Shown piece by piece: positions 1 to 64,000 of a DNA stretch of 64,000 nucleotides; the stretch's first letter is position 1; every line of letters starts with the position of its first letter. The translations under genes were made by a program, and so were the position numbers. The DNA is from Yoonia sp. (lineage in GTDB: Bacteria; Pseudomonadota; Alphaproteobacteria; Rhodobacterales; Rhodobacteraceae). The DNA lies in the NCBI RefSeq assembly GCF_018402175.1, contig NZ_JAGYJK010000007.1, forward strand, positions 1 to 64,000, given 5' to 3'. The notes below the pieces were generated by a model that saw only the letters and a list, made by a program, of their open reading frames with translations, was not told the origin of the DNA and made no database searches.

Positions 1-1011
1 TGCAACAGTTGATTTGAAGGCCGTGATTTCGTCGGCCATGGCTTCGGCGGGGGTTCTCCAACCGAGGGTTTTCCTCGGGCGGTTGTTCAGGAGCGCGGCA
101 ACATCGTTGAGCCAGGTCTGACTGGCGTCGTCGAGGTCTGTGCCCTTTGGCATGAATTGGCGCAGCAGGCCGTTCGTGTTTTCGTTTGAACCACGCTGCC
201 AGGGCGCGTGGGGATCGCAAAACCAGATATCGATCTTCAGCCGCCGGGCCAATTCGGGGTGGCAGGCCATCTCGGAGCCTCGGTCGTAGGTCATGCTCTT
301 TCGCAGGGCTGCAGGCAGGCGTTTCATTTGCCGGGTGAAGCTGTCCAGCACTGCCTCTGCGCCGTTGCCGTTCATTTTGCATAGAACAACGAAGCGTGTC
401 TTGCGCTCGACCAGCGTGCCCACCGACGAGCGGTTGAAGGCACCCTTGATCAAGTCGCCCTCCCAATGCCCTGGAACGAGGCGGGCCTCGATTTCCTCAG
501 GCCGGTTGATAATACGCAACGAGTCCGGGACCATGGAGCTTCCGGCAAGCGTCGCGCGTTTGCGACCGCGCGCGGGCTTTGCCTGCCGCAACGCCTCGAC
601 CATCGCCGCCTTCAACCCACCGCGTGGCTGGGCGTAGATCGCCGCATAGATGGTTTCGTGGCTCACACGGGCCGAGGGATCATCGGGTTTCATGACCCGC
701 AGCCTCTGCGCAATCTGCTCGGGAGACCAGCGGTGATGAACGAGATGATCGTGGACAAAGCGATGAAGCGCACTGCCTTCGGCCAGCCTGCGACGACGTC
801 GGCAGCGGGTCCGGCGCTCATCATACACGCGCCGCGCCGTCGTGGGGCAGTAGGAGGCATCCCCCTGCCGACCGCGCGCCAACTCGCGGCAAATCGTGCT
901 AGCGGGACGGCCCAGAAGCCGACCGATGCCCTGTTGGCTATTGCCTCGTTCATGCTCGGCGAAAATCACGCCACGTTCCTCGCTGCTGAGGTGCTTGCTT
1001 CGTCTGTCCAT
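1..1011 (-). CDS. IS30-family transposase, C-terminus cut by the window edge
   Basis: DDE transposase of an insertion sequence. The frame opens at an ATG ending at 1011, preceded by an AGGA ribosome site about 7 bases upstream, and stays open to base 1, giving at least 337 residues; IS30 transposases usually have about 320-380, so little is missing. An N-terminal helix-turn-helix region (about residues 10-48, SSEERGVIF to CRELARG) is followed by the catalytic core: HWEGD (Asp186), TYDRG (Asp243) and RGSNENTNG (Glu277). The second Asp and the Glu are 33 residues apart, as expected for IS30. NNRPRKTLGWRTP near the end is the typical IS30 C-terminal signature. No frameshift or stop is seen, so it may be active. 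Confidence 0.93.
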   Translation of the reverse strand, partial: MDRRSKHLSSEERGVIFAEHERGNSQQGIGRLLGRPASTICRELARGRQGDASYCPTTARRVYDERRTRCRRRRRLAEGSALHRFVHDHLVHHRWSPEQIAQRLRVMKPDDPSARVSHETIYAAIYAQPRGGLKAAMVEALRQAKPARGRKRATLAGSSMVPDSLRIINRPEEIEARLVPGHWEGDLIKGAFNRSSVGTLVERKTRFVVLCKMNGNGAEAVLDSFTRQMKRLPAALRKSMTYDRGSEMACHPELARRLKIDIWFCDPHAPWQRGSNENTNGLLRQFMPKGTDLDDASQTWLNDVAALLNNRPRKTLGWRTPAEAMADEITAFKSTVA

Positions 1012-1062
1012 TGCAACATCCTACGCCCTTCGGGCTCCCGGTGGCTAGCGGCGTAACAGATC
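1..1062 (-). mobile_element. IS30-family insertion sequence, partial (left end outside the window)
   Basis: The element comprises the transposase plus its short upstream end. The other terminus lies beyond base 1, so the inverted repeats cannot be paired and the right boundary is only an estimate between about 1015 and the terminator-like hairpin at 1063. It sits upstream of the DUF2244 gene and is transcribed away from it. Confidence 0.6.
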
Positions 1063-1091
1063 AAAAGCCCCCGCGCTGCGGGGGCTTTTTT
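1063..1091. terminator. Bidirectional rho-independent terminator
   Basis: A near-perfect hairpin: AAAAGCCCCCGC, a two-base loop, then GCGGGGGCTTTTTT. A-run on one side and T-run on the other let it work in both directions. It separates the IS element from the DUF2244 gene. Either it belonged to a gene now outside or displaced by the IS, or it insulates the IS. Confidence 0.75.
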
Positions 1092-1197
1092 CGTTTTGGG
1101 CTGTGGCAAAACGCCTGACAGGCGCAAGACACCAGTGACAGTTTCACGCATGGCCCTAGCTATGTGCAAAGACCAGACTGCACGCCGAGGAAATGAC

Positions 1198-1698
1198 ATG
1201 CCCTATCAATGGACCCCCGAACACCCCAATGACGGCCCCGACTGGCAATTGAGCCTGTGGCCTTATCGGTCGCTGTTGCGCAAGGATTTCGTGCTGTTCA
1301 TGGGGGCGACGGCGGCGCTGGTGGCGCTGCCGCTGATCTCGCTTTTGGGGACGGTGGTTGTCTGGGCCTTGCTGCCGTTTTTCGGGCTGATGTTCTGGGG
1401 GCTGTGGACCGCGATCAATATCAGTTACAAACGCGGCGAGGTACTGGAGGAACTAGCCGTGGATGACACAACCGCGCATCTGATCCGCCATAACCCCAAG
1501 GGCGAAAAGCTGGAATGGCACGCCAACCGCTATTGGGTGACGGTGCATCTGCATCCCAAGGGCGGGCCGGTCGAGAATTACATTACCCTGCGCGGCGGCG
1601 ACCGCGAGGTTGAAATCGGTGCGTTTCTGGATGTGTCCGAGCGGCTGGCGCTGTATGGTGATCTCAAACGCGCCTTGCGCGGCGATCAAGCATCCTGA
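1198..1698 (+). CDS. DUF2244 domain-containing membrane protein
   Basis: 166-residue protein of unknown function. It begins with the family's WQLSLWPYRSLLRKDF pattern, then has two adjacent hydrophobic stretches (about residues 37-80) forming a probable membrane hairpin, followed by a soluble part (YWVTVHLHPKGGPVENYITLRGG) rich in beta-strand character. The ATG at 1198 is chosen over the upstream in-frame ATG (1096) because GAGG lies 8 bases before it and family members start at this point. The gene ends just before a dispersed repeat and converges with yqeY. Confidence 0.85.
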   Translation: MPYQWTPEHPNDGPDWQLSLWPYRSLLRKDFVLFMGATAALVALPLISLLGTVVVWALLPFFGLMFWGLWTAINISYKRGEVLEELAVDDTTAHLIRHNPKGEKLEWHANRYWVTVHLHPKGGPVENYITLRGGDREVEIGAFLDVSERLALYGDLKRALRGDQAS

Positions 1699-1718
1699 CC
1701 GGAAACAGAAACTTTTAT

Positions 1719-1758
1719 GCCTCCGGCGGGGATATTTAGGCTCGGAAGATGATGAAAG
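1719..1758 (+). repeat. Dispersed gene-end repeat, copy 1 (CCTCCGGCGGGGATATTT type)
   Basis: GCCTCCGGCGGGGATATTT followed by AGGCTCGGAAGATGATGAAAG. It lies between the convergent ends of the DUF2244 gene and yqeY. Related copies are at 12387, 25599 and 40707. The first half can fold into a weak GC hairpin followed by a short T-rich run, so a role in termination is possible but unproven. Confidence 0.7.
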
Positions 1759-1761
1759 AGG

Positions 1762-2223
1762 CTATCCCAGCCGCGATTTGACCATGGGGCCGGCCTTGGC
1801 AAAATCCATCTGGCCGGTGTATTTGGTTTTCAGTTCCGCCATCACCTTGCCCATGTCGCGGATACTGGTGGCACCGACCGCAGCGATGGCCGCATCCACG
1901 GCAGATTCGGCTTCGGCATCGGACAGCTGACGGGGCAGGAATTCCTCGATCACCTTGATCTCGGCCAGTTCTTTTTCGGCAAGTTCCAGTCTGCCGCCTT
2001 CTTCATAGGCGCGCGCGCTTTCCTGCCGTTGCTTGACCATCCGGCCCATGATCGCAAGGACATCGGCGTCGGACAGCCCTGCGGCTTCGTCAGCGGTGCC
2101 GCGCATGGCGATGTCGCGGTCCTTGATCGCCGCGTTAATCAGGCGCAGCGTGGACAGCCTGTCGGCTTCTTTCGCTCTCATCGCATCGGTCAGTGCCGTC
2201 GTGATCCGGTCGCGCAGCTGCAT
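1762..2223 (-). CDS. yqeY: GatB/YqeY domain protein
   Basis: 153-residue cytosolic helical protein of the YqeY family, related to the tail domain of GatB that contacts tRNA. Seen are MQLRDRITTALTDAMRAKE at the start, STLRLINAAIKDRDIA, then IKVIEEFLPRQLSDAE and the family's C-terminal DMGKVMAELKTKY. Length is normal. Its role is not settled; it may act in tRNA handling. It is transcribed divergently from carA, with a plausible promoter at 2259-2287 and AGGA upstream of the ATG. Confidence 0.92.
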   Translation of the reverse strand: MQLRDRITTALTDAMRAKEADRLSTLRLINAAIKDRDIAMRGTADEAAGLSDADVLAIMGRMVKQRQESARAYEEGGRLELAEKELAEIKVIEEFLPRQLSDAEAESAVDAAIAAVGATSIRDMGKVMAELKTKYTGQMDFAKAGPMVKSRLG

Positions 2224-2258
2224 GAAAATTCCTGTTCTTTTGCCGATAAAGAAAGTGC

Positions 2259-2287
2259 ATGCTACCCCTTTGCGCCAGCGGTGACAA
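2259..2287 (-). promoter_or_regulatory. Predicted sigma-70 promoter of yqeY
   Basis: On the minus strand TTGTCA (2287-2282) is followed by 17 bases and TAGCAT (2264-2259), ending about 36 bases before the yqeY start codon. Both boxes match the housekeeping consensus at four or more positions with ideal spacing. Prediction from pattern only. Confidence 0.45.
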
Positions 2288-2335
2288 GCAGACTGACGTG
2301 ACGGTATCCCTTATTTGCAAGGCGACACTCCGGCC

Positions 2336-2364
2336 TTGACCCTGTGGCTGTGCGCCCGTAAACC
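2336..2364 (+). promoter_or_regulatory. Predicted promoter of carA
   Basis: TTGACC (2336-2341), 17-base spacer, TAAACC (2359-2364), about 30 bases before the carA start. The -35 box is good, the -10 box weak. No pyrimidine attenuator or leader peptide is visible in the short leader. Confidence 0.35.
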
Positions 2365-2394
2365 CGCACCAATTTGACCAATGGAGATCCGCAC

Positions 2395-3543
2395 ATGACG
2401 CAGAAACCGACGGCCTGCCTTGCACTGGCGGATGGGACGATCTTTTACGGCATGGGCTTTGGCGCTGCAGGTGAAACCGTGGCCGAGCTGTGTTTCAACA
2501 CCGCGATGACGGGCTATCAGGAAATCATGACCGACCCGTCCTATGCCGGGCAGATCATCACCTTTACCTTTCCCCATATCGGCAATACCGGCGTCAATAC
2601 CGATGACGACGAAACCGCTGATCCGGTCGCGGCGGGTATGGTTGTCAAATGGGACCCGACCGAGGCGTCCAACTGGCGCGCCACAGGAGAGCTGAAAAGC
2701 TGGCTGGCCGCGCGCAACCGGATTGGTATGGGGGGCGTCGATACCCGCCGCCTGACCCGCGCGATCCGCCAGCAGGGTGCGCCGCATGTCGCCTTGGCCC
2801 ATAACCCCGATGGCGTGTTCGATCTGGAAAAACTGGTGGCCAAGGCCCGCGCCTTTGCCGGTCTGGAAGGGCTGGATCTGGCAAAGGATGTGACCTGCGC
2901 GCAATCCTATCAGTGGAACGAAATGCGCTGGGCCTGGCCCGAAGGCCATCAGCCGCAGACGCAAGCCCGCCACAAGGTTGTTGCGGTCGATTACGGGGCC
3001 AAGCGCAATATCCTGCGCTGTCTGGCCTCGGCTGGTTGCGATGTGACCGTCCTGCCCGCCAGCGCCACGGCCGAAGATGTGCTGGCCCTGAACCCCGATG
3101 GCGTGTTTCTGTCCAACGGTCCGGGCGATCCTGCGGCCACCGGTGTTTATGCCGTGCCGATGATCCAGGGCGTGCTGGCAACCGATATTCCGGTCTTTGG
3201 CATTTGTCTGGGGCATCAGATGTTGGCGCTGGCCTTGGGCGCGCGCACCATCAAGATGAACCACGGCCATCACGGGGCCAATCATCCGGTCAAGGACCGC
3301 GAGACCGGCAAGGTGGAAATCACATCGATGAACCACGGCTTTACCGTAGATAGCCAGACCCTGCCTGCGGGTGTCATCGAAACCCATGTATCGCTTTTTG
3401 ACGGGTCCAATTGCGGTATCCGCCTTGATGGCCGCCCGGTGTTCAGCGTGCAATACCACCCAGAGGCCAGCCCCGGCCCGCAGGACAGCTATTACCTGTT
3501 TGAACGGTTTGCCGAGGCGATGGATGCCCGCGCCGCGCGCTGA
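2395..3543 (+). CDS. carA: Carbamoyl-phosphate synthase small subunit (glutaminase)
   Basis: CarA hydrolyses glutamine and passes ammonia to CarB to make carbamoyl phosphate for arginine and pyrimidines. The 382-residue length equals that of the classic enzyme. The N-terminal half shows LADGTIFYGMGFG and NTAMTGYQEIMTDPSYAGQ; the class I amidotransferase half carries FLSNGPGDP, the nucleophile in VFGICLGHQMLALA, and the His/Glu pair in VQYHPEASPGP. The ATG at 2395 has GGAG 8 bases upstream; an in-frame ATG at 2374 lacks such a site. carB is not next to it. Confidence 0.97.
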   Translation: MTQKPTACLALADGTIFYGMGFGAAGETVAELCFNTAMTGYQEIMTDPSYAGQIITFTFPHIGNTGVNTDDDETADPVAAGMVVKWDPTEASNWRATGELKSWLAARNRIGMGGVDTRRLTRAIRQQGAPHVALAHNPDGVFDLEKLVAKARAFAGLEGLDLAKDVTCAQSYQWNEMRWAWPEGHQPQTQARHKVVAVDYGAKRNILRCLASAGCDVTVLPASATAEDVLALNPDGVFLSNGPGDPAATGVYAVPMIQGVLATDIPVFGICLGHQMLALALGARTIKMNHGHHGANHPVKDRETGKVEITSMNHGFTVDSQTLPAGVIETHVSLFDGSNCGIRLDGRPVFSVQYHPEASPGPQDSYYLFERFAEAMDARAAR

Positions 3544-3550
3544 GGGCGCA

Positions 3551-3566
3551 TTAACCAGTCCTTAAC
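3551..3566 (+). promoter_or_regulatory. Perfect CtrA-type binding box
   Basis: TTAA, seven bases, TTAAC: an exact match to the alphaproteobacterial CtrA recognition pattern TTAA-N7-TTAAC. It lies between the carA stop and the glycosyltransferase start, 43 bases before that ATG, a suitable position for control of the downstream gene. It is the only such match I noticed in an intergenic region of the window. Confidence 0.6.
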
Positions 3567-3608
3567 CATGCGGCGCGATACCTGATCCGGTCACGGGACA
3601 GGTGCCAT

Positions 3609-5510
3609 ATGCTTGATTTCATCACCGATTCCGCTGTTGCCGCCCGCCTGACCGATACGGATCTGGCGCTGTTGCAATCCTTGCTGGCCATGCATCTGCT
3701 GGATCAGGGACAGGCCGACCGTGCCGCAGCGGCGGCGCTGCGTCTGGATGTGCCGCTGAGCGATATATTGCTGCGCGATTGCAACCTGCCTGCACGGACA
3801 ATCGCCCGCCATCTGGCAAAAGCCCATGATGTGCAGATCATTGACCCGACCCGCCGCCCAGCCGATGCAACGCTGATCGCCCGCTGGGGCGCGCGCGCGT
3901 GTTTGTGCCGCGCGGTGCTGCCATGGCGCGACGCGCAGGGCACGGTCACGGTCCTGACCACCTGCCCCACCCGTTTCGCAGCAGCGCGCCCCGATCTGGA
4001 ACAGGTCTTTGGCCGCATCCGCATGGCGATCACCACCGAGGCCAAGCTGACAGATGCCATCGCCACACTGCATGGCCCCTGCTTTGCGGCGGATGCGGAA
4101 ACCTGCGTGCCTGCCGCCGAAAGCTGCCGGACATGGGACGCCGCCCGCACAGCCCGACTGGCGCTGGTCATGGCACTGGCCATCATGGCCTGTGCGGTCC
4201 TTGATCTGGGTGCGCTGATCATCGCAGTCACGCTTTGGGCGATGGTCGTGCTGGCGGCGACGACGCTGCTGAAAGCGGCCGCGGTGATCATCGGGATGCG
4301 CGCGCGCCCCCGCGACCCCCGCCCCGTGGCCGAGGCCGATCTGCCGGTGATCACGATGCTGGTCCCGCTTTACCGCGAAACGGCGATTGCGTCGCATCTG
4401 CTGGTGCGGCTGGCGGCGCTGCGCTATCCGCGCGCCTTGCTGGATGTCTGTCTTGTGCTGGAACAGGATGACGCGACCACCCGCGCGACGCTGGCGCGCA
4501 CCCGGCTGCCGGGCTGGATCAGGGCCATCATCGTCCCGCCCGGTCAGGTCAAGACCAAGCCACGCGCGCTGAACTATGCGCTGCCCTTTGCGCGGGGCAG
4601 CATCATCGGGGTCTGGGATGCCGAAGACGCCCCCGCCCCCGACCAGTTGCACGTCGTGGCCCGCCATTTCGCCGCCGCCGGACCGCGTGTCGCCTGCCTG
4701 CAAGGGGTGCTGGATTATTACAATGCCGGCACCAACTGGCTGACCCGCTGTTTCACCATCGAATATGCGGCATGGTTCCGCGTCGTCCTGCCGGGGCTGG
4801 CGCGGTTGGGACTGGTGGTGCCTTTGGGCGGCACGACGCTGTTTTTCCGGCGCAGCGTGCTGGAAGCCTTGGGCGCATGGGACGCGCATAACGTGACAGA
4901 GGATGCCGATCTGGGTCTGCGTCTGGCGCGGCGTGGCTATACCACCGCGCTGATCCCCACCCTGACGATGGAAGAGGCCAATGGCCGCGCCTGGCCTTGG
5001 GTCAAGCAACGCGCGCGCTGGCTGAAAGGTTACGCCGTCACCTATGGCGTCCATATGCGCAACCCTGTGCGCCTGCTGCGCGATCTGGGGCTGTGGCAAT
5101 TCATCGGGGTGCAGGTGCTGTTTCTGGGCACGCTAAGCCTGTTTGCCCTGATGCCCTTGTTCTGGTCGCTGTGGCTGATCCCGCTGGGGGTGGCACATCC
5201 GCTGCACGGCTGGCTGTCGGCAGGGGCATTCCGGGCGATGACCTATGCGTTTATCGCGGCCGAGGCGCTGGCCTTGCTGGTCAATCTTGTCGGGCTCCAC
5301 AAGGCGGGCCGTCTGCGGCTGTGGGGCTGGGCGCTGACGCTGCCGGTCTATTTTCCGCTGGGCACGCTGGCGGCCTATCGCGGGCTGGCGGAACTGGCCA
5401 CAAGGCCGTTCTATTGGGACAAGACCGCGCATGGCGTGGTGCTGACGGGGCTGAAACCGCCCGCTAATCTGCCGCCTCGACCTTTGCCGCATCCAGTTTC
5501 AACCGCGTGA
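3609..5510 (+). CDS. Membrane glycosyltransferase (GT2) with GspE-N-like N-terminal domain
   Basis: 633-residue probable polysaccharide synthase. Residues about 1-150 resemble the N-terminal domain found in type II secretion/pilus ATPases (MshEN/GspE-N type), without the full cyclic-di-GMP motif that I can see. Two hydrophobic segments (about 180-225) precede a processive family 2 glycosyltransferase core: the DAED motif at 337-340, TED at 430-432 and QRARW at 467-471. At least three further membrane segments follow. The product is likely an exported or capsular polysaccharide, donor sugar unknown. A CtrA box sits just upstream. The 3' end overlaps the convergent GntR gene by 47 bases. Confidence 0.85.
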   Translation: MLDFITDSAVAARLTDTDLALLQSLLAMHLLDQGQADRAAAAALRLDVPLSDILLRDCNLPARTIARHLAKAHDVQIIDPTRRPADATLIARWGARACLCRAVLPWRDAQGTVTVLTTCPTRFAAARPDLEQVFGRIRMAITTEAKLTDAIATLHGPCFAADAETCVPAAESCRTWDAARTARLALVMALAIMACAVLDLGALIIAVTLWAMVVLAATTLLKAAAVIIGMRARPRDPRPVAEADLPVITMLVPLYRETAIASHLLVRLAALRYPRALLDVCLVLEQDDATTRATLARTRLPGWIRAIIVPPGQVKTKPRALNYALPFARGSIIGVWDAEDAPAPDQLHVVARHFAAAGPRVACLQGVLDYYNAGTNWLTRCFTIEYAAWFRVVLPGLARLGLVVPLGGTTLFFRRSVLEALGAWDAHNVTEDADLGLRLARRGYTTALIPTLTMEEANGRAWPWVKQRARWLKGYAVTYGVHMRNPVRLLRDLGLWQFIGVQVLFLGTLSLFALMPLFWSLWLIPLGVAHPLHGWLSAGAFRAMTYAFIAAEALALLVNLVGLHKAGRLRLWGWALTLPVYFPLGTLAAYRGLAELATRPFYWDKTAHGVVLTGLKPPANLPPRPLPHPVSTA

Positions 5511-6117
5511 CAAAAGCGGCAGAGATGTGATCGCGCAGCGCCTTATAAGCAGCGTCACCATCACCCGCCGCAATCGCCGCGACAATATCGGCATGTTCCT
5601 GCAAGGTCTGCGCACCGCGCCCTTCGGCAGCCAGCGACGTGGTGGCCAGCAAGGCCATCGACCGATGCACAAGGTCCAACTGCTGCACCAGATAGCGGTT
5701 ATGCGACGCCAGATGGATCTGCTTGTGAAACCGCCGGTTCGCGCGGCTGAGCGCGGATGGATCATTGATCAGCCTTTTGTCGGCCTCCAGCATGTCCTGC
5801 AAAACCCGCACTTCTTCGGGGGCGGCGTGGCGCGCGGCCAGACGGGCGGCCAACCCTTCCAACTCGCCGCGCACGACGTAAAGTTCGGACAATTGCGAAT
5901 GATCCAGCGAAGCCACGATCAGCGACCGGCCATCGCGGGTCAGCAAGGATTGTGTTTCCAGCCGCTGCAACGCCTCGCGGATCGGGGTGCGCGACACGCC
6001 GAACCGTTCGGCCAATTCGCTTTCGACCAGCCTGTCGCCAGGTTTATAAAGGTGGCTGTCGATCGCCTCCAGTATCAGGGCATAGGCGTCTTTCTGGGAT
6101 TGTCGCGGGTCTTGCAT
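5464..6117 (-). CDS. GntR-family transcriptional regulator (FadR/FCD type)
   Basis: 217-residue DNA-binding regulator. The winged helix-turn-helix (about residues 8-70) shows YKPGDRLVESELAERFGVSRTPIREAL. The all-helical FCD effector domain follows, with likely metal or ligand residues in RRFHKQIHLASHN, the His of EHADIVAAI and that of LRDHISAAF. The start at 6117 (MQDPRQSQ) fits family alignments and has AGG upstream; an extension to 6156 is possible. It diverges from the HAD phosphatase gene and may control it or neighbours. The effector is unknown. Confidence 0.92.
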   Translation of the reverse strand: MQDPRQSQKDAYALILEAIDSHLYKPGDRLVESELAERFGVSRTPIREALQRLETQSLLTRDGRSLIVASLDHSQLSELYVVRGELEGLAARLAARHAAPEEVRVLQDMLEADKRLINDPSALSRANRRFHKQIHLASHNRYLVQQLDLVHRSMALLATTSLAAEGRGAQTLQEHADIVAAIAAGDGDAAYKALRDHISAAFVTRLKLDAAKVEAAD

Positions 6118-6217
6118 CGGTGAACCTGTCGTTGTTCCCAAGACCTTACGCCGCATGCGCCGCCGCAGGCAAGCCCAAGCAGTTGCACCCCGACAAGTGG
6201 CAGATTACCAAAGGGGC

Positions 6218-6865
6218 ATGGTTGCGCAGCATTTTGCACATGTCGATACATGGGTCTTTGACCTCGACAACACGCTTTATCACCCGTCGGCGGGGTTGTT
6301 CGCGCAGATGGATGTGCGTTTTGCAGCCTATGTGATGCGGGTCACAGGGCTGGATCAGGCGCGCGCGTTGCGGCGCGCGCATGACTACTGGATCAGCCAC
6401 GGGTCGACCCTCGCGGGGCTGATGGCCGAACATCACATCGACCCCGATGATTTTCTGGCCGATGTGCATGACATCGACATCGCCCATCTGGCACCTGATC
6501 CATTGCTGGGTGCGGCCATTGCGGGGCTGCAGGGGCGCAAGGTTGTCTATACCAACGGGTCGGAAAACCATGCCAAACGCGTGCTGGCCGCGCGCGGGTT
6601 GACGCGGCATTTCGATGCGGTTTACGGCGTTGAACACGCCAATTACCGCCCCAAACCCACGGCCGAGGCTTTTGCTGCGATCTTTACCCGTGATGGGATT
6701 ACCCCCACCAAGGCCGCGATGTTCGAGGATGAGGCCCGTAATCTGGCCGTGCCGCATGATGTGGGGATGTGCACCGTGCATGTCCACGAATCGCCCGAAA
6801 CCGCGCCGCATATCCACCATGGCGCGCCGGACCTTGCGGCTTTCTTGTCGCAGCTTGCGCGCTGA
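6218..6865 (+). CDS. HAD-family pyrimidine 5'-nucleotidase
   Basis: 215-residue cytosolic phosphatase of the HAD superfamily, the group that dephosphorylates pyrimidine nucleotides. Motif I is FDLDNTLYHP near the N-terminus, motif II VVYTNGS, the lysine is in YRPKPTAEAF and motif III is MFEDEARNL. The ATG at 6218 has a G-rich run unusually close (AAGGGGC directly before it); an upstream GTG at 6197 is an alternative. It runs in the same direction as the flavin monooxygenase gene 38 bases downstream. Confidence 0.85.
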   Translation: MVAQHFAHVDTWVFDLDNTLYHPSAGLFAQMDVRFAAYVMRVTGLDQARALRRAHDYWISHGSTLAGLMAEHHIDPDDFLADVHDIDIAHLAPDPLLGAAIAGLQGRKVVYTNGSENHAKRVLAARGLTRHFDAVYGVEHANYRPKPTAEAFAAIFTRDGITPTKAAMFEDEARNLAVPHDVGMCTVHVHESPETAPHIHHGAPDLAAFLSQLAR

Positions 6866-6903
6866 TCCTTCTCAAGCCCGCATCGGCGGACTATGTCCTG
6901 CAC

Positions 6904-8094
6904 ATGGAACGCAAAAACGCTGATATTCTGATCGCCGGTGGCGGTGTCGCGGGGCTGGTCGCCGCTGCCGCCTTTGGCACGGCCGGTTTTTCCGTGGTGA
7001 TCGTCGATCCCGCACCGCCCGTCACCGATGCCGACAGCGACGGGGCGGATCTGCGCACCACGGCGTTCCTGCAACCGGCACAGGCGTTTCTGGATGCCGC
7101 AGGCGTCTGGCCGCATCTGGCGGATCACGCGACCCCCTTGCAGATCATGCGCATCGTCGATGCCGCAGCCAGCCCCCATGTCATGCGCGATTTCGACGCC
7201 AGCGACATTTCCGACCAGCCCTTTGGCTGGAACCTGCCAAATTGGCTGCTTCGCCGTGAAATCGTGGCGCGGCTGCAAGATTTGCCCAATGTCGATTTCC
7301 GCCCCGGCACCGGTTTTGGCAACATGGTGCCGCGCCTGAACGCGGCTTTGGTCAATCTGACCGACGGCACGCAGGTCGCAGCCGCGCTGGTGATCGGGGC
7401 TGACGGACGCAATTCCGCCGTGCGCCGCGCCTTGGGGATCAGTGCCAGCACCACGCGTTACGGGCAAAAGGCCGTGACCTTTGCCGTCACGCATGACGCG
7501 CCGCATGACAATATCTCGACCGAGATTCACCGCGCGGGCGGGCCGTTCACGCTGGTCCCGCTGCCCGATCATGCGGGCAAGCCGTGTTCTGCCGTGGTCT
7601 GGATGGATCATGGCGCGGAATGCCTGCGCCGCGCAGCACTGGATGCCGCAGATTTCGAGGCCGAGGCGAATGACCGGTCCGCCCTGCATTATGGCCCGCT
7701 AAAGCTCGCGTCAAAACGCATGGTCTGGCCGATCATATCCCAGACAGCCGACCAGATCACCGGCCCGCGCACAGCACTGGTCGCCGAGGCCGCCCATGTG
7801 ATGCCGCCCATCGGCGCGCAGGGGCTGAACATGTCGCTGCGCGATCTGGCCTGCCTGTTGGACCTTGCCACAGCCGATCCCGCCAGCCTTGGCAGCGCGG
7901 CGATGCTCGACAGCTACGCCCGCCAGCGGCACCCGGATATCAAGCTGCGGGTCGCAGGCATCGACGCGCTGAACAAGGCGTCCATGCTGGGCAACAGCAT
8001 GGCGCAGGATTTGCGCGCACGCGGGATCGCCGCACTTTACGGGATCACGCCGGTCCGGCGCACGCTGATGCAACTGGGTCTGGGCGCGCGCTAG
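6904..8094 (+). CDS. UbiH/UbiF-family FAD-dependent monooxygenase (ubiquinone biosynthesis)
   Basis: 396-residue flavoprotein hydroxylase. The N-terminus carries the dinucleotide-binding motif ILIAGGGVAGLVAA, the middle the IGADGRNSAVRR motif, and the C-terminal part GPRTALVAEAAHVMPPIGAQGLNMSLRDL, the FAD-pyrophosphate site of the UbiH/UbiF/UbiL group. It probably hydroxylates the ubiquinone ring; which position cannot be told from sequence. Its TAG stop is the palindrome CTAG at 8091-8094, which also provides the stop of the convergent aminotransferase gene. Confidence 0.88.
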   Translation: MERKNADILIAGGGVAGLVAAAAFGTAGFSVVIVDPAPPVTDADSDGADLRTTAFLQPAQAFLDAAGVWPHLADHATPLQIMRIVDAAASPHVMRDFDASDISDQPFGWNLPNWLLRREIVARLQDLPNVDFRPGTGFGNMVPRLNAALVNLTDGTQVAAALVIGADGRNSAVRRALGISASTTRYGQKAVTFAVTHDAPHDNISTEIHRAGGPFTLVPLPDHAGKPCSAVVWMDHGAECLRRAALDAADFEAEANDRSALHYGPLKLASKRMVWPIISQTADQITGPRTALVAEAAHVMPPIGAQGLNMSLRDLACLLDLATADPASLGSAAMLDSYARQRHPDIKLRVAGIDALNKASMLGNSMAQDLRARGIAALYGITPVRRTLMQLGLGAR

Positions 8095-9218
8095 AGTACG
8101 CGGTCCAGCACTGGCACCAGCCGCGCCAGCGTGCCTTGCACATCATATAGTTTATCCAACCCGAACAACCCCAGCCGGAAGGTGCGGAAATCCGCAGGCT
8201 CGTCACATTGCAGCGGCACACCCGCGGCGATCTGCATGCCTTCGGCCATGAATTTCGACCCGTTCTGGATGGCCGGATCATCGGTATAGCTGACAACAAC
8301 GCCGGGCGCGCCAAAGCCATCTGCCGCAACCGACCGCAGCCCCTTGTCCGCCAGAACGCGGCGCACGGCATTGCCCAATTCCCATTGCGCGGCCTTCAGC
8401 CTGTCGAACCCGTACTGCCTGGTTTCCAGCATCGTATCACGAAAGGCCCGCAGCCCGTCGGTGGGCATGGTCGCATGATAGGCATGACCGCCGTTTTCAT
8501 AGGCCTGCATGATCGCATGCCATTTCTTCAGATCAACGACAAAGGAATTGGACGTGGTCCCCGCCATCCTTTCCGCCGCGCGCTGGGACAGCATCACAAG
8601 GCCCGCCGACGGGGTGGATGACCAGCCCTTTTGCGGCGCGGAAATCAGCACATCAACACCGGTCGCCTTCATATCGACCCAGACACAGCCAGAGGCGATG
8701 CAATCCAGCACCATGATCGCCCCCACCTCATGCGCCACATCAGCAAGGGCCGTCAGGTAATCATCGGGCAGGATGATGCCCGCCGATGTTTCCACATGCG
8801 GCGCAAAGACAACATCGGGGCGCGCCGCACGGATTGCCGCGACCACTTCGTCAATCGGCGCAGGCGCAAAAGGCGCGCGGCTGTCGTTGCCGGCCTGCCG
8901 CGCCTTCATCACCGTGGTCTGGGCGGTAAACTGGCCCGCATCGAAGATTTGCGACCAGCGATAGGAAAACCAGCCGTTGCGCAGCACAAAGGCATGGGCA
9001 CCACTGGCGAACTGGCGCGCGACGGCCTCCATCCCATAGGTGCCGCCGCCCGGCACGATGGCAATGTGATCAGCGGCATAGACCTCTTTCAGCATGGCCG
9101 AAATATCGGTCATCACGCCCTGGAACGCCTTGGACATATGGTTCAGGGACCGATCGGTGAACACGACCGAAAATTCCATCAACCCGTCAGGGTCCACACC
9201 ACGCGTTGCACCGTCCAT
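8091..9218 (-). CDS. Class V PLP-dependent aminotransferase (alanine/serine-glyoxylate type)
   Basis: 375-residue PLP enzyme. Seen are IVPGGGTYGMEAVARQF (cofactor phosphate loop), HVETSAGI, VLDCIASGCVWVDM (Asp holding the pyridine nitrogen) and SAPQKGWSSTPSAG, whose Lys should form the Schiff base. These fit the alanine-glyoxylate / serine-pyruvate aminotransferase group, though substrates cannot be fixed. AGGAGG lies upstream of two adjacent ATGs (9221 and 9218); the second has the better spacing. It shares a CTAG stop palindrome with the convergent UbiH-like gene. Confidence 0.88.
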   Translation of the reverse strand: MDGATRGVDPDGLMEFSVVFTDRSLNHMSKAFQGVMTDISAMLKEVYAADHIAIVPGGGTYGMEAVARQFASGAHAFVLRNGWFSYRWSQIFDAGQFTAQTTVMKARQAGNDSRAPFAPAPIDEVVAAIRAARPDVVFAPHVETSAGIILPDDYLTALADVAHEVGAIMVLDCIASGCVWVDMKATGVDVLISAPQKGWSSTPSAGLVMLSQRAAERMAGTTSNSFVVDLKKWHAIMQAYENGGHAYHATMPTDGLRAFRDTMLETRQYGFDRLKAAQWELGNAVRRVLADKGLRSVAADGFGAPGVVVSYTDDPAIQNGSKFMAEGMQIAAGVPLQCDEPADFRTFRLGLFGLDKLYDVQGTLARLVPVLDRVL

Positions 9219-9338
9219 CATCGCCCTCCTCGGCTGTCGCTTCACAGCTAAGGCGCGGCTGGCCTGAAATCAAAGTCTATCTGGGCATACATCGGCCATT
9301 TCGCCCGCCCCGCGTTTCCGATCGGCGTCAAAGCGACC

Positions 9339-9791
9339 TCACAGCGGCCCGGGACGGCGCTCTTCGGACAAAAGCACATTGGCCTCGACAGTGCCGACAC
9401 CGGGCAGGGTCATCAGGCGGCGGCGCAAGACGCGTTCGAAATCCGCCAGATCGCGGGCGACGACACGCAAGCGGTAGTCATACAGTCCCAGCACATGATC
9501 CACCGTCTGCACCTCGGGGATCGCCCCTACCGCGCGCTCGAAATCCTCCAGACTGACACGGCCTTTGGTGGCCAGCTTCACCCCCAGAAACACCGTCACC
9601 CCGAACCCAGCCTTGGCCGCGTCCAGCTGCAACCGGCGCCCCGCGATCACGCCGGCCTCCTGCAACCGCTTGATCCGGCGCCAGGTGGCAGGCTGGCTCA
9701 ACCCCAGCCTGGCGGCCAGCTGCGTGGTGGACTGGTCAGCATTGGCGACCAGCGCGCGCAGGATCATGCGGTCCAGATCATCCAATATCAT
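9339..9791 (-). CDS. Lrp/AsnC-family transcriptional regulator, second gene of a pair
   Basis: 150-residue regulator with an N-terminal helix-turn-helix (DDLDRMILRALVANAD to LSQPATWRRIKRLQEAGVI) and a RAM/AsnC ligand domain (VTVFLGVKL, VDHVLGLYDYRLRVVARD, LPGVGTVEANVLL). Its ATG overlaps the stop of the preceding Lrp gene (ATGA), so the two are translationally coupled. Such pairs may form mixed oligomers; this is inference. The ligand is probably an amino acid. Confidence 0.93.
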   Translation of the reverse strand: MILDDLDRMILRALVANADQSTTQLAARLGLSQPATWRRIKRLQEAGVIAGRRLQLDAAKAGFGVTVFLGVKLATKGRVSLEDFERAVGAIPEVQTVDHVLGLYDYRLRVVARDLADFERVLRRRLMTLPGVGTVEANVLLSEERRPGPL

Positions 9792-10243
9792 AGCGGCAGG
9801 CTTTCATCGCCCTTGACGGTGGCGACCGTCATCAGCGCCTCGATATCCGCGATATGCGGCAGTTCCAGAATCTGTTCGCGGTAAATGCGCTGGTAATCTG
9901 CCAGATCGCGCGCAATCAGCGACAGGCGGACATCGACACGGCCCAGAAAGGTCTGGATCTCGATCACCTCCGGCACCAGCCGCGCCGCCGCCAGAAAATC
10001 ATCAAAGGCGCGCGATTGCGTCTTGTCCAGCGTGATGCGCAGACTGACCGCCACCGCATAGCCCAAAGCGCGCCAGTCAATCAGGGTCCGGCTGCCCAGC
10101 AAAACGCCCGCCGCGCGCAGCTGGTCCAGCCTGCGGGTCACGCGCGCAGGCGTGCTGCCCACAGCCTCGGCCAGATCCGGCACCCCGCGGCCAGGGTCAG
10201 CCTGCAACAGGCGCAACAAACGGCGATCAAGCTCATCCAACAT
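9788..10243 (-). CDS. Lrp/AsnC-family transcriptional regulator, first gene of a pair
   Basis: 151-residue regulator with the same domain order as its neighbour: helix-turn-helix (MLDELDRRLLRLLQADPG to TPARVTRRLDQLRAAGVL) and AsnC domain (VAVSLRITLD, IQTFLGRVDVRLSLIARD, LPHIADIEALMTV). The start is set at MLDELDRR; a TTG 36 bases upstream is less likely. It is transcribed divergently from ilvC across an AT-rich 128-base region, the usual arrangement for autoregulation and control of the branched-chain amino acid gene. Confidence 0.93.
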   Translation of the reverse strand: MLDELDRRLLRLLQADPGRGVPDLAEAVGSTPARVTRRLDQLRAAGVLLGSRTLIDWRALGYAVAVSLRITLDKTQSRAFDDFLAAARLVPEVIEIQTFLGRVDVRLSLIARDLADYQRIYREQILELPHIADIEALMTVATVKGDESLPL

Positions 10244-10250
10244 GAAATCC

Positions 10251-10279
10251 GCTATATTTGACAAAATTACGCATAACAA
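10251..10279 (-). promoter_or_regulatory. Possible promoter of the Lrp pair
   Basis: On the minus strand TTGTTA (10279-10274), 17 bases, TATAGC (10256-10251). The -10 box ends only 7 bases before the ATG, so use of this promoter would give a leaderless or nearly leaderless mRNA. Pattern only. Confidence 0.25.
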
Positions 10280-10313
10280 TCTTCTTATTTCCCAAAATAC
10301 TCAAAGAACTGCG

Positions 10314-11394
<1,081 letters not shown>

Positions 11395-11405
11395 ACACTT
11401 CCGGC

Positions 11406-11431
11406 GTATGGTGGGTCAAGACCCACCCTAC
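11406..11431. repeat. Palindromic gene-end repeat, copy 1 (GGTGGGTC-GACCCACC)
   Basis: GGTGGGTC, AA, GACCCACC with partly matching GTA/TAC flanks, just after the ilvC stop and before its terminator. Related perfect or near-perfect palindromes are at 38036 and 59732. Confidence 0.7.
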
Positions 11432-11437
11432 CCCTGC

Positions 11438-11465
11438 AAGGCCCGGAGGTGATCCGGGCCTTTTT
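11438..11465 (+). terminator. Rho-independent terminator after ilvC
   Basis: Stem GGCCCGG / CCGGGCC with a seven-base loop followed directly by TTTTT, 45 bases after the ilvC stop. Confidence 0.85.
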
Positions 11466-11483
11466 GCCCTTTGGACAGCCCCC

Positions 11484-12407
11484 ATGCCGCAGCAGCCCAC
11501 GCCTTTGAACTGGATCTCGATCGCCCTTCTCGGGCTGATCTGGGGCGCGACCTTCATGGTCGTGGCCACCGCGCTGGAAGGCTACGGCCCGCTGACCGTC
11601 GCCTGCGCGCGCACCACGCTGGGGGCAATCGCGATGCTGGCGCTGATGGTCGTGCTGCGCCGCCCCTTGCCCAATTTCACGCCGCAGATGCGGGCCTATC
11701 TGCTGGCCATCGGCATTTTCAACACCGCGGTGCCTTTTGCCTTGCTCAGCTGGGGGCAACAATATGTGCCCTCGGCCTTTGCGGGGATTTCCATGGCGGC
11801 GCTGCCATTGTTCGTGCTGCCGCTGGCGCATGTGTTTTCGGATGAAAAGCTGCGCCTGCGCAGTGCGCTGGGGGTCGTGATCGGTTTTTGCGGCGCGGTC
11901 GCTCTGATCGGCCCCGGTGTGCTGCGGATCGGAACAGGGTGGGAGCCGTTGGGCCAGCTCGCCTGCCTTGCCGCCGCCCTGTCCTATGCGGTGTCCAGCG
12001 TGATGACCCGCCGTTGCCCGCCCATCGACCCGATCACGATGACCGCTCTGTTGCTCAGCGTGGGCGCCGCAGCACTGATCCCCGCGATGCTGATCGTCGA
12101 AGGTATCCCCGGCCCTGCCGCCCCCCGCCCGATGCTGGCGATCTTCTTTCTGGGTGTCGTGCCGACAGCGCTTGCAGCACTTTTGCGCGTGGCGACGATC
12201 CGCAGCGCCGGAGCGGTATTCATGACCTTGGTGAATTATCAGGTGCCGGTCTGGTCGATGCTGTTCGGCGTGCTGGTCCTGAACGAGGTCCTGCCTTTGC
12301 GGTTTTTTGCAGCACTCGCGCTGATCCTGCTGGGTCTTGCGATCAGCCAATGGGCGGGGCTGAAGCGGCTGTTCGCCGCGAGAAGGGCCTCCGGCGGGGA
12401 TATTTAG
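11484..12407 (+). CDS. EamA-family (DMT superfamily) transporter
   Basis: 307-residue inner-membrane protein with two EamA repeats and about ten hydrophobic segments, for example ISIALLGLIWGATFMVV at the start and ALALILLGLAISQW near the end. EamA proteins export metabolites or amino acids; the substrate is unknown. The ATG at 11484 follows the ilvC terminator; a longer reading from 11352 would overlap ilvC and is rejected. Its last six codons (ASGGDI) and stop are formed by a dispersed repeat, so the natural C-terminus may have been altered by repeat insertion. Confidence 0.88.
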   Translation: MPQQPTPLNWISIALLGLIWGATFMVVATALEGYGPLTVACARTTLGAIAMLALMVVLRRPLPNFTPQMRAYLLAIGIFNTAVPFALLSWGQQYVPSAFAGISMAALPLFVLPLAHVFSDEKLRLRSALGVVIGFCGAVALIGPGVLRIGTGWEPLGQLACLAAALSYAVSSVMTRRCPPIDPITMTALLLSVGAAALIPAMLIVEGIPGPAAPRPMLAIFFLGVVPTALAALLRVATIRSAGAVFMTLVNYQVPVWSMLFGVLVLNEVLPLRFFAALALILLGLAISQWAGLKRLFAARRASGGDI

Positions 12408-12420
12408 GCTCTGAAGATGG
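12387..12420 (+). repeat. Dispersed gene-end repeat, copy 2, supplying a stop codon
   Basis: GCCTCCGGCGGGGATATTT then AGGCTCTGAAGATGG, nearly identical to the copy at 1719. Here it overlaps the end of the EamA gene, encoding Ala-Ser-Gly-Gly-Asp-Ile and the TAG stop, and ends just before the convergent glmM stop. Confidence 0.7.
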
Positions 12421-12426
12421 GCAGGA

Positions 12427-13770
12427 TCAGGACGCCGCCGCAACCTCGGCGATGATCTGGTCCACGACCTGTGCAAGAAGCGTGTCATCCTCGCATTCCG
12501 CCATGACACGGATCAGCGGTTCGGTGCCGGATTTGCGGATCAAGAGGCGGCCTTTGCCACGCAGTTTGGATTCGGCATCCGCGATCGAGGCCGCGACGCC
12601 CTTGGTCGCCAAGGGGTCTGTCCCTGCGGTGAAGCGCACGTTTTTCAGCATCTGCGGCACGGTGTCGAAATTGCGGGCAAGCATGCTCGCCTTGTGCCCC
12701 GTGTCGATCATCGCGGCCAGAAATTGCAACCCCGCCAGCAGACCGTCACCTGTTGTGGCGTAATCGGTCATCACGATATGGCCCGATTGTTCGCCGCCAA
12801 GGTTGAACCCGCCTGCGCGCATCGCCTCGACCACATAACGGTCGCCGACGGCGGTGCGTTTGAGGTGCAGCCCCTTGGCCCCAAGGAACCGTTCCAACCC
12901 CAGATTGGACATGACTGTCGCGACCAGAGTATCGCCCTGCAACCGCCCCGCTGCCGCCCAGCGCGCAGCCATCAGCGCCATGATCTGGTCGCCATCGGCC
13001 ACAGCACCGGTTTCATCCAGGATCATCACGCGGTCCGCATCGCCATCCAGACAAATGCCCACATCAGCGCCCGTGTCGCGGATCACCTGTGCGGCGCGTT
13101 CGGGATGCGTTGATCCGCAGCCGTCGTTGATGTTGAACCCGTCAGGGTCCACGCCGACCTTGATGACGGTGGCACCCAGTTCCCACAAAACCTCTGGCGC
13201 GACCTTATAGGCGGCGCCATTGGCGCAATCCACCACGACCTTGAGCCCGTCGAGCCGCATGCCTGCGGGAAAGGTCGCTTTGAGCCGTTCGGCATAGCGG
13301 AACCGCCCGTCGTCGATCCGCTTGGCCCGCCCGATGTTGGCGGCCTTGGCAGGCTCCACGTCGGATGCAATCAGCGCCTCGATCTGTTCCTCGGCGGCGT
13401 CGGACAGTTTGAACCCGTCAGGGCCAAAGAATTTGATTCCGTTGTCATGATGCGGGTTGTGGCTGGCGGAAATCATGATGCCCAGATCCGCGCGCATCGA
13501 GGTGGTCAGCAACCCCACCGCCGGCGTCGGCACCGGCCCCAAAAGCAGCACATTCATCCCCGTGCTGGTCAGCCCCGCGGTCAGGGCGTTTTCGAACATA
13601 TAGCCTGACAGCCGCGTGTCCTTGCCGATCACCACACGGTGGCCGTTCGATCCGTCATTGCGGAAATAGCGCCCCGCCGCCGCCCCGATCCGCAGCGCCA
13701 TATCGGCGGTCATCGGATAGATGTTGGCCGTGCCGCGCACCCCGTCGGTGCCAAAGAATTTGCGTGTCAT
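12427..13770 (-). CDS. glmM: Phosphoglucosamine mutase
   Basis: Converts glucosamine-6-phosphate to glucosamine-1-phosphate for UDP-GlcNAc, feeding peptidoglycan and lipid A. The 447-residue protein starts [13 protein letters not shown], carries the phosphoserine loop [17 protein letters not shown], the Mg-binding DGDADR, the sugar loop GGEQSGH and the phosphate loop [12 protein letters not shown]. The start overlaps the folP stop (ATGA), so it is the last gene of the folB-folP-glmM operon. Confidence 0.97.
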
Positions 13771-14774
13771 CTGCTGTCTGTCCCGTTGATCGCCGACCAG
13801 AGCGCCAGCGCCTGTTTTGTGGCAAAGGTATCATGCACCCGCAGGATCTGCACCCCCTGCGATAGGCCGTGCAGCGCCACTGCGACAGACCCCGCCACGC
13901 GGTCCTTGGCATCCTGTCCGCCGCCGATGGTGCCGATGAACCGCTTGCGCGAGGCCCCCAGCAGGATCGGGCAGCCAAGGGCATGAAACAGCGACACATT
14001 CCGCAGCAGGGTCAGGTTGTGATCCTGCGTTTTGCCAAAGCCGATGCCCGGATCAATCACGATGGCATCGCGTGCGATGCCCGCAGCCTCGGCCTGCGCG
14101 ATCCGCGCGGCCAGAAAGTCATAGACGTCCAGCAGCACATCATCATAGCGCGGGTCGTTCTGCATTGTGGCGGGATCGCCCTGCGCATGCATCAGGCAGA
14201 CAGGCAGGCCCGCATCCGCCGTGACCTGCGCCAAGGCGGGATCATGGCTGAAGGCCGCGACATCATTGACCATGCTCGCCCCTGCCGCGATGGCAGCCTT
14301 GGCCACATCGGCCTTGCGCGTGTCGATCGAGATCGCGACCGCAGATTGCGCCCTGATCGCGGCGATGACCGGCGCAGTGCGGCTGATTTCCGCGGCATTG
14401 GCAACGGTGACGGCACCGGGCCGCGTGCTTTCGCCGCCGATGTCGATGATCTCGGCCCCGTCGGCCTGCATCGCCAAGGCGCGGGCGGTGGCGCTGGCCA
14501 GATCGGCATGATCGCCGCCGTCGGAAAAACTGTCCGGCGTCACGTTCAGGATGCCCATGATGCGCGCCCTGTCCATCGTCAGCCCCGCAACGGGCGCGCG
14601 TGGCGCGATCAGGCGGGCAAGGATCGCGGGGGGGACATCGCGCGCGGGAATGACGTGCGATGGCTGACCCCGTTCCAGAACTGCGACATCGCGAAACAGG
14701 CACGCACCCCCCGCCAGCGGCAGCCTGTCACTGGCCGGTTCCGCCACCACAAGGGGCCGGTAATAAAGCGTCAT
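13767..14774 (-). CDS. folP: Dihydropteroate synthase
   Basis: Condenses p-aminobenzoate with hydroxymethyl-dihydropterin diphosphate in folate synthesis; the target of sulfonamides. At 335 residues it has about 65 extra N-terminal residues ahead of the TIM barrel, which begins at [17 protein letters not shown]. Further signatures are [51 protein letters not shown] and GASRKRFIG. The ATG at 14774 overlaps the folB stop (ATGA). Confidence 0.96.
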
Positions 14775-15691
14775 GCCAGTACCGCCTGATCGACCGGCAG
14801 CACACGCAGGGCAATATCGGTGACGGGGGCGGCATGACCGACAAAGACCAGTTCTGCCGCCTGCATCTGGCCTGCGAACCACGCGATCAGCGCCGCAGCA
14901 TCGGCTGGGCTGGCCGAGGGACCATCCACCGCATCCAGCACGATTTTGGACGGCGCCCAGACGCTGACTTGGCCGTTCTTCATCGCCCAGTCGAGTTCAG
15001 TGCGGGTCTGCACCACCACGCAGCGCGCATCGCGCACGGCCAGCCGCCACGCGTTTTGTTCGATGGCCAACAGGTCGATCCGGCGCTGTGCCAGCCGGTT
15101 GGGGACTTGTGGTGCGCTTGTCTCGCCCGCACCGACGCAGATGATGACAGGGGCCGGCATCGCGGCCAGCTGGTCTATCCAGCCCCCCAGCAGCGGCGAG
15201 GCGATGGCCGCGTTCGACAGGAACACCACGCGCGGATGCGGCACGGGGATATGGGCCTGCCCGCTTGGGGTCTGGCCATCGCGGGCGCGCACAATCTCGA
15301 CGCCCAAGGCAAAGGGGCCGCGATCCAGCTTTTCGATACGCACGAAAACCCGCTGCGCCTGCGGTTCCAGCAGGATGCGGTCGGCCACACGCGCGGCAAG
15401 CGTTTCCAGCAGGTTCAGCCGTTCTGCGTGCAATTCGACACCGATGGCTTCGGTCACGCGGTCATAGGACAGGATACGGTCAACATCGTCGTCGATTGGG
15501 CCGGACAGGCGCGGCACCTCGACCACCACGTTAAAGCGCACCCGCTGCAAGGTGCCGCGTTCCTGCTGGAACGCTCCGATCTCCACGCTGACAATATAGT
15601 CGCGCAAGGAAATCCGGTCGCAGGGGGTGGTTGTACTCGCCTCGGCCCGTTCGCTGGGATGGGCAAAGGCAAGGCGGATGTCATCTGTCAT
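14771..15691 (-). CDS. folB: Dihydroneopterin aldolase fused to a C-terminal domain resembling an amino-acid kinase fold
   Basis: 306 residues, whereas a plain FolB has about 120. Residues about 24-135 match FolB (ISLRDYIVSVEIGAFQQERG, VDRILSYDRVTEAI, NLLETLAARVADRIL, VRIEKLDRGP), which cleaves dihydroneopterin in folate synthesis. Residues about 150-300 form a second domain (PVIICVGAG, RRIDLLAIEQNAWRLAV, GQVSVWAPSKIVLDA, ADAAALIAWFAGQMQAAELVFVGH). I recognise a loose likeness to the amino-acid-kinase-like MfnE group, but this is from memory of patterns and unproven. First gene of folB-folP-glmM. Confidence 0.85.
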   Translation of the reverse strand: MTDDIRLAFAHPSERAEASTTTPCDRISLRDYIVSVEIGAFQQERGTLQRVRFNVVVEVPRLSGPIDDDVDRILSYDRVTEAIGVELHAERLNLLETLAARVADRILLEPQAQRVFVRIEKLDRGPFALGVEIVRARDGQTPSGQAHIPVPHPRVVFLSNAAIASPLLGGWIDQLAAMPAPVIICVGAGETSAPQVPNRLAQRRIDLLAIEQNAWRLAVRDARCVVVQTRTELDWAMKNGQVSVWAPSKIVLDAVDGPSASPADAAALIAWFAGQMQAAELVFVGHAAPVTDIALRVLPVDQAVLA

Positions 15692-15789
15692 CAGGTCGTC
15701 CAGTCAACTGGCGGCGTTACCGCCAGCGATACCGCGCCCTCGCCCGCAGGACAAGGACAGCCGCGACAGCGCGGCCACCGGTTGCGACC

Positions 15790-16473
15790 TCAGTTCGCAG
15801 CTGTGCGGACAGGTTCGCGGTAGAAATGATGCGCGCCGATCGTGGTCGTGCGCATGAAACTGCGCGACCACGACGGGTTGACAGCGCGGGTATGGAAATG
15901 CGTGGCACCCCCCGTCAGGTCACGCGCTGCGCCCTCCAGCAGGATGGCTGCGATCTTGCCCACACGGTCCCAGGCGTCTTGCTCGTTGATCACCTCGGGA
16001 TTGCCGTCGCAATTATAGCTGAACTGACAGGCGTGTTTGCGCCCGGTGCCCTGTTTGACCACACCGCACAAGGATTGCGGGTAAGCGGCACTTTCGACGC
16101 GGTTCAGGATCACTTCGCCCACGGCGAACTGGCCGCGCACGGATTCGCCGCGCGCCTCGAAATACAGCGCTTCGGCCAGACATTCCCATTGCGCATCACC
16201 AGAAGCGACCGGCAGGCTGTCAAGAAAATCGGTATCATAGATCACGACGGGTGCCGTCGGAATGCCCCGTTCGCTGGCGGGGGGCAGGCTGGTCAATTGC
16301 GCCTTGCGGGCATCGGACACCACGGAAAGCGCGGACCGCTCGTCCCCCAATAGACCGGCGAGTCGGCTGGCCATATCGGTAGCGGCACTGGCGGTATCAG
16401 CACTGGCGCAAACGCCACCGAAGGCAAGTTGTGCGACCACAAAAGCGGCTGCGATTTTCTTCAAAGGCGTCAT
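15790..16473 (-). CDS. SleB/CwlJ-family cell wall hydrolase, secreted
   Basis: 227 residues with a signal peptide (MTPLKKIAAAFVVAQLAFGGVCASA). The C-terminal hydrolase domain (about residues 95-225) shows CLAEALYFEARGES with the catalytic Glu, GQFAVGEVILNRV, CQFSYNCDG and GGATHFHTRAVNPSW. Such enzymes act as lytic transglycosylase-like hydrolases on peptidoglycan in the periplasm. About 180 bases upstream hold no gene. Confidence 0.92.
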   Translation of the reverse strand: MTPLKKIAAAFVVAQLAFGGVCASADTASAATDMASRLAGLLGDERSALSVVSDARKAQLTSLPPASERGIPTAPVVIYDTDFLDSLPVASGDAQWECLAEALYFEARGESVRGQFAVGEVILNRVESAAYPQSLCGVVKQGTGRKHACQFSYNCDGNPEVINEQDAWDRVGKIAAILLEGAARDLTGGATHFHTRAVNPSWSRSFMRTTTIGAHHFYREPVRTAAN

Positions 16474-16656
16474 TCTTCAAACCAAAGAAACCACGCGGTT
16501 AGCCCCGCGGAAGCAGCGCCGTGGTTAGGGCAATACCGACCCGACGTCTACCCCTAGTGGCCATAGCGGCGGAACAACGCCGTTATCGCGTCAAAATATG
16601 ATAAAATCGCACCACATCATGCCCGTCGCGGAAAATGCCCCACTATATCTAGTCGT

Positions 16657-19209
16657 TCACGGTTTGGTGATTTTATCCTTCAGGGCCAGTTGTGCCGCCA
16701 TCAGCCGCGCCCCCGGCACCCGGAACGGCGAACAAGAGACGTAATCGAACTTGTGATCGCGGCAAAAGGCGATGGCGCTACGGCTACCGCCATGTTCGCC
16801 GCAAATCGACAACACGACATCGGGCCGGCCACGCCGCCCGCGTTCGGCACCCATGGCCACCAATTCGCCCACACCTTCGATGTCGAGCGTGTGAAACGGG
16901 TCTTCGGCATAGACGCCTTGCTGCACATAGGTGGACATGAACCGCCCCGCATCATCGCGCGACAGACCATAAGTCATCTGCGTCAGGTCATTGGTGCCAA
17001 AAGACAAAAATTCGGCATGGGCGGCAATATCCTGCGCGCGCAGGGCCGCACGCGGGGTTTCGACCATCACGCCCAGCCGGTAATTCAACGTCGCGCGCGC
17101 CCGTCCGGCCACCAGATTGGCGACACTTTCGATGCGGGATTTCATCAGCTCGACTTCGCGCATCGCCGAGACCAGCGGGATCATGATATCGACAGCAGGC
17201 GCGATGCCCTTGGCCCCTACGGCCACCATCGCCTCGAAAATCGCCTGCGCCTGCATGTCGTAAATCTCGGGGATGGCGATTCCCAGCCGCACGCCGCGCA
17301 TCCCCAGCATCGGGTTGTATTCGCTAAGCGCCGCGACACGTTCGGCCACTTCGGGCAAAGGCAGCGCCAGCTGTTCGGCCAGATCGCGCATTCCGGCCTT
17401 GTCGGAGGGCAGGAATTCATGCAGCGGCGGGTCGAACAGGCGCACGCAGACGCTGCGCCCTTCCATGATGCTGAACAATTCGGCGAAATCCGCGCGCTGC
17501 ATCGGCAACAGACGATCCAGCACGGCGCGGCGGTCCTTGCTGCTTTCGGCAAAGATCATCTCGCGCATGACACCCAGACGGTCGCCTTCGAAGAACATAT
17601 GTTCGGTGCGGCACAGCCCGATGCCTTCGGCGGCGAAATTGCGCGCGGTCTGCGCATCGGCTGGCGTGTCGGCATTGGCGCGCACGCCAATATCGCGGAA
17701 CGTGTCGGCCCATTCCAGCAGGGTCTGGAACGCACCATCGAGCGATGCCTCTAGCATCGGCGGCGCACCGGCCAGCACCTGGCCCGTGGTGCCATCGACG
17801 GTGATGATGTCACCGGCGGCAAAGGTCCGCCCGTCGGGGGCTATGACGCGGCCCGATTTGCGGTCGATCAGCAGGTCGGACGCGCCCACGACACAAGGCA
17901 CGCCAAGGCCGCGCCCGATCACGGCGGCATGGCTGGTGATGCCGCCACGCATCGTCAGCACGGCGGATGCGGCATGCATCCCGCGGATATCCTCGGGCGT
18001 GGTTTCGCGGCGGACCAGCACGCAAGCCTCGCCGCGCGCGGCACTGGCCTGCGCCTCGTTCGCGGTCAGCACGATCCGGCCGCTGGCCGCACCCGGGCTG
18101 GCGGCAATCCCTGTCACCAGCACATCGCGCGGCGCGCTGGGGTCCACCTGCCGGTGCAGCAATTCGGACAAGGCGACGGGTTCGACGCGCAACACCGCAT
18201 CCTGCCGCGTGATCACGCCATCTTCGGCCAAAGCTACGGCGATCCGCACAGAGGCCCGCGACGACCGCTGCACCCGCACGGCATCAAGGATATAAAGCTT
18301 GCCCGCGTCGATGGTGAATTTCACCTGCATTTCTTCGCGCAGATGCTGGCGGCACAGCGCGCCGCAGTCCAGCAGCTGCGCAAAAGTCTGCGGACAGCGG
18401 TCTTGCAAGGATGCGCCACGCGGATCACGGGTCAGATAGAGCGCGCCTTCCGCATCGGTTTTGTCCATCTGCGGCACGTTCTGCGCAACATAGCGGCCGG
18501 TGATCCGCGGCGCGCCCGTGGTGCTATCGACGAATTGCACGGTGCCGGTGCCACATTCGCCCTGCCCCAGCCCCAGCGCCATGGCCTGTACCACAAGGCC
18601 CAAGCCTGCATCGGCGGGCGCGCCCTTGGCCTGGCGCAACAGCCGCGCAGAGGTGCCATCCCAGGCGCGCGCCATGGACCGCAACACCTCGGCCAGTTGG
18701 ACGGCGGGGTCTTGCGGGAAAGGCTCATCCGTTTCGGCCTCATAGGCGGCCAGCATCACGCGCAGGGCGCTGGCATCGGCGATATCGGGCAGGTGGAATT
18801 CGTCAGGGTCCAGCCGCGCCACATGCACCGCGTAGGATTGCACAAAACGCAGGTACAGCCGCGCCGCCGCCGCCTCGCCCATGGCCTGCGACATGCTGAC
18901 AAAGCGTGCATCATTCATGCCCACATTCAGGATTGCCGATGGCCCGCCCCAATCGGCGCTCTCGCTCGACGGGCGCACGGACAACAGCGGCTGCGCGCCG
19001 AAAGGCACCATCAATGCGGCCATATCAGGCAGGTTGCCAAGGGCTGCATCGCGCACCGCATCAAAGGACAAAGCCACGGTGACAGGCACCGGCATAGCGA
19101 GCCGGATCAGCCGTTGCAGGCATTTTGCCCGCCCGCCATGGGCCGCAACCGAGACCGGCGCGGTCGGCGTGATCAGGGTCACGCGGTCTTGTTTGATCTG
19201 TTGCTGCAC
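16657..19209 (-). CDS. ppdK: Pyruvate, phosphate dikinase / PEP-utilising enzyme family protein
   Basis: 850 residues, slightly shorter than usual PPDK (about 870-890). An N-terminal ATP-binding part (SVRPSSESADWGGPSAILNVGMND) is followed by the phospho-histidine domain (LTMRGGITSHAAVIGRG, His at about residue 425) and the PEP/pyruvate TIM barrel (CRTEHMFF, NPMLGMRGVRLG, GVMVETPRAAL, FGTNDLTQMTYGLSRDD, catalytic Cys in SICGEHGG). It would interconvert pyruvate and PEP. The ATP-binding domain is less standard than the rest, so another PEP-dependent kinase activity is possible. It starts with GTG. It follows glyS on the same strand. Confidence 0.85.
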   Translation of the reverse strand: MQQQIKQDRVTLITPTAPVSVAAHGGRAKCLQRLIRLAMPVPVTVALSFDAVRDAALGNLPDMAALMVPFGAQPLLSVRPSSESADWGGPSAILNVGMNDARFVSMSQAMGEAAAARLYLRFVQSYAVHVARLDPDEFHLPDIADASALRVMLAAYEAETDEPFPQDPAVQLAEVLRSMARAWDGTSARLLRQAKGAPADAGLGLVVQAMALGLGQGECGTGTVQFVDSTTGAPRITGRYVAQNVPQMDKTDAEGALYLTRDPRGASLQDRCPQTFAQLLDCGALCRQHLREEMQVKFTIDAGKLYILDAVRVQRSSRASVRIAVALAEDGVITRQDAVLRVEPVALSELLHRQVDPSAPRDVLVTGIAASPGAASGRIVLTANEAQASAARGEACVLVRRETTPEDIRGMHAASAVLTMRGGITSHAAVIGRGLGVPCVVGASDLLIDRKSGRVIAPDGRTFAAGDIITVDGTTGQVLAGAPPMLEASLDGAFQTLLEWADTFRDIGVRANADTPADAQTARNFAAEGIGLCRTEHMFFEGDRLGVMREMIFAESSKDRRAVLDRLLPMQRADFAELFSIMEGRSVCVRLFDPPLHEFLPSDKAGMRDLAEQLALPLPEVAERVAALSEYNPMLGMRGVRLGIAIPEIYDMQAQAIFEAMVAVGAKGIAPAVDIMIPLVSAMREVELMKSRIESVANLVAGRARATLNYRLGVMVETPRAALRAQDIAAHAEFLSFGTNDLTQMTYGLSRDDAGRFMSTYVQQGVYAEDPFHTLDIEGVGELVAMGAERGRRGRPDVVLSICGEHGGSRSAIAFCRDHKFDYVSCSPFRVPGARLMAAQLALKDKITKP

Positions 19210-19288
19210 TGCGGCACCGCCCTATTGCGTAGGTGCAGCATAGAACAGGAAATGGCCATGCGTAAAGCCAAGTTGACAGACAAGGTGT

Positions 19289-21392
19289 CTAGCCTTCGAT
19301 TTTTGTTATATCAGCGACGGAAAGACAGATTTTCCTGATCCGCGACAAAAGGTTAAGCCGGTTTCGGCGGATCACTTGCCGGTCATCATTGACCTGCACA
19401 GCGGTGAAAAATGCATCAATCGGCCCGCGAAGTGCCGCCATAGCAGTCATTGCAGTGCTGAAATCTTCGGCGGCCATCGCGGGCGCGATTTGTGCATCCG
19501 CAGCATCAAGCGCGGCAAACAGCGCCTTTTCGGCGTCATCCTCGGCGAATTTCAGGTCCGCGCCATAGGAATATTCGACGCCGTCCTTGTCCTCGGCCTG
19601 GGTGAGGATGTTGTTGGCGCGCTTGAACCCCTGAATCAGGTTTTCGCCGTCATCGGTCGCCAGCGTTTCCGCCAAGGCGCGGGCGCGTTTGACGAGCAAG
19701 GTCAGGTCGTCGTTGCCCGGCATGGCGATGCAGGCGTCGATGATGTCGTGGCGGATGCCCTGGTCACGCAGGTAGACCTTGAGGCGGTCGTGGAAGAAGG
19801 CGAGGAGGTCAGCCAACTTTTCATCAAAGCCAGTCATGCTTTGTTGTGTCACCATCATGGTAAAAGCGACGGCAAAACTGCCCGTGCGTTGGCCCAGCCT
19901 GAGCGTCAAACCATTCTCCAACACCAACCGAATAACCCCAAGCGCGGCCCTACGCAGCGCAAAGGGGTCCTTGCTCCCTGTCGGTTTCTCGTCGATCGCC
20001 CAGAAGCCTGTCAGCGTGTCGATCTTGTCGGCCAGCGCCACGGCCACCGATACGGGCGCTGTCGGCACCGCATCGGACGGGCCCAGCGGCGAATAATGGT
20101 CCTGGCAGGCGGCGGCTACCGCCGGATCCAATCCGGCGGCTCTTGCATAATAAGACCCCATCAGCCCCTGCAATTCGGGGAACTCACCCACCATCGCAGA
20201 TTGCAGATCAGCCTTGGCGACCTTGGCCGCCTGTTCCGCCAGATCGGGGTCAGCGCCCACATGCGGCGCGATCTCGCGCGCCAAGGCCGCGATCCGCGCG
20301 ATGCGGTCGGCCTGCGATCCCAGCTTGTTGTGGAAGGTCACATTGGCCAGCCCCGCGCCCATGCCTTCGAGCCCAGCATCCTTGACCCTGCGCAGGTCAT
20401 TTTCCCAAAAGAATTTCGCATCCGACAGCCGTGCTGCCAGCACCTTTTGGTTGCCCGCCAGAATGGTCGCCCCGTGATCGGCGGTGGCCATGTTCGCCAC
20501 GGTCACAAAGCGTTCGATCCGGCCTGTCTTGGGGTTGCGGACCGAAAAGAACTTCTGGTGCTCCTTCATCGAGGTTTGCAACACCTCGGGCGGCAGGCCC
20601 AGAAACGCATCGTCAATCCGGCCCAACAGGACGACAGGCCATTCGACCAGCCCTGCCACTTCTGCCAACAGCCCGTGATCCTCGACCAGTTCCAGACCCG
20701 ATGCAAAGGCCTGCTGGGTTGCGTCGTTCCAGATCACCTCGGCGCGTTCATCGGCGCGCAGGATGACATGGGCGCGTTTCAGTTTCGCCTCGTAATCGTC
20801 AAAACCGTTCACCGTAAAGGCGTCGGGCGACAGGAAACGGTGGCCCCGCGTGCTGCGCCCTGCGGTGATGCCGTCGATGGTCAGTGGCACGACCTCGGCG
20901 CCTGCTTCATCCGACAACAGGCAGATGATCGCCTGCAGCGGGCGCACCCATTTCAGCGCTGCCCGTGCCCCAGCGCATCGACTTGGGCCAGGGGAAATTG
21001 CGCACGGTCGCGTCCAGCACTTCGGCGATGATGTCGGCGGCCTTGCGCCCCGGCTTTTCGATCACGGCGAAATAGGTCTGGCCTTTCTTGTCGTCGCGGA
21101 TTTCCAGCGCCTCGCGGGTGATGCCCGCTCCGCGCAGAAACCCGTCGATGGCTGCATCCGGCGCGCCGACCTTGGGGCCTTTGCGGTCTTCACGCACAGC
21201 GCGGCTTTCGCCGGTCAGCCCGTCGATGGCCAGCGTCAGGCGGCGCGGCGTGGCAAAGGCGGCGGCACCGGCATAGGTCAACCCCGCCTCGACCAGTCCA
21301 TCCGTCACCAGCTTGCGCAGATCATCGGCGGCGCGGGCCTGCATACGGGCCGGAATTTCCTCGGAAAAAAGTTCAATCAGAAGATCAGGCAT
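19289..21392 (-). pseudogene. glyS: Glycyl-tRNA synthetase beta subunit, reading frame broken by one extra base
   Basis: GlyS with GlyQ charges tRNA-Gly. The N-terminal part ([18 protein letters not shown] to [14 protein letters not shown]) reads from 21392; the rest ([15 protein letters not shown] to the HD-like and anticodon-binding region LLSRIRKICLSVADITKIEG) reads in another frame from about 20955. Dropping one base in CAGCGCTG at about 20956-20960 restores GTGSLKWVRPL, the expected family sequence, and a 700-residue protein. As the gene is essential and the rest is intact, a sequencing error is the likeliest reading. The start shares TAATG with the gene before. Confidence 0.92.
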
Positions 21393-21910
21393 TATTGCAG
21401 GCTTTCGGGGGCTGGGGGGCAGGTGTCAGGGGCGGGATAGCGGTTGAACACGGCTTCGCCGCAGGCGTTGATCTCGTGCCAGATATAGGCGCGCCCGTCA
21501 GGGTAAACCGCGACCACGCGGTCGATGCCGTATTGCAGGTTGGCGGTGCCCATATAGGCGCTGGCCAGCCCTTGGCGCAGGTCCGCGCCGATCTGGGGGG
21601 CGTCGAAACAGTCAAACCAGCGCGGCGCGATACGCGGTTCAGCAAAGGGCAAGGGCGTCGCCATGGCCAGCGTCGCCGTGTCGATATCAGTGGTCAGGCA
21701 GGCGCGATACCGCAGCGGGCTGGATATCGCGTCGATGCCGGTGAAATCCGAAAATGGCAGGATAATCGGATCGCCATCTGCGCCGGTCAGGGTGATGTCG
21801 CCTTGGGCGGCAACAACATCTTCGTAATAGGCATAGACCTGCAGGTAATACATGGCCCCACCAAAGACGGCGGCCAACACCAGCATCCCCACGATCAATA
21901 TGCGTGCCAT
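21392..21910 (-). CDS. Small membrane-anchored protein between glyQ and glyS (DUF6446-like)
   Basis: 172 residues: one N-terminal membrane helix ([22 protein letters not shown]) and a soluble, probably periplasmic domain with four cysteines ([32 protein letters not shown]) that could form disulfides. The function is unknown; I believe it belongs to the rhodobacteral family DUF6446. It overlaps glyQ (TGATG) and glyS (TAATG) by one base each, so all three are translationally coupled, which is odd for a membrane protein within a tRNA-synthetase pair. Confidence 0.8.
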
Positions 21911-22830
21911 CAGGCGCTGACCCCCGCAGCTTCGGTCTGCATGAAAGCATCGGCACAGGCCTTGGCCAGCGCGCGCACCCGTCCGATATAGGCCTGCCGT
22001 TCGGTGACGGAAATCACGCCGCGCGCATCCAGCAGGTTGAACAGATGGCTGGCCTTGATACACTGGTCATAGGCGGGGTGGGCCATGATGATCTGCATAT
22101 CTTTCTTGGGGTCATGCGCGGCGGTGGACAGGATGCGGTGGCATTCAGCCTCGGCATCCTTGAAATGCTGCAGCAGCATGTCGGTATCGGCCACGTCGAA
22201 ATTCCAGCGCGCATATTCCTGTTCGGTCTGGCGAAAGATGTCGCCATAGCGCAGCGCAATAGGCGCGTCAGGATCGTTGAACGGCATATCCATCACATGA
22301 TCCACGCCCAGCACATACATCGCCAACCGTTCCAGACCATAGGTCAATTCGCCCGACACAGGGCGGCAGTCATGCCCGCCGACCTGCTGGAAATAGGTGA
22401 ACTGGCTGACTTCCATCCCGTCGCACCAAACCTCCCAGCCCAGACCCCAGGCGCCAAGCGTCGGGCTTTCCCAGTCATCCTCGACAAAGCGGATATCGTG
22501 CAGATGCGCGTCGATCCCGATGGCGGCCAGTGACCCCAGATAAAGGTCCTGCAAATCCGGCGGGCTGGGTTTGATCAGCACCTGATATTGGTAATAATGC
22601 TGCAACCGGTTGGGGTTTTCACCATAGCGCCCGTCGGTCGGGCGGCGGGACGGTTGCACATAGGCGGCAGCCCAGGGTTTTGACCCCAGCGACCGCAAGG
22701 TGGTGCCGGGGTGAAAGGTGCCTGCACCGACTTCCATGTCATAGGGTTGCAGGATCGCACAGCCCTTGGCCGCCCAATAGGACTGAAGCCGCAGGATGAT
22801 TTCCTGAAAACTGCGCGGTTTGTCGGACAT
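21910..22830 (-). CDS. glyQ: Glycyl-tRNA synthetase alpha subunit
   Basis: 306-residue catalytic subunit of the two-subunit bacterial enzyme. Class II signatures are visible: [74 protein letters not shown] and [12 protein letters not shown]. The start at MSDKPRSF matches the family; the in-frame ATG at 22860 is less likely. Confidence 0.97.
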
Positions 22831-22886
22831 GGGCACCCTCGTTTGCATCTTGGCCGTCACATAGGCCCCGCTGCGGCAAGGGTCAA

Positions 22887-24335
22887 TCAGTTGCGCCAGA
22901 ACCGGACCGAGATGATGGTCAGCACCACCATCACCTCAAGCCTGCCGATGAACATCGCCATCGCCAAAATCCATTTGGCGGGATCGTTGATACCGGCGAA
23001 ATTGCCCGCCGGTCCAATCTCTGACCCAAGGCCGGGGCCGATATTGGCAATGGCCGTCGCCGCCCCCGACAGCGAGGTGATGAAATCCAGCCCCGTCAGC
23101 CCCAAAAGCACGGTGATGATCCCCAGCAGCGACACGAAGGCCACGAAAAAGGCGATGACCGAATTGATCACATCATCCCCGATGGGGCGGCCTTCAAAGC
23201 GGGGGGCAAAGACACCGTGCGGGCTGTGGATCTGGCGGATCTGGCTTTTGATCGCGGCAAACAGGATCTGGTAGCGGAACACCTTGACCGAACAGGCGGT
23301 GGACCCCGCACATCCCCCGATCAGTCCGATGAAGAAAAACGCGACCACGGGAAACGTGCCCCATTGCATGTAATCGGCGCTGGCATAGCCGGTGCCCGAC
23401 ATGATCGAGACGATGTTGAACATCGCCTCGCGAAAGGCCAGTTCCGTCCATGCGCCTTCGCGTGCCCAAAGCCAGGCCGTCATCAACATGATGAACAAGG
23501 CCAGCAGGCCAAAAAAGGCCCGGACCTGGCTGTCGCGCCACAAGGGTTCGGCCGTACCGGCCAATAGTTGAACATAGCGCACAAAGGGCAATGCCGCGAG
23601 GATCATGAACACCACGGCGGTGTAATGGATGCCCGCGTTGAACGCGCCAAAGGAATTGTCGGTCGTCGCCATGCCCCCCGTCGATACGGTGGTCAGCGCG
23701 TGGACAAACGCATCAAAAGGGTCCATTCCCAAGGCGGAATAGATCAGCCCGCAGGCCACCGTCAGCACCAGATAGATCACCGAAATCTGGCTTGCGATCT
23801 GGCCTGCACGGGGCAGAATTTTTCCCATGGTTTCAAAAGCTTCTGACCGGAAAATCTGCATCCCCCCGACCCGCAATTCGGGCAGGAACACCATCGCCAC
23901 CACGATAATCCCGATCCCGCCCAGCCATTGCAGCAGCCCGCGCCACAACAGTAAGCCAGCAGGCAAAGTTTCCAGCTGGGTAAAGGTCGTGGCCCCGGTC
24001 GTTGTCAGCGCCGACATGGCTTCGAAAAAGGCATCGGTCAGGGATGCCTCGGTCGCGCCCAGAATGAACGGGATCGCCCCGAACAATGGCAAGGTCAGCC
24101 AGACCAGCGAGGTCAGCAGGAACGTCTGCCGCAGCGTCAGCCCCGCCGTCACGCCATTGGCGCAGGCCAGCGCCAGCAAGCCCCCCGTCAGGATCGTCAC
24201 GATCGCGCTTTCGAAAAAGACGAACCAATGCCGATCACCTGCCAGCAGGTCGGCCGCCAGCGGCACCAGCATCGTCACCCCGAGCGAGGCGATCAACAGG
24301 CCGATCACATATCCGACAGGGCGCAGATCAAACAT
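22887..24335 (-). CDS. trkH: Trk-type potassium uptake membrane protein
   Basis: 482-residue inner-membrane K+ transporter subunit of the TrkH/TrkG family. Four pore loops with the selectivity glycine are visible: [26 protein letters not shown] and [12 protein letters not shown] at 24335 ([12 protein letters not shown]) gives the family length; the much longer open frame upstream is antisense to the photolyase-like gene. It normally needs TrkA, not present here. It leads into glyQ 56 bases downstream. Confidence 0.94.
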
Positions 24336-24416
24336 GCCGCAGCGTTGGACCGTGCCTGCGCCGCTGTCAAGAACGGCGGCCATTGAAACCCGCAAGGCGC
24401 GGGTTAATTGGCACGC

Positions 24417-25580
24417 ATGTTTACACCAAGCTACACCAACGCTGTAACGCGCCTTGCCGCATTCACCCCGCATGCGGGCCGCGATTACGCGGCAATGCGC
24501 AACCATGATGACATCGCCCATGTCTCGGCGCTGTCGCCCTATATCCGCCACCGGATCATCACCGAAGCAGATGTGTTGCGCGCCGTGCTGGCCCGCCACA
24601 GCCCGCAAGCCGCCGAAAAGTTCGTGCAAGAGGTGTTTTGGCGCACCTATTGGAAAGGCTGGCTGGAACTGCGCCCCACCGTCTGGGCCGATTACCAGCG
24701 CGATCTGGCCGCGGCGATGAACCAGATCCAGACACAGGCGGGCCTGCGCGCGCGATGGGAAGCCGCCTGTCTGGGCCAGACCGGCATCGACGGTTTTGAC
24801 CATTGGGCGCGGCAATTGGCGGATACAGGCTATTTGCACAATCACGCGCGGATGTGGTTTGCCTCGATCTGGATCCACACGTTGCAATTGCCGTGGGTGC
24901 TGGGCGCGGATTTCTTTTTGCGGCATCTGCTGGACGGTGATGCAGCGTCAAACACGCTGTCATGGCGCTGGGTCGGGGGCATCCAGACGCTGGGCAAAGC
25001 CTATCTGGCGCAGCCCGACAATATCGCCAAATATACGCAGGACCGGTTCCGCCCCGAGGGGCTCGCGCAGGTCGCGGCCGCCCTGCCCTGCCCGCCGCAT
25101 CCCGACCGCGGACCCTTGCCTGCCAGCGCCACCATCGATCCCGCCAAACGCACCGGATTGATCGTGACCGAGGAGGATTTGTCGCCGGGCTGGTTGCTGG
25201 ACAGGGTTGCGCCGGTTGCGACCGCCATTGTACAGACCACCGAGTGGCGCAGCCCGTTGCAGGTGGCCCCGATGGTGACCGATTTCGTCGCAGCCGCGAT
25301 GCGCGATTGTCACGACCGGTTTGCGGACAGGTTGGGCCGCGTCAGCGTGATCAGCCCCGATGCCTTGGCTGACTGGCGCAAGGCCGAAGGATTGGATCAG
25401 GTGGTGATGGCCTATTCCCCTGTCGGCCCCACCGCCGATGCGCTGCGTCCTGTCGATGCGCTGCGCGTGCTGCGCGCCTATGATCTGGACGCATGGCCGC
25501 ATGCCACGCATGGTTTTTTCCGGTTCAAGGATGCAATTCCCAAGCTGTTGGGCCGGATCAAGGGGCTGGCGGTGCTGTGA
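24417..25580 (+). CDS. Photolyase/cryptochrome-like FAD-binding protein with apparently permuted domains
   Basis: 387 residues. Unlike normal photolyases, the antenna-type alpha/beta domain is absent from the N-terminus: the chain starts almost at once in the helical FAD domain (VFWRTYWKGWLELRP, TGYLHNHARMWFASIW, FFLRHLLDGDAASNTLSWRWVGGIQT, NIAKYT). About 150 residues follow (LIVTEEDLSPGWLL, VVMAYSPVGPTAD, ATHGFFRFKDAIP) that look like a Rossmann-like domain, as if the order were reversed. DNA repair or light sensing is inferred from the FAD domain only. Transcribed divergently from trkH. Confidence 0.8.
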   Translation: MFTPSYTNAVTRLAAFTPHAGRDYAAMRNHDDIAHVSALSPYIRHRIITEADVLRAVLARHSPQAAEKFVQEVFWRTYWKGWLELRPTVWADYQRDLAAAMNQIQTQAGLRARWEAACLGQTGIDGFDHWARQLADTGYLHNHARMWFASIWIHTLQLPWVLGADFFLRHLLDGDAASNTLSWRWVGGIQTLGKAYLAQPDNIAKYTQDRFRPEGLAQVAAALPCPPHPDRGPLPASATIDPAKRTGLIVTEEDLSPGWLLDRVAPVATAIVQTTEWRSPLQVAPMVTDFVAAAMRDCHDRFADRLGRVSVISPDALADWRKAEGLDQVVMAYSPVGPTADALRPVDALRVLRAYDLDAWPHATHGFFRFKDAIPKLLGRIKGLAVL

Positions 25581-25596
25581 CCGCAGCACGCTGCGG
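25581..25596 (+). terminator. Hairpin directly after the photolyase-like gene
   Basis: CCGCAG, four-base loop, CTGCGG, starting at the base after the stop codon. No T-run follows, so it may be a 3' stabilising hairpin or part of the adjacent repeat rather than a true rho-independent terminator. Confidence 0.4.
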
Positions 25597-25598
25597 TC

Positions 25599-25657
25599 GC
25601 CTCCGGCGGGGATTGCGTCAAATCGCGCATCGCGCGAATTGACGAGCTCGGAAGATG
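25599..25657 (+). repeat. Dispersed gene-end repeat, copy 3, interrupted by a palindrome
   Basis: The left half GCCTCCGGCGGGGATT (25599-25614) and right half GAGCTCGGAAGATG (25644-25657) of the repeat seen at 1719 are separated by an inverted repeat: GTCAAATCGCGC (25617-25628), three bases, GCGCGAATTGAC (25632-25643), 11 of 12 positions pairing. Confidence 0.65.
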
Positions 25658-25724
25658 CGGCAGGCTTGATATCTGGCAGCGCAGTTGGTAAACTAAACAG
25701 ATCAGTTCATTAAATAGGTGCAAG

Positions 25725-26190
25725 ATGGCGATATCTGTGACGATCAATGGCACAGCGCACAGCGTCGATCTGCCGGATAATGTGCCGCTGCTCTGGGTGT
25801 TGCGCGACGCAATCGGGCTGACCGGCACCAAATTCGGCTGTGGTGTCGCCGCCTGTGGGGCCTGCACCGTGCAGATCGACGGCGTAGGCCGTGCGGTCCT
25901 GTCAGGTGGCGCTCGCCGATGTCTGGGGCGAGGTCACGACGATCGAAGGGCTGGGCCAGCCCGGCAATCTGGCGGTGATCCAGCAGGCCTGGATCGACCA
26001 TCAGGTCGCGCAATGCGGGTATTGCCAGTCCGGCCAGATCATGAATGCCGCAGCCTTGCTGGCCGAAACCCCTGCCCCCACGGATGACGATATCGACGCC
26101 GCCATGCAGGGCAACCTGTGCCGCTGCGGAACCTATCCGCGCATCCGTGCCGCAATCAAGGACGCGGCGCTGCGTCTGACGGAGGTCTGA
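25725..26190 (+). pseudogene. (2Fe-2S) subunit of a molybdenum hydroxylase (IorA-like), frameshifted
   Basis: Electron-transfer subunit of the xanthine dehydrogenase family, about 154 residues if repaired. The plant-ferredoxin-type cluster motif [13 protein letters not shown] reads from the ATG at 25725; the second cluster motifs ([28 protein letters not shown]) read in another frame. The frames meet at 25887-25890 (GGCC): dropping one base gives [15 protein letters not shown], as in relatives. It is followed two bases later by the large subunit. Either a sequencing error or a real lesion. Confidence 0.88.
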
Positions 26191-26192
26191 TC

Positions 26193-28428
26193 ATGGCCAA
26201 TATCCGCAAAATCGCCCGCCGGACGTTCCTGATCGGGTCCGCCGCTATCGCGGGCGGTGTCGCCTTTGGTGTCTATCAGCTTCGCAAAGATGCGCCGAAC
26301 CCGCTGGTCGCCGGCGCGGGCGAGGCGGTGCTGACACCTTTTATCCTGCTCAATCAGGACGGCGTGACCGTCATCGCGCCGCGCGCCGAAATGGGCCAAG
26401 GTGTGCAGACCACGCTGGCGGCCCTTGTCGCCGAGGAGATGGATGTCGCCTGGGCGGATATCACCGTTCTGCACGGCCCGCCCGCGCAGGCCTATTACAA
26501 TCAGGCGCTGTTGGGCATTGCCCTGCCGTTTCGTCATTATGCCGACACGGATTTCCGCCACAGCCTGCGGCAGGGGATCGGGCAGATCGGCAAATTGCTG
26601 CATCTGCAGGTCACCGGCGGGTCCACATCCATGAAGGACGGGTATGAACGGATGCGCCATGCCGGTGCCAGCGCCCGCGAGGCGCTGAAACTGGCGGCGG
26701 CGGCGCAATTGGGCGTTGCGGCCAGCGACCTGCGCACCGCGGACAGCCATGTCATCGCCCCCGACGGGACCCGCATCGCCTATACCGCGCTGGCAGAGGC
26801 GGTGCGTGACATTGATCTGCCCGATGTGGAATTGCGGCCCCGGTCGGAATGGAAATACCTTGGCAAATCCATGCCGCGTGTCGATATGCTGGCCAAGGCG
26901 ACCGGCACGGCGCAATTCGCGGGCGATGTGCAGATTGAGGGCATGCAATTCGCCACCGTGCGGATCAATCCCAAACGCGCGGGCATGGTGTCATATGACG
27001 ACACTGCGGCGCGCACGATGGACGGGGTCACCGCGGTGATCGATCTTGGCGATGGCATCGCTGTCGTGGCATCGAACACATGGTTGGCCATGCAGGCAGC
27101 GCAAGCGGTGGATATCGTCTGGCAAGACGCGGCCTATCCGGCCGAGACGGCGGGCATGATGGCCGCGATTGCCGCGGCCTTTGATCTGGAGCCTAACAGC
27201 ACCGTGCGCGACGATGGTGATGTGACCGCCGCGATTGAAGGCACTGAAATCGTCGCGGAATATACCGTGCCTTTCCTTGCCCATGCCACGATGGAACCGA
27301 TGAATGCCACGGCCCTGTTCACCGGCGACAGGTTGGAGATCTGGACAGGCAACCAAGCCCCCGTGATGACACGCGACAAATGCGCAGCAGTCGCGGGGAT
27401 CGCCCCCGAGGCCGTGACCGTACATACGACACTAATGGGGGGAGGTTTCGGCAGGCGCGCCGAGACGGATTATTCGGTGCAGGCGACCCGCATTGCAGCC
27501 GCCCTGCCCGGCACGCCGATCCGCATGACCTGGACCCGCGAAGAGGACATGCGCCACGATTTCTATCGCCCTGCGGCCATGGCACGGTTTCGCGGTGTGG
27601 TCGCGGATGGCGCGGCGCAATTGATCGACGGCCAGATCGCGGCCCCTTCGGTATTCCAGCAATCCAGCTTTCGCCAGATGGGGCAGGTCCCCCCCGGCCC
27701 CGACCGCGCCCATGTCGAAGGGGCGGCAGACCAGCCCTACGGCGTGCCCAATTTCCGCATCACAGGCCATCTGGCCGATCTGGCCGTGCCGGTCGGGTTC
27801 TGGCGGTCGGTGGCGGCGTCATTCAACGGGTTCTTTCTGGATACCTTCATCGACGAAATGGCCCATGCCGCAGGCACCGATCCGTTGCAGTTCCGACTGG
27901 CGCTGGCCGAACGCGAACATGCGCCCTCCGCGGGCGTGATCCGTGCTGTGGGCGAGATGTGCGGCTGGACTGGGCGAAACACCCGCCAATATCGGGCGCG
28001 GTGTGGCGTTTTGTCATTCCTTCGGGACCGCCACCGCACAGGTGGTCGAGGTCGAGGACACCGGGCGCGGCATCCGCATTAACCATTGCTGGATTGCCTG
28101 TGATCCGGGCATCGCCTTGGACCCCGCGATTATCGAGGCGCAGATGGTATCCGGCGCGATCTATGGTCTGTCGGCCGCCATGCAAGAAGAAGTGACATTC
28201 ACCGACGGCGCCGCCGATCAGGGCAATTTCACCGATTACGATGCGCTGCGGATGCATACGGCGCCACGGTTCGATGTGCGTATTCTGGAAACCAGCGCAC
28301 ATCTGGGCGGCATCGGTGAACCCGGCACACCGCCTGCGATGCCGGCACTTGGCAATGCCCTGTTCGATCTGACAGGCGTGCGCGCGCGGGAATTACCGCT
28401 GATCAAGACCTTTGATCTGATCCTTTAG
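26193..28428 (+). pseudogene. Molybdopterin-binding subunit of a xanthine dehydrogenase-family enzyme (IorB-like), frameshifted
   Basis: About 744 residues if repaired, close to isoquinoline 1-oxidoreductase beta subunits. A twin-arginine-type leader (KIARRTFLIGSAAIAGG) suggests export with bound cofactor. Seen are APRAEMGQGVQTTLAALVAEEMD, GGGFGRRAETDY and, after the shift, GRGVAFCHSFGTATAQVVEVE and the Glu-containing GGIGEPGTPPAMPALGNALFDLTG. The frame breaks at about 27969-27975 (ACTGGGC); removing one base joins CGW to GETPANIGRGV. The substrate, probably an aldehyde or N-heterocycle, is unknown. It converges with the isomerase gene. Confidence 0.88.
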
Positions 28429-28431
28429 GGG

Positions 28432-29142
28432 TCAGATCGTCAGCCAATCGCGATAGTCGCTGACCAGCAGGTGGGTGGGGGCGACATCTTCCTCGATCTG
28501 CGCAAAGCGGCCGATCGGGTCGCGGAAGATGTTGTCCGTCTCGTCGTCGTTGACGGTGGAAACCTCGCCGATCAACACATCGCCCCCCTCGCCCCAAAAG
28601 GCGTGCCAGTCGCCGGGCATCAGTGTCACGCTTTCACCGGGGGCAAGGCGCAGCTTGTCTCCGGGGCCGAAAGGCCGCGTGATCCCGTCGCACATGACCA
28701 CACCACCAACCGTTTCGTCGAACCCGCCGTCAGGGTCTGACCCGTAAAGTTCCACCACCAGCGTTGCACCGCCACGGTTGATGATATCCTCGGCCTTGAT
28801 GACATGGGTATGCATCGGCGACAGCTGGTCCTGTTTGGAGATCAACAGCTTTTCCGCATAACACATGCCACCACCGCGCTGCAGATCGGCCAGCCGCCCA
28901 TTGCGCAGGGTGAACAAGAACAGCCCCATTTGATCGTAACGCCCTGCGCCGTAATCGGTGATATCCCAGCCGCAGCGCGCGTCAATGACAGCGCGCGCGT
29001 CGTTGGCGCGGGCCTTGAACTGGTCGGGTGACCAATAGGCCCAAGGCGGCAGCGCAAAACCATGCGACCGGATCATCTGGTCGGCCTCGGCCATGATCGT
29101 ATTGATGCGCGACCGTTTCATGCAGGCAGGGTCATGCGTCAT
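28432..29142 (-). CDS. D-lyxose/D-mannose isomerase-family protein (cupin)
   Basis: 236 residues. Similar to D-lyxose ketol-isomerases: ADQMIRSHGFALPPWAYWSP, WDITDYGAGRYDQMGLFLFTLRNG, CYAEKLLISKQDQLSPMHTHVIKAEDIINRGG, PGESVTLMPGDWHAFWGE. The HTH, Glu and later His are the likely metal ligands of the cupin barrel. The ATG at 29142 overlaps the stop of the upstream C26 gene (ATGA), supporting this start and coupled translation. The true sugar is not known. Confidence 0.82.
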   Translation of the reverse strand: MTHDPACMKRSRINTIMAEADQMIRSHGFALPPWAYWSPDQFKARANDARAVIDARCGWDITDYGAGRYDQMGLFLFTLRNGRLADLQRGGGMCYAEKLLISKQDQLSPMHTHVIKAEDIINRGGATLVVELYGSDPDGGFDETVGGVVMCDGITRPFGPGDKLRLAPGESVTLMPGDWHAFWGEGGDVLIGEVSTVNDDETDNIFRDPIGRFAQIEEDVAPTHLLVSDYRDWLTI

Positions 29143-29906
29143 GATACTTTGCGCAAGGCCCCTGCCGCCCAGTCGCGGCAGGCATCGCCAAAGGCGGTGA
29201 ACAGCGGGCGCGACACCGGATCGGCATCGGCGTTCCATTCGGGGTGCCATTGCACAGACAGGGTGAAACCGGGCGCATCGGCAATGTAAATCGCCTCTGG
29301 CGTCCCATCGGGGGCGTGGCCGTCCACGATCACGCGGGGGCCAGCATGCTTGATCCCCTGGCCGTGTAGCGTGTTGGTCATCACGCTGGGCGCGCCCATC
29401 AGCTTGTGAAACACCCCGCCGGGCCGAAAGGTGACAGTATGGCGCAGGGCGAATTTTTCTTCGAGTGACCCATCAGGGGGCATCCGGTGATTGTCGCGCC
29501 CCGGCAGATCGCGGATTTCAGGGAACAGCGTGCCGCCCATGGCGACATTGACCTCTTGAAAGCCGCGGCAAATGCCAAGGATCGGCTGGCCGCGCGCCAC
29601 GCAGGCGCGGATCAGCGGCAGGGTCAGACGGTCGCGGTCACGGTCGAATGTGCCATGGGCGGGGGTTTCTTGTTCGCCGTATTCTTCGGGATGGACGTTG
29701 GCGCGCGCGCCGGGGAATACAAAACCGTCACAAATATCCAGCAAGGTATCGATACAGACCAGCCCCGGATGCGAGGGCACGATCAAGGGCTGGCAGCCCG
29801 AGACCTCGGCCAGGGCTTGGGCGTTCATCGTGCCGGCGGCATGGGCAGGGTATTCGTCGTTGATCAGATAGCTGTTGCCGATAATTCCGATCACTGGCCG
29901 GCGCAT
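29139..29906 (-). CDS. Gamma-glutamyl-gamma-aminobutyrate hydrolase-family protein (peptidase C26)
   Basis: 255-residue class I glutamine-amidotransferase-like hydrolase. Nucleophile Cys in ILGICRGFQEVNVAMGGTL; His and Glu in SVQWHPEWNADADPVSRPLF; substrate-region motif VNTLHGQGI-like (MTNTLHGQGIK). These are PuuD-type motifs (putrescine degradation), but pairing with a sugar isomerase rather than Puu genes leaves the substrate open. AGGAG lies about 6 bases before the ATG at 29906. Confidence 0.88.
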   Translation of the reverse strand: MRRPVIGIIGNSYLINDEYPAHAAGTMNAQALAEVSGCQPLIVPSHPGLVCIDTLLDICDGFVFPGARANVHPEEYGEQETPAHGTFDRDRDRLTLPLIRACVARGQPILGICRGFQEVNVAMGGTLFPEIRDLPGRDNHRMPPDGSLEEKFALRHTVTFRPGGVFHKLMGAPSVMTNTLHGQGIKHAGPRVIVDGHAPDGTPEAIYIADAPGFTLSVQWHPEWNADADPVSRPLFTAFGDACRDWAAGALRKVS

Positions 29907-30046
29907 GTCATTCTCCTGCAGATTTGACCGAAAGATAGCGGTCACAGACGCAAAGCGAAAGGGATGTCATGCGCACAAGCGGGCATGCGCTGGCGCACAT
30001 GCCCGTCAATGCAGCATTTGCAGGGTCTGACGCGCGAAAATCGCGC

Positions 30047-30475
30047 TTAGGCTTCGCCGATCAGGCCCGCCGCCTCGATCCCTGCCATGGCGGCGATGAC
30101 ATCATTGTCGGATGTGTCACCCGTGACGCCGACAGCACCGATCACGCCGCCCTTTTTGTCGCGCAGCAACACACCGCCCGGCACCGGCACGACCTGCCCG
30201 CCATAGACGCCGTTGATCGCGGCCATGAAATAGGCCTGGCTTTCCGCCCGCGCCATCTGTGCCTTGCCTGCCATGCCCAGCATGACGGACCCGTAAGCCT
30301 TGCCATGGGCGATGCCGAACCGGCCGGGCGATGCGCCGTCTTCACGCTCGAACGCCTTCACATGGCCGCCCGCGTCCAGCACCACGACAGACAGCGGCTT
30401 CAGCCCCAGTTCGCGGCCTGTGGCCAGCGCCTTGCGGATGATCGTGCGGGCTTTGGTGATCGAAATATCTGACAT
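30047..30475 (-). CDS. GlcG/HbpS-family heme-binding-domain protein
   Basis: 142 residues spanning the whole GlcG/HbpS fold: ITKARTIIRKALATGRELGLKPLSVVVLDAGGHVKAFEREDGA, GIAHGKAYGSVMLGM, VPVPGGVLLRDKKGGVIGAVGVTGDTSDND. It lies 28 bases after malate synthase G on the same strand, as glcG does in glycolate loci. The molecular role is not established; no signal peptide is seen. Confidence 0.9.
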   Translation of the reverse strand: MSDISITKARTIIRKALATGRELGLKPLSVVVLDAGGHVKAFEREDGASPGRFGIAHGKAYGSVMLGMAGKAQMARAESQAYFMAAINGVYGGQVVPVPGGVLLRDKKGGVIGAVGVTGDTSDNDVIAAMAGIEAAGLIGEA

Positions 30476-30503
30476 TCTCGTCTCCTTGTCAGGCGTTGCC
30501 GCC

Positions 30504-32651
30504 TTAGTGATTGCGTTGCGCTTTTAGTTCCAGACGCCGCCGGTGCAGCACGGGTTCGGTATAGCCGGACGGCTGTTCACGCCCCAAAAACACCAGATCG
30601 CAGGCCGCCTGAAAGGCGATGCCACTGAAATCGGGGGCCATCGGGCGATAGGCCGGATCACCCGCATTCTGGTCATCCACCACGCGGGCCATTTTCTGCA
30701 TCGCCGCCATCACCTGATCGCGGCCAACGACGTCATGGTGCAGCCAATTGGCCAAGGCTTGCGAGGAAATCCGGCAGGTCGCGCGGTCTTCCATCAAGGC
30801 CACGTTGTTGATGTCGGGCACTTTGGAACAGCCGACACCCTGATCGATCCAGCGCACCACATAGCCAAGGATACCTTGGGCGTTGTTTTCCACCTCGCGC
30901 ATTTTCTGCGCCTCGGTCCAGCGCTGGTATTGCGCCAGCGGGATGTCGAGGATCGAGGACACATAGGCCCGCCGCCCGCCTTTGCGCAGACGTGCCTGCA
31001 CCGCCATCACGTCGATCTTGTGGTAATGCAGCGCGTGCAATGTCGCGGCTGTCGGGCTGGGCACCCAGGCACAATTGGCACCCGATTGCGGATGGCCGAT
31101 TTTCTGTTCCAGCATCGCGGCCATCAGGTCGGGCATGGCCCACATCCCCTTGCCGATCTGCGCACGGCCAGAAAAGCCGCATTCCAGACCGATATCGACG
31201 TTCTGATCCTCGTAGGCGCCGATCCATTGCTTGCGCTTGATGAAATCCTTGCGGCTGAATGGCCCTGCTTCCATTGATGTGTGGATTTCATCGCCGGTGC
31301 GGTCCAGAAAACCGGTGTTGATGAATGCGACACGGGATTTCGCGGCACGGATACATTCCTTGAGGTTGACAGTCGTGCGCCGTTCTTCGTCCATGATGCC
31401 GATCTTGACGGTGTTTCGCGGCAGGCCCAGCGCGTCTTCGACCGCGGCGAAAATATCGTTGGTAAAGGCGACTTCTTCGGGGCCGTGCATCTTGGGCTTG
31501 ACCACATAGACAGAGCCAAGCGCGGAATTGCCGCCATCGTGTTTCAGGTCATGCAGCGCGATCAGCGTGGTGATCATCGCATCCATCAGACCTTCGAACA
31601 CCTCTGCGCCATCCGCATCAAGGATTGCGGGGTTCGTCATCAGATGGCCAACGTTACGAATCCAAAGGAGCGCGCGGCCTTTGAGCGTAACCTTGCCGCC
31701 GGTCGCGGTCGTGTATTCACGGTCGGCGGCCAGTTTGCGGGTCATCGTCTTGCCGTTCTTGACCATATCGGCGGTCAGATCGCCTTTCATCAGGCCCAGC
31801 CAGTTTTCATAGGCAAGGACCTTGTCCTCGGCATCGACGCAGGCGACGGAATCTTCGCAATCCATGATCGCGGAAACGGCGCTTTCCAGCCGGACGTCAG
31901 CCAGCAAGGCCTGATCACGGCTGCCGATGGGGTGGGCGCGGTCAAAGACCAGTTCGACATGCAAACCGTTGTTGACCAGCACCACCGCATCGGGGGCCTT
32001 GGGGTTGCCGCGATAGCCCACGAATTTCGCAGGGTCGCGCAGGGGGGCGTCGTCGATCAGCAAGGCACCATCCTGCACATGATAGCGCGCGACATCGGCG
32101 TGGCTTTTGCCTTCGATCGGGAAAGCCTCGTCCAGAAACACGCGCACGCGGGCGACGACACGCGCGCCATGGCCACGGTCATAGCCGCCAGCAGGGGGCA
32201 GTGTGCCCATCGCATCGGTGCCATAAAACGCGTCATAGAGGCTTCCCCAACGCGCATTCGCGGCATTCAGCGCGAAACGGGCATTGGTGATCGGCACAAC
32301 CAGCTGCGGCCCGGGAATCGTGGCAATCTCGGGGTCCACATTGGCGGTGTCGATTTCGAAATCATCGCCCTCGGGAACAAGATAGCCGATATCCTTGAGA
32401 AAATGTTCATAGGCCACGCGGTCATGCGGTTTGCCACGCTGGGCCACATGCCAAGCGTCGATGGCAGATTGCAGATCGTCACGTTTTTGCAGCAAGGCGC
32501 GATTGCGCGGGGTCATCTGAGCAAGCAGCCCCGCAAAACCGGCCCAAAAAGCATCAGGGCTGATGCCGGTTCCTGGCAAGGCGCTTGTGTCGATAAAGCT
32601 GGCCAATTCACTGGCGACCTGAAGCCCGTGTTTTGTGACGCGATCTGTCAT
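30504..32651 (-). CDS. glcB: Malate synthase G
   Basis: 715-residue monomeric enzyme joining glyoxylate and acetyl-CoA into malate (glyoxylate bypass or glycolate use). Visible signatures are [97 protein letters not shown] and [45 protein letters not shown]. Length is normal. AGGAAG lies 8 bases before the ATG. It is followed by the glcG-like gene. Confidence 0.97.
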
Positions 32652-32750
32652 GGCTGTTCTTCCTTATGTCCTTGGCATGCAGCGGCATACCTTTGCTTCG
32701 GGTCACGAATTAGAACACATGTTTCCGATAGGCAACACGGGCGGCAGAAT

Positions 32751-32894
32751 TCAATTGCGCGTCCCGCGACACTTGTCCGAACAATACCGCACGGCATCCC
32801 AGACCTTCGCCCATTTCTTGCGCCAGGTGAACGGCCTGCCGCAGGTGGCACAGGTTTTTTGGGGCAGGTCGGATTTCTTGCGCATTTTGGCCAT
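32751..32894 (-). CDS. DUF2256 small zinc-ribbon-like protein
   Basis: 47-residue protein, too short for usual gene-length cut-offs. It reads [32 protein letters not shown], then [13 protein letters not shown] and TGA. The CxxC...CxxxC arrangement (Cys-Ala-Thr-Cys and Cys-Ser-Asp-Lys-Cys) and the FTWRKKW...W core are the DUF2256 pattern, probably one zinc site. Function unknown. It is on the glcB strand, upstream of glcB. Confidence 0.85.
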
Positions 32895-33061
32895 GGCCGC
32901 CAGCTAGGTCAGCAAAGGGTGAAATCCACAGGCAATCGACAATATTGCCAGACGCGCGGAACCTTGCTGGTCTAAGGTTGTACAATGCGGCTGGTTTGCA
33001 ATCTCTAGCAAAAAATCGTAATGTCGTGCAACCGTTACAAAATTCTGGTGTTTGATATTCC

Positions 33062-33937
33062 ATGGAAGAGCGGATCACGCCATTGATAGCAGAACGTGCG
33101 CCGTGGCTTTATGCGGACAGACCCGGCACGGCCTATGTCCGGCGGGCGCTCCACACGATGCTGGGATATGAAAAAACGCTCAAGATCGCGCGCAATCTCG
33201 AACACGCCGATCCCGCCCAGATCATGCAGGATATGGCAGACCGACTGGCGCTGATGGTGTCCAGCAAGGGATTTGGCCATCTGCCCGTGCATGGCCCCGC
33301 GTTGATCGTGGCGAATCATCCCACGGGAATCGCGGATGGGATCATCCTGAACCACCTGATCGCGCGCAGCCGGCCTGACGCCTATTTCTTTGCCAACCGC
33401 GATATCCTGCGGGTGTTTCCGCAGATGGACAGCATGATCGCCCCCGTCGAATGGCGCAAACCATTGCGCAGCCATGCGAAGACACGCGAAACCATGGCCT
33501 TTGTGCGCCAGGCGACCGAGGCAGGGCGGCTGGGCGTGATCTTTCCATCGGGGCGGCTGGCCAAACGGCGCTGGCTGTCGCTGCATGAACGGCCATGGAT
33601 GGCCTCGGCGGCGATGCTGGCGCGCAAATTCGACCTGCCGGTGATTCCGGTGAACATTCAGGCCCGCAATTCGGCGCTGTTTTACCTGTTCGACCGCATC
33701 CACCCGACGCTGCGCGACATCACCCTGTTCCACGAGACGCTGAACAAGGACCGCCAGCCCTTCGTCGTGACCATGGGCGAGCCGATTTCGGCCTCGGCCA
33801 TCCCGCGCGACCCCGAGGAAGGCATCGCGCTGCTGCGCGCGGCCACGCTGGCCTTGGGCGGGGAATATGCGCCGGTGGTCAATCTGATCGCCACAACGCG
33901 GCCCTGGCTGTCCAAAGGCGCGCCCAGCGCATCTTGA
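33062..33937 (+). CDS. Lysophospholipid acyltransferase-family protein
   Basis: 291 residues. Acyltransferase motifs of the PlsC group: [14 protein letters not shown] (motif I, His and Asp five residues apart instead of the usual four), [31 protein letters not shown] (motif III, FPSG for FPEG) and LPVIPVNIQ. It probably acylates a lysophospholipid or aminolipid at the inner membrane; the exact acceptor is not clear. No convincing ribosome site precedes the ATG at 33062. Confidence 0.8.
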
Positions 33938-34020
33938 AGCGGGGGCCGCGTTCTTTTAGAGATCGCGCAAAGCTGCGCGGTCCATTAGGGTCGTGCAGAC
34001 CTGAACCAAGGATGCCCGCG

Positions 34021-35532
34021 ATGCTTGACCTGACCTATGACGCCCCCACCCCCAAAGTGATTTCCGGTGCGACCGGCGATTGGGAACTGGTCATCGGGCT
34101 AGAAGTCCATGCACAGGTCGCCACCAACGCCAAACTGTTTTCCGGTGCCTCGACCCTGTTCGGGGCCGAACCCAACAGCAATGTCGCCTTTGTCGATGCT
34201 GGCATGCCCGGGATGCTGCCCGTGATCAACGAAGCCTGCGTGGCGCAGGCCGTGCGCACCGGGCTGGGGCTGAAGGCGCAGATCAACCTGACATCGGCCT
34301 TTGACCGCAAGAATTACTTTTACCCCGACCTGCCGCAGGGCTATCAGATCAGCCAGCTCTATCATCCCATCGTGGGCGAAGGCGAAGTGCTGGTCGAAAT
34401 GGGCAATGGCACCGCGCGTCTGGTGCGGATCGAACGCATCCATCTGGAACAGGACGCGGGCAAGTCGATCCATGACATGGACCCCACGATGTCCTTTGTG
34501 GATCTCAACCGCACCGGTGTCGCGCTGATGGAAATCGTCAGCCGCCCCGATATTCGCGGGCCAGAGGAGGCGGCGGCCTATGTGCTGAAACTGCGCCAGA
34601 TCATGCGCTATCTGGGTACCTGCGACGGCAATATGCAAAACGGCAATCTGCGCGCCGATGTGAACGTGTCGGTCTGCCGTCCGGGCGATTACGAACGCTA
34701 TCAGGCGACACAGGATTTCAGCCACCTTGGCACGCGCTGCGAGATCAAGAACATGAACTCGATGCGGTTCATCCAGATGGCCATTGATTACGAGGCCCGT
34801 CGCCAGATTGCCCTGCTTGAGGATGGCAAATCCGTTACGCAGGAGACCCGGCTTTACGATCCGGACCGCAACGAGACACGCTCGATGCGATCCAAGGAAG
34901 AGGCGCATGATTACCGCTATTTCCCCGACCCGGACCTTTTGCCTTTGGAAATCGAACAGGATTGGGTCGATGATATTGCCGCCCATTTGCCCGAATTGCC
35001 CGATGCGAAAAAGGCGCGATTCATCGCCGATTTCGGCTTGTCGGAATACGATGCATCCGTTCTGACCGCAGAAGAGGAAAACGCCGCGTTTTTCGAAAAG
35101 GTCGCCGAAGGCCGCGATGGCAAATTGGCGGCGAATTGGGTGATTAACGAATTGTTTGGCCGTCTGAAAAAAGACGACCGCGATATCGCCGACAGCCCGA
35201 TTTCCGCGCAGCGGCTGGGCCAGATCATCGGGCTGATCAAATCAGACACGATTTCGGGCAAGATCGCCAAGGATGTGTTCGACATCGCCTATACCCAGAA
35301 CCGCGACCCCGAAGAAATCGTCGCCACCGAAGGTATGACCCAAGTCACCGACACCGGCGCGATCGAAGCCGCGGTGGATGCGATCATCGCCGCCAACCCC
35401 GATCAGGTCGAAAAGGCCAAGGCCAATCCGAAACTGGCGGGCTGGTTCGTGGGTCAGGTGATGAAGGCCACAGGCGGCAAGGCCAATCCGGCCGCCGTCA
35501 ACCAGATCGTCTCGGCACGGCTTGGTCTTTAG
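34021..35532 (+). CDS. gatB: Aspartyl/glutamyl-tRNA(Asn/Gln) amidotransferase subunit B
   Basis: 503-residue subunit of GatCAB, which amidates Glu-tRNA-Gln (or Asp-tRNA-Asn). Signatures: [97 protein letters not shown] and the C-terminal YqeY-like tail ([22 protein letters not shown]). A longer open frame upstream overlaps the acyltransferase gene and is a shadow. gatA and gatC are not nearby. Confidence 0.97.
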
Positions 35533-35594
35533 GACGGTTGGACATCGGCGGCAGGCTTGGTATGGTCCAACAGGTCGGTCCAAGGGAAAACGCG

Positions 35595-35954
35595 ATGACA
35601 TATGAATACAAGGTCGTACCGGCCCCCCTGCGCGGCACCAAGGCCCCCGGCGTCAAGACGAATGAAGATCGCTTTGCCCTGTCGCTGGAAACCGTGATGA
35701 ATGATCTTGCGGCGGATGGCTGGGAATACCTGCGCGCCGATACCCTGCCCTGCGACCAGCGCGAAGGCTTGATGAGCCGGACAACGGTCTATCAGAACAT
35801 GCTGGTGTTCCGCCGGACCAAAGTCGCCAACACCGCGCCCAAGATGAAACAGCAACGCGCTATGCCAACCATGACAGCCCCTGCCCCGCAGGTGCCGAAA
35901 AAACCCCTCGCATCCGACACGCGCCCTGCACCGGACGTGGCCGGCGGCGACTGA
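35595..35954 (+). CDS. DUF4177 domain-containing protein
   Basis: 119 residues. The N-terminal ~75 (YEYKVVPAP, FALSLETVMNDLAADGWEYLRADTLP, TTVYQNMLVFRR) are DUF4177; the remainder is a low-complexity Pro/Ala-rich tail. Function unknown. It follows gatB by about 60 bases and its stop abuts the convergent bolA stop. Confidence 0.82.
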   Translation: MTYEYKVVPAPLRGTKAPGVKTNEDRFALSLETVMNDLAADGWEYLRADTLPCDQREGLMSRTTVYQNMLVFRRTKVANTAPKMKQQRAMPTMTAPAPQVPKKPLASDTRPAPDVAGGD

Positions 35955-36206
35955 TCAGCGCAGATCAATCGCCAGCGCGTGAATCCGTCCCATCAGGTCC
36001 GGACCAATGGCTGTGTGGATCGCGCGGTGGCGCGCGATGCGCGACATATCGTCCAATGCGGCGGCCTTGATCACCACCCGCCAATGGCTTTCGCCTGACC
36101 CGTCGTCACCCGCATGGCCTGCGTGTTTGTGGCTTTCGTTGATCACGTCGAGCATCTGGGGATCGAGCGTCATCAGTCTTGTGTGAATTTCAGCCTGCAA
36201 TGCCAT
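35955..36206 (-). CDS. BolA-family protein
   Basis: 83-residue BolA/IbaG-like protein with the class II KH-like fold. It shows EIHTRLMTLDPQMLDVINESHKHAGH, GESHWRVVIKAAAL and RHRAIHTAIGPDLMGRIHALAI. The conserved His residues and partner glutaredoxins of this family point to iron-sulfur trafficking or regulation. It diverges from the J-domain gene. Confidence 0.94.
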   Translation of the reverse strand: MALQAEIHTRLMTLDPQMLDVINESHKHAGHAGDDGSGESHWRVVIKAAALDDMSRIARHRAIHTAIGPDLMGRIHALAIDLR

Positions 36207-36284
36207 TATTTTCCCTCTGCCCTCTTCTCTCTGTCGCTGAGGGGTCTACAGTCTGTCGTCCGAGTCGGAAAGATGAGATGCAAA

Positions 36285-36920
36285 ATGAAAAAAGATGATC
36301 CCTTTGGTTTCGATATGTCTGTATCGGGATCCAAGAAAAAGAATCCACGCGGCCGGCGTGGCATGTCGGGGGCATCCGAAACTTCAACGCGGGTCTGCGA
36401 TCACGACGGCTGCGAACTTGCCGCGCCGTTCCGCGCGCCGAAATCGCCCGATGTGCTGGATGATTATTTCTGGTTCTGTCAGGAACATGTCCGCGAATAC
36501 AATCTGAAATGGAATTTCTTTGACACTACGTCAGAGGCCGAATTGGCCGCGCTGATGGACAAGGACCGCGTCTGGGACCGGCCGACCAAACCGTTCAAAC
36601 GCTCGGTCGAGGAACGCGCCTGGGCGCGTCTGGGGGTCGATGACCCGCATCAGGTGCTGGGGGCCAATGCCACCCGCAATCCGGGCCGTGGTGCCGCTGT
36701 CGGGCGCAAGCTGCCACCGACCGAACGGCGCGCTATCGACATTCTGGACGCCAAGGACAATTGGTCCAAGCCGCAAATCCGCAAAGCCTATAAATCGCTG
36801 ATCAAGGTGCTGCACCCCGATATGAATGGCGGCGACCGCAGCCAGGAAGAACAATTGTCCGAGGTCGTCTGGGCCTGGGACCAGATCAAGGTCAGCCGGA
36901 ACTTTCGCGATACCGACTGA
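36285..36920 (+). CDS. J-domain (DnaJ-like) protein with C-terminal J domain
   Basis: 211 residues. The J domain is at the C-terminus (about 160-208): WSKPQIRKAYKSLIKVLHPDMNGGDRS, with the HPD triplet that stimulates Hsp70. The N-terminal part has CDHDGCELAAPFRAPKSP and DDYFWFCQEHVREYNLKWNFF, three cysteines and a His that could bind metal. Conserved next to bolA in this group of bacteria. An ATG 12 bases upstream (36273) is an alternative start. Confidence 0.85.
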   Translation: MKKDDPFGFDMSVSGSKKKNPRGRRGMSGASETSTRVCDHDGCELAAPFRAPKSPDVLDDYFWFCQEHVREYNLKWNFFDTTSEAELAALMDKDRVWDRPTKPFKRSVEERAWARLGVDDPHQVLGANATRNPGRGAAVGRKLPPTERRAIDILDAKDNWSKPQIRKAYKSLIKVLHPDMNGGDRSQEEQLSEVVWAWDQIKVSRNFRDTD

Positions 36921-37039
36921 TCTTGTGATCCCTGCACCGGCGGGCCGCGCAATGCGGTCAGACGGGGTGGCGCTTGCTGCTGGCTGCGTTATGTTAGCCC
37001 GATACCCGATTGCGACATCTTAACGAAAAGGCAAGGCAC

Positions 37040-38026
37040 ATGGCCGACGGCACCACAGACATGCACGCGAAACCGACCGAGGATATTTCGGTCAAGGACG
37101 TGTTTGGCATCGACAGCGACATGAAGATCAAGGGCTTTGCCGACCGCACCGACCGCGTGCCAGAGATCGACAGCACCTATAAATTCGACCCCGAGACGAC
37201 GCTCGCGATCCTTGCTGGCTTTGGTTATAACCGGCGGGTGATGATCCAGGGCTATCACGGCACCGGCAAATCGACGCATATCGAACAGGTGGCGGCGCGG
37301 TTGAATTGGCCTGCGGTGCGGGTCAACCTTGACAGCCATATCAGCCGGATCGACCTGATCGGCAAAGACGCGATCAAGCTGCGCGACGGCGTACAGGTCA
37401 CCGAATTCCACGAAGGCATCCTGCCTTGGGCCTTGCGCAACCCCGTCGCCATCGTCTTTGACGAATATGATGCAGGGCGCGCGGATGTGATGTTCGTGAT
37501 CCAGCGCGTGCTGGAAACCGACGGCAAGCTGACGCTGATGGACCAGAACGAAATCATCACCCCCAACCCCTATTTCCGCCTGTTCGCCACCGCGAATACC
37601 GTGGGTCTGGGCGATACGACGGGGCTGTATCACGGCACCCAGCAGATCAACCAGGCGCAGATGGACCGCTGGTCGATGGTGGTGACGCTGAACTATCTGT
37701 CACATGACGCCGAGGCCGCGATCGTGCTGTCGAAATCACCGCATTACAACAATGAAAAAGGCCGCCGCACGATCAGCCAGATGGTCACCGTCGCCGACCT
37801 GACACGCACGGCCTTCATGAACGGCGATCTGAGCACGGTGATGTCGCCGCGCACAGTGCTGGCCTGGGCGGAAAACGCGCGGATTTTCGGCAATGTGGGC
37901 TATGCGTTCCGGCTGTCATTCCTGAACAAATGCGACGAACTGGAACGCCAGACGGTGGCGGAATTCTATCAGCGTTGTTTCGACGAGGAATTGCCGGAAA
38001 GTGCGGCGAGCTTGAGCCTGCGATAG
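37040..38026 (+). CDS. cobS: Aerobic cobaltochelatase subunit CobS
   Basis: 328-residue AAA+ ATPase subunit which, with CobT and CobN, inserts cobalt into hydrogenobyrinic acid diamide in aerobic B12 synthesis. Walker A is [15 protein letters not shown], Walker [14 protein letters not shown], with [20 protein letters not shown] as sensor region. The start at [11 protein letters not shown] matches family length. cobT follows after one intervening gene on the other strand. No cobalamin riboswitch was recognised. Confidence 0.95.
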
Positions 38027-38035
38027 CAGGGCAGG

Positions 38036-38063
38036 CGTAAGGTGGACTAAAGTCCACCTTACG
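38036..38063. repeat. Palindromic gene-end repeat, copy 2 (perfect 13-base arms)
   Basis: CGTAAGGTGGACT, AA, AGTCCACCTTACG: perfect 13-base arms, between the convergent ends of cobS and the FMN reductase gene. Related to the palindromes at 11406 and 59732 (GGTGG core, ACC mirror, GTAA/TTAC flanks). No T-run, so it is not a classic terminator. Confidence 0.75.
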
Positions 38064-38073
38064 TCATGGTCAT

Positions 38074-38658
38074 TCAGCCGCGTGCGGCTTTGGTCGCATT
38101 GGCCCACCAGACGATATCGTCCAGCGTGGCAGTGACCGATGGCATCAGGTGATCGGCAATCGTGTCGATCTCGGCATTGGCCCCCAAAGGATGCACGCCA
38201 AAGAAATCACCGCCGCCGATATGCACGGCATTGCGCGTTGGCACCATTTGCAGTTCCACCGCGATATTGCGCAGATGTTCCAGCGCGCGTGTGCCGCCAA
38301 CCGACCCGTAAGCGATGGCCGACATCGGTTTGCGGTTCCATTCGTTATAGGCCTGATCCAGCGCGTTTTTCAGCGCGCCGGTGATCGAGCGGTTATATTC
38401 GGCAACAACAAAGATATAGCCGTCGAATTCACCGATCTTTTGCTGCCATTTCACGGCGCGTGCGTCAGACGATGGCATCCACAAATTGCTGGCCATCTCG
38501 TCGAATAGCGGCAGGTCGAAATCGCGCAGATCGACCAGTTCGACATCCATGTCGTCACGGGCCTGCGCCTGTTTCAGCATCCATGCGGCAGGTTTGTCAG
38601 CAAAGCGGGTAGCGCGGGTCGATCCGATGATGAGGGCGATCTTTGGTTTCGTGGTCAT
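38074..38658 (-). CDS. NADPH-dependent FMN reductase-family protein
   Basis: 194-residue flavodoxin-like oxidoreductase. FMN phosphate loop [21 protein letters not shown], then [17 protein letters not shown], the [20 protein letters not shown] loop and [15 protein letters not shown]. Probably reduces FMN, quinones or other acceptors with NAD(P)H in the cytosol. ATG at 38658; the long open frame beyond it is antisense to cobT. Confidence 0.9.
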
Positions 38659-38808
38659 GTTGTCTCTCCGGACTGGGTATGTGATGGGCCCTACATGCGG
38701 CAGGGCACGCTGTCTGGCTACAGGCGCCACGGCGCAGGCCCTGTGCAAAAATACGCAGGGCGTGCAGCACCCCTTGCCCCTGCCCTGATCCGGTGGTTTA
38801 TCTTTGGC

Positions 38809-40686
38809 ATGCAAAAACCATCCGACAACCCCGCCGATCCGTTCAAAAAGGCCCTGGCCGAGGCGACCAAGGTCATGGCCAACGACCCCGAATTGTCGGT
38901 GACCTTTTCGGTCGATCCGTCCGGCCAGACGGCGGACAGCATGCGCCTGCCACAGGTGTCGCGCCGCATGACCCGCGACGAAGTGTTGCTGGCGCGCGGC
39001 ACGGCCGACAGTTTCGCGCTGCGCCACAGGTTCCATGATGCCGCCACCGCCGCGCGCTATATGCCGCAAGGCCAGATGGCGCGCGATCTTTACGACGCAA
39101 TGGAAACCGCCCGGATCGAAGCGGTAGGCGCGCAATACATGCCCGGCACCGCCGGCAATATCGACGCCAAGATCGGCAATGACGCGCGGCGCAAAGGTTA
39201 TGACCAGATCACCCAGGCCGCGGATGCGCCTTTGCCCATCGCTGCGGGCTATCTGATCCGGCATCTGGCGACGGGGCGCGCCCTGCCTGCGGGGGCGGAT
39301 AATGTCATGCAGCTGTGGCGCGGGTTCATCGAGGATCATTGCGGCGGCACGCTCGAAAACCTCAGCGCCACGCTGAACGACCAGAAAGAATTCGCCCGTT
39401 TTGCGCGCCAGTTGATTGCCGATCTGGGCTATGGCGACCAGCTGGGCGATGATCCTGACCAGTTGGACGATGATCAGGATGACGCAGCCGAGGACGGCAG
39501 CGATGACCAGACCGAACCCGACAGCACCGGCGACGACGACGGCGATAGCGAGGAGGCCGAAGCCTCCCCCGAACAAAGCCAGCAAAGCCAGCAGGATGCC
39601 AAACAGGCGCAGGTCAGCATGGATGACCAGGCCGATGCCGAGATGGGCGACGAGGTCGAGATGCCCGAAGGCGAGGCCCCGATGGACCCGCCCCAGCCGG
39701 CCCCCGTGTCCGATGCCGACCCCGATTACAAGGTCGCCTATACCGCCTTTGACGAAGAAATCGGCGCGCAGGATCTGGCCGAACCGGTGGAACTGGACCG
39801 CTTGCGCGCCTATCTGGACCAGCAGCTGGACCCGCTGAAAGGGGCGGTGTCGCGGCTGGCCAACAAGCTGCAGCGCCGCTTGCAGGCGCAGCAAAACCGG
39901 TCATGGGAATTCGACCGCGAAGAAGGCATTCTGGATGCGGGCCGTCTGGCGCGGGTTGTGGCCTCGCCCACCACACCGCTGAGTTTCAAGGTCGAGAAAG
40001 ACACCGAATTCCGCGACACGGTGGTGACGCTGCTGTTGGACAATTCCGGTTCCATGCGCGGCCGCCCGATTTCCATTGCCGCGATCTGTGCCGATGTGAT
40101 GGCGCGCACGCTGGAACGCTGCGACGTAAAGGTCGAAATCCTCGGCTTTACCACCAAGGCCTGGAAAGGCGGCCAAAGCCGCGAGAAATGGCTGGCCGAT
40201 GGCCGCCCCGCCACCCCCGGCCGTCTGAACGATCTGCGCCATATCATCTATAAATCCGCCGATGCGCCATGGCGGCGGACCCGCCCCAATCTGGGGTTGA
40301 TGATGAAAGAAGGCTTGCTGAAGGAAAACATCGACGGCGAGGCGCTGGAATGGGCGCACCGCCGGATCACCGCGCGGCAGGAGCAGCGCAAGGTCTTGAT
40401 GGTGATTTCCGACGGCGCGCCGGTGGATGACAGCACCTTGTCGGTGAACCCGGCCAATTATCTGGAAAAGCATCTGCGCGACGTGATCGCGATGATCGAA
40501 AAGCGCCGCGCGGTCGAGCTGATCGCCATCGGGATTGGCCATGATGTGACCCGCTATTACGAACGCGCGGTCACCATCACCGATGTCGAGCAACTGGCAG
40601 GGGCCATGACGGAACAGCTGGCCAGCCTGTTCGACAATGATCCGCGCAAAAGGGCGCGCGTCTTGGGGATCCGCAAGGTCGGCTGA
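38809..40686 (+). CDS. cobT: Aerobic cobaltochelatase subunit CobT
   Basis: 625-residue partner of CobS. An N-terminal helical part is followed by a long acidic, Gln-rich linker (about residues 205-310, with runs such as [14 protein letters not shown]) and a C-terminal von Willebrand A domain whose metal-site motif is [11 protein letters not shown], with [10 protein letters not shown] downstream. This architecture is standard for CobT. It is read divergently from the FMN reductase gene across 150 bases. Confidence 0.95.
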
Positions 40687-40687
40687 T

Positions 40688-40704
40688 CCGGTTTTTCAAA
40701 CCGG
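40688..40704 (+). terminator. Hairpin after cobT
   Basis: Perfect seven-base stem CCGGTTT / AAACCGG with a three-base loop, starting one base after the cobT stop. A T-run (TATTTTTGG) follows only after 16-20 bases, inside the adjacent repeat, so termination is plausible but not textbook. Confidence 0.5.
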
Positions 40705-40706
40705 AG

Positions 40707-40739
40707 GCCTTCGGCGAGAGTATTTTTGGAAAAGAGAAG
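40707..40739 (+). repeat. Dispersed gene-end repeat, diverged copy 4
   Basis: GCCTTCGGCGAGAGTATTT followed by TTGGAAAAGAGAAG. It shares the GCCT-CGGCG-ATATTT/GTATTT core and purine-rich GAAG tail of the copies at 1719, 12387 and 25599, and again lies just after a gene end. Confidence 0.5.
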
Positions 40740-40749
40740 TGGGGGCGCG

Positions 40750-42529
40750 ATGTTCCAGAGTTTCGAAGCCCAATCCAACCCGGATCAGGGGCCAGCGCGG
40801 CTGGATGATCTGCGGGCGCAGATGCTGGCGGCGGGGGTGGATGCCTTTGTGGTGCCGCGCGCCGATGCGCATCAGGGCGAATATGTCGCCGCCCGCGATG
40901 CCCGGCTGCGCTGGCTGACGGGGTTTTCCGGCTCGGCGGGGTTTTGCCTCGTCTTGCAGGACCGTGCAGGCGTATTCATCGACGGGCGTTACCGCGTGCA
41001 GGTGCTGGCAGAGGTGGCGGCGTTGTTTCACGCCGGTCCATTGGCCCGAGGTGCAACTGGCCGATTGGCTGAAAGAGGCGCGCCCTGCCGGCGGTGTGCT
41101 GGGCTATGACGCTTGGCTGCATAGTGTGGACGAGATCGCAAAGCTGCGCGCAGCCCTGCCTGCGTTCGATCTGCGTGCGGTGGACAATCTGGTAGACCGG
41201 ATCTGGCAAGACCAGCCGGCCCCGCCGGATGCACCTTTTGCCGTGCAGCCGCTGGATTTTGCAGGCGAGGATCATGCTGCCAAGCGCGCGCAGCTGGCAC
41301 AGGGGTTGGCGGCGGATGCCTGCGTGCTGACCTTGCCTGATTCTATCGCATGGCTGCTGAACATCCGTGGCAGCGATATTCCGCGCAATCCGGTGCCGCA
41401 GGGCTTTGCCATTTTGAACCGCAATGGGGCTGTCAGCTTGTTCGCGGGGGCGGGCAAGGCGGACGGGATCGCCGGTCATCTGGGGCCGGATGTCACCCTG
41501 CGCGATGTCGCGGATTTCCTACCTGCATTGCAGGGGCTGACCGGCACCGTGCAGATCGACCCCAAGACCTGCCCTGATCTGGTGGCCCGTGCGCTCGCGG
41601 GGGCGCAGGTCGTGCATGCGCCCGACCCCTGCATCCTGCCCAAGGCCTGCAAGAATGCGACCGAGATCGCGGGGGCGCGCGCCGCCCATGACCGCGACGC
41701 TGTGGCCATGGTGCGGTTTCTGGCCTGGCTCGATACCACAGCCCCCCAAGGCGGGTTGTCCGAGATCGACGTCGTGCGCGCGCTGGAGGGGTTCCGCCGC
41801 GAGACCAATGCCCTGCGCGACATCAGTTTCGAGACGATTTGCGGGTCCGGCCCCAATGCCGCCATCGTGCATTACCGCGTGAGCGAGGCGAGCAACCGCC
41901 CGCTGGGACAGGACGCCTTGCTGCTGGTGGACAGTGGCGGGCAGTATCAGGACGGCACCACCGATATCACCCGCACGATTGCCATCGGCACACCGACCGC
42001 GACGCACCGCACCTGTTACACCCGCGTCTTGCAGGGGATGATCGCGATCAGCCGTATCCGGTTTCCGCGGGGTGTGGGCGGGCAGCATCTGGATGCGCTG
42101 GCGCGCGCACCCTTGTGGCTGGCAGGGATGGATTACGACCACGGCACCGGCCACGGGGTCGGCAGTTATCTGAGCGTGCATGAAGGTCCGCAGGGGATTT
42201 CGCGCCGGTCCGAGGTGGCATTGCACGAAGGCATGATCCTGTCGAACGAACCGGGCTATTACCGCGCGGGCGATTTCGGCATCCGGATCGAGAACCTGAT
42301 CGTCACGGTCAAGGCTCCGCCCCAGCAAGGTGCCGACGGGCGCGACATGCTGGCCTTCGAGACGCTGACACAGGTGCCATTCGACCGCCGCCTGATTGAT
42401 ACGGGTCTGTTGACGGATGCAGAACGGGACTGGATTGATCGCTATCATGCCGATACGTTAACACGTGTTGGCCTGCGCGTTGATCAAGCTACATACGAAT
42501 GGTTGGCCGCTGCTTGCGCGCCCCTCTAA
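40750..42529 (+). pseudogene. Xaa-Pro aminopeptidase (M24B), frameshifted near the N-terminus
   Basis: About 592 residues if repaired, the length of long aminopeptidase P proteins. Residues 1-93 (RLDDLRAQMLAAGVDAFVVPRADAHQGEY to IDGRYRVQVLAEV) read from 40750; the rest (FTPVHWPEVQLADWLKEARP onward) reads in another frame. Dropping one T of TTT at 41026-41028 joins them. The C-terminal pita-bread domain is intact: metal ligands in LLLVDSGGQYQDGTTDITRT, the His in DHGTGHGVG, ILSNEPGYYR and IRIENLIV. Removes N-terminal residues before proline in the cytosol. Likely a sequencing error, unproven. Confidence 0.9.
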
Positions 42530-42572
42530 ACCACAAACTTGTAACCCGAAATCTTGCCCCGAAGGATCTTTC

Positions 42573-42914
42573 ATGCCTGATCACATTACAATTCGCCCTG
42601 CGACGGGCACATGGGTCGTGCGCGCTGGTGGCGCAGTTCTGGGCGAATCCATCCAGGCGCTGGAAATGACAGAAGGCGATTATCCGCCCGTGATTTATTT
42701 CCCGCGCGCCGATATCGCCATGGCGTTTCTGGAACCGTCGGACACCACATCGACCTGCCCGCACAAAGGCAGTGCCACCTATTACGGGATCGCCGCGAAA
42801 AGCGGGCTGATCGCGGATGCGGTCTGGTCCTATGAAGACCCCAAACCGGCCGTGGCCGCGATCAAGGGCTATCTGGCGTTTTACAAAACCAAGGTCACCG
42901 TCGAAGAAGTCTAG
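42573..42914 (+). CDS. DUF427 domain-containing protein
   Basis: 113-residue beta-rich protein covering the whole DUF427 family: GTWVVRAGGAVLGES, PPVIYFPRADIAMAFLEPSD, TSTCPHKGSATYY and DAVWSYEDPKPAVAAIKGYLAFY. Function unknown. GAAGGATC lies upstream of the ATG at 42573. Its TAG stop is part of CTAG at 42911-42914, which is also the stop of the convergent chloride-channel gene. Confidence 0.92.
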   Translation: MPDHITIRPATGTWVVRAGGAVLGESIQALEMTEGDYPPVIYFPRADIAMAFLEPSDTTSTCPHKGSATYYGIAAKSGLIADAVWSYEDPKPAVAAIKGYLAFYKTKVTVEEV

Positions 42915-44581
42915 GAATGTTCTTCGGCCGCTGTGTCCGACAGCGCGCGGTTCATCGCGCGCAGGGCATCGAGCTGATACAACACGCCCAGCACCATGGG
43001 CGTGTCGGAGTCTTTGTCCTCGGACACGATTGGCAAAAACGCCGCGCCGCTGCGGTCGAACAGGGGCATCGCCTGTTCCAGCGTCGCTTTGCGGTCAAGA
43101 AAAAAGCCCTGCTGGATTAATGATTTACAGCCATCCTCTGGTGCATCCCGCAGATGGGCTATGACGGGGATCGTGGCCAGCAGATAGGCTTGCGGTCCCG
43201 CCGCCAGATGCACGCCGCGCCGTTCCAGCTGGGTCAGGAAAAACGACCGGTCCACCAGCCGTGATGCAAGCGCGGTGGACAAAGACACGGCCACCATGAC
43301 CGCCAGCCCCGTCTGCCAGTCGCCGGTCAGCTCGAACACGATCAGCGTGGTGGAAATCGGCGCGCCCAGCACGGCGGCGGCCACCGCCCCCATGCCCGCC
43401 AGCGCGTAAAGCGATCCTTCGCCGGACACGTTGGGAAAGACCGATGTCGCGATCAGCCCAAAGGCCAGCCCGGTCAGCGCCCCGATCATCAAGGATGGCG
43501 AAAATACGCCCCCGCCCATCCGCCCGCCGATGGTGATTGCGACAGCCAGCACCTTGAGCGCGACAAAAACGATCGCCTCGTGCAGCAGCAGCGATCCGGT
43601 CAGCGCGGCGGTCGTGGTTTCATAGCCGACCCCGATGATATGCGGAAACCAGATCGCCAGCCCGCCCAGCATGGCCCCCGCCACCGCAGGCCGCAGATAG
43701 CGCGGCAGGCGGGTCAGGTTTTGCACGAAATTTGCAAAATCCTCGGCCCAGAAGATGGATTTCATCAGCACCACCGCGACCAGCCCACAGACCAGCCCCA
43801 GCAGCAGAAAGGCCGGCAGTTCGACATAAAACGCCAGCGCATTCTGCACAGGCAGCACGAATTCGGCCACATCGCCGAAGACCGTGCGGTTGATGATCGT
43901 GCCAGCCACCGATGCGATCACGATAGGCGCAAAGGCATGGACCGCGAAATGGCGCAGCACGACCTCTAGCGCGAACAAGGCACCGGCGATGGGGGCGTTG
44001 AAACTGGCCGAAACGGCGGCGGCGACCGCACAGCCCAGCAGGTCGCGCCCGGTGATCCCGTTGGCCTTGATCCAGCGGCACAGGATGGTGGACAGCACTG
44101 CGGCCAGATGGACCACTGGGCCTTCGCGCCCGCTGGACCCGCCGGTGGACAAGGTGACCAGCGAGGCGGCAGCGGAAGCCAGCCCGCGCCGCACCTCGAC
44201 CCGCCCGCGCGACAGGGCCGCGCCTTCGATGACATCCGCGACCGAGCGCACACGGCCATCATCGGTGAAACGGTGCAGGATCACCCCAACGATCAGCCCG
44301 CCGCAGATCGGCACGACCAGCACATGATACCATGCCAGACTGGCCGCCAGGGTATGCAACATCAGTACGTCATGGGTGCCATAGACGGCGGATTGGATCA
44401 CTGAAATCCCCAGCCGGAACAGCACCGCTGCCCCCCCTGCCGCGATACCGATGGCCAATGCGATGAACCAGAACTGGATCTGGGTCGGCCCATGGGTTTT
44501 CATCACCTGCAGCGCGTCAATTCCGGCGCGCCGCAGATGGGCGGCACCTTTTTGCAGGGTCGATCTGACTGCTGCGCGCAT
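42911..44581 (-). CDS. CLC-family chloride channel/transporter with C-terminal CBS region
   Basis: 556-residue inner-membrane protein. The anion-pathway motifs are TGGSSGREGPVVHLAAV, FNAPIAGALFALEVVLRHF and GGGVFSPSLMIGALTG, with more than ten hydrophobic segments; the last ~100 residues look like a degenerate CBS-domain pair. The glutamate in GREGP is present, which fits an exchanger, but transport type cannot be decided. ATG at 44581 has GGAG a few bases upstream; a GTG at 44602 also exists. It lies downstream of recN. Confidence 0.9.
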   Translation of the reverse strand: MRAAVRSTLQKGAAHLRRAGIDALQVMKTHGPTQIQFWFIALAIGIAAGGAAVLFRLGISVIQSAVYGTHDVLMLHTLAASLAWYHVLVVPICGGLIVGVILHRFTDDGRVRSVADVIEGAALSRGRVEVRRGLASAAASLVTLSTGGSSGREGPVVHLAAVLSTILCRWIKANGITGRDLLGCAVAAAVSASFNAPIAGALFALEVVLRHFAVHAFAPIVIASVAGTIINRTVFGDVAEFVLPVQNALAFYVELPAFLLLGLVCGLVAVVLMKSIFWAEDFANFVQNLTRLPRYLRPAVAGAMLGGLAIWFPHIIGVGYETTTAALTGSLLLHEAIVFVALKVLAVAITIGGRMGGGVFSPSLMIGALTGLAFGLIATSVFPNVSGEGSLYALAGMGAVAAAVLGAPISTTLIVFELTGDWQTGLAVMVAVSLSTALASRLVDRSFFLTQLERRGVHLAAGPQAYLLATIPVIAHLRDAPEDGCKSLIQQGFFLDRKATLEQAMPLFDRSGAAFLPIVSEDKDSDTPMVLGVLYQLDALRAMNRALSDTAAEEHS

Positions 44582-44691
44582 CCGTCTCCGCCGTGATTGC
44601 ACTCTGCCCGCCGACCGGACGTGAGGGTTGGTGCTTTGATAACGGGACCGTGAGGCAGGTCCAAGCCCTGTTATCGACGCGCGCCTGCCGT

Positions 44692-46341
44692 TTAGGCCCT
44701 GATCAGCGCCTTGGCGGCTTCGCGCGCGGCATCTGTCACCGTGTCGCCCGACAGCATCCGCGCGATTTCGTCGATGCGTGCGGCGGCGTCCAGCCGCACG
44801 ACGGTGGACAGGGTCGCATCGGCGCGCTGGTGTTTTTCGACCCGCCAGTGATGTCCGCCCAAGGCCGCGACCTGCGGCGAATGGGTCACGACCAGCACCT
44901 GCCCGCCCTGCGCCAGTTCCGCCAGCCGCCGCCCCACAGCATCCGCCGTCGCGCCGCCGACACCACGGTCGATTTCATCAAAGATCATGGTCAACCCGTC
45001 GGCCTCTTGGGTCAGGCAGACCTTGAGCGCCAGCAAAAACCGGCTGAGCTCGCCCCCAGAGGCGATCTTGTTGATCGGGCCAGTCGGCGCGCCGGGGTTG
45101 GTGGCGACGGTAAAGGCGACGGCATCGCCACCATCGGGGCCGGGGTCGGCCTCGGTGATTTCGGTCGTGAATACGGCGCGTTCCATTCTCAGCGGGGCCA
45201 GTTCTGCCGCCATCGCAAGGTCGAGCTTGCGCGCCGCCCCCTGCCGTTTGGCGCGCAGATTGGCCGCTGCGGTATCATAGGCGGCCTGCGCGGCCTGCAC
45301 CTGCGCGGCCAGCGCCTGCAGATCGCCGGTTGATCCATCCAAGACCGCCAGCCGCCCCCGCAAATCATCGGCAAACCCGCGCAGATCATCGGGCAGCACG
45401 TCATGTTTGCGCGCCAGTCCACGGATGGCGAACAGCCGTTCTTCGGCCTGTTCCAGCGCGAAAGGATCGAATGTCAGCGCGTCCAGACAGGTTTCAATGG
45501 CGCGTTGGGCATCGTCCAGCGACAACATCATCGCCTCGATCGCCGTCAGGGCGGGGTCAAGCTGGCCTTCGGCCTTGTCGGCGGCGCCTTGCAGCCAGCG
45601 GGACGCATCGTTGATCAGCCCTTCGGCGCCTTGCAGGCCCAAGGCGTCATGCGCGCGGGCGATGTCGGTGCGGATTTTCTCGGCAGATTGCATCAGGCGG
45701 CGCTGCGCATCCAATGTGGCCTCTTCACCCGCCTCGGGAGACAGCGCGTCAAGCTCGGCCACGGCATGGCGCAGATAATCTTCCTCGGCGCGGGTTTCAG
45801 CGACCTTGGCTTCGGCGGCGACCAGCGCCTTGCGCGCGGCGGACAGCGCACGCCATGCGGCCTGCGTCGCGGCCAGTTCACCGTCGGCCCCGGCAAAAGC
45901 ATCCAGCATCTGGCGGTGACCACGCGGGTTCAGCAGGCCGCGATCATCATGCTGTCCATGCAGTTCGACCAATGTATCCGACAGCGCGCGCAGCACATCT
46001 CCACTGACACGGCGGTCATTGACCCAAGCGGTCTTGCGCCCGTCGCGGGTGTTGATGCGGCGTAGGATCAGCTCATCCTCGACCTCCAGCCCCGCATCCA
46101 GCAGGATCGCGCGGGCCGGATGATCGGGGGACAGGTCGAACCATGCCGTAACCTCGCCCTGTTCGGCGCCTTGGCGGACCAGTTCAGCACGCCCGCGCCA
46201 GCCCAGCACGAACCCCAGCGAATCGAGCAGGATGGATTTGCCTGCACCGGTTTCGCCTGTCAGCACGTTTAGGCCGGGCTGGAACGATAATTCCAGCCGG
46301 TCGATGATCAGCATGTCCCTGATGTCTAAGCCGCGCAGCAT
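44692..46341 (-). CDS. recN: DNA repair protein RecN
   Basis: 549-residue SMC-like ATPase acting in double-strand-break repair. Walker A is VLTGETGAGKSILLDSL, the ABC signature ASGGELSRFLLALK and Walker B MIFDEIDRGVGG; between them lies a coiled-coil-prone, Ala/Glu/Arg-rich middle. Length is normal. It follows bamD by 36 bases on the same strand. No LexA/SOS box was recognised. Confidence 0.96.
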   Translation of the reverse strand: MLRGLDIRDMLIIDRLELSFQPGLNVLTGETGAGKSILLDSLGFVLGWRGRAELVRQGAEQGEVTAWFDLSPDHPARAILLDAGLEVEDELILRRINTRDGRKTAWVNDRRVSGDVLRALSDTLVELHGQHDDRGLLNPRGHRQMLDAFAGADGELAATQAAWRALSAARKALVAAEAKVAETRAEEDYLRHAVAELDALSPEAGEEATLDAQRRLMQSAEKIRTDIARAHDALGLQGAEGLINDASRWLQGAADKAEGQLDPALTAIEAMMLSLDDAQRAIETCLDALTFDPFALEQAEERLFAIRGLARKHDVLPDDLRGFADDLRGRLAVLDGSTGDLQALAAQVQAAQAAYDTAAANLRAKRQGAARKLDLAMAAELAPLRMERAVFTTEITEADPGPDGGDAVAFTVATNPGAPTGPINKIASGGELSRFLLALKVCLTQEADGLTMIFDEIDRGVGGATADAVGRRLAELAQGGQVLVVTHSPQVAALGGHHWRVEKHQRADATLSTVVRLDAAARIDEIARMLSGDTVTDAAREAAKALIRA

Positions 46342-46377
46342 GTCGCACCCCGAAGGGCGGGAAAACCCCCGCCGTGG

Positions 46378-47202
46378 TTAAAGCCACTCACCCCGGATCA
46401 CCTGCCGATAAATCGACGCCAGCCAGTTGTCGCCCGCCGCCTCGGCCACCAGACCGCGCCCTGTCAGCAAGGCGTAACTGGCCGCGTACCAGTCACTGGA
46501 TTGGTAATTATAGCCCAGGATCGCGCCTGCGGTCTGCGCCTCGTCGGTCAAGCCCAGCGACAGATACGCCTCGACCAGACGGTGCAGCGCCTCTGGCGTA
46601 TGGGTCGTGGTCTGAAAATCCTCGACCACGGTGCGGAACCGGTTGGCGGCAGCGGCATAATTGGCGCGCTTGAGGTAATAGCGCCCGACTTCCATTTCCT
46701 TGGCGGCCAGCTGGTCAAAGGCCAGATCGAATTTGCCGACGGAGGCGGCGGCATATTCGCTGTCGGGGTAGGTTTCGATCACGCGGCGCAGCGATTGAAG
46801 CGCCTCAAGGGTCAGGCCCTGATCGCGGCCGATATCGGAAATCTGGTCGTAATAGGACAGGGCCAAAAGATAGGCGGCATAGGGCGCATCCTGTTCGGCG
46901 GGATAGAAATCGACGAACCGCTGGGCCGCAGCGCGGCTGTTGGGATAATCGCCGTCGCGGTGATAGGCAAATGCCTGCATGATCAACGCGCGCTGCGCGA
47001 ATTCGGAATAGGGATAGAGGCGTTCAATCTCGCCAAAGGTAGAGGCCGCGTCATCGGCATTGCCGGCCTCGATCTGACGTTCGCCCAGTTCGAATATCTG
47101 CTGCGCGCTCAGGTCTTCCAGCGGGACATTGCCGCCTACGCCACTGCAAGCCACCAGCAACATCAGGGCGGCAACCGCGCCCAGAACGCGTTTGTTTTTC
47201 AT
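46378..47202 (-). CDS. bamD: Outer membrane assembly lipoprotein BamD
   Basis: 274-residue lipoprotein of the Bam complex, which inserts beta-barrel proteins into the outer membrane. The signal peptide MKNKRVLGAVAALMLLVACSG ends in a lipobox with Cys at residue 20. The rest is TPR-like: AQQIFELGERQIEAGN, ERLYPYSEFAQRALIMQAFAYHRDGDYPNSRAAAQRFVDFYP, RRVIETYPDSEYA, EMEVGRYYLKRANYAAAANRF. The start is set at the signal peptide. Confidence 0.95.
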   Translation of the reverse strand: MKNKRVLGAVAALMLLVACSGVGGNVPLEDLSAQQIFELGERQIEAGNADDAASTFGEIERLYPYSEFAQRALIMQAFAYHRDGDYPNSRAAAQRFVDFYPAEQDAPYAAYLLALSYYDQISDIGRDQGLTLEALQSLRRVIETYPDSEYAAASVGKFDLAFDQLAAKEMEVGRYYLKRANYAAAANRFRTVVEDFQTTTHTPEALHRLVEAYLSLGLTDEAQTAGAILGYNYQSSDWYAASYALLTGRGLVAEAAGDNWLASIYRQVIRGEWL

Positions 47203-47346
47203 GTTGCTTGTCACGTCTGCTGTCCTCTTGCCTGACTGCCACCGCAAAGCAAGCGGCGCTTTGTGGTCCTGCAACGGTCTAGCATACAAAATTCGGGGGC
47301 AAAATGCCTTTTGATCTGGCGGCGATCAACAGCGCGATAGCGGATG

Positions 47347-48264
47347 TCAGGCGACCGCGACCAGATCGGCCTGGCTGACGCCGACACCGGGCAGACGGGC
47401 CGCGATGTTGCTGTCGCAACGCACCATCCGCCAGGCATCAGGCTGTGCGAAAAGCGCGCGCAGCAACAGGTTGGTCATCGCATGCCCCGCACGTGATCCG
47501 GTATAGCGCCCCAGAATGGGCGCACCGGCGGTGTAAAGATCACCCAGGGCATCCAGCATCTTGTGGCGCACAGCCTCGTCCGTGTGGCGCAGACCGCCCG
47601 GTGTCAGGATCTTGTCGCCATCCACCACAACCGCATTGTCGATGGTCCCGCCAAGCGCCAGACCCTGCGCGCGCATCGCGTCCACGTCAGCAGACCGGCA
47701 GAATGTCCGGCTGTCGCATAATTCGCGCACGAAGGCCCCGTTTGCCATGTTCAGCGTCTTGTGCTGCCGGCCAATCGCCGCATCGGTGAAATCAATCGCA
47801 AAATCGATCTGCAAGGTGGTCGCGGGGCTGAGCATGGCGGTCGCGGCCCCTTGGGTCACCGTCACATCGCGCAGGATTTCGATGGCCTGCAGGGGGGCTG
47901 TGTCGGTCTGCAGACCGGTCGCCACGATCCCGCGCACAAAGGCCGCGGCGCTGCCGTCAAGAATCGGCACTTCGGCGGCGTCGATGTCGATCAGCGCGTT
48001 ATGCACACCACAGCCCGCCAGTGCGGCCATCAAATGTTCGATGGTCGAAACGGACACGCCATCGGCATTGGCCAGACGCGTGTTCAGCGGCGAGACGATC
48101 ACGTTTTGCCACAAAGCGGCGATCACCGGCATCCCCGCAAGATCCACACGACGAAACGCAATCCCCGCACCCGCAGGTGCCGGGCGCAGGACAACCCGCA
48201 CGGGAACGCCCGTATGCAGGCCGACACCTTCGAATACGATGGGAGATTTGACGCTGTTTTGCAC
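47347..48264 (-). CDS. lpxC: UDP-3-O-acyl-N-acetylglucosamine deacetylase
   Basis: 305-residue zinc enzyme performing the first committed step of lipid A synthesis. Signatures are FEGVGLHTGVPV, the zinc His in VSTIEHLMAALAGCGVHNALI, DGSAAAFVRGI and RHKMLDALGDLYTAGAPILG with further zinc ligands. It begins with GTG, and no good ribosome site precedes it, so a slightly different start is possible. A strong terminator at 48405 separates it from ftsZ, so it probably has its own promoter in 48265-48404. Confidence 0.95.
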   Translation of the reverse strand: MQNSVKSPIVFEGVGLHTGVPVRVVLRPAPAGAGIAFRRVDLAGMPVIAALWQNVIVSPLNTRLANADGVSVSTIEHLMAALAGCGVHNALIDIDAAEVPILDGSAAAFVRGIVATGLQTDTAPLQAIEILRDVTVTQGAATAMLSPATTLQIDFAIDFTDAAIGRQHKTLNMANGAFVRELCDSRTFCRSADVDAMRAQGLALGGTIDNAVVVDGDKILTPGGLRHTDEAVRHKMLDALGDLYTAGAPILGRYTGSRAGHAMTNLLLRALFAQPDAWRMVRCDSNIAARLPGVGVSQADLVAVA

Positions 48265-48351
48265 GAAGCGGGACCAAACTTTAAGGAAAGAGGTGTTCCA
48301 ACTTTGGTACGATGCAGGTGCAGCATGCTCAACTCACTCTTTGCGACGGAC

Positions 48352-48368
48352 TGAAACATGATGTTTCA
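48352..48368. repeat. Palindrome upstream of lpxC
   Basis: TGAAACAT, one base, ATGTTTCA: a perfect eight-base inverted repeat with odd symmetry, in the AT-richer leader of lpxC about 88 bases before its start. It is short enough to be a regulator site; no known regulator is claimed. Confidence 0.4.
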
Positions 48369-48404
48369 AACCCGTTAACAAGGCGCAAGCCATTGATAAA
48401 AATG

Positions 48405-48430
48405 AAAAAGGCCGCATCGCTGCGGCCCTT
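48405..48430 (-). terminator. Rho-independent terminator after ftsZ
   Basis: Read on the minus strand: GGGCCGCA, loop GCGA, TGCGGCC, then TTTTTC. It lies 43 bases past the ftsZ stop and closes the division cluster. Confidence 0.85.
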
Positions 48431-48472
48431 TATCAGTCGTGTCACGCCCGTGGATACCCACGGGGCACGTGA

Positions 48473-50032
48473 TCAGTTCGCCTGACGGCGCAGGAAGGCG
48501 GGAATTTCGATTCGATCCTGATCGTCTTCGGCCTCTTGTTCGGGGCGCAGGGCGGTGACCTGCGGCTGCGTGCGCGCGGGCTGTTGTGCAGCTGATGCGT
48601 CGGCCTGCGCGCCGGTCATGCGGTTGATCAACGAGTTGATCCCGAAACGCGGCTTTTCTGCTTCGGCCGCCCGTGGCGCGGGGCGCTGTTGCTGATCCGC
48701 AGGCTTTGGCACGCGGTTGACGGCGGCCTGCAGACGGGCCAGCGCCTCTGGCGAAGGGGTGCCGGGGGCCGGTGCGCGGGGTGCTACGAATGTATCGGCA
48801 TCCGACAATGTCGGTTCGGGGCGCGGCGTATAGGCTGGCGGCGGCAGATCATCGGCGCGGGCCTGCGATGTCGGTGCTTCGTGGCGGGGTGCCATAACGG
48901 GGGCGAGATCGGTCTCCAGATCCTCGAACAGGCTGGGCTCTAGACGCGCGTCGGCTTGGGCGGCAACAGGCGCGGGGGCTGCGGCGACCGCTGCAGGGGC
49001 CTGATGGGCCTGCGGCAATGGCGCGGACATCGACCGGCGCGGGGTTGCATCCTCGGCGCGCTTGACCTTGGCGTCGATGCCGGTGGCGACGACCGACACA
49101 CGCATCCGGCCTTCCATGCTGGTGTCCAGCGTGGACCCGACGATGATATTCGCCTCTGGATCGACCTTTTCGCGGATCTTGTTGGCGGCCTCGTCCAGTT
49201 CGAACAGGGTCAGGTCGTAACCGCCGGTGATGTTGATCAACACGCCGCGCGCACCTTCGAGGCTGATTTCGTCCAGCAGCGGGTTGGCGATGGCCTTTTC
49301 GGCGGCCTGAATGGCGCGGTTTTCGCCTTCGGCCTCGCCGGTGCCCATCATGGCCTTGCCCATCTCGTCCATCACGGCGCGCACGTCCGCAAAGTCGAGG
49401 TTGATCAGGCCCGGACGGACCATCAGGTCAGTCACACCCTTGACGCCCTGATACAGCACGTCGTCGGCCAAAGCGAAAGCTTCGGTAAAGGTGGTCTTTT
49501 CATTGGCCAGACGGAACAGGTTCTGGTTGGGAATGATGATCAGCGTATCGACGACCTTTTGCAGGGCTTCGATGCCTTCATCGGCCTGACGCATCCGCTT
49601 GCCGCCTTCGAACTGGAACGGCTTGGTCACGACGCCGACGGTCAGCACACCCAATTCACGCGCGGCCTGCGCGATGATCGGGGCCGCACCGGTGCCGGTG
49701 CCGCCGCCCATGCCGGCGGTGATGAAACACATATGCGCGCCGGCCAGATGATCGACGATCTGTTCGATGCTTTCCTCGGCCGCAGCCGCCCCGACGCTGG
49801 CGCGCGCACCGGCACCCAGACCTTCGGTCACTTTCAGACCCATCTGGATTTTCGACGTCGCGCGCGATTGCTGCAACGCCTGCGCATCGGTGTTGGCCAC
49901 CACGAATTCAACGCCGTCGAGTTGCTTTTCGATCATGTTGTTGACCGCATTGCCACCAGCGCCGCCCACGCCAAAAACGGTGATGCGCGGCTTCAGTTCA
50001 TCGTGCCCGGGAAGGGAAAGGTTCAGTGTCAT
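48473..50032 (-). CDS. ftsZ: Cell division protein FtsZ
   Basis: 519-residue tubulin-like GTPase forming the Z ring. The GTPase core holds [19 protein letters not shown], the tubulin signature [15 protein letters not shown] and [22 protein letters not shown]. It is followed by a long Pro/Ala-rich linker (about residues 320-500) and the C-terminal peptide [14 protein letters not shown] that binds FtsA. The long linker is typical of alphaproteobacteria. The 177-base gap before it probably holds a dedicated promoter; a terminator follows. Confidence 0.98.
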
Positions 50033-50209
50033 AACTCTGTCCGCCTGTTTTTGTTTCAGCCCGTCCCACCGGGCGACTGCTGCCTATTACCCCCCAGCAT
50101 AGCCCTATGGTGCCGAAAGGTCACGGAAAAAACACAAATGAGGCACCAAATCTTGACGGATATTTCACCTTTTCCGCTGAATATCGTCCGATCGGCAAGA
50201 TGTTGCGCA

Positions 50210-51544
50210 TCACCAGTTGTCTTTGAACCATTTTACCGCCCGTTTCAGCGACCGCGCCGGATACCGGTCTGCGGGAATCTCGAAATCCCACCATTCGTCC
50301 TGCGGGTTTGCGGCAAACAGCGACAGCCCCACTGCCCCCGAAAAGGCGGGGCCGATGGCGGCCTGCGGCAGGCCCTGCACCCGCAAGGGGCGGCCCAGAC
50401 GGACCTGCTGGCCCAGGATCTTGCTGGCCAGACCGTCCAGACCGGGGATCTGGCTGCACCCGCCTGTCAGCACGATCTGCTGGCTTGGCAGATGTTCGAA
50501 CCCCGCCGCATCCAGACGCAGGCGGACTTCTTCCAATATTTCCTCGACCCTTGGGCGCATGATGCCGATCAGTTCGGCACGGCTGACAGTGCGCCGGTCG
50601 CGTTCCCAATCACCGGTATCGCCGCCGATCTCGATCATTTCGCGGTCGTCCATACCGGTGGCCACGACACCGCCATAGAATGTCTTGATCCGTTCGGCAG
50701 TTGCGGCAGGGATCTGCAACCCCATTGATATGTCAGAGGTGACGTTATCACCGCCCATGCGCACCGAATCCGCATAGATCATGTGCTTTTTCATAAAGAC
50801 CGAAATGCCGGTGGACCCGCCGCCCAGATCGACACAGGCGGCGCCCAGTTCCTGTTCGTCTTCGACCAGCGTGGACATGCCCGACACATAGGCCGAGGAT
50901 GCCAGCCCCGCGAGTTCCAGATCGCAGCGTTTGATGCAGTAAAAGATATTCTGAACCGCAGCCGCATCGACCGTCAGCATATGCATATCGGTGGTCAGCT
51001 TGTTGCCGATCTGCCCGCGCGGATCAGCCAGACCAGTGCGGTTATCCAGCGCGAAATTCACCGGCTGGGCATGCAGCACTTCGCGGTCGGTGCCGTAATC
51101 AGGCACATCGCAATTGGCCATGACCTGGCTGATATCCTGTTCGGTGACAGTACCGCCCGAGACGTCCAATTCACCCGCCAGACCATAGGACCGAGGCCGC
51201 GCGCCGGACAGGCAGGCGATGACGTGATCGACGCGGACATTGGCCATTTTCTGCGCCGCCTGCACCGCCGTGCGGATCGCGCGTTCGGTTTCCTGCATCG
51301 CGTCGATCTCGCCGTAGCGCACGCCGCGCGACCGTGTCGTCGCAGCCCCGATCACCCGAAACTGTGATTGTCCCGCCATCGACCCCACACCATCGACAGA
51401 ACGGACCCGTTCCGGCCCATCGAACCGCAGCACAAGGCAGGCGATTTTCGATGTGCCGACATCCAGCACCGCCACCACCCCGCGCTGCATCGCGGCCTTA
51501 CGCATTTGCCGCATCGCCCTTTGACTGTCGTAAAGATCGCCCAT
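50210..51544 (-). CDS. ftsA: Cell division protein FtsA
   Basis: 444-residue actin-like ATPase tethering FtsZ to the membrane. Visible are VVAVLDVGTSKIACLVLR (phosphate 1), VDLGGGSTGISVFMK (phosphate 2), IVLTGGCSQIPGLDGLA (adenosine motif) and the C-terminal amphipathic tail LKRAVKWFKDNW. The ATG at 51544 shares TGATG with the ftsQ stop; the TTG one codon earlier is less likely. Confidence 0.97.
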   Translation of the reverse strand: MGDLYDSQRAMRQMRKAAMQRGVVAVLDVGTSKIACLVLRFDGPERVRSVDGVGSMAGQSQFRVIGAATTRSRGVRYGEIDAMQETERAIRTAVQAAQKMANVRVDHVIACLSGARPRSYGLAGELDVSGGTVTEQDISQVMANCDVPDYGTDREVLHAQPVNFALDNRTGLADPRGQIGNKLTTDMHMLTVDAAAVQNIFYCIKRCDLELAGLASSAYVSGMSTLVEDEQELGAACVDLGGGSTGISVFMKKHMIYADSVRMGGDNVTSDISMGLQIPAATAERIKTFYGGVVATGMDDREMIEIGGDTGDWERDRRTVSRAELIGIMRPRVEEILEEVRLRLDAAGFEHLPSQQIVLTGGCSQIPGLDGLASKILGQQVRLGRPLRVQGLPQAAIGPAFSGAVGLSLFAANPQDEWWDFEIPADRYPARSLKRAVKWFKDNW

Positions 51545-52434
51545 CAATTGCCCGTCCCATTTGGTGTTGTCACGCGGCGCAAAGCGGCCGCTGCATCTTC
51601 GTTCATGCGCAGGGTCGGACGGTCGGCATTGCGCATATCTACAATGGTCACGTCCCGTTCGAGCATGTCCTGCGCCAGATCAAGCGCGATCACGCGGTCA
51701 AAAGCCGCCACCGGCCCGTCGCTTGGCAGCAATATCCGCTGGTTACGATCCAGCACGATATCCCAGCGCCGTTCGCCCATCCACACCAGCCCGCGCACGC
51801 GGTCGCGCAGCGGCCCGGCGCGGGCATAAAGATCAAGCGCTTCTTGAATATGTCTTTCGGCCCCGTCGCCGGCGATCAGCGGCAGATCGGGCCGGTTGCC
51901 GCGTGTGGCAAGCGTGCCGGATTGCACGCCTTCGGCATCGATCAGGCGCAGCACAGGCCCGTCGCGCCACAAAGCCACCGGATCACGCGGCGTCACCGCG
52001 ACCTGCAACACACCCCCCGGCCCGACCCGCACGCTGGCAGAGCGCACAGCGTCCAGCGTTTCTATCCGGGCGCGGATCGCCAGCAGGTCCAGATCGAACG
52101 AGGATTGCGGGTAATCCTTGGGCAAAAGTGCGGTGACAGCAGGCAGGATCGCATCATCCGCACCGGTCACAGTCATCGATTTCACCATGAATTGCGGGCG
52201 TTCCTGAAAACCGCGGACCGCCTGTGCGATCTGCGCTTCCAGCATGGCGCGGTTCTCGGGCTTGGCAAACCATGCCCCCGCGATCATCGAGACCAGCAGC
52301 ACCGGCAGGCCGATCCGCATCGCCGCGCGCACACCCGGTGTCAGCATCAGCCGCTGATAGCGATAGCCCCATTTCGTGGGGGCAGGATCATGTGGCACAT
52401 CGGCCATGGCGCGGCGGCGGATCAACGATCGCAT
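51544..52434 (-). CDS. ftsQ: Cell division protein FtsQ
   Basis: 296-residue bitopic division protein. A cytoplasmic N-terminus precedes one membrane segment (MRIGLPVLLVSMIAGAWFA, about residues 39-57), then the POTRA domain (VKSMTVTGADDAILPAVTALL) and the beta domain (VAVTPRDPVALWRDGPVLRLIDAEGV). It overlaps the ddl end by 13 bases and ftsA by one. Confidence 0.94.
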   Translation of the reverse strand: MRSLIRRRAMADVPHDPAPTKWGYRYQRLMLTPGVRAAMRIGLPVLLVSMIAGAWFAKPENRAMLEAQIAQAVRGFQERPQFMVKSMTVTGADDAILPAVTALLPKDYPQSSFDLDLLAIRARIETLDAVRSASVRVGPGGVLQVAVTPRDPVALWRDGPVLRLIDAEGVQSGTLATRGNRPDLPLIAGDGAERHIQEALDLYARAGPLRDRVRGLVWMGERRWDIVLDRNQRILLPSDGPVAAFDRVIALDLAQDMLERDVTIVDMRNADRPTLRMNEDAAAALRRVTTPNGTGN

Positions 52435-53336
52435 GATGCATCCTCGACCAGCCAGCGGCAGAGTTCGGGAAAGCTGATCCCGACCTTGGCCGCCTGTTCG
52501 GGGGCCAGCGACGTGGGGGTCATGCCGGGCTGGGTGTTGGTTTCCAGCAGGATCAACCCGTCAAGGCCACGGCTTTCATCCCAGCGAAAATCGGTGCGGC
52601 TGATCCCGCGACAACCCAAGGCGCGGTGGGCACGCAGGGCGTAATCCATGCAGGCGTCGAAAATCTGCATGGGAATATCCGCAGGCACCACATGGCGCGA
52701 CCCGCCAGGGGCATATTTGGCGTGATAATCATACCAGCCATCTGTGATGATATCGGTGACGGTCAGCGCGCGGTCGCCCATCACGGTCACCGTCAATTCG
52801 CGCCCCGGCGCATAGGTTTCCACCATCACCCGCGCAGGCATGTCATCCGACAATTGCGGCGGGCCATTGGCGGCATCCTGCACGATATAGATCCCGACGC
52901 TGGAGCCTTCGTTATAGGGTTTGACCACATAGGGCGGCGGCATCACATGGCGCGCGCGCACGTCATCGGCATCGGCCAGAATACTGTCCACCACAGGCAG
53001 GCCGACCGCGCGGTAAATATCCTTGGTGCGTTCCTTGTCCAGCGTCAGCGCGGAGGCCAGGATCCCCGAATGGGTATAGGGAATGCGCAACCATTCCAGC
53101 AGGCCTTGCACAGCGCCATCTTCGCCCCAGCGACCATGCAGCGCGTTGAACACGGCATCGGGCGCGATCTGGGTCAAACGCGTGGCAAGGTCGGGGCCGG
53201 CATCGACCTCGATCACGTCACATTCTGCTGCCCGCAAAGCCGCTGCACATTCACGGCCAGAGCTGAGCGATACCTCGCGTTCAGCCGATGGACCGCCCAT
53301 CAGAACAACAACTTTCGGGTTTGCCCTGCTCGACAT
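52422..53336 (-). CDS. ddl: D-alanine--D-alanine ligase
   Basis: 304-residue ATP-grasp enzyme making D-Ala-D-Ala for the peptidoglycan precursor. Signatures: VVLMGGPSAEREVSLSSG, VFNALHGRWGEDGAVQGLLEWL, YVVKPYNEGSSVGI, CRGISRTDFRW and LLETNTQPGMTPTSLAPEQA. Start chosen at MSSRANPKVV; the open frame continues a little upstream. It overlaps ftsQ. Confidence 0.97.
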   Translation of the reverse strand: MSSRANPKVVVLMGGPSAEREVSLSSGRECAAALRAAECDVIEVDAGPDLATRLTQIAPDAVFNALHGRWGEDGAVQGLLEWLRIPYTHSGILASALTLDKERTKDIYRAVGLPVVDSILADADDVRARHVMPPPYVVKPYNEGSSVGIYIVQDAANGPPQLSDDMPARVMVETYAPGRELTVTVMGDRALTVTDIITDGWYDYHAKYAPGGSRHVVPADIPMQIFDACMDYALRAHRALGCRGISRTDFRWDESRGLDGLILLETNTQPGMTPTSLAPEQAAKVGISFPELCRWLVEDASCDR

Positions 53337-53414
53337 ACCCACCGCCTTTTGCGCGGGCCGTTTGCGGCCCGTCATTGGTTTTGCCCCTGTGCGGGGCGCC
53401 GGTCTTTGCGACCA

Positions 53415-54341
53415 TTAATCCGCGTGCCGCAAACCGACCCGCATAATTTCCCATTCTAGCGTGATCCCTTGGGAATCGTAAACCTTTTTCCGCACCAGCT
53501 CGCCCAGATCTTCCAGATCGGCGGCACTTGCCCCGCCCGCATTGGTCAGAAAGTTGGGGTGTTTGACGTTCATCACCGCCCCGCCCAGCGTGGCACCGCG
53601 CAGACCGGCGGCGTCGATCACGGCCCAAGCCTTCAGGTCATGGGTATCATCGGCGCGACCGGTCGAGGAAAACCCCGCCGGATTGCGAAAGGTGGACCCT
53701 GCCGTGCGGTCCTTGGTCGGTTGGGTCGCGTCACGTTTGGCCAGCTGGTCGTCCATCCGCGCGGCAAGCGTTGCGGCATCCCCTGCGGGGGGCGCAAAGG
53801 TCGCGGCCAGAATGATCGCACCATCAGGCAAGCTGCTTTGCCGGTAGCCCAAATGCAGATCGGCAGCAGGCAGGTCATGCAGGCTGCCATCGCGCAGAAC
53901 CACGCGGACCGATGTCAGGACATCGGCCACATAAGACCCGTAGCAGCCAGCATTCATCCGCACAGCCCCGCCGATACTGCCGGGGATGGTGCGCAGGAAT
54001 GTCAGGTCCAGCCCCGCATCCGCCGCGCGGCGCGCGACATGGCTGTCCAGCGCCGCCGCCCCCGCCGTAACGCTGCCACCGTCGATGGTGATACTATTGA
54101 ACCCCCGCCCCAGCCGCACCACAACGCCAGGTATCCCGCCATCGCGCACGATCAGATTGCTGCCGACCCCCATCGGAAACACCGGCACGGATGGGTCGAG
54201 TGCCGCCAGAAACGCCGCCAGATCCTCCGCATCGGCAGGCTGGAACAGCATTTCTGCCGGACCGCCGACGCGCATCCATGTCAGATCCGCCAGCGGCCGG
54301 TCTGCCGTCAATGTGCCGCGCACGGGGGGAAGGTTCTGCAT
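53415..54341 (-). CDS. murB: UDP-N-acetylenolpyruvoylglucosamine reductase
   Basis: 308-residue flavoenzyme reducing UDP-GlcNAc-enolpyruvate to UDP-MurNAc. FAD-binding motifs are [29 protein letters not shown] and [19 protein letters not shown]; the catalytic Ser lies in [10 protein letters not shown], with [11 protein letters not shown] near the end. The start is at MQNLPPVRG. It lies 57 bases after the small membrane protein gene. Confidence 0.97.
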
Positions 54342-54398
54342 CACCGGGTCTATCCTTGTCGGGGGTCTTTTGCGCAAGACCGGCCCGAAATGTAAAGA

Positions 54399-54689
54399 TC
54401 AACGTAACCTGCGGTCATCACGGTTGCGCAGCAATTTGCCCAAAAGCGCCCCTGCCCCGCCGCCCAAGCCCGCAGGCACGACCCCCAACAGCAAGATTGC
54501 CATTGCCTGCACGGGGTCGATCCCAAAGGGTTTGGCCGTCGCGTAAAGCAGGATCACCGCAACTGCACCCACCACCGCCAAAACCGACAGGACAGGCCCG
54601 AATTTCCCCGCCCGCGCCAACCGGACCTGCACGACAAAAGGCACCAAGGCGCAAAATGTCATGCCCGCGATGATCCAGAATCCCCCCAT
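54399..54689 (-). CDS. Small membrane protein of unknown function between murC and murB
   Basis: 96 residues with three hydrophobic segments (about 4-23, 33-51 and 62-82) and a basic C-terminus (KLLRNRDDRRLR). I recognise no family. Its place inside the dcw cluster, same strand and close spacing on both sides, suggests co-transcription with murC and murB, and perhaps an envelope role; this is context only. Hydrophobic composition and codon use match neighbours. Confidence 0.72.
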   Translation of the reverse strand: MGGFWIIAGMTFCALVPFVVQVRLARAGKFGPVLSVLAVVGAVAVILLYATAKPFGIDPVQAMAILLLGVVPAGLGGGAGALLGKLLRNRDDRRLR

Positions 54690-54748
54690 CAGCGCATCCG
54701 CCCTGCCAGAACAGGCACGCAGGGGGCGATCCGGCGGTGGGTCATGGA

Positions 54749-56146
54749 TCAGCCTTGCAGCCTTGCGGGCAAGCCATTGGCCCAGGTGCTGATCGTGCCT
54801 GCGCCAAGGCAGACGACCATATCACCCGGTTTGGCCTGTTCGCGGACCAGACGTTCCAGATCATCCTCGGAATTGACGATCCGCGCATGACGATGGCCAT
54901 GCCGGATCAGGCCAGCGACAAGATCGGCGTGGCTGGCACCGGCAATCGGGTCTTCGCCTGCGGCATAGACTTCGGAGATACCGACAACATCGGCATCGTT
55001 GAAACAGGCGCAGAATTCGTCGAAATGATGCGACAACCGGCTGAACCGGTGTGGTTGATGCACCGCGATCACGCGGCCCGTGGTGGCCTGACGGGCCGCC
55101 CGCAGCACGGCGGCGATTTCCACCGGATGATGGCCGTAATCGTCAATGATGGTGACACCGTTCACTTCACCCACCTTGGTGAAACGCCGGTTCACGCCGC
55201 CGAAACCGGCCAAGGCCGCGCGGATTTCATCCTTTTTCAGCCCCAGATGCCGCGCCACGGCAACAGCGGCCAGCGCATTGGACACGTTGTGATCGCCCGG
55301 CATCGGCAGGCTGCACCCTGCGATCACCTGATCTTCGGATTGCAGGGCCACGTCGAAATGCGCCACACCGGCCTTGTAGGTCAGGTTGATCGCGCGCACA
55401 TCGGCCTGCGCGTTGAAACCGAATGTCACGACACGGCGGTCGGTGATGCGGCCGACAAGCGCCTGCACCTCGGGGTGGTCGGTGCAACAGACGGCCAATC
55501 CGTAAAACGGGATATTCGACACGAAATCGTAAAACCCTTTGCGCAGGTTTTCGATGCTGCCCCAATGTTCCATATGTTCGGGGTCGATATTGGTGACAAT
55601 GGCAATCGTTGCAGGCAGGCGATTGAAGGTGCCGTCGCTTTCGTCGGCCTCGACCACCATCCATTCGCCCTGCCCCATCCGCGCGTTGGACCCGTAAGCA
55701 TGGATGATCCCGCCGTTGATAACCGTGGGGTCAATGCCACCTTCGTCCAGCAGGGCGGCAACCATCGTGGTCGTCGTCGTCTTGCCATGCGTGCCGGCGA
55801 CAGCGACGTTGGATTTCAGGCGCATCAGTTCGGCCAGCATTTCCGCGCGGCGCACCACCGGCAGACCCGTGGCGCGCGCGGCGTCAAGTTCGGGATTGCC
55901 GGTCTTGATCGCAGAGGAGATCACGACAACCTCGGCCCCTGCCAAATTTTCGGCGCGCTGGCCTTCAAAGATCACCGCCCCCAGTGATTTGAGCCTGTCG
56001 GTGATCTTGGTCGCCTTCAGGTCGGACCCTTGCACGCGGTAGCCGTGGTTCAGCAACACCTCGGCGATGCCGGACATGCCGATGCCGCCGATGCCGACGA
56101 AATGGATCGGGCCCACATCAAGGGGCAGTTTGGTTGCTGCGTTCAT
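54749..56146 (-). CDS. murC: UDP-N-acetylmuramate--L-alanine ligase
   Basis: 465-residue ligase adding the first amino acid to UDP-MurNAc. Mur-ligase signatures: [26 protein letters not shown] loop [49 protein letters not shown] and [10 protein letters not shown]. The ATG at 56146 fits homologues; an ATG at 56167 overlaps the murG stop (ATGA) and is equally possible, adding seven residues. Confidence 0.97.
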
Positions 56147-56163
56147 TACCGGGGTTCCATCCA

Positions 56164-57261
56164 TCATCTTTTGCGCGCCTCTGCCAGATTTTCAACCAAT
56201 TGCACAAGCCGGTCGGTCGCGTCCGGCACGCTACAGGCCACCGCTTTGCGCGCCATATCGGCGGCCATCGCGTCATCCGACAACAGGTTTTGCAACGCCA
56301 TCGTCAGGTTCGGCGCATCAAACTGCGCCTCGGTCATCAGCAGTGCCGCCCCTGCATCAACCAATTGCCGCGCATTGGCGGTTTGTTCATCGCGCAGGGC
56401 AGCGGCAAACGGCACCCAGATCGCGGGCCGCCCGATCACGCTGACATCCGCCACCGTGGACGCGCCAGAACGCGAGATGACCAATTGCGCCTCGCTCATC
56501 CGGGCGGGGATATCGGTGAAAAAGCTCTGCACATCGGCGGAAATCCCGGCCTCGGCGTAAAAGCGGGCGACGCGGTCCATATCCTCGGCCCGTGCCTGGT
56601 GGCTGACGCGGATATTGGCGCGCAAATGGTCCGGCAAGGCGGCGATCGCGGCAGGCACGACATCGGACATGATCCGCGCGCCCTGCGACCCGCCCAGCAC
56701 CAACAGCGCCATCGGGTAATCCCCCGGCGCGATATAGGGCGCACCCGCGCGGTCCAGCACCGATGCGCGGACCGGATTGCCAGTGTGGATGCCGGTCACA
56801 CCCGCAGGCAGGTCAGTCGGCCATGTCCCGCAAGCGACCTGATCGACGCGCCGCGCGAACAATTGATTGACACGCCCCAGTACGCCGTTTTGTTCATGGA
56901 TCATGCGCGGCACGCGCAAGGCCCAGGCGGCTGTCATCGCCGGAATGGCGGGATAGCCACCAAAGCCCACGACAACCGCAGGCCGGTCGCGCAACATCCG
57001 CCATTTCGCCGCCACGATACCAGCGGCAATGCGCAACGGCACCGCGAGTTTTTGCGCCAGACCACCACGGGCGAAAGTCGCACTACCGACGGTGCTGACC
57101 TCGACGGCCTCGGGAAAGCCGCCCGTATACCGCGCGCCGCGCGCATCGGTGGACAGTTTCACGCGCCAGCCACGCGCCAGCATCGCCTCGGCCAGCGCCT
57201 GCGCAGGGAACATATGCCCGCCGGTGCCACCGGCTGCGATGATCAACAGCGGCGCGGTCAT
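56164..57261 (-). CDS. murG: UDP-N-acetylglucosamine--N-acetylmuramyl-(pentapeptide) transferase
   Basis: 365-residue GT28 enzyme converting lipid I to lipid II at the inner face of the membrane. Motifs: [63 protein letters not shown] and [24 protein letters not shown]. The ATG overlaps the ftsW stop (ATGA). Confidence 0.97.
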
Positions 57262-58427
57262 CGGTTGGCCCGACGCATCAGGATATCGCCCATCTCGCCT
57301 TGCGGGCGCGACCGAGTGAAGGCCAGCAACATGCCGATGGCGATGCCGCCCGCGATCAGCGACGATCCGCCATAAGACACGAAAGGCAGGGTCATCCCCT
57401 TGGCGGGCAGCAGGCGCACGGCGACGCCCATATTGATCATCGCCTGCGCGCCAAAGATGCAGGCAAGCCCGGTTCCCGCCAGCCGGATGAACGGATCGCG
57501 TTCCTTCATCAGGCGCAACAGCGACCCCACCACGATGGTGGCATAAAGCGCGATGATGACGACCACGCAGACCAGCCCGTATTCCTCGGCGGCGACAGCG
57601 ATGATGAAATCGGTATGCGCATCGGGCAGTGACCATTTCACCTGCCCCTCGCCCACGCCGACACCGAAAAACCCGCCTTCGCGGATCGCATTGGTGGCAA
57701 AACCCAACTGCGTCGTCGGGTCCACGTCAGGCGACAGAAAGCCGTCGATCCGGCGGGCGAAATGTTCGGAATTGGCATAAAACAGCGTGCCTGCGAAAAA
57801 CACCGCCACGGCGAGGATGATCAGCAGGGTCATCGGCGCGCCTGCCACGAAATACATCACACCCCATGCAAACATGATCAGCGCCGCCTGACCGAAATCA
57901 GGCTGGAACGCCAGCAGCAGGGCGACCATCATGGTCAGGACAAAGGAATAAAGCTTGCCCGGCGGGCCGCCCAAATGGGTCGATGCGGCCAACAGCCATG
58001 CGGTCATGACGATGAAACCGGGCTTGAGAAATTCTGACGGCTGCACCGATGCGAACCCCAGCGAATACCAGCGTGTCGCCCCTTTGCCGAAATCGGTACC
58101 AAAGACCGGCAGCAACAACAACGACACAAACGCCCCGAAAAACCCCAAGACTGCAAGCCGGCGCACCATCACCGGCGACATCATCGACACGGCGATCATC
58201 ACCGCAATGGCCGTCCCGCCGAACACCGTCTGGCGGATCACATAGTGAAACGGTTCCAGCCCGTTCTTGGCGGCCAAAGGCGGGGATGCGGCAAAGCCCA
58301 GCAAAAGCCCGATCCCGAACAGGACCAGCACGCAGGACAAGGTCCATTTATCAATCGTCCGCCACCAACGTGGAAGAACCGCGTCCCCGGATTGTACCGG
58401 AACCGCACCATAGACCATTTCCGTCAT
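57258..58427 (-). CDS. ftsW: Peptidoglycan glycosyltransferase FtsW (SEDS family)
   Basis: 389-residue polytopic membrane protein with about ten membrane segments, polymerising glycan strands at the septum. SEDS signatures: [70 protein letters not shown] and the C-terminal [18 protein letters not shown]. As the next gene upstream is on the other strand, the ftsW-murG-murC group must be driven from a promoter within 58428-58556 or inside that gene. Confidence 0.96.
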
Positions 58428-58556
58428 GGATCACCGCCAATTTGCCTCGATCGCCCGTTGTCCGGGTCTGTCGCCACCATAGACCGCATTTGCGCGTGAT
58501 TCCACTGGAAAACTGCGCTCTTGCACCCGACTGCGATCCGCGCGACATCGCTGGGC

Positions 58557-59735
58557 ATGAAAGTGCAGACATTGATCATAGGTGCCGGTGCCGCCGGCAT
58601 GATGTGCGCGGCCCATGCGGGGCCTGGCGTGCTGGTCGTGGACCATGCGCGCGCGGCGGGCGAAAAGATCCGCATCTCGGGGGGCGGGCGGTGCAATTTC
58701 ACCAATCTGCACACGGCGGCCGATAATTTCATCAGCCAGAACAGGCATTTCGCGAAATCCGCGCTGGGGCGCTATACACAATGGGATTTCATCGGGCTGG
58801 TCGATGCGCATCGCATCCCGTGGCATGAAAAGACGCTGGGCCAGTTGTTCTGCGATACATCGGCCAAGGATATCATCGCCATGTTGCGCGCGGAGATGGC
58901 GCGCGCGCGGGCAGAGCTGTGGCTTGACACGCAGCTGGGCGAAATTGGCCATGACGGCACCGGTTTCACCGTGACGCTGACCCGCGACGGGCGCGATGTG
59001 GCGGTGACGGCCCGCAATCTGGTGGTGGCCAGCGGCGGCAAGTCGATCCCCAAGATGGGGGCGACCGGCCTTGGCTATCAGATCGCGGCCCGTTTCGGGC
59101 TGCCGCTGGTAACGCCGCGCCCCGGATTGGTGCCGCTGACCTTTTCGGATGACCGGTTCAAGCCGCTGGCCGGCGTGGCGGCACCCGCACGGGTCACGGC
59201 GGGTGGCACGGCCTTTGACGAGGCGCTTTTGTTCACCCATCGCGGGCTGTCGGGACCTGCGGTGCTGCAAGCCTCATCCTATTGGGACGAAGGCGATCCG
59301 ATCAGCGTGAACCTGACCCCCGGCACCGATCTGCTGGGTGCCTTGCAAGGCCACCGCCACAGCGATCCGCGCAAGGCGCTGACAACGATCCTGTCGCTGT
59401 ATCTACCGGCGCGGCTGGTCGATTACCTGACCGAAGGGCTGGCCTTGACGGGGACCATGGCCGACCAAAGCGATGCAAGGCTTGCCACCATCTGCGCAGC
59501 ACTGGCGGATTGGCAGGTCACACCCTCTGGGTCCGAAGGGTACCGGACTGCGGAAGTGACGCTGGGCGGTGTCGATACGGACGCCCTGTCATCGCAGACA
59601 ATGGCGGCCAAGGCTGTGCCCGGCCTGTATTTCATCGGTGAATGTGTCGATGTCACCGGATGGTTGGGCGGGTATAATTTTCAATGGGCCTGGTCATCGG
59701 GATGGGCCGCAGGCCAGGCGATCCGGCAGGGGTAA
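58557..59735 (+). CDS. HI0933/BaiN/YhiN-family FAD-dependent oxidoreductase
   Basis: 392-residue flavoprotein. FAD motif TLIIGAGAAGMMCAAHAG, then KIRISGGGRCNFTN and NLVVASGGKSIPKMGATGLGY, TPRPGLVPLTF, LFTHRGLSGPAVLQASSYW and the C-terminal GLYFIGECVDVTGWLGGYNFQWAWSSG, all typical of the HI0933 family. The substrate is unknown. It sits opposite to all other genes of the division cluster, between ftsW and murD. Its TAA stop lies within a palindromic repeat. Confidence 0.9.
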   Translation: MKVQTLIIGAGAAGMMCAAHAGPGVLVVDHARAAGEKIRISGGGRCNFTNLHTAADNFISQNRHFAKSALGRYTQWDFIGLVDAHRIPWHEKTLGQLFCDTSAKDIIAMLRAEMARARAELWLDTQLGEIGHDGTGFTVTLTRDGRDVAVTARNLVVASGGKSIPKMGATGLGYQIAARFGLPLVTPRPGLVPLTFSDDRFKPLAGVAAPARVTAGGTAFDEALLFTHRGLSGPAVLQASSYWDEGDPISVNLTPGTDLLGALQGHRHSDPRKALTTILSLYLPARLVDYLTEGLALTGTMADQSDARLATICAALADWQVTPSGSEGYRTAEVTLGGVDTDALSSQTMAAKAVPGLYFIGECVDVTGWLGGYNFQWAWSSGWAAGQAIRQG

Positions 59736-59757
59736 GGTGGGTCTAGACCCACCCTAC
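59732..59757. repeat. Palindromic gene-end repeat, copy 3, supplying a stop codon
   Basis: GTAAGGTGGGTCT / AGACCCACCCTAC: 13-base arms with one mismatch and no loop, between the convergent ends of the flavoprotein gene and murD. The TAA stop at 59733-59735 is part of the left arm. Same family as 11406 and 38036. Confidence 0.75.
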
Positions 59758-59774
59758 GCACCGCGCATTACCCA

Positions 59775-61187
59775 TCAATCAGACTGACCCGCCAGTTCAG
59801 CCCTCACGCAGGTGATGAAATCCGCGCCGCGTTGTTCGAAATTATCATATTGATCGAACGACGCCGCTGCCGGTGCCAGCAGGACAACATCGCCCGGTTC
59901 GGCCTCTGCCGCGGCAAGTGCCACGGCGCGTGCCATCGTGGTGCAGACCTCGGTCGGGACGCCGGGCAATTGGCGGGCGAAATCCGCCGCCTCGCGCCCG
60001 ATGACATAGGCTTTGGCGACCTGCGCCAAATGCGGCAGAAGACCGTCCAGCCCACCCTCTTTCTGCAGACCGCCGCAGATCCAGCGGATCCGTGCAAAGG
60101 CCTGCAGCGCCTTGGCCGCGCTGTCCACATTGGTGGCCTTGCTGTCGTTGACGAAGCGCACGCCATCCCGTTCGGCGACCAGCTGGCTGCGGTGCGGCAA
60201 GCCGGGGTAGGATTGCATCGCCGCCTCGATCGCGCGCGGGCCAAGCCCCAGCGTCCGGCAGACCGCATAAGCGGCACAGGCGTTCTGATGGTTATGCGCG
60301 CCGGGCAGTCCGGCTATGGCGCGCAGGTCGATGGACCCGACCTGCCGGCCATGCCGGTATTCCGACAAGAACCCCTTGCGCGCGAAAACCGACCATGCGG
60401 CCTCGGTCAGTTTCTGCCCCGAGGACACCAGCACAACACGGTCATCCCCCGCCCCTTGGGCCAGCTGGTTGGCCAGATAGCGGCCTTCGTTTTCATCGAC
60501 GCCAATCACCGCGCGGTCGGGGCCACCTTCGGCAAACAGGCGCCGTTTTGCCGCGAAATAGCCGCCATGCCCTGCGTGCCGGTCCAGATGGTCGGGCGAC
60601 AGGTTGGTCAGTACCGCCACATCGGGCGTCAGCGCACGCGCCAGATCGGTCTGGTAAGAGGACAGTTCCAGCACCACCACCTCGCCATCGCGCGCAGGGT
60701 CTATATCAAGCACGCCGCGCCCGATATTGCCCGCCAGCTGCGCAGGTCGCCCGCTTTCGGCCAATATGTGATGGATCAGCGCAGATGTGGTGGATTTCCC
60801 GTTCGATCCGGTGACGGCCACGACGCGGGGTGTCGTCTCGAACCCGTCCCAGTCGTCGGTGGCAAAGGACTGAAAGAACAGCCCGATGTCATTGTCCACC
60901 GGCACGCCTGCGGCCCAGGCAGCGGCAATGGCGGGGTGTGGTGCAGGATAAAGATGGGGAATGCCCGGGCTGACGATCAGCGCCGCGACACCGTCATAGG
61001 AAACCGCTTTGGTCAGGTCGCGTAGCGCATAGCCTGCGGTTTGCGCCAGATCACGCCCTGCTTGCCCGTCATCCCAGACCACGACCTGCGCGCCGCCCGC
61101 CTGCAAGGCCTGCGCCGCGGCACGCCCCGACAGGCCCATGCCCAGCACCGCCACGATCGCCCCGTCATATCCGCGCACCGCAATCAT
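59775..61187 (-). CDS. murD: UDP-N-acetylmuramoyl-L-alanine--D-glutamate ligase
   Basis: 470-residue Mur ligase adding D-Glu. Motifs: [24 protein letters not shown] loop [66 protein letters not shown] and [19 protein letters not shown]. Four bases separate it from the mraY stop. Confidence 0.97.
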
Positions 61188-61191
61188 CGGA

Positions 61192-62274
61192 TCACCGCAC
61201 CTTCAGCGTGGCAAGGCCGATCATCGCAAGGATCAGCGCGATGATCCAGAACCGGATCACGATCTGCGGTTCGGACCAGCCTTGTTTTTCGTAATGATGG
61301 TGGATCGGGGCCATCAGGAACACCCGTTTGCCGGTGCGTTTGAAATAAAGCACCTGAATGATCACCGACAAAGCCTCGACCACGAACAGACCGCCGACGA
61401 TGGACAGTACGATCTCGTGCTTGGTGGCCACGGCGATGGCCCCCAGCGCGCCGCCCAAGGCCAGTGATCCGGTGTCGCCCATGAACACGGCGGCAGGGGG
61501 TGCGTTATACCAGAGAAACCCGAGGCCGCCGCCGATCAGCCCCATGGTGAAGATCAGCAATTCGCCGGTGTCGGGGACGTAATGCACGTCCAGATATTGG
61601 GTGAAATCGACCCGCCCCACGGCATAGGCGATCACCCCGAAAGTGCCTGCCGCGATCATCACCGGCATGATCGCCAGACCGTCCAGACCATCGGTCAGGT
61701 TCACCGCATTGGCCGACCCCACGATCACGATCACTGCGAAAGGCACGAAGAGCAGGCCAAGGTTGATCAGCGTGTCCTTGAAGATCGGCACAGCCAATCG
61801 GTTGGTCAGATCGTCGGGATGGTATTGCGCCGCCCAATAGGCTGCAATCGCCGCGATGGTAATACCCAGCAGGATACGCACCTTGCCCGACACGCCGGAT
61901 GTATTCTGTTTGGACACTTTGGCGTAATCATCGGCAAACCCGATGGCGGCAAAGGACAGCGTCACAAACAGCACCATCCAGACGAACGGATTGTCCAGCC
62001 GCGCCCATAGAAGCGTGGAAAAAGTCAGCGCCCCCACGATCAGCAAACCGCCCATCGTCGGCGTGCCGGCCTTGGCGAAATGGCCTTCTGGGCCGTCGCT
62101 GCGGATCGGCTGGCCCTTGCCCTGCTTGCGCCGCAACACGTTGATCAGCGGCCGCCCGAAGATGAAGCCAAAGACCAGCGCCGTCAGAAAGGCCCCACCG
62201 GCACGAAAGGTGATATAGCGAAACAGGTTAAAGACGTCGCCGCCATCCGAAAGTGCCGTCAGCCAGTAAAACAT
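61192..62274 (-). CDS. mraY: Phospho-N-acetylmuramoyl-pentapeptide-transferase
   Basis: 360-residue polytopic membrane enzyme making lipid I from UDP-MurNAc-pentapeptide and undecaprenyl phosphate. Family signatures: [12 protein letters not shown], the Asp pair in [23 protein letters not shown] and [14 protein letters not shown] near the C-terminus, with about ten hydrophobic segments. Confidence 0.97.
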
Positions 62275-62286
62275 GATGTGGTCCTG

Positions 62287-63717
62287 TTATTCATCACCGC
62301 GGCGATGCCCGAGTTTGCGGATCGCGTCAACGACCAGCGATACCTTGCTGCCTTTTGATCCTTTGACCAGCACAACGTCGCCGCTGTCCACCAGCCGTGT
62401 GGCCTGCGCGGCAAGTTCGGCCGCGGTGGCCGCCCATTGCCCGCGTTTGCCCTGCGGCAAGGCGTCCCACAGATGCCGCATCAACGGCCCCGCGCAATGG
62501 ATCAGGTCAAGCTGCTGCAGATGGGGGTTCTGCGCCATGGCGGCATGCATCGCGACCTCGTCCGTGCCGAGTTCGAGCATGTCGCCCAGAATGGCGATCT
62601 TGCGCCCCTTGACGATCCGCCCCACCCCGTCGCGCGGCTGGCCTGCCGCGATCACCTCGAGCGAGGCGGCCAGCGATGTGGGATTGGCGTTGAACGCATC
62701 ATCCATCAGGTCAATCGTTTCGAATTCATTGGCCATATCAATCTGGATGATCTCGCGCGTGCCGCGCCCCGCAGGCGGCACCCAAAGTGCCAGATCAAGC
62801 GAAGCGGCGACAGGGTCCGCCCCAAGGGCCGCGACAACCGCCAACACACCCACCGCGTTCAGCCCGAAATGCCGCCCCGGCACTGACAGTTTGAACAGGT
62901 AATCATGCCCGGGCGATGTGGCACCGATCACCGTCACATCCTGCGAAATACGCAGATCGCTGATCCGCCAATCGCCTGCGGTTTCACCGAACAGCACGAT
63001 CTGCGCGCCGATATCGCGTGCGTGGTCCTGCATTATCGCCGTTGTCGCAACATCGCCGTTCAGCACCGCGATCCCGCCCGTTTCCAGCCCGTCAACAATC
63101 GTGGCCTTTTCAGCCGCGATCCCCGCAAGGCTTTCGAATGACGCCAGATGCGCCGCCGCCACGGTCGTGACCATCGCCACATGGGGCCGCGCCATGCATG
63201 ACAAAGGCGCGATTTCGCCCGGATTGCTCATCCCGATCTCGATCACGGCGAAATCGGCATCGGCGGGCATCCGCGCCAGCGTCAGCGGCACGCCCCAGTG
63301 GTTGTTATAAGACGCCTCGGCGGCATGGCATTTGCCTTGGCGGCTCAGCACGGTGCGCAGCATTTCCTTGGTCGATGTCTTGCCGACCGATCCGGTGATT
63401 GCCGCGATCCGCGCGGTGCTGCGGGCGCGCGCGGCGATGCCCAGCGCCTCCAGCCCCGCCAGCACGTCAGGGACGACCAGCAAAGGCGCATCGGCTGCGA
63501 CACCTGCGGGGCGGCGGCTGACAAGTGCGGCGGCGGCCCCTTTTTCCAGCGCCATGGCCACGAAATCATGCCCGTCGCGGACATCTGTCAAGGCCACGAA
63601 CAAATCGCCCTTTTGCAAGGTCCGTGTGTCGATCGACACGCCTGTCGCGGTCCAATCGCCATGGGCCACGCCACCCGTGGCAGTGGCTGCATCAACGGCG
63701 GTCCAAAGTGCGGTCAT
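62287..63717 (-). CDS. murF: UDP-N-acetylmuramoyl-tripeptide--D-alanyl-D-alanine ligase
   Basis: 476-residue Mur ligase attaching D-Ala-D-Ala. Motifs: GVSIDTRTLQKGDLFVAL, ATP loop AAITGSVGKTSTKEMLRTVL, NNHWGVPLTLARMP, EIGMSNPGEI, DDAFNANPTSLAASLEV and ILGDMLELG. Its ATG overlaps the murE stop (ATGA). Confidence 0.97.
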   Translation of the reverse strand: MTALWTAVDAATATGGVAHGDWTATGVSIDTRTLQKGDLFVALTDVRDGHDFVAMALEKGAAAALVSRRPAGVAADAPLLVVPDVLAGLEALGIAARARSTARIAAITGSVGKTSTKEMLRTVLSRQGKCHAAEASYNNHWGVPLTLARMPADADFAVIEIGMSNPGEIAPLSCMARPHVAMVTTVAAAHLASFESLAGIAAEKATIVDGLETGGIAVLNGDVATTAIMQDHARDIGAQIVLFGETAGDWRISDLRISQDVTVIGATSPGHDYLFKLSVPGRHFGLNAVGVLAVVAALGADPVAASLDLALWVPPAGRGTREIIQIDMANEFETIDLMDDAFNANPTSLAASLEVIAAGQPRDGVGRIVKGRKIAILGDMLELGTDEVAMHAAMAQNPHLQQLDLIHCAGPLMRHLWDALPQGKRGQWAATAAELAAQATRLVDSGDVVLVKGSKGSKVSLVVDAIRKLGHRRGDE

Positions 63718-64000
63718 ATCCGCCCCTCCAAGGCTGCGACGGCGACGCTGGCCTGTTCGACATCGTCAAAGGGCATCACCGTATCGCCAATGATCTGCCC
63801 GCTTTCATGGCCCTTGCCCGCGATCAGCAATGCATCGCCCGGTTGCAGCATGTCGATGCCGCGCAGGATCGCCTCGGCGCGGTCGGCGACCTCGGTCAGG
63901 CTGTCGCAGGCTTGCGCACCGGCCAGCACGGCGGCGCGGATGCTGGCGGGGTCTTCGGACCGGGGGTTGTCGTCGGTGACGATCACGCTGTCGGCAAATT
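63714..64000 (-). CDS. murE: UDP-N-acetylmuramoyl-tripeptide synthetase MurE, C-terminal part only
   Basis: Only the last ~95 codons lie in the window; the frame continues past base 64000. The meso-diaminopimelate recognition motif TDDNPRSEDPASIRAAV is present, followed by LLIAGKGHESGQ, so the substrate should be meso-DAP as in other Gram-negative bacteria. The stop overlaps the murF start (ATGA). Confidence 0.93.
   Translation of the reverse strand, partial: FADSVIVTDDNPRSEDPASIRAAVLAGAQACDSLTEVADRAEAILRGIDMLQPGDALLIAGKGHESGQIIGDTVMPFDDVEQASVAVAALEGRI

Follow-up and report, generated by a model that had tools for sequence, protein, structure and literature searches.

The locus lies in the window, i.e., the whole 64-kb stretch of Yoonia DNA that was analyzed. 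It consists of a gene for a glycosyltransferase of the GT2 type, an upstream gene on the same strand which, judged by its sequence, is presumably carA, and a convergent downstream gene that presumably encodes a GntR-type regulator, named in the same way. Between carA and the synthase gene stands the sequence TTAACCAGTCCTTAAC, the sole match to the perfect CtrA pattern in the window (0.02 expected from shuffles). The earlier note had described a perfect CtrA box before a glycosyltransferase gene, and this is real, unique in the window and conserved (see below). Its placing of the box upstream of the start codon also stands, but the distance to the ATG at 3609 is 42 bases and not 43. No consensus sigma-70 promoter and no intrinsic terminator were found within positions 3400-3800 of the window. 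The features of the locus are summarized in Table 1.

Table 1. Features of the carA - synthase - gntR region (positions in the window)
Feature	Position	Strand	Remarks
carA, upstream neighbour (presumed)	2374..3543	+	start from the ORF list; stop codon 8 bp upstream of the box
CtrA box, TTAA-N7-TTAAC (direct repeat TTAACC-N5-TTAACC)	3551..3566	+	exact in 139/159 gene copies
-10-like element, ATACCT	3578..3583	+	A at 3578 is the conserved A; T of the family pattern displaced here
Inverted repeat/hairpin	3579..3604	+	5' arm 3579-3589 and 3' arm 3594-3604 (A3585 and A3598 unpaired), loop 3590-3593
Predicted transcription start	3589..3590	+	+38/39 from the box start, placed by R. sphaeroides fla2 promoter geometry (PMC6180460)
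GT2 synthase, processive type, N-terminal MshEN-fold domain, 633 aa	3609..5510	+	
MshEN-fold domain (residues 16-164) that has lost its c-di-GMP motif residues	3654..4100	+	Foldseek to MshE 5htl_B, TM 0.76 (target); PilF GSPII domains
GT2 catalytic domain, DAED / TED / QRARW motifs	4350..5027	+	PF13641 at residues 248-473
Convergent GntR-type regulator gene (presumed)	5464..6156	-	runs into the 3' end of the synthase gene

The synthase matches the Pfam GT2 family with an E-value of 6.1e-27, and its DAED (residues 337-340), TED (430-432) and Q467/R470/W471 are invariant in 20 aligned sequences. The model of the whole protein (pLDDT 86.9) contains long helices and finds its best structural matches in cellulose and hyaluronan synthases. 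The GT2 motifs are shared with BcsA and the hyaluronan synthases as well, but identity is only about 11-20% in the best-ranked matches, and PilZ is not among the Pfam matches of the synthase. Motifs and structural matches together bear out the proposal of a membrane polysaccharide synthase, and the enzyme likely makes a polysaccharide. The nearest named relatives are from Yoonia vestfoldensis SKA53 (95% identical) and DSM 16212 (82%), and they point to Yoonia as the genus of the window. NfrB of E. coli is described as a c-di-GMP-activated MshEN glycosyltransferase, an exopolysaccharide synthase of the phage N4 receptor system (PMC8669469). As far as that description goes, both enzymes are membrane GT2 proteins that have motifs of the DxD, TED and QxxRW types and a fused MshEN domain. 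The domain is C-terminal in NfrB, whereas it is N-terminal in the window synthase, which also differs in lacking the c-di-GMP residues, in standing under a CtrA box and in having carA and gntR as neighbours. Against the NCBIfam NfrB model the window synthase reaches an E-value of 0.017 only.

The rarity of the box alone proves nothing, because the perfect pattern is no commoner in the whole 3.0-Mb genome than its reversed control: 12 matches at 11 places, one of which is matched on both strands, compared with 14 for the reversed pattern. The genome scan for CtrA boxes recommended in the earlier note, run here with the perfect pattern, thus gave no genome-wide excess, and the count was dropped as support. 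The strength of the observation lies in the conservation of the box in orthologues. Further perfect boxes in the same genome were recorded near rpoN (36 bp before it), chpT (about 305 bp before it; L006 around 1501-2396), gmk, a subtilase gene, a PAS-domain gene (before it; L009 around 1501-3014) and others; with start codons uncurated, they serve as leads. Perfect boxes also occur close to gmd, which encodes GDP-mannose dehydratase and has a DUF2793 gene as its neighbour, and close to a Wzz-domain gene (L008, L011); this suggests that further polysaccharide genes may be under CtrA.

Conservation was assessed in the family and in the genus. A protein search at E 0.001 matched 138 of the 149 family genomes and 42 of the 56 genus genomes. 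The weak matches (G017, G119 and G122 in the family; G161, G168 and G190 in the genus) are probably other glycosyltransferases; without them 135 family and 39 genus genomes remain, some of the copies being fragments. The best copy was fetched from 129 of the 138 matching family genomes and from 38 of the 42 matching genus genomes, the rest being weak or fragmentary. A total of 171 copies were fetched and 159 entered the box count. Left out were L177-L180 (below 325 bits) and the partial or misplaced L145, L152, L164, L171, L176 and L181-L183; L170, a second copy in its genome and without a box, was kept. Distant second copies of the synthase in some genomes (L170, L177-L180, about 33-37% identical) have no exact box. 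The span searched extended from 200 bp before the open frame to the start of the aligned protein.

The earlier note had made its reading depend on the box being kept upstream of orthologues, and it is kept. Exact TTAA-N7-TTAA precedes the gene in 139/159 copies (33/34 from the genus, 106/125 from elsewhere in the family), and the count is 156/159 if one mismatch is allowed. Tiles of equal size from other parts of these loci gave 2/2157 exact matches and 24/2157 with at most one mismatch. Spacers of other lengths (0-6 and 8-20) were each found in 0 to 12 of the 159 copies, and 100 dinucleotide shuffles gave a mean of 0.16 exact boxes. In 105 of the 139 copies the distance from the box start to the chosen start codon is 54-69 bases. 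A named set of loci, which overlaps the first sample and from which three too-short loci were dropped, gave 71/77 exact boxes and 76/77 with at most one mismatch. The box observation is thereby confirmed. Other alphaproteobacterial families were represented by 27 homologous loci (L186-L212), many of them distant or partial and two beginning at a contig edge; none contains an exact box. Two of these, L192 and L198, carry a box with one mismatch, 53-54 bases upstream of the start, which argues against a clean gain of the box within the family; its origin may predate the family. In twelve copies (L015, L034, L076, L079, L082, L090, L095, L102, L105, L123, L134, L172) the box is doubled or tripled, mostly at 11-bp intervals.

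The gene order carA, box, synthase gene, convergent gntR is fixed. In 155/159 copies the gene is preceded by a carA match on the same strand, and in 145/159 it is followed by a gntR match on the opposite strand; the median distance from carA stop to box is 20 bp (137 copies). The genome that contains the window encodes CtrA itself (G000:C13:141637-142308, 415.8 bits, cut-off 350). In the family, 137 of 149 genomes score above the cut-off of the CtrA model NF045991, and three more (G006, G022, G088) have partial matches. The other nine have CtrA-model matches of E 1e-31 to 1e-47 only. Eight of these nine (G014, G029, G033, G059, G090, G102, G109, G136; G033 is 74% complete) have no recognisable CtrA, no GGDEF domain and no synthase match at E 0.001. 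The ninth, G008 (82% complete), has no clear CtrA match, yet the synthase gene is present. Among the remaining 141 genomes the synthase match is strong (E 1e-70 or better) in 135, weak in three (G017, G119, G122) and absent in three (G001, G115, G146); four of these six are only 76-83% complete, G115 and G146 being at 81-83%. Ignoring relatedness, Fisher's test gives p 6e-10 for the co-occurrence of CtrA and synthase, or 5e-9 if G008 is counted as CtrA-less. On a carA tree, a single-gene tree in which seven of the eight genomes could be placed, the CtrA-less state requires four changes. The co-loss is not specific to CtrA, because the eight CtrA-less genomes also have no GGDEF domains. As these lineages shed other signalling genes too, the co-occurrence is a correlation.

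When the family promoters are aligned on the box, their consensus is TTAACC-N5-TTAACC. In 99/139 promoters there is an A 12-13 bases past the box (+27 or +28, counted from the box start), with a T four positions after it (+31 or +32, respectively). The same A..T pattern is found in 2-27 of the 139 at offsets outside this peak. The window copy fails the strict pattern, with the A present and the T absent. The CtrA (fla2) promoters of R. sphaeroides are described as having an invariant A at -11 and a start 23-24 nt after the site (PMC6180460). From this geometry we infer the start of transcription given in Table 1. In the features described, the family promoters agree with these in the site near -35, the conserved A at -11 and the predicted distance to the start. 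They differ in that the target here is a polysaccharide synthase and that an inverted repeat spans the predicted start.

The box could also belong to another regulator with a site similar to TTAACC-N5-TTAACC, or CtrA could repress here; we consider either improbable. Both draw on the fact that binding of CtrA at the box is deduced from sequence comparison, and an Fnr/Dnr site in D. shibae is described as sharing a half-site with CtrA (PMC7232146). However, the spacer of 7 is that of CtrA, and the gene is present in just one genome without recognisable CtrA, the incomplete G008. Repression fits poorly with the position of the site near -35, where CtrA of Caulobacter activates, since repressor half-sites are described there as overlapping the -10 (PMC6180460). 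Control of the synthase gene by CtrA, as the earlier note had proposed, is strongly supported by the conservation of the box in orthologues and is very likely; activation rather than repression is likely. The absence of the word 'glycosyl' from the main text of two D. shibae / R. capsulatus CtrA papers counts against it. A full-text literature search, covering main texts and few subscription papers, did not find the synthase gene as a CtrA target. The R. capsulatus capsule gene rcc01932, linked to receipt of the gene transfer agent (GTA), was considered as the orthologue and dropped in view of its description as 'repeat unit chain initiation'.

The N-terminal part of the synthase had been compared in the earlier note with the domain of secretion ATPases (GspE-N-like), and a fused MshEN fold is found both by Pfam (PF05157, 25.1 bits, cut-off 23.1, residues 74-152) and by structure. 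Modelled alone, the domain reaches pLDDT 89.5, and its top 20 structural matches are MshEN/GSPII-type domains of PilF, MshE, PilB and XpsE, including MshE with c-di-GMP (5htl). One of the top matches, 2D27, belongs to a protein said to have lost c-di-GMP binding (PMC5013675). The c-di-GMP motif is described as two copies of RLGxx(L/V/I)(L/V/I)xxG(L/V/I)(L/V/I)xxxxLxxxLxxQ, 24 residues each (PMC5013675). Six key positions of it, four Gly and two Gln, were scored in 157 copies and 10 outgroup homologues. The window copy scores 0/6, with all four Gly and both Gln replaced. The comparison with MshE structures suggested in the earlier note therefore upholds the fold but not the binding site, and sensing of a nucleotide by the window copy, which the note had considered possible, is unlikely. 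All 33 genus copies score at most 2 of 6, with 17/33 at 0, and not even one relaxed motif was found among 35 genus copies (0/35, one of them a fragment). Elsewhere in the family 51/124 copies score 5-6 and 49/124 at most 2; in 12 family copies most of the motif is gapped, which may partly reflect the choice of start codon. Six of the ten outgroups score 5-6, which suggests that the ancestor carried the motif. In a tree built from the catalytic domain, at least 18 changes between the intact and the lost state are counted, losses and gains pooled. Absence of c-di-GMP signalling as the cause of sensor loss was ruled out, as GGDEF domains are present in 56/56 genus genomes.

An exact box is kept in 42/51 copies with an intact, 23/24 with a middle and 72/82 with a lost sensor. 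A tie between sensor loss and box loss was dropped, there being no clear link. As both intact and lost copies keep the exact box, the box is constant and the c-di-GMP motif is variable. That the enzyme is nevertheless under allosteric c-di-GMP control, as in NfrB, with CtrA as a second layer, would be compatible with the MshEN fold, with the GGDEF domains encoded throughout the genus (four in the genome of the window) and with the 51 family copies outside the genus that keep at least five of the six key residues. In view of the score of the window copy, the low scores of all 33 genus copies and the 12 gapped family copies, some of which may be an effect of start-codon choice, this is very improbable.

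The inverted repeat of Table 1 covers the Shine-Dalgarno-like GGGACAGG with its 3' arm. The 26-nt hairpin of the window has a predicted energy of -12.4 kcal/mol (z -2.72); a wider fold of positions 3567-3629 is not unusual (z -0.54). Across the 139 promoters, the stretch between +30 and +60, counted from the box, forms a more stable fold than its shuffles do (mean z -1.41), compared with mean values of -0.43 to 0.29 for five other segments. The arms vary in sequence among the relatives compared, which argues against a protein-binding site. The effect of the 5' arm on read-through RNA was computed for 111 of the 139 promoters (50-76 bases from box to start) with one folding program, the predicted start site and uncurated start codons. 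The ribosome-binding region has an unpaired probability of 0.34 in read-through RNA and 0.53 in RNA from the predicted start, versus 0.43-0.44 with a shuffled arm. The start region is less accessible than with a shuffled arm in 87/111 promoters (mean z -1.15), related copies for which the p value of the read-through test overstates, and a repeat with new shuffles gave 94/111 (mean z -1.24). Control starts, which were derived from alignments and not obtained for every copy, had mean z values of 0.27 for carA (152), 0.04 for yqeY (101), -0.08 for gntR (76) and 0.09 for a HAD gene (40). In the minimum-energy structures 92/111 promoters have at least five bases of the start region paired at or upstream of +39, versus a mean of 68 and a maximum of 78 with shuffled arms (20 rounds). 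The pairing partners of the start region center on about +27 to +40. When the 5' end of the RNA is moved from 0 to +39, the accessibility increases from 0.32 to 0.54. The values for the window are 0.17 in read-through RNA and 0.38 from the predicted start (z -3.3). The effect of the hairpin is moderate on average.

Another explanation accepts the CtrA promoter and the synthase as proposed, and takes the repeat for an ordinary structure of the 5' leader, serving stability or as a constitutive brake, with transcription starting further upstream. The fold excess at +30 to +60 in the 139 promoters would be expected from such a leader, the start site is a predicted one, and the -10 of the window is poor. 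The A..T pairs of the family are placed as expected for a -10 with a start at +38/39, however, and the distance from site to start agrees with the 23-24 nt described for the fla2 promoters (PMC6180460). The pairing partners, too, are centered around that start. The leader explanation is therefore unlikely, although it is the strongest of the alternatives. A precedent for an insulating hairpin is given by sigG of B. subtilis and late genes of phage T4, in which a hairpin is described as hiding the ribosome site in read-through RNA only (PMC5942855, PMC2988022). In the present repeat, too, the 5' arm precedes the predicted transcription start of the gene itself and the 3' arm lies over the ribosome-binding region. 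In contrast to them it is a predicted device, found across one alphaproteobacterial family at a CtrA promoter and with variable arm sequences.

The account that we favor, and consider reasonably probable as a whole, is a CtrA-activated synthase with a repeat that blocks translation of read-through RNA and a decayed sensor. Phosphorylated CtrA would bind the box at -35 and activate the promoter, with transcription starting about 38 bases past the first T of the box. The product would be an inner-membrane glycosyltransferase of the processive type that makes a surface polysaccharide and probably extrudes the polymer. Transcripts of carA could run into the synthase gene, because the carA stop codon lies few bases upstream and no terminator was found. 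For such read-through RNA we infer a block in translation: the segment between the -10 and the start would pair with the ribosome-binding region. RNA started at the CtrA promoter would escape the block because the 5' arm is missing from it, and so would be translated. The enzyme would then be made mainly while CtrA is active. The MshEN domain was probably a c-di-GMP sensor in the ancestor; with the binding residues lost in the genus, control would rest on transcription.

The locus was also inspected in the 14 genus genomes without a synthase match, where the carA match is followed directly by the gntR match. Eight of them (L294, L295, L297, L300, L301, L303, L304, L306) have an exact box overlapping the carA stop codon, CAAATT at the -10 and then about 90 bases of conserved non-coding sequence; the other six have neither box nor conserved stretch. 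A covariance model built from the eight identified two more genomes (G161, G190; L324, L325), both with an exact box and weak synthase matches. Among the 56 genomes it gave no match in those with a strong synthase match, with filters that can lose weak ones. In total, ten Yoonia genomes without the synthase keep the box before the conserved stretch. Of the consensus pairs 2/30 have changes on both sides, and fold energies relative to shuffles are mixed (z -2.3 to +0.7 over the whole length, -1.3 to +1.7 for a shorter part). A search of the eight loci with Rfam gave nothing at the carA-gntR stretch and nine weak matches elsewhere, all below the gathering scores. The stretch is suggestive of a CtrA-driven small RNA and is put forward as a candidate.

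More tentatively, the same arrangement may be a device of the whole family: a CtrA promoter with a structure-conserved repeat would silence read-through from carA, the ancestral c-di-GMP sensor would have decayed many times, and some promoters in Yoonia would have outlived their gene and may drive a small structured RNA. We regard this extension as possible, with the balance somewhat against it. A likely CtrA target, the gene of a surface-polysaccharide synthase, is kept at one place in most Rhodobacteraceae sampled. The locus would offer a case of an enzyme whose second-messenger sensor decays repeatedly while the promoter stays fixed. The predicted read-through insulator would be a cheap mechanism for genes that are set tightly behind housekeeping genes.
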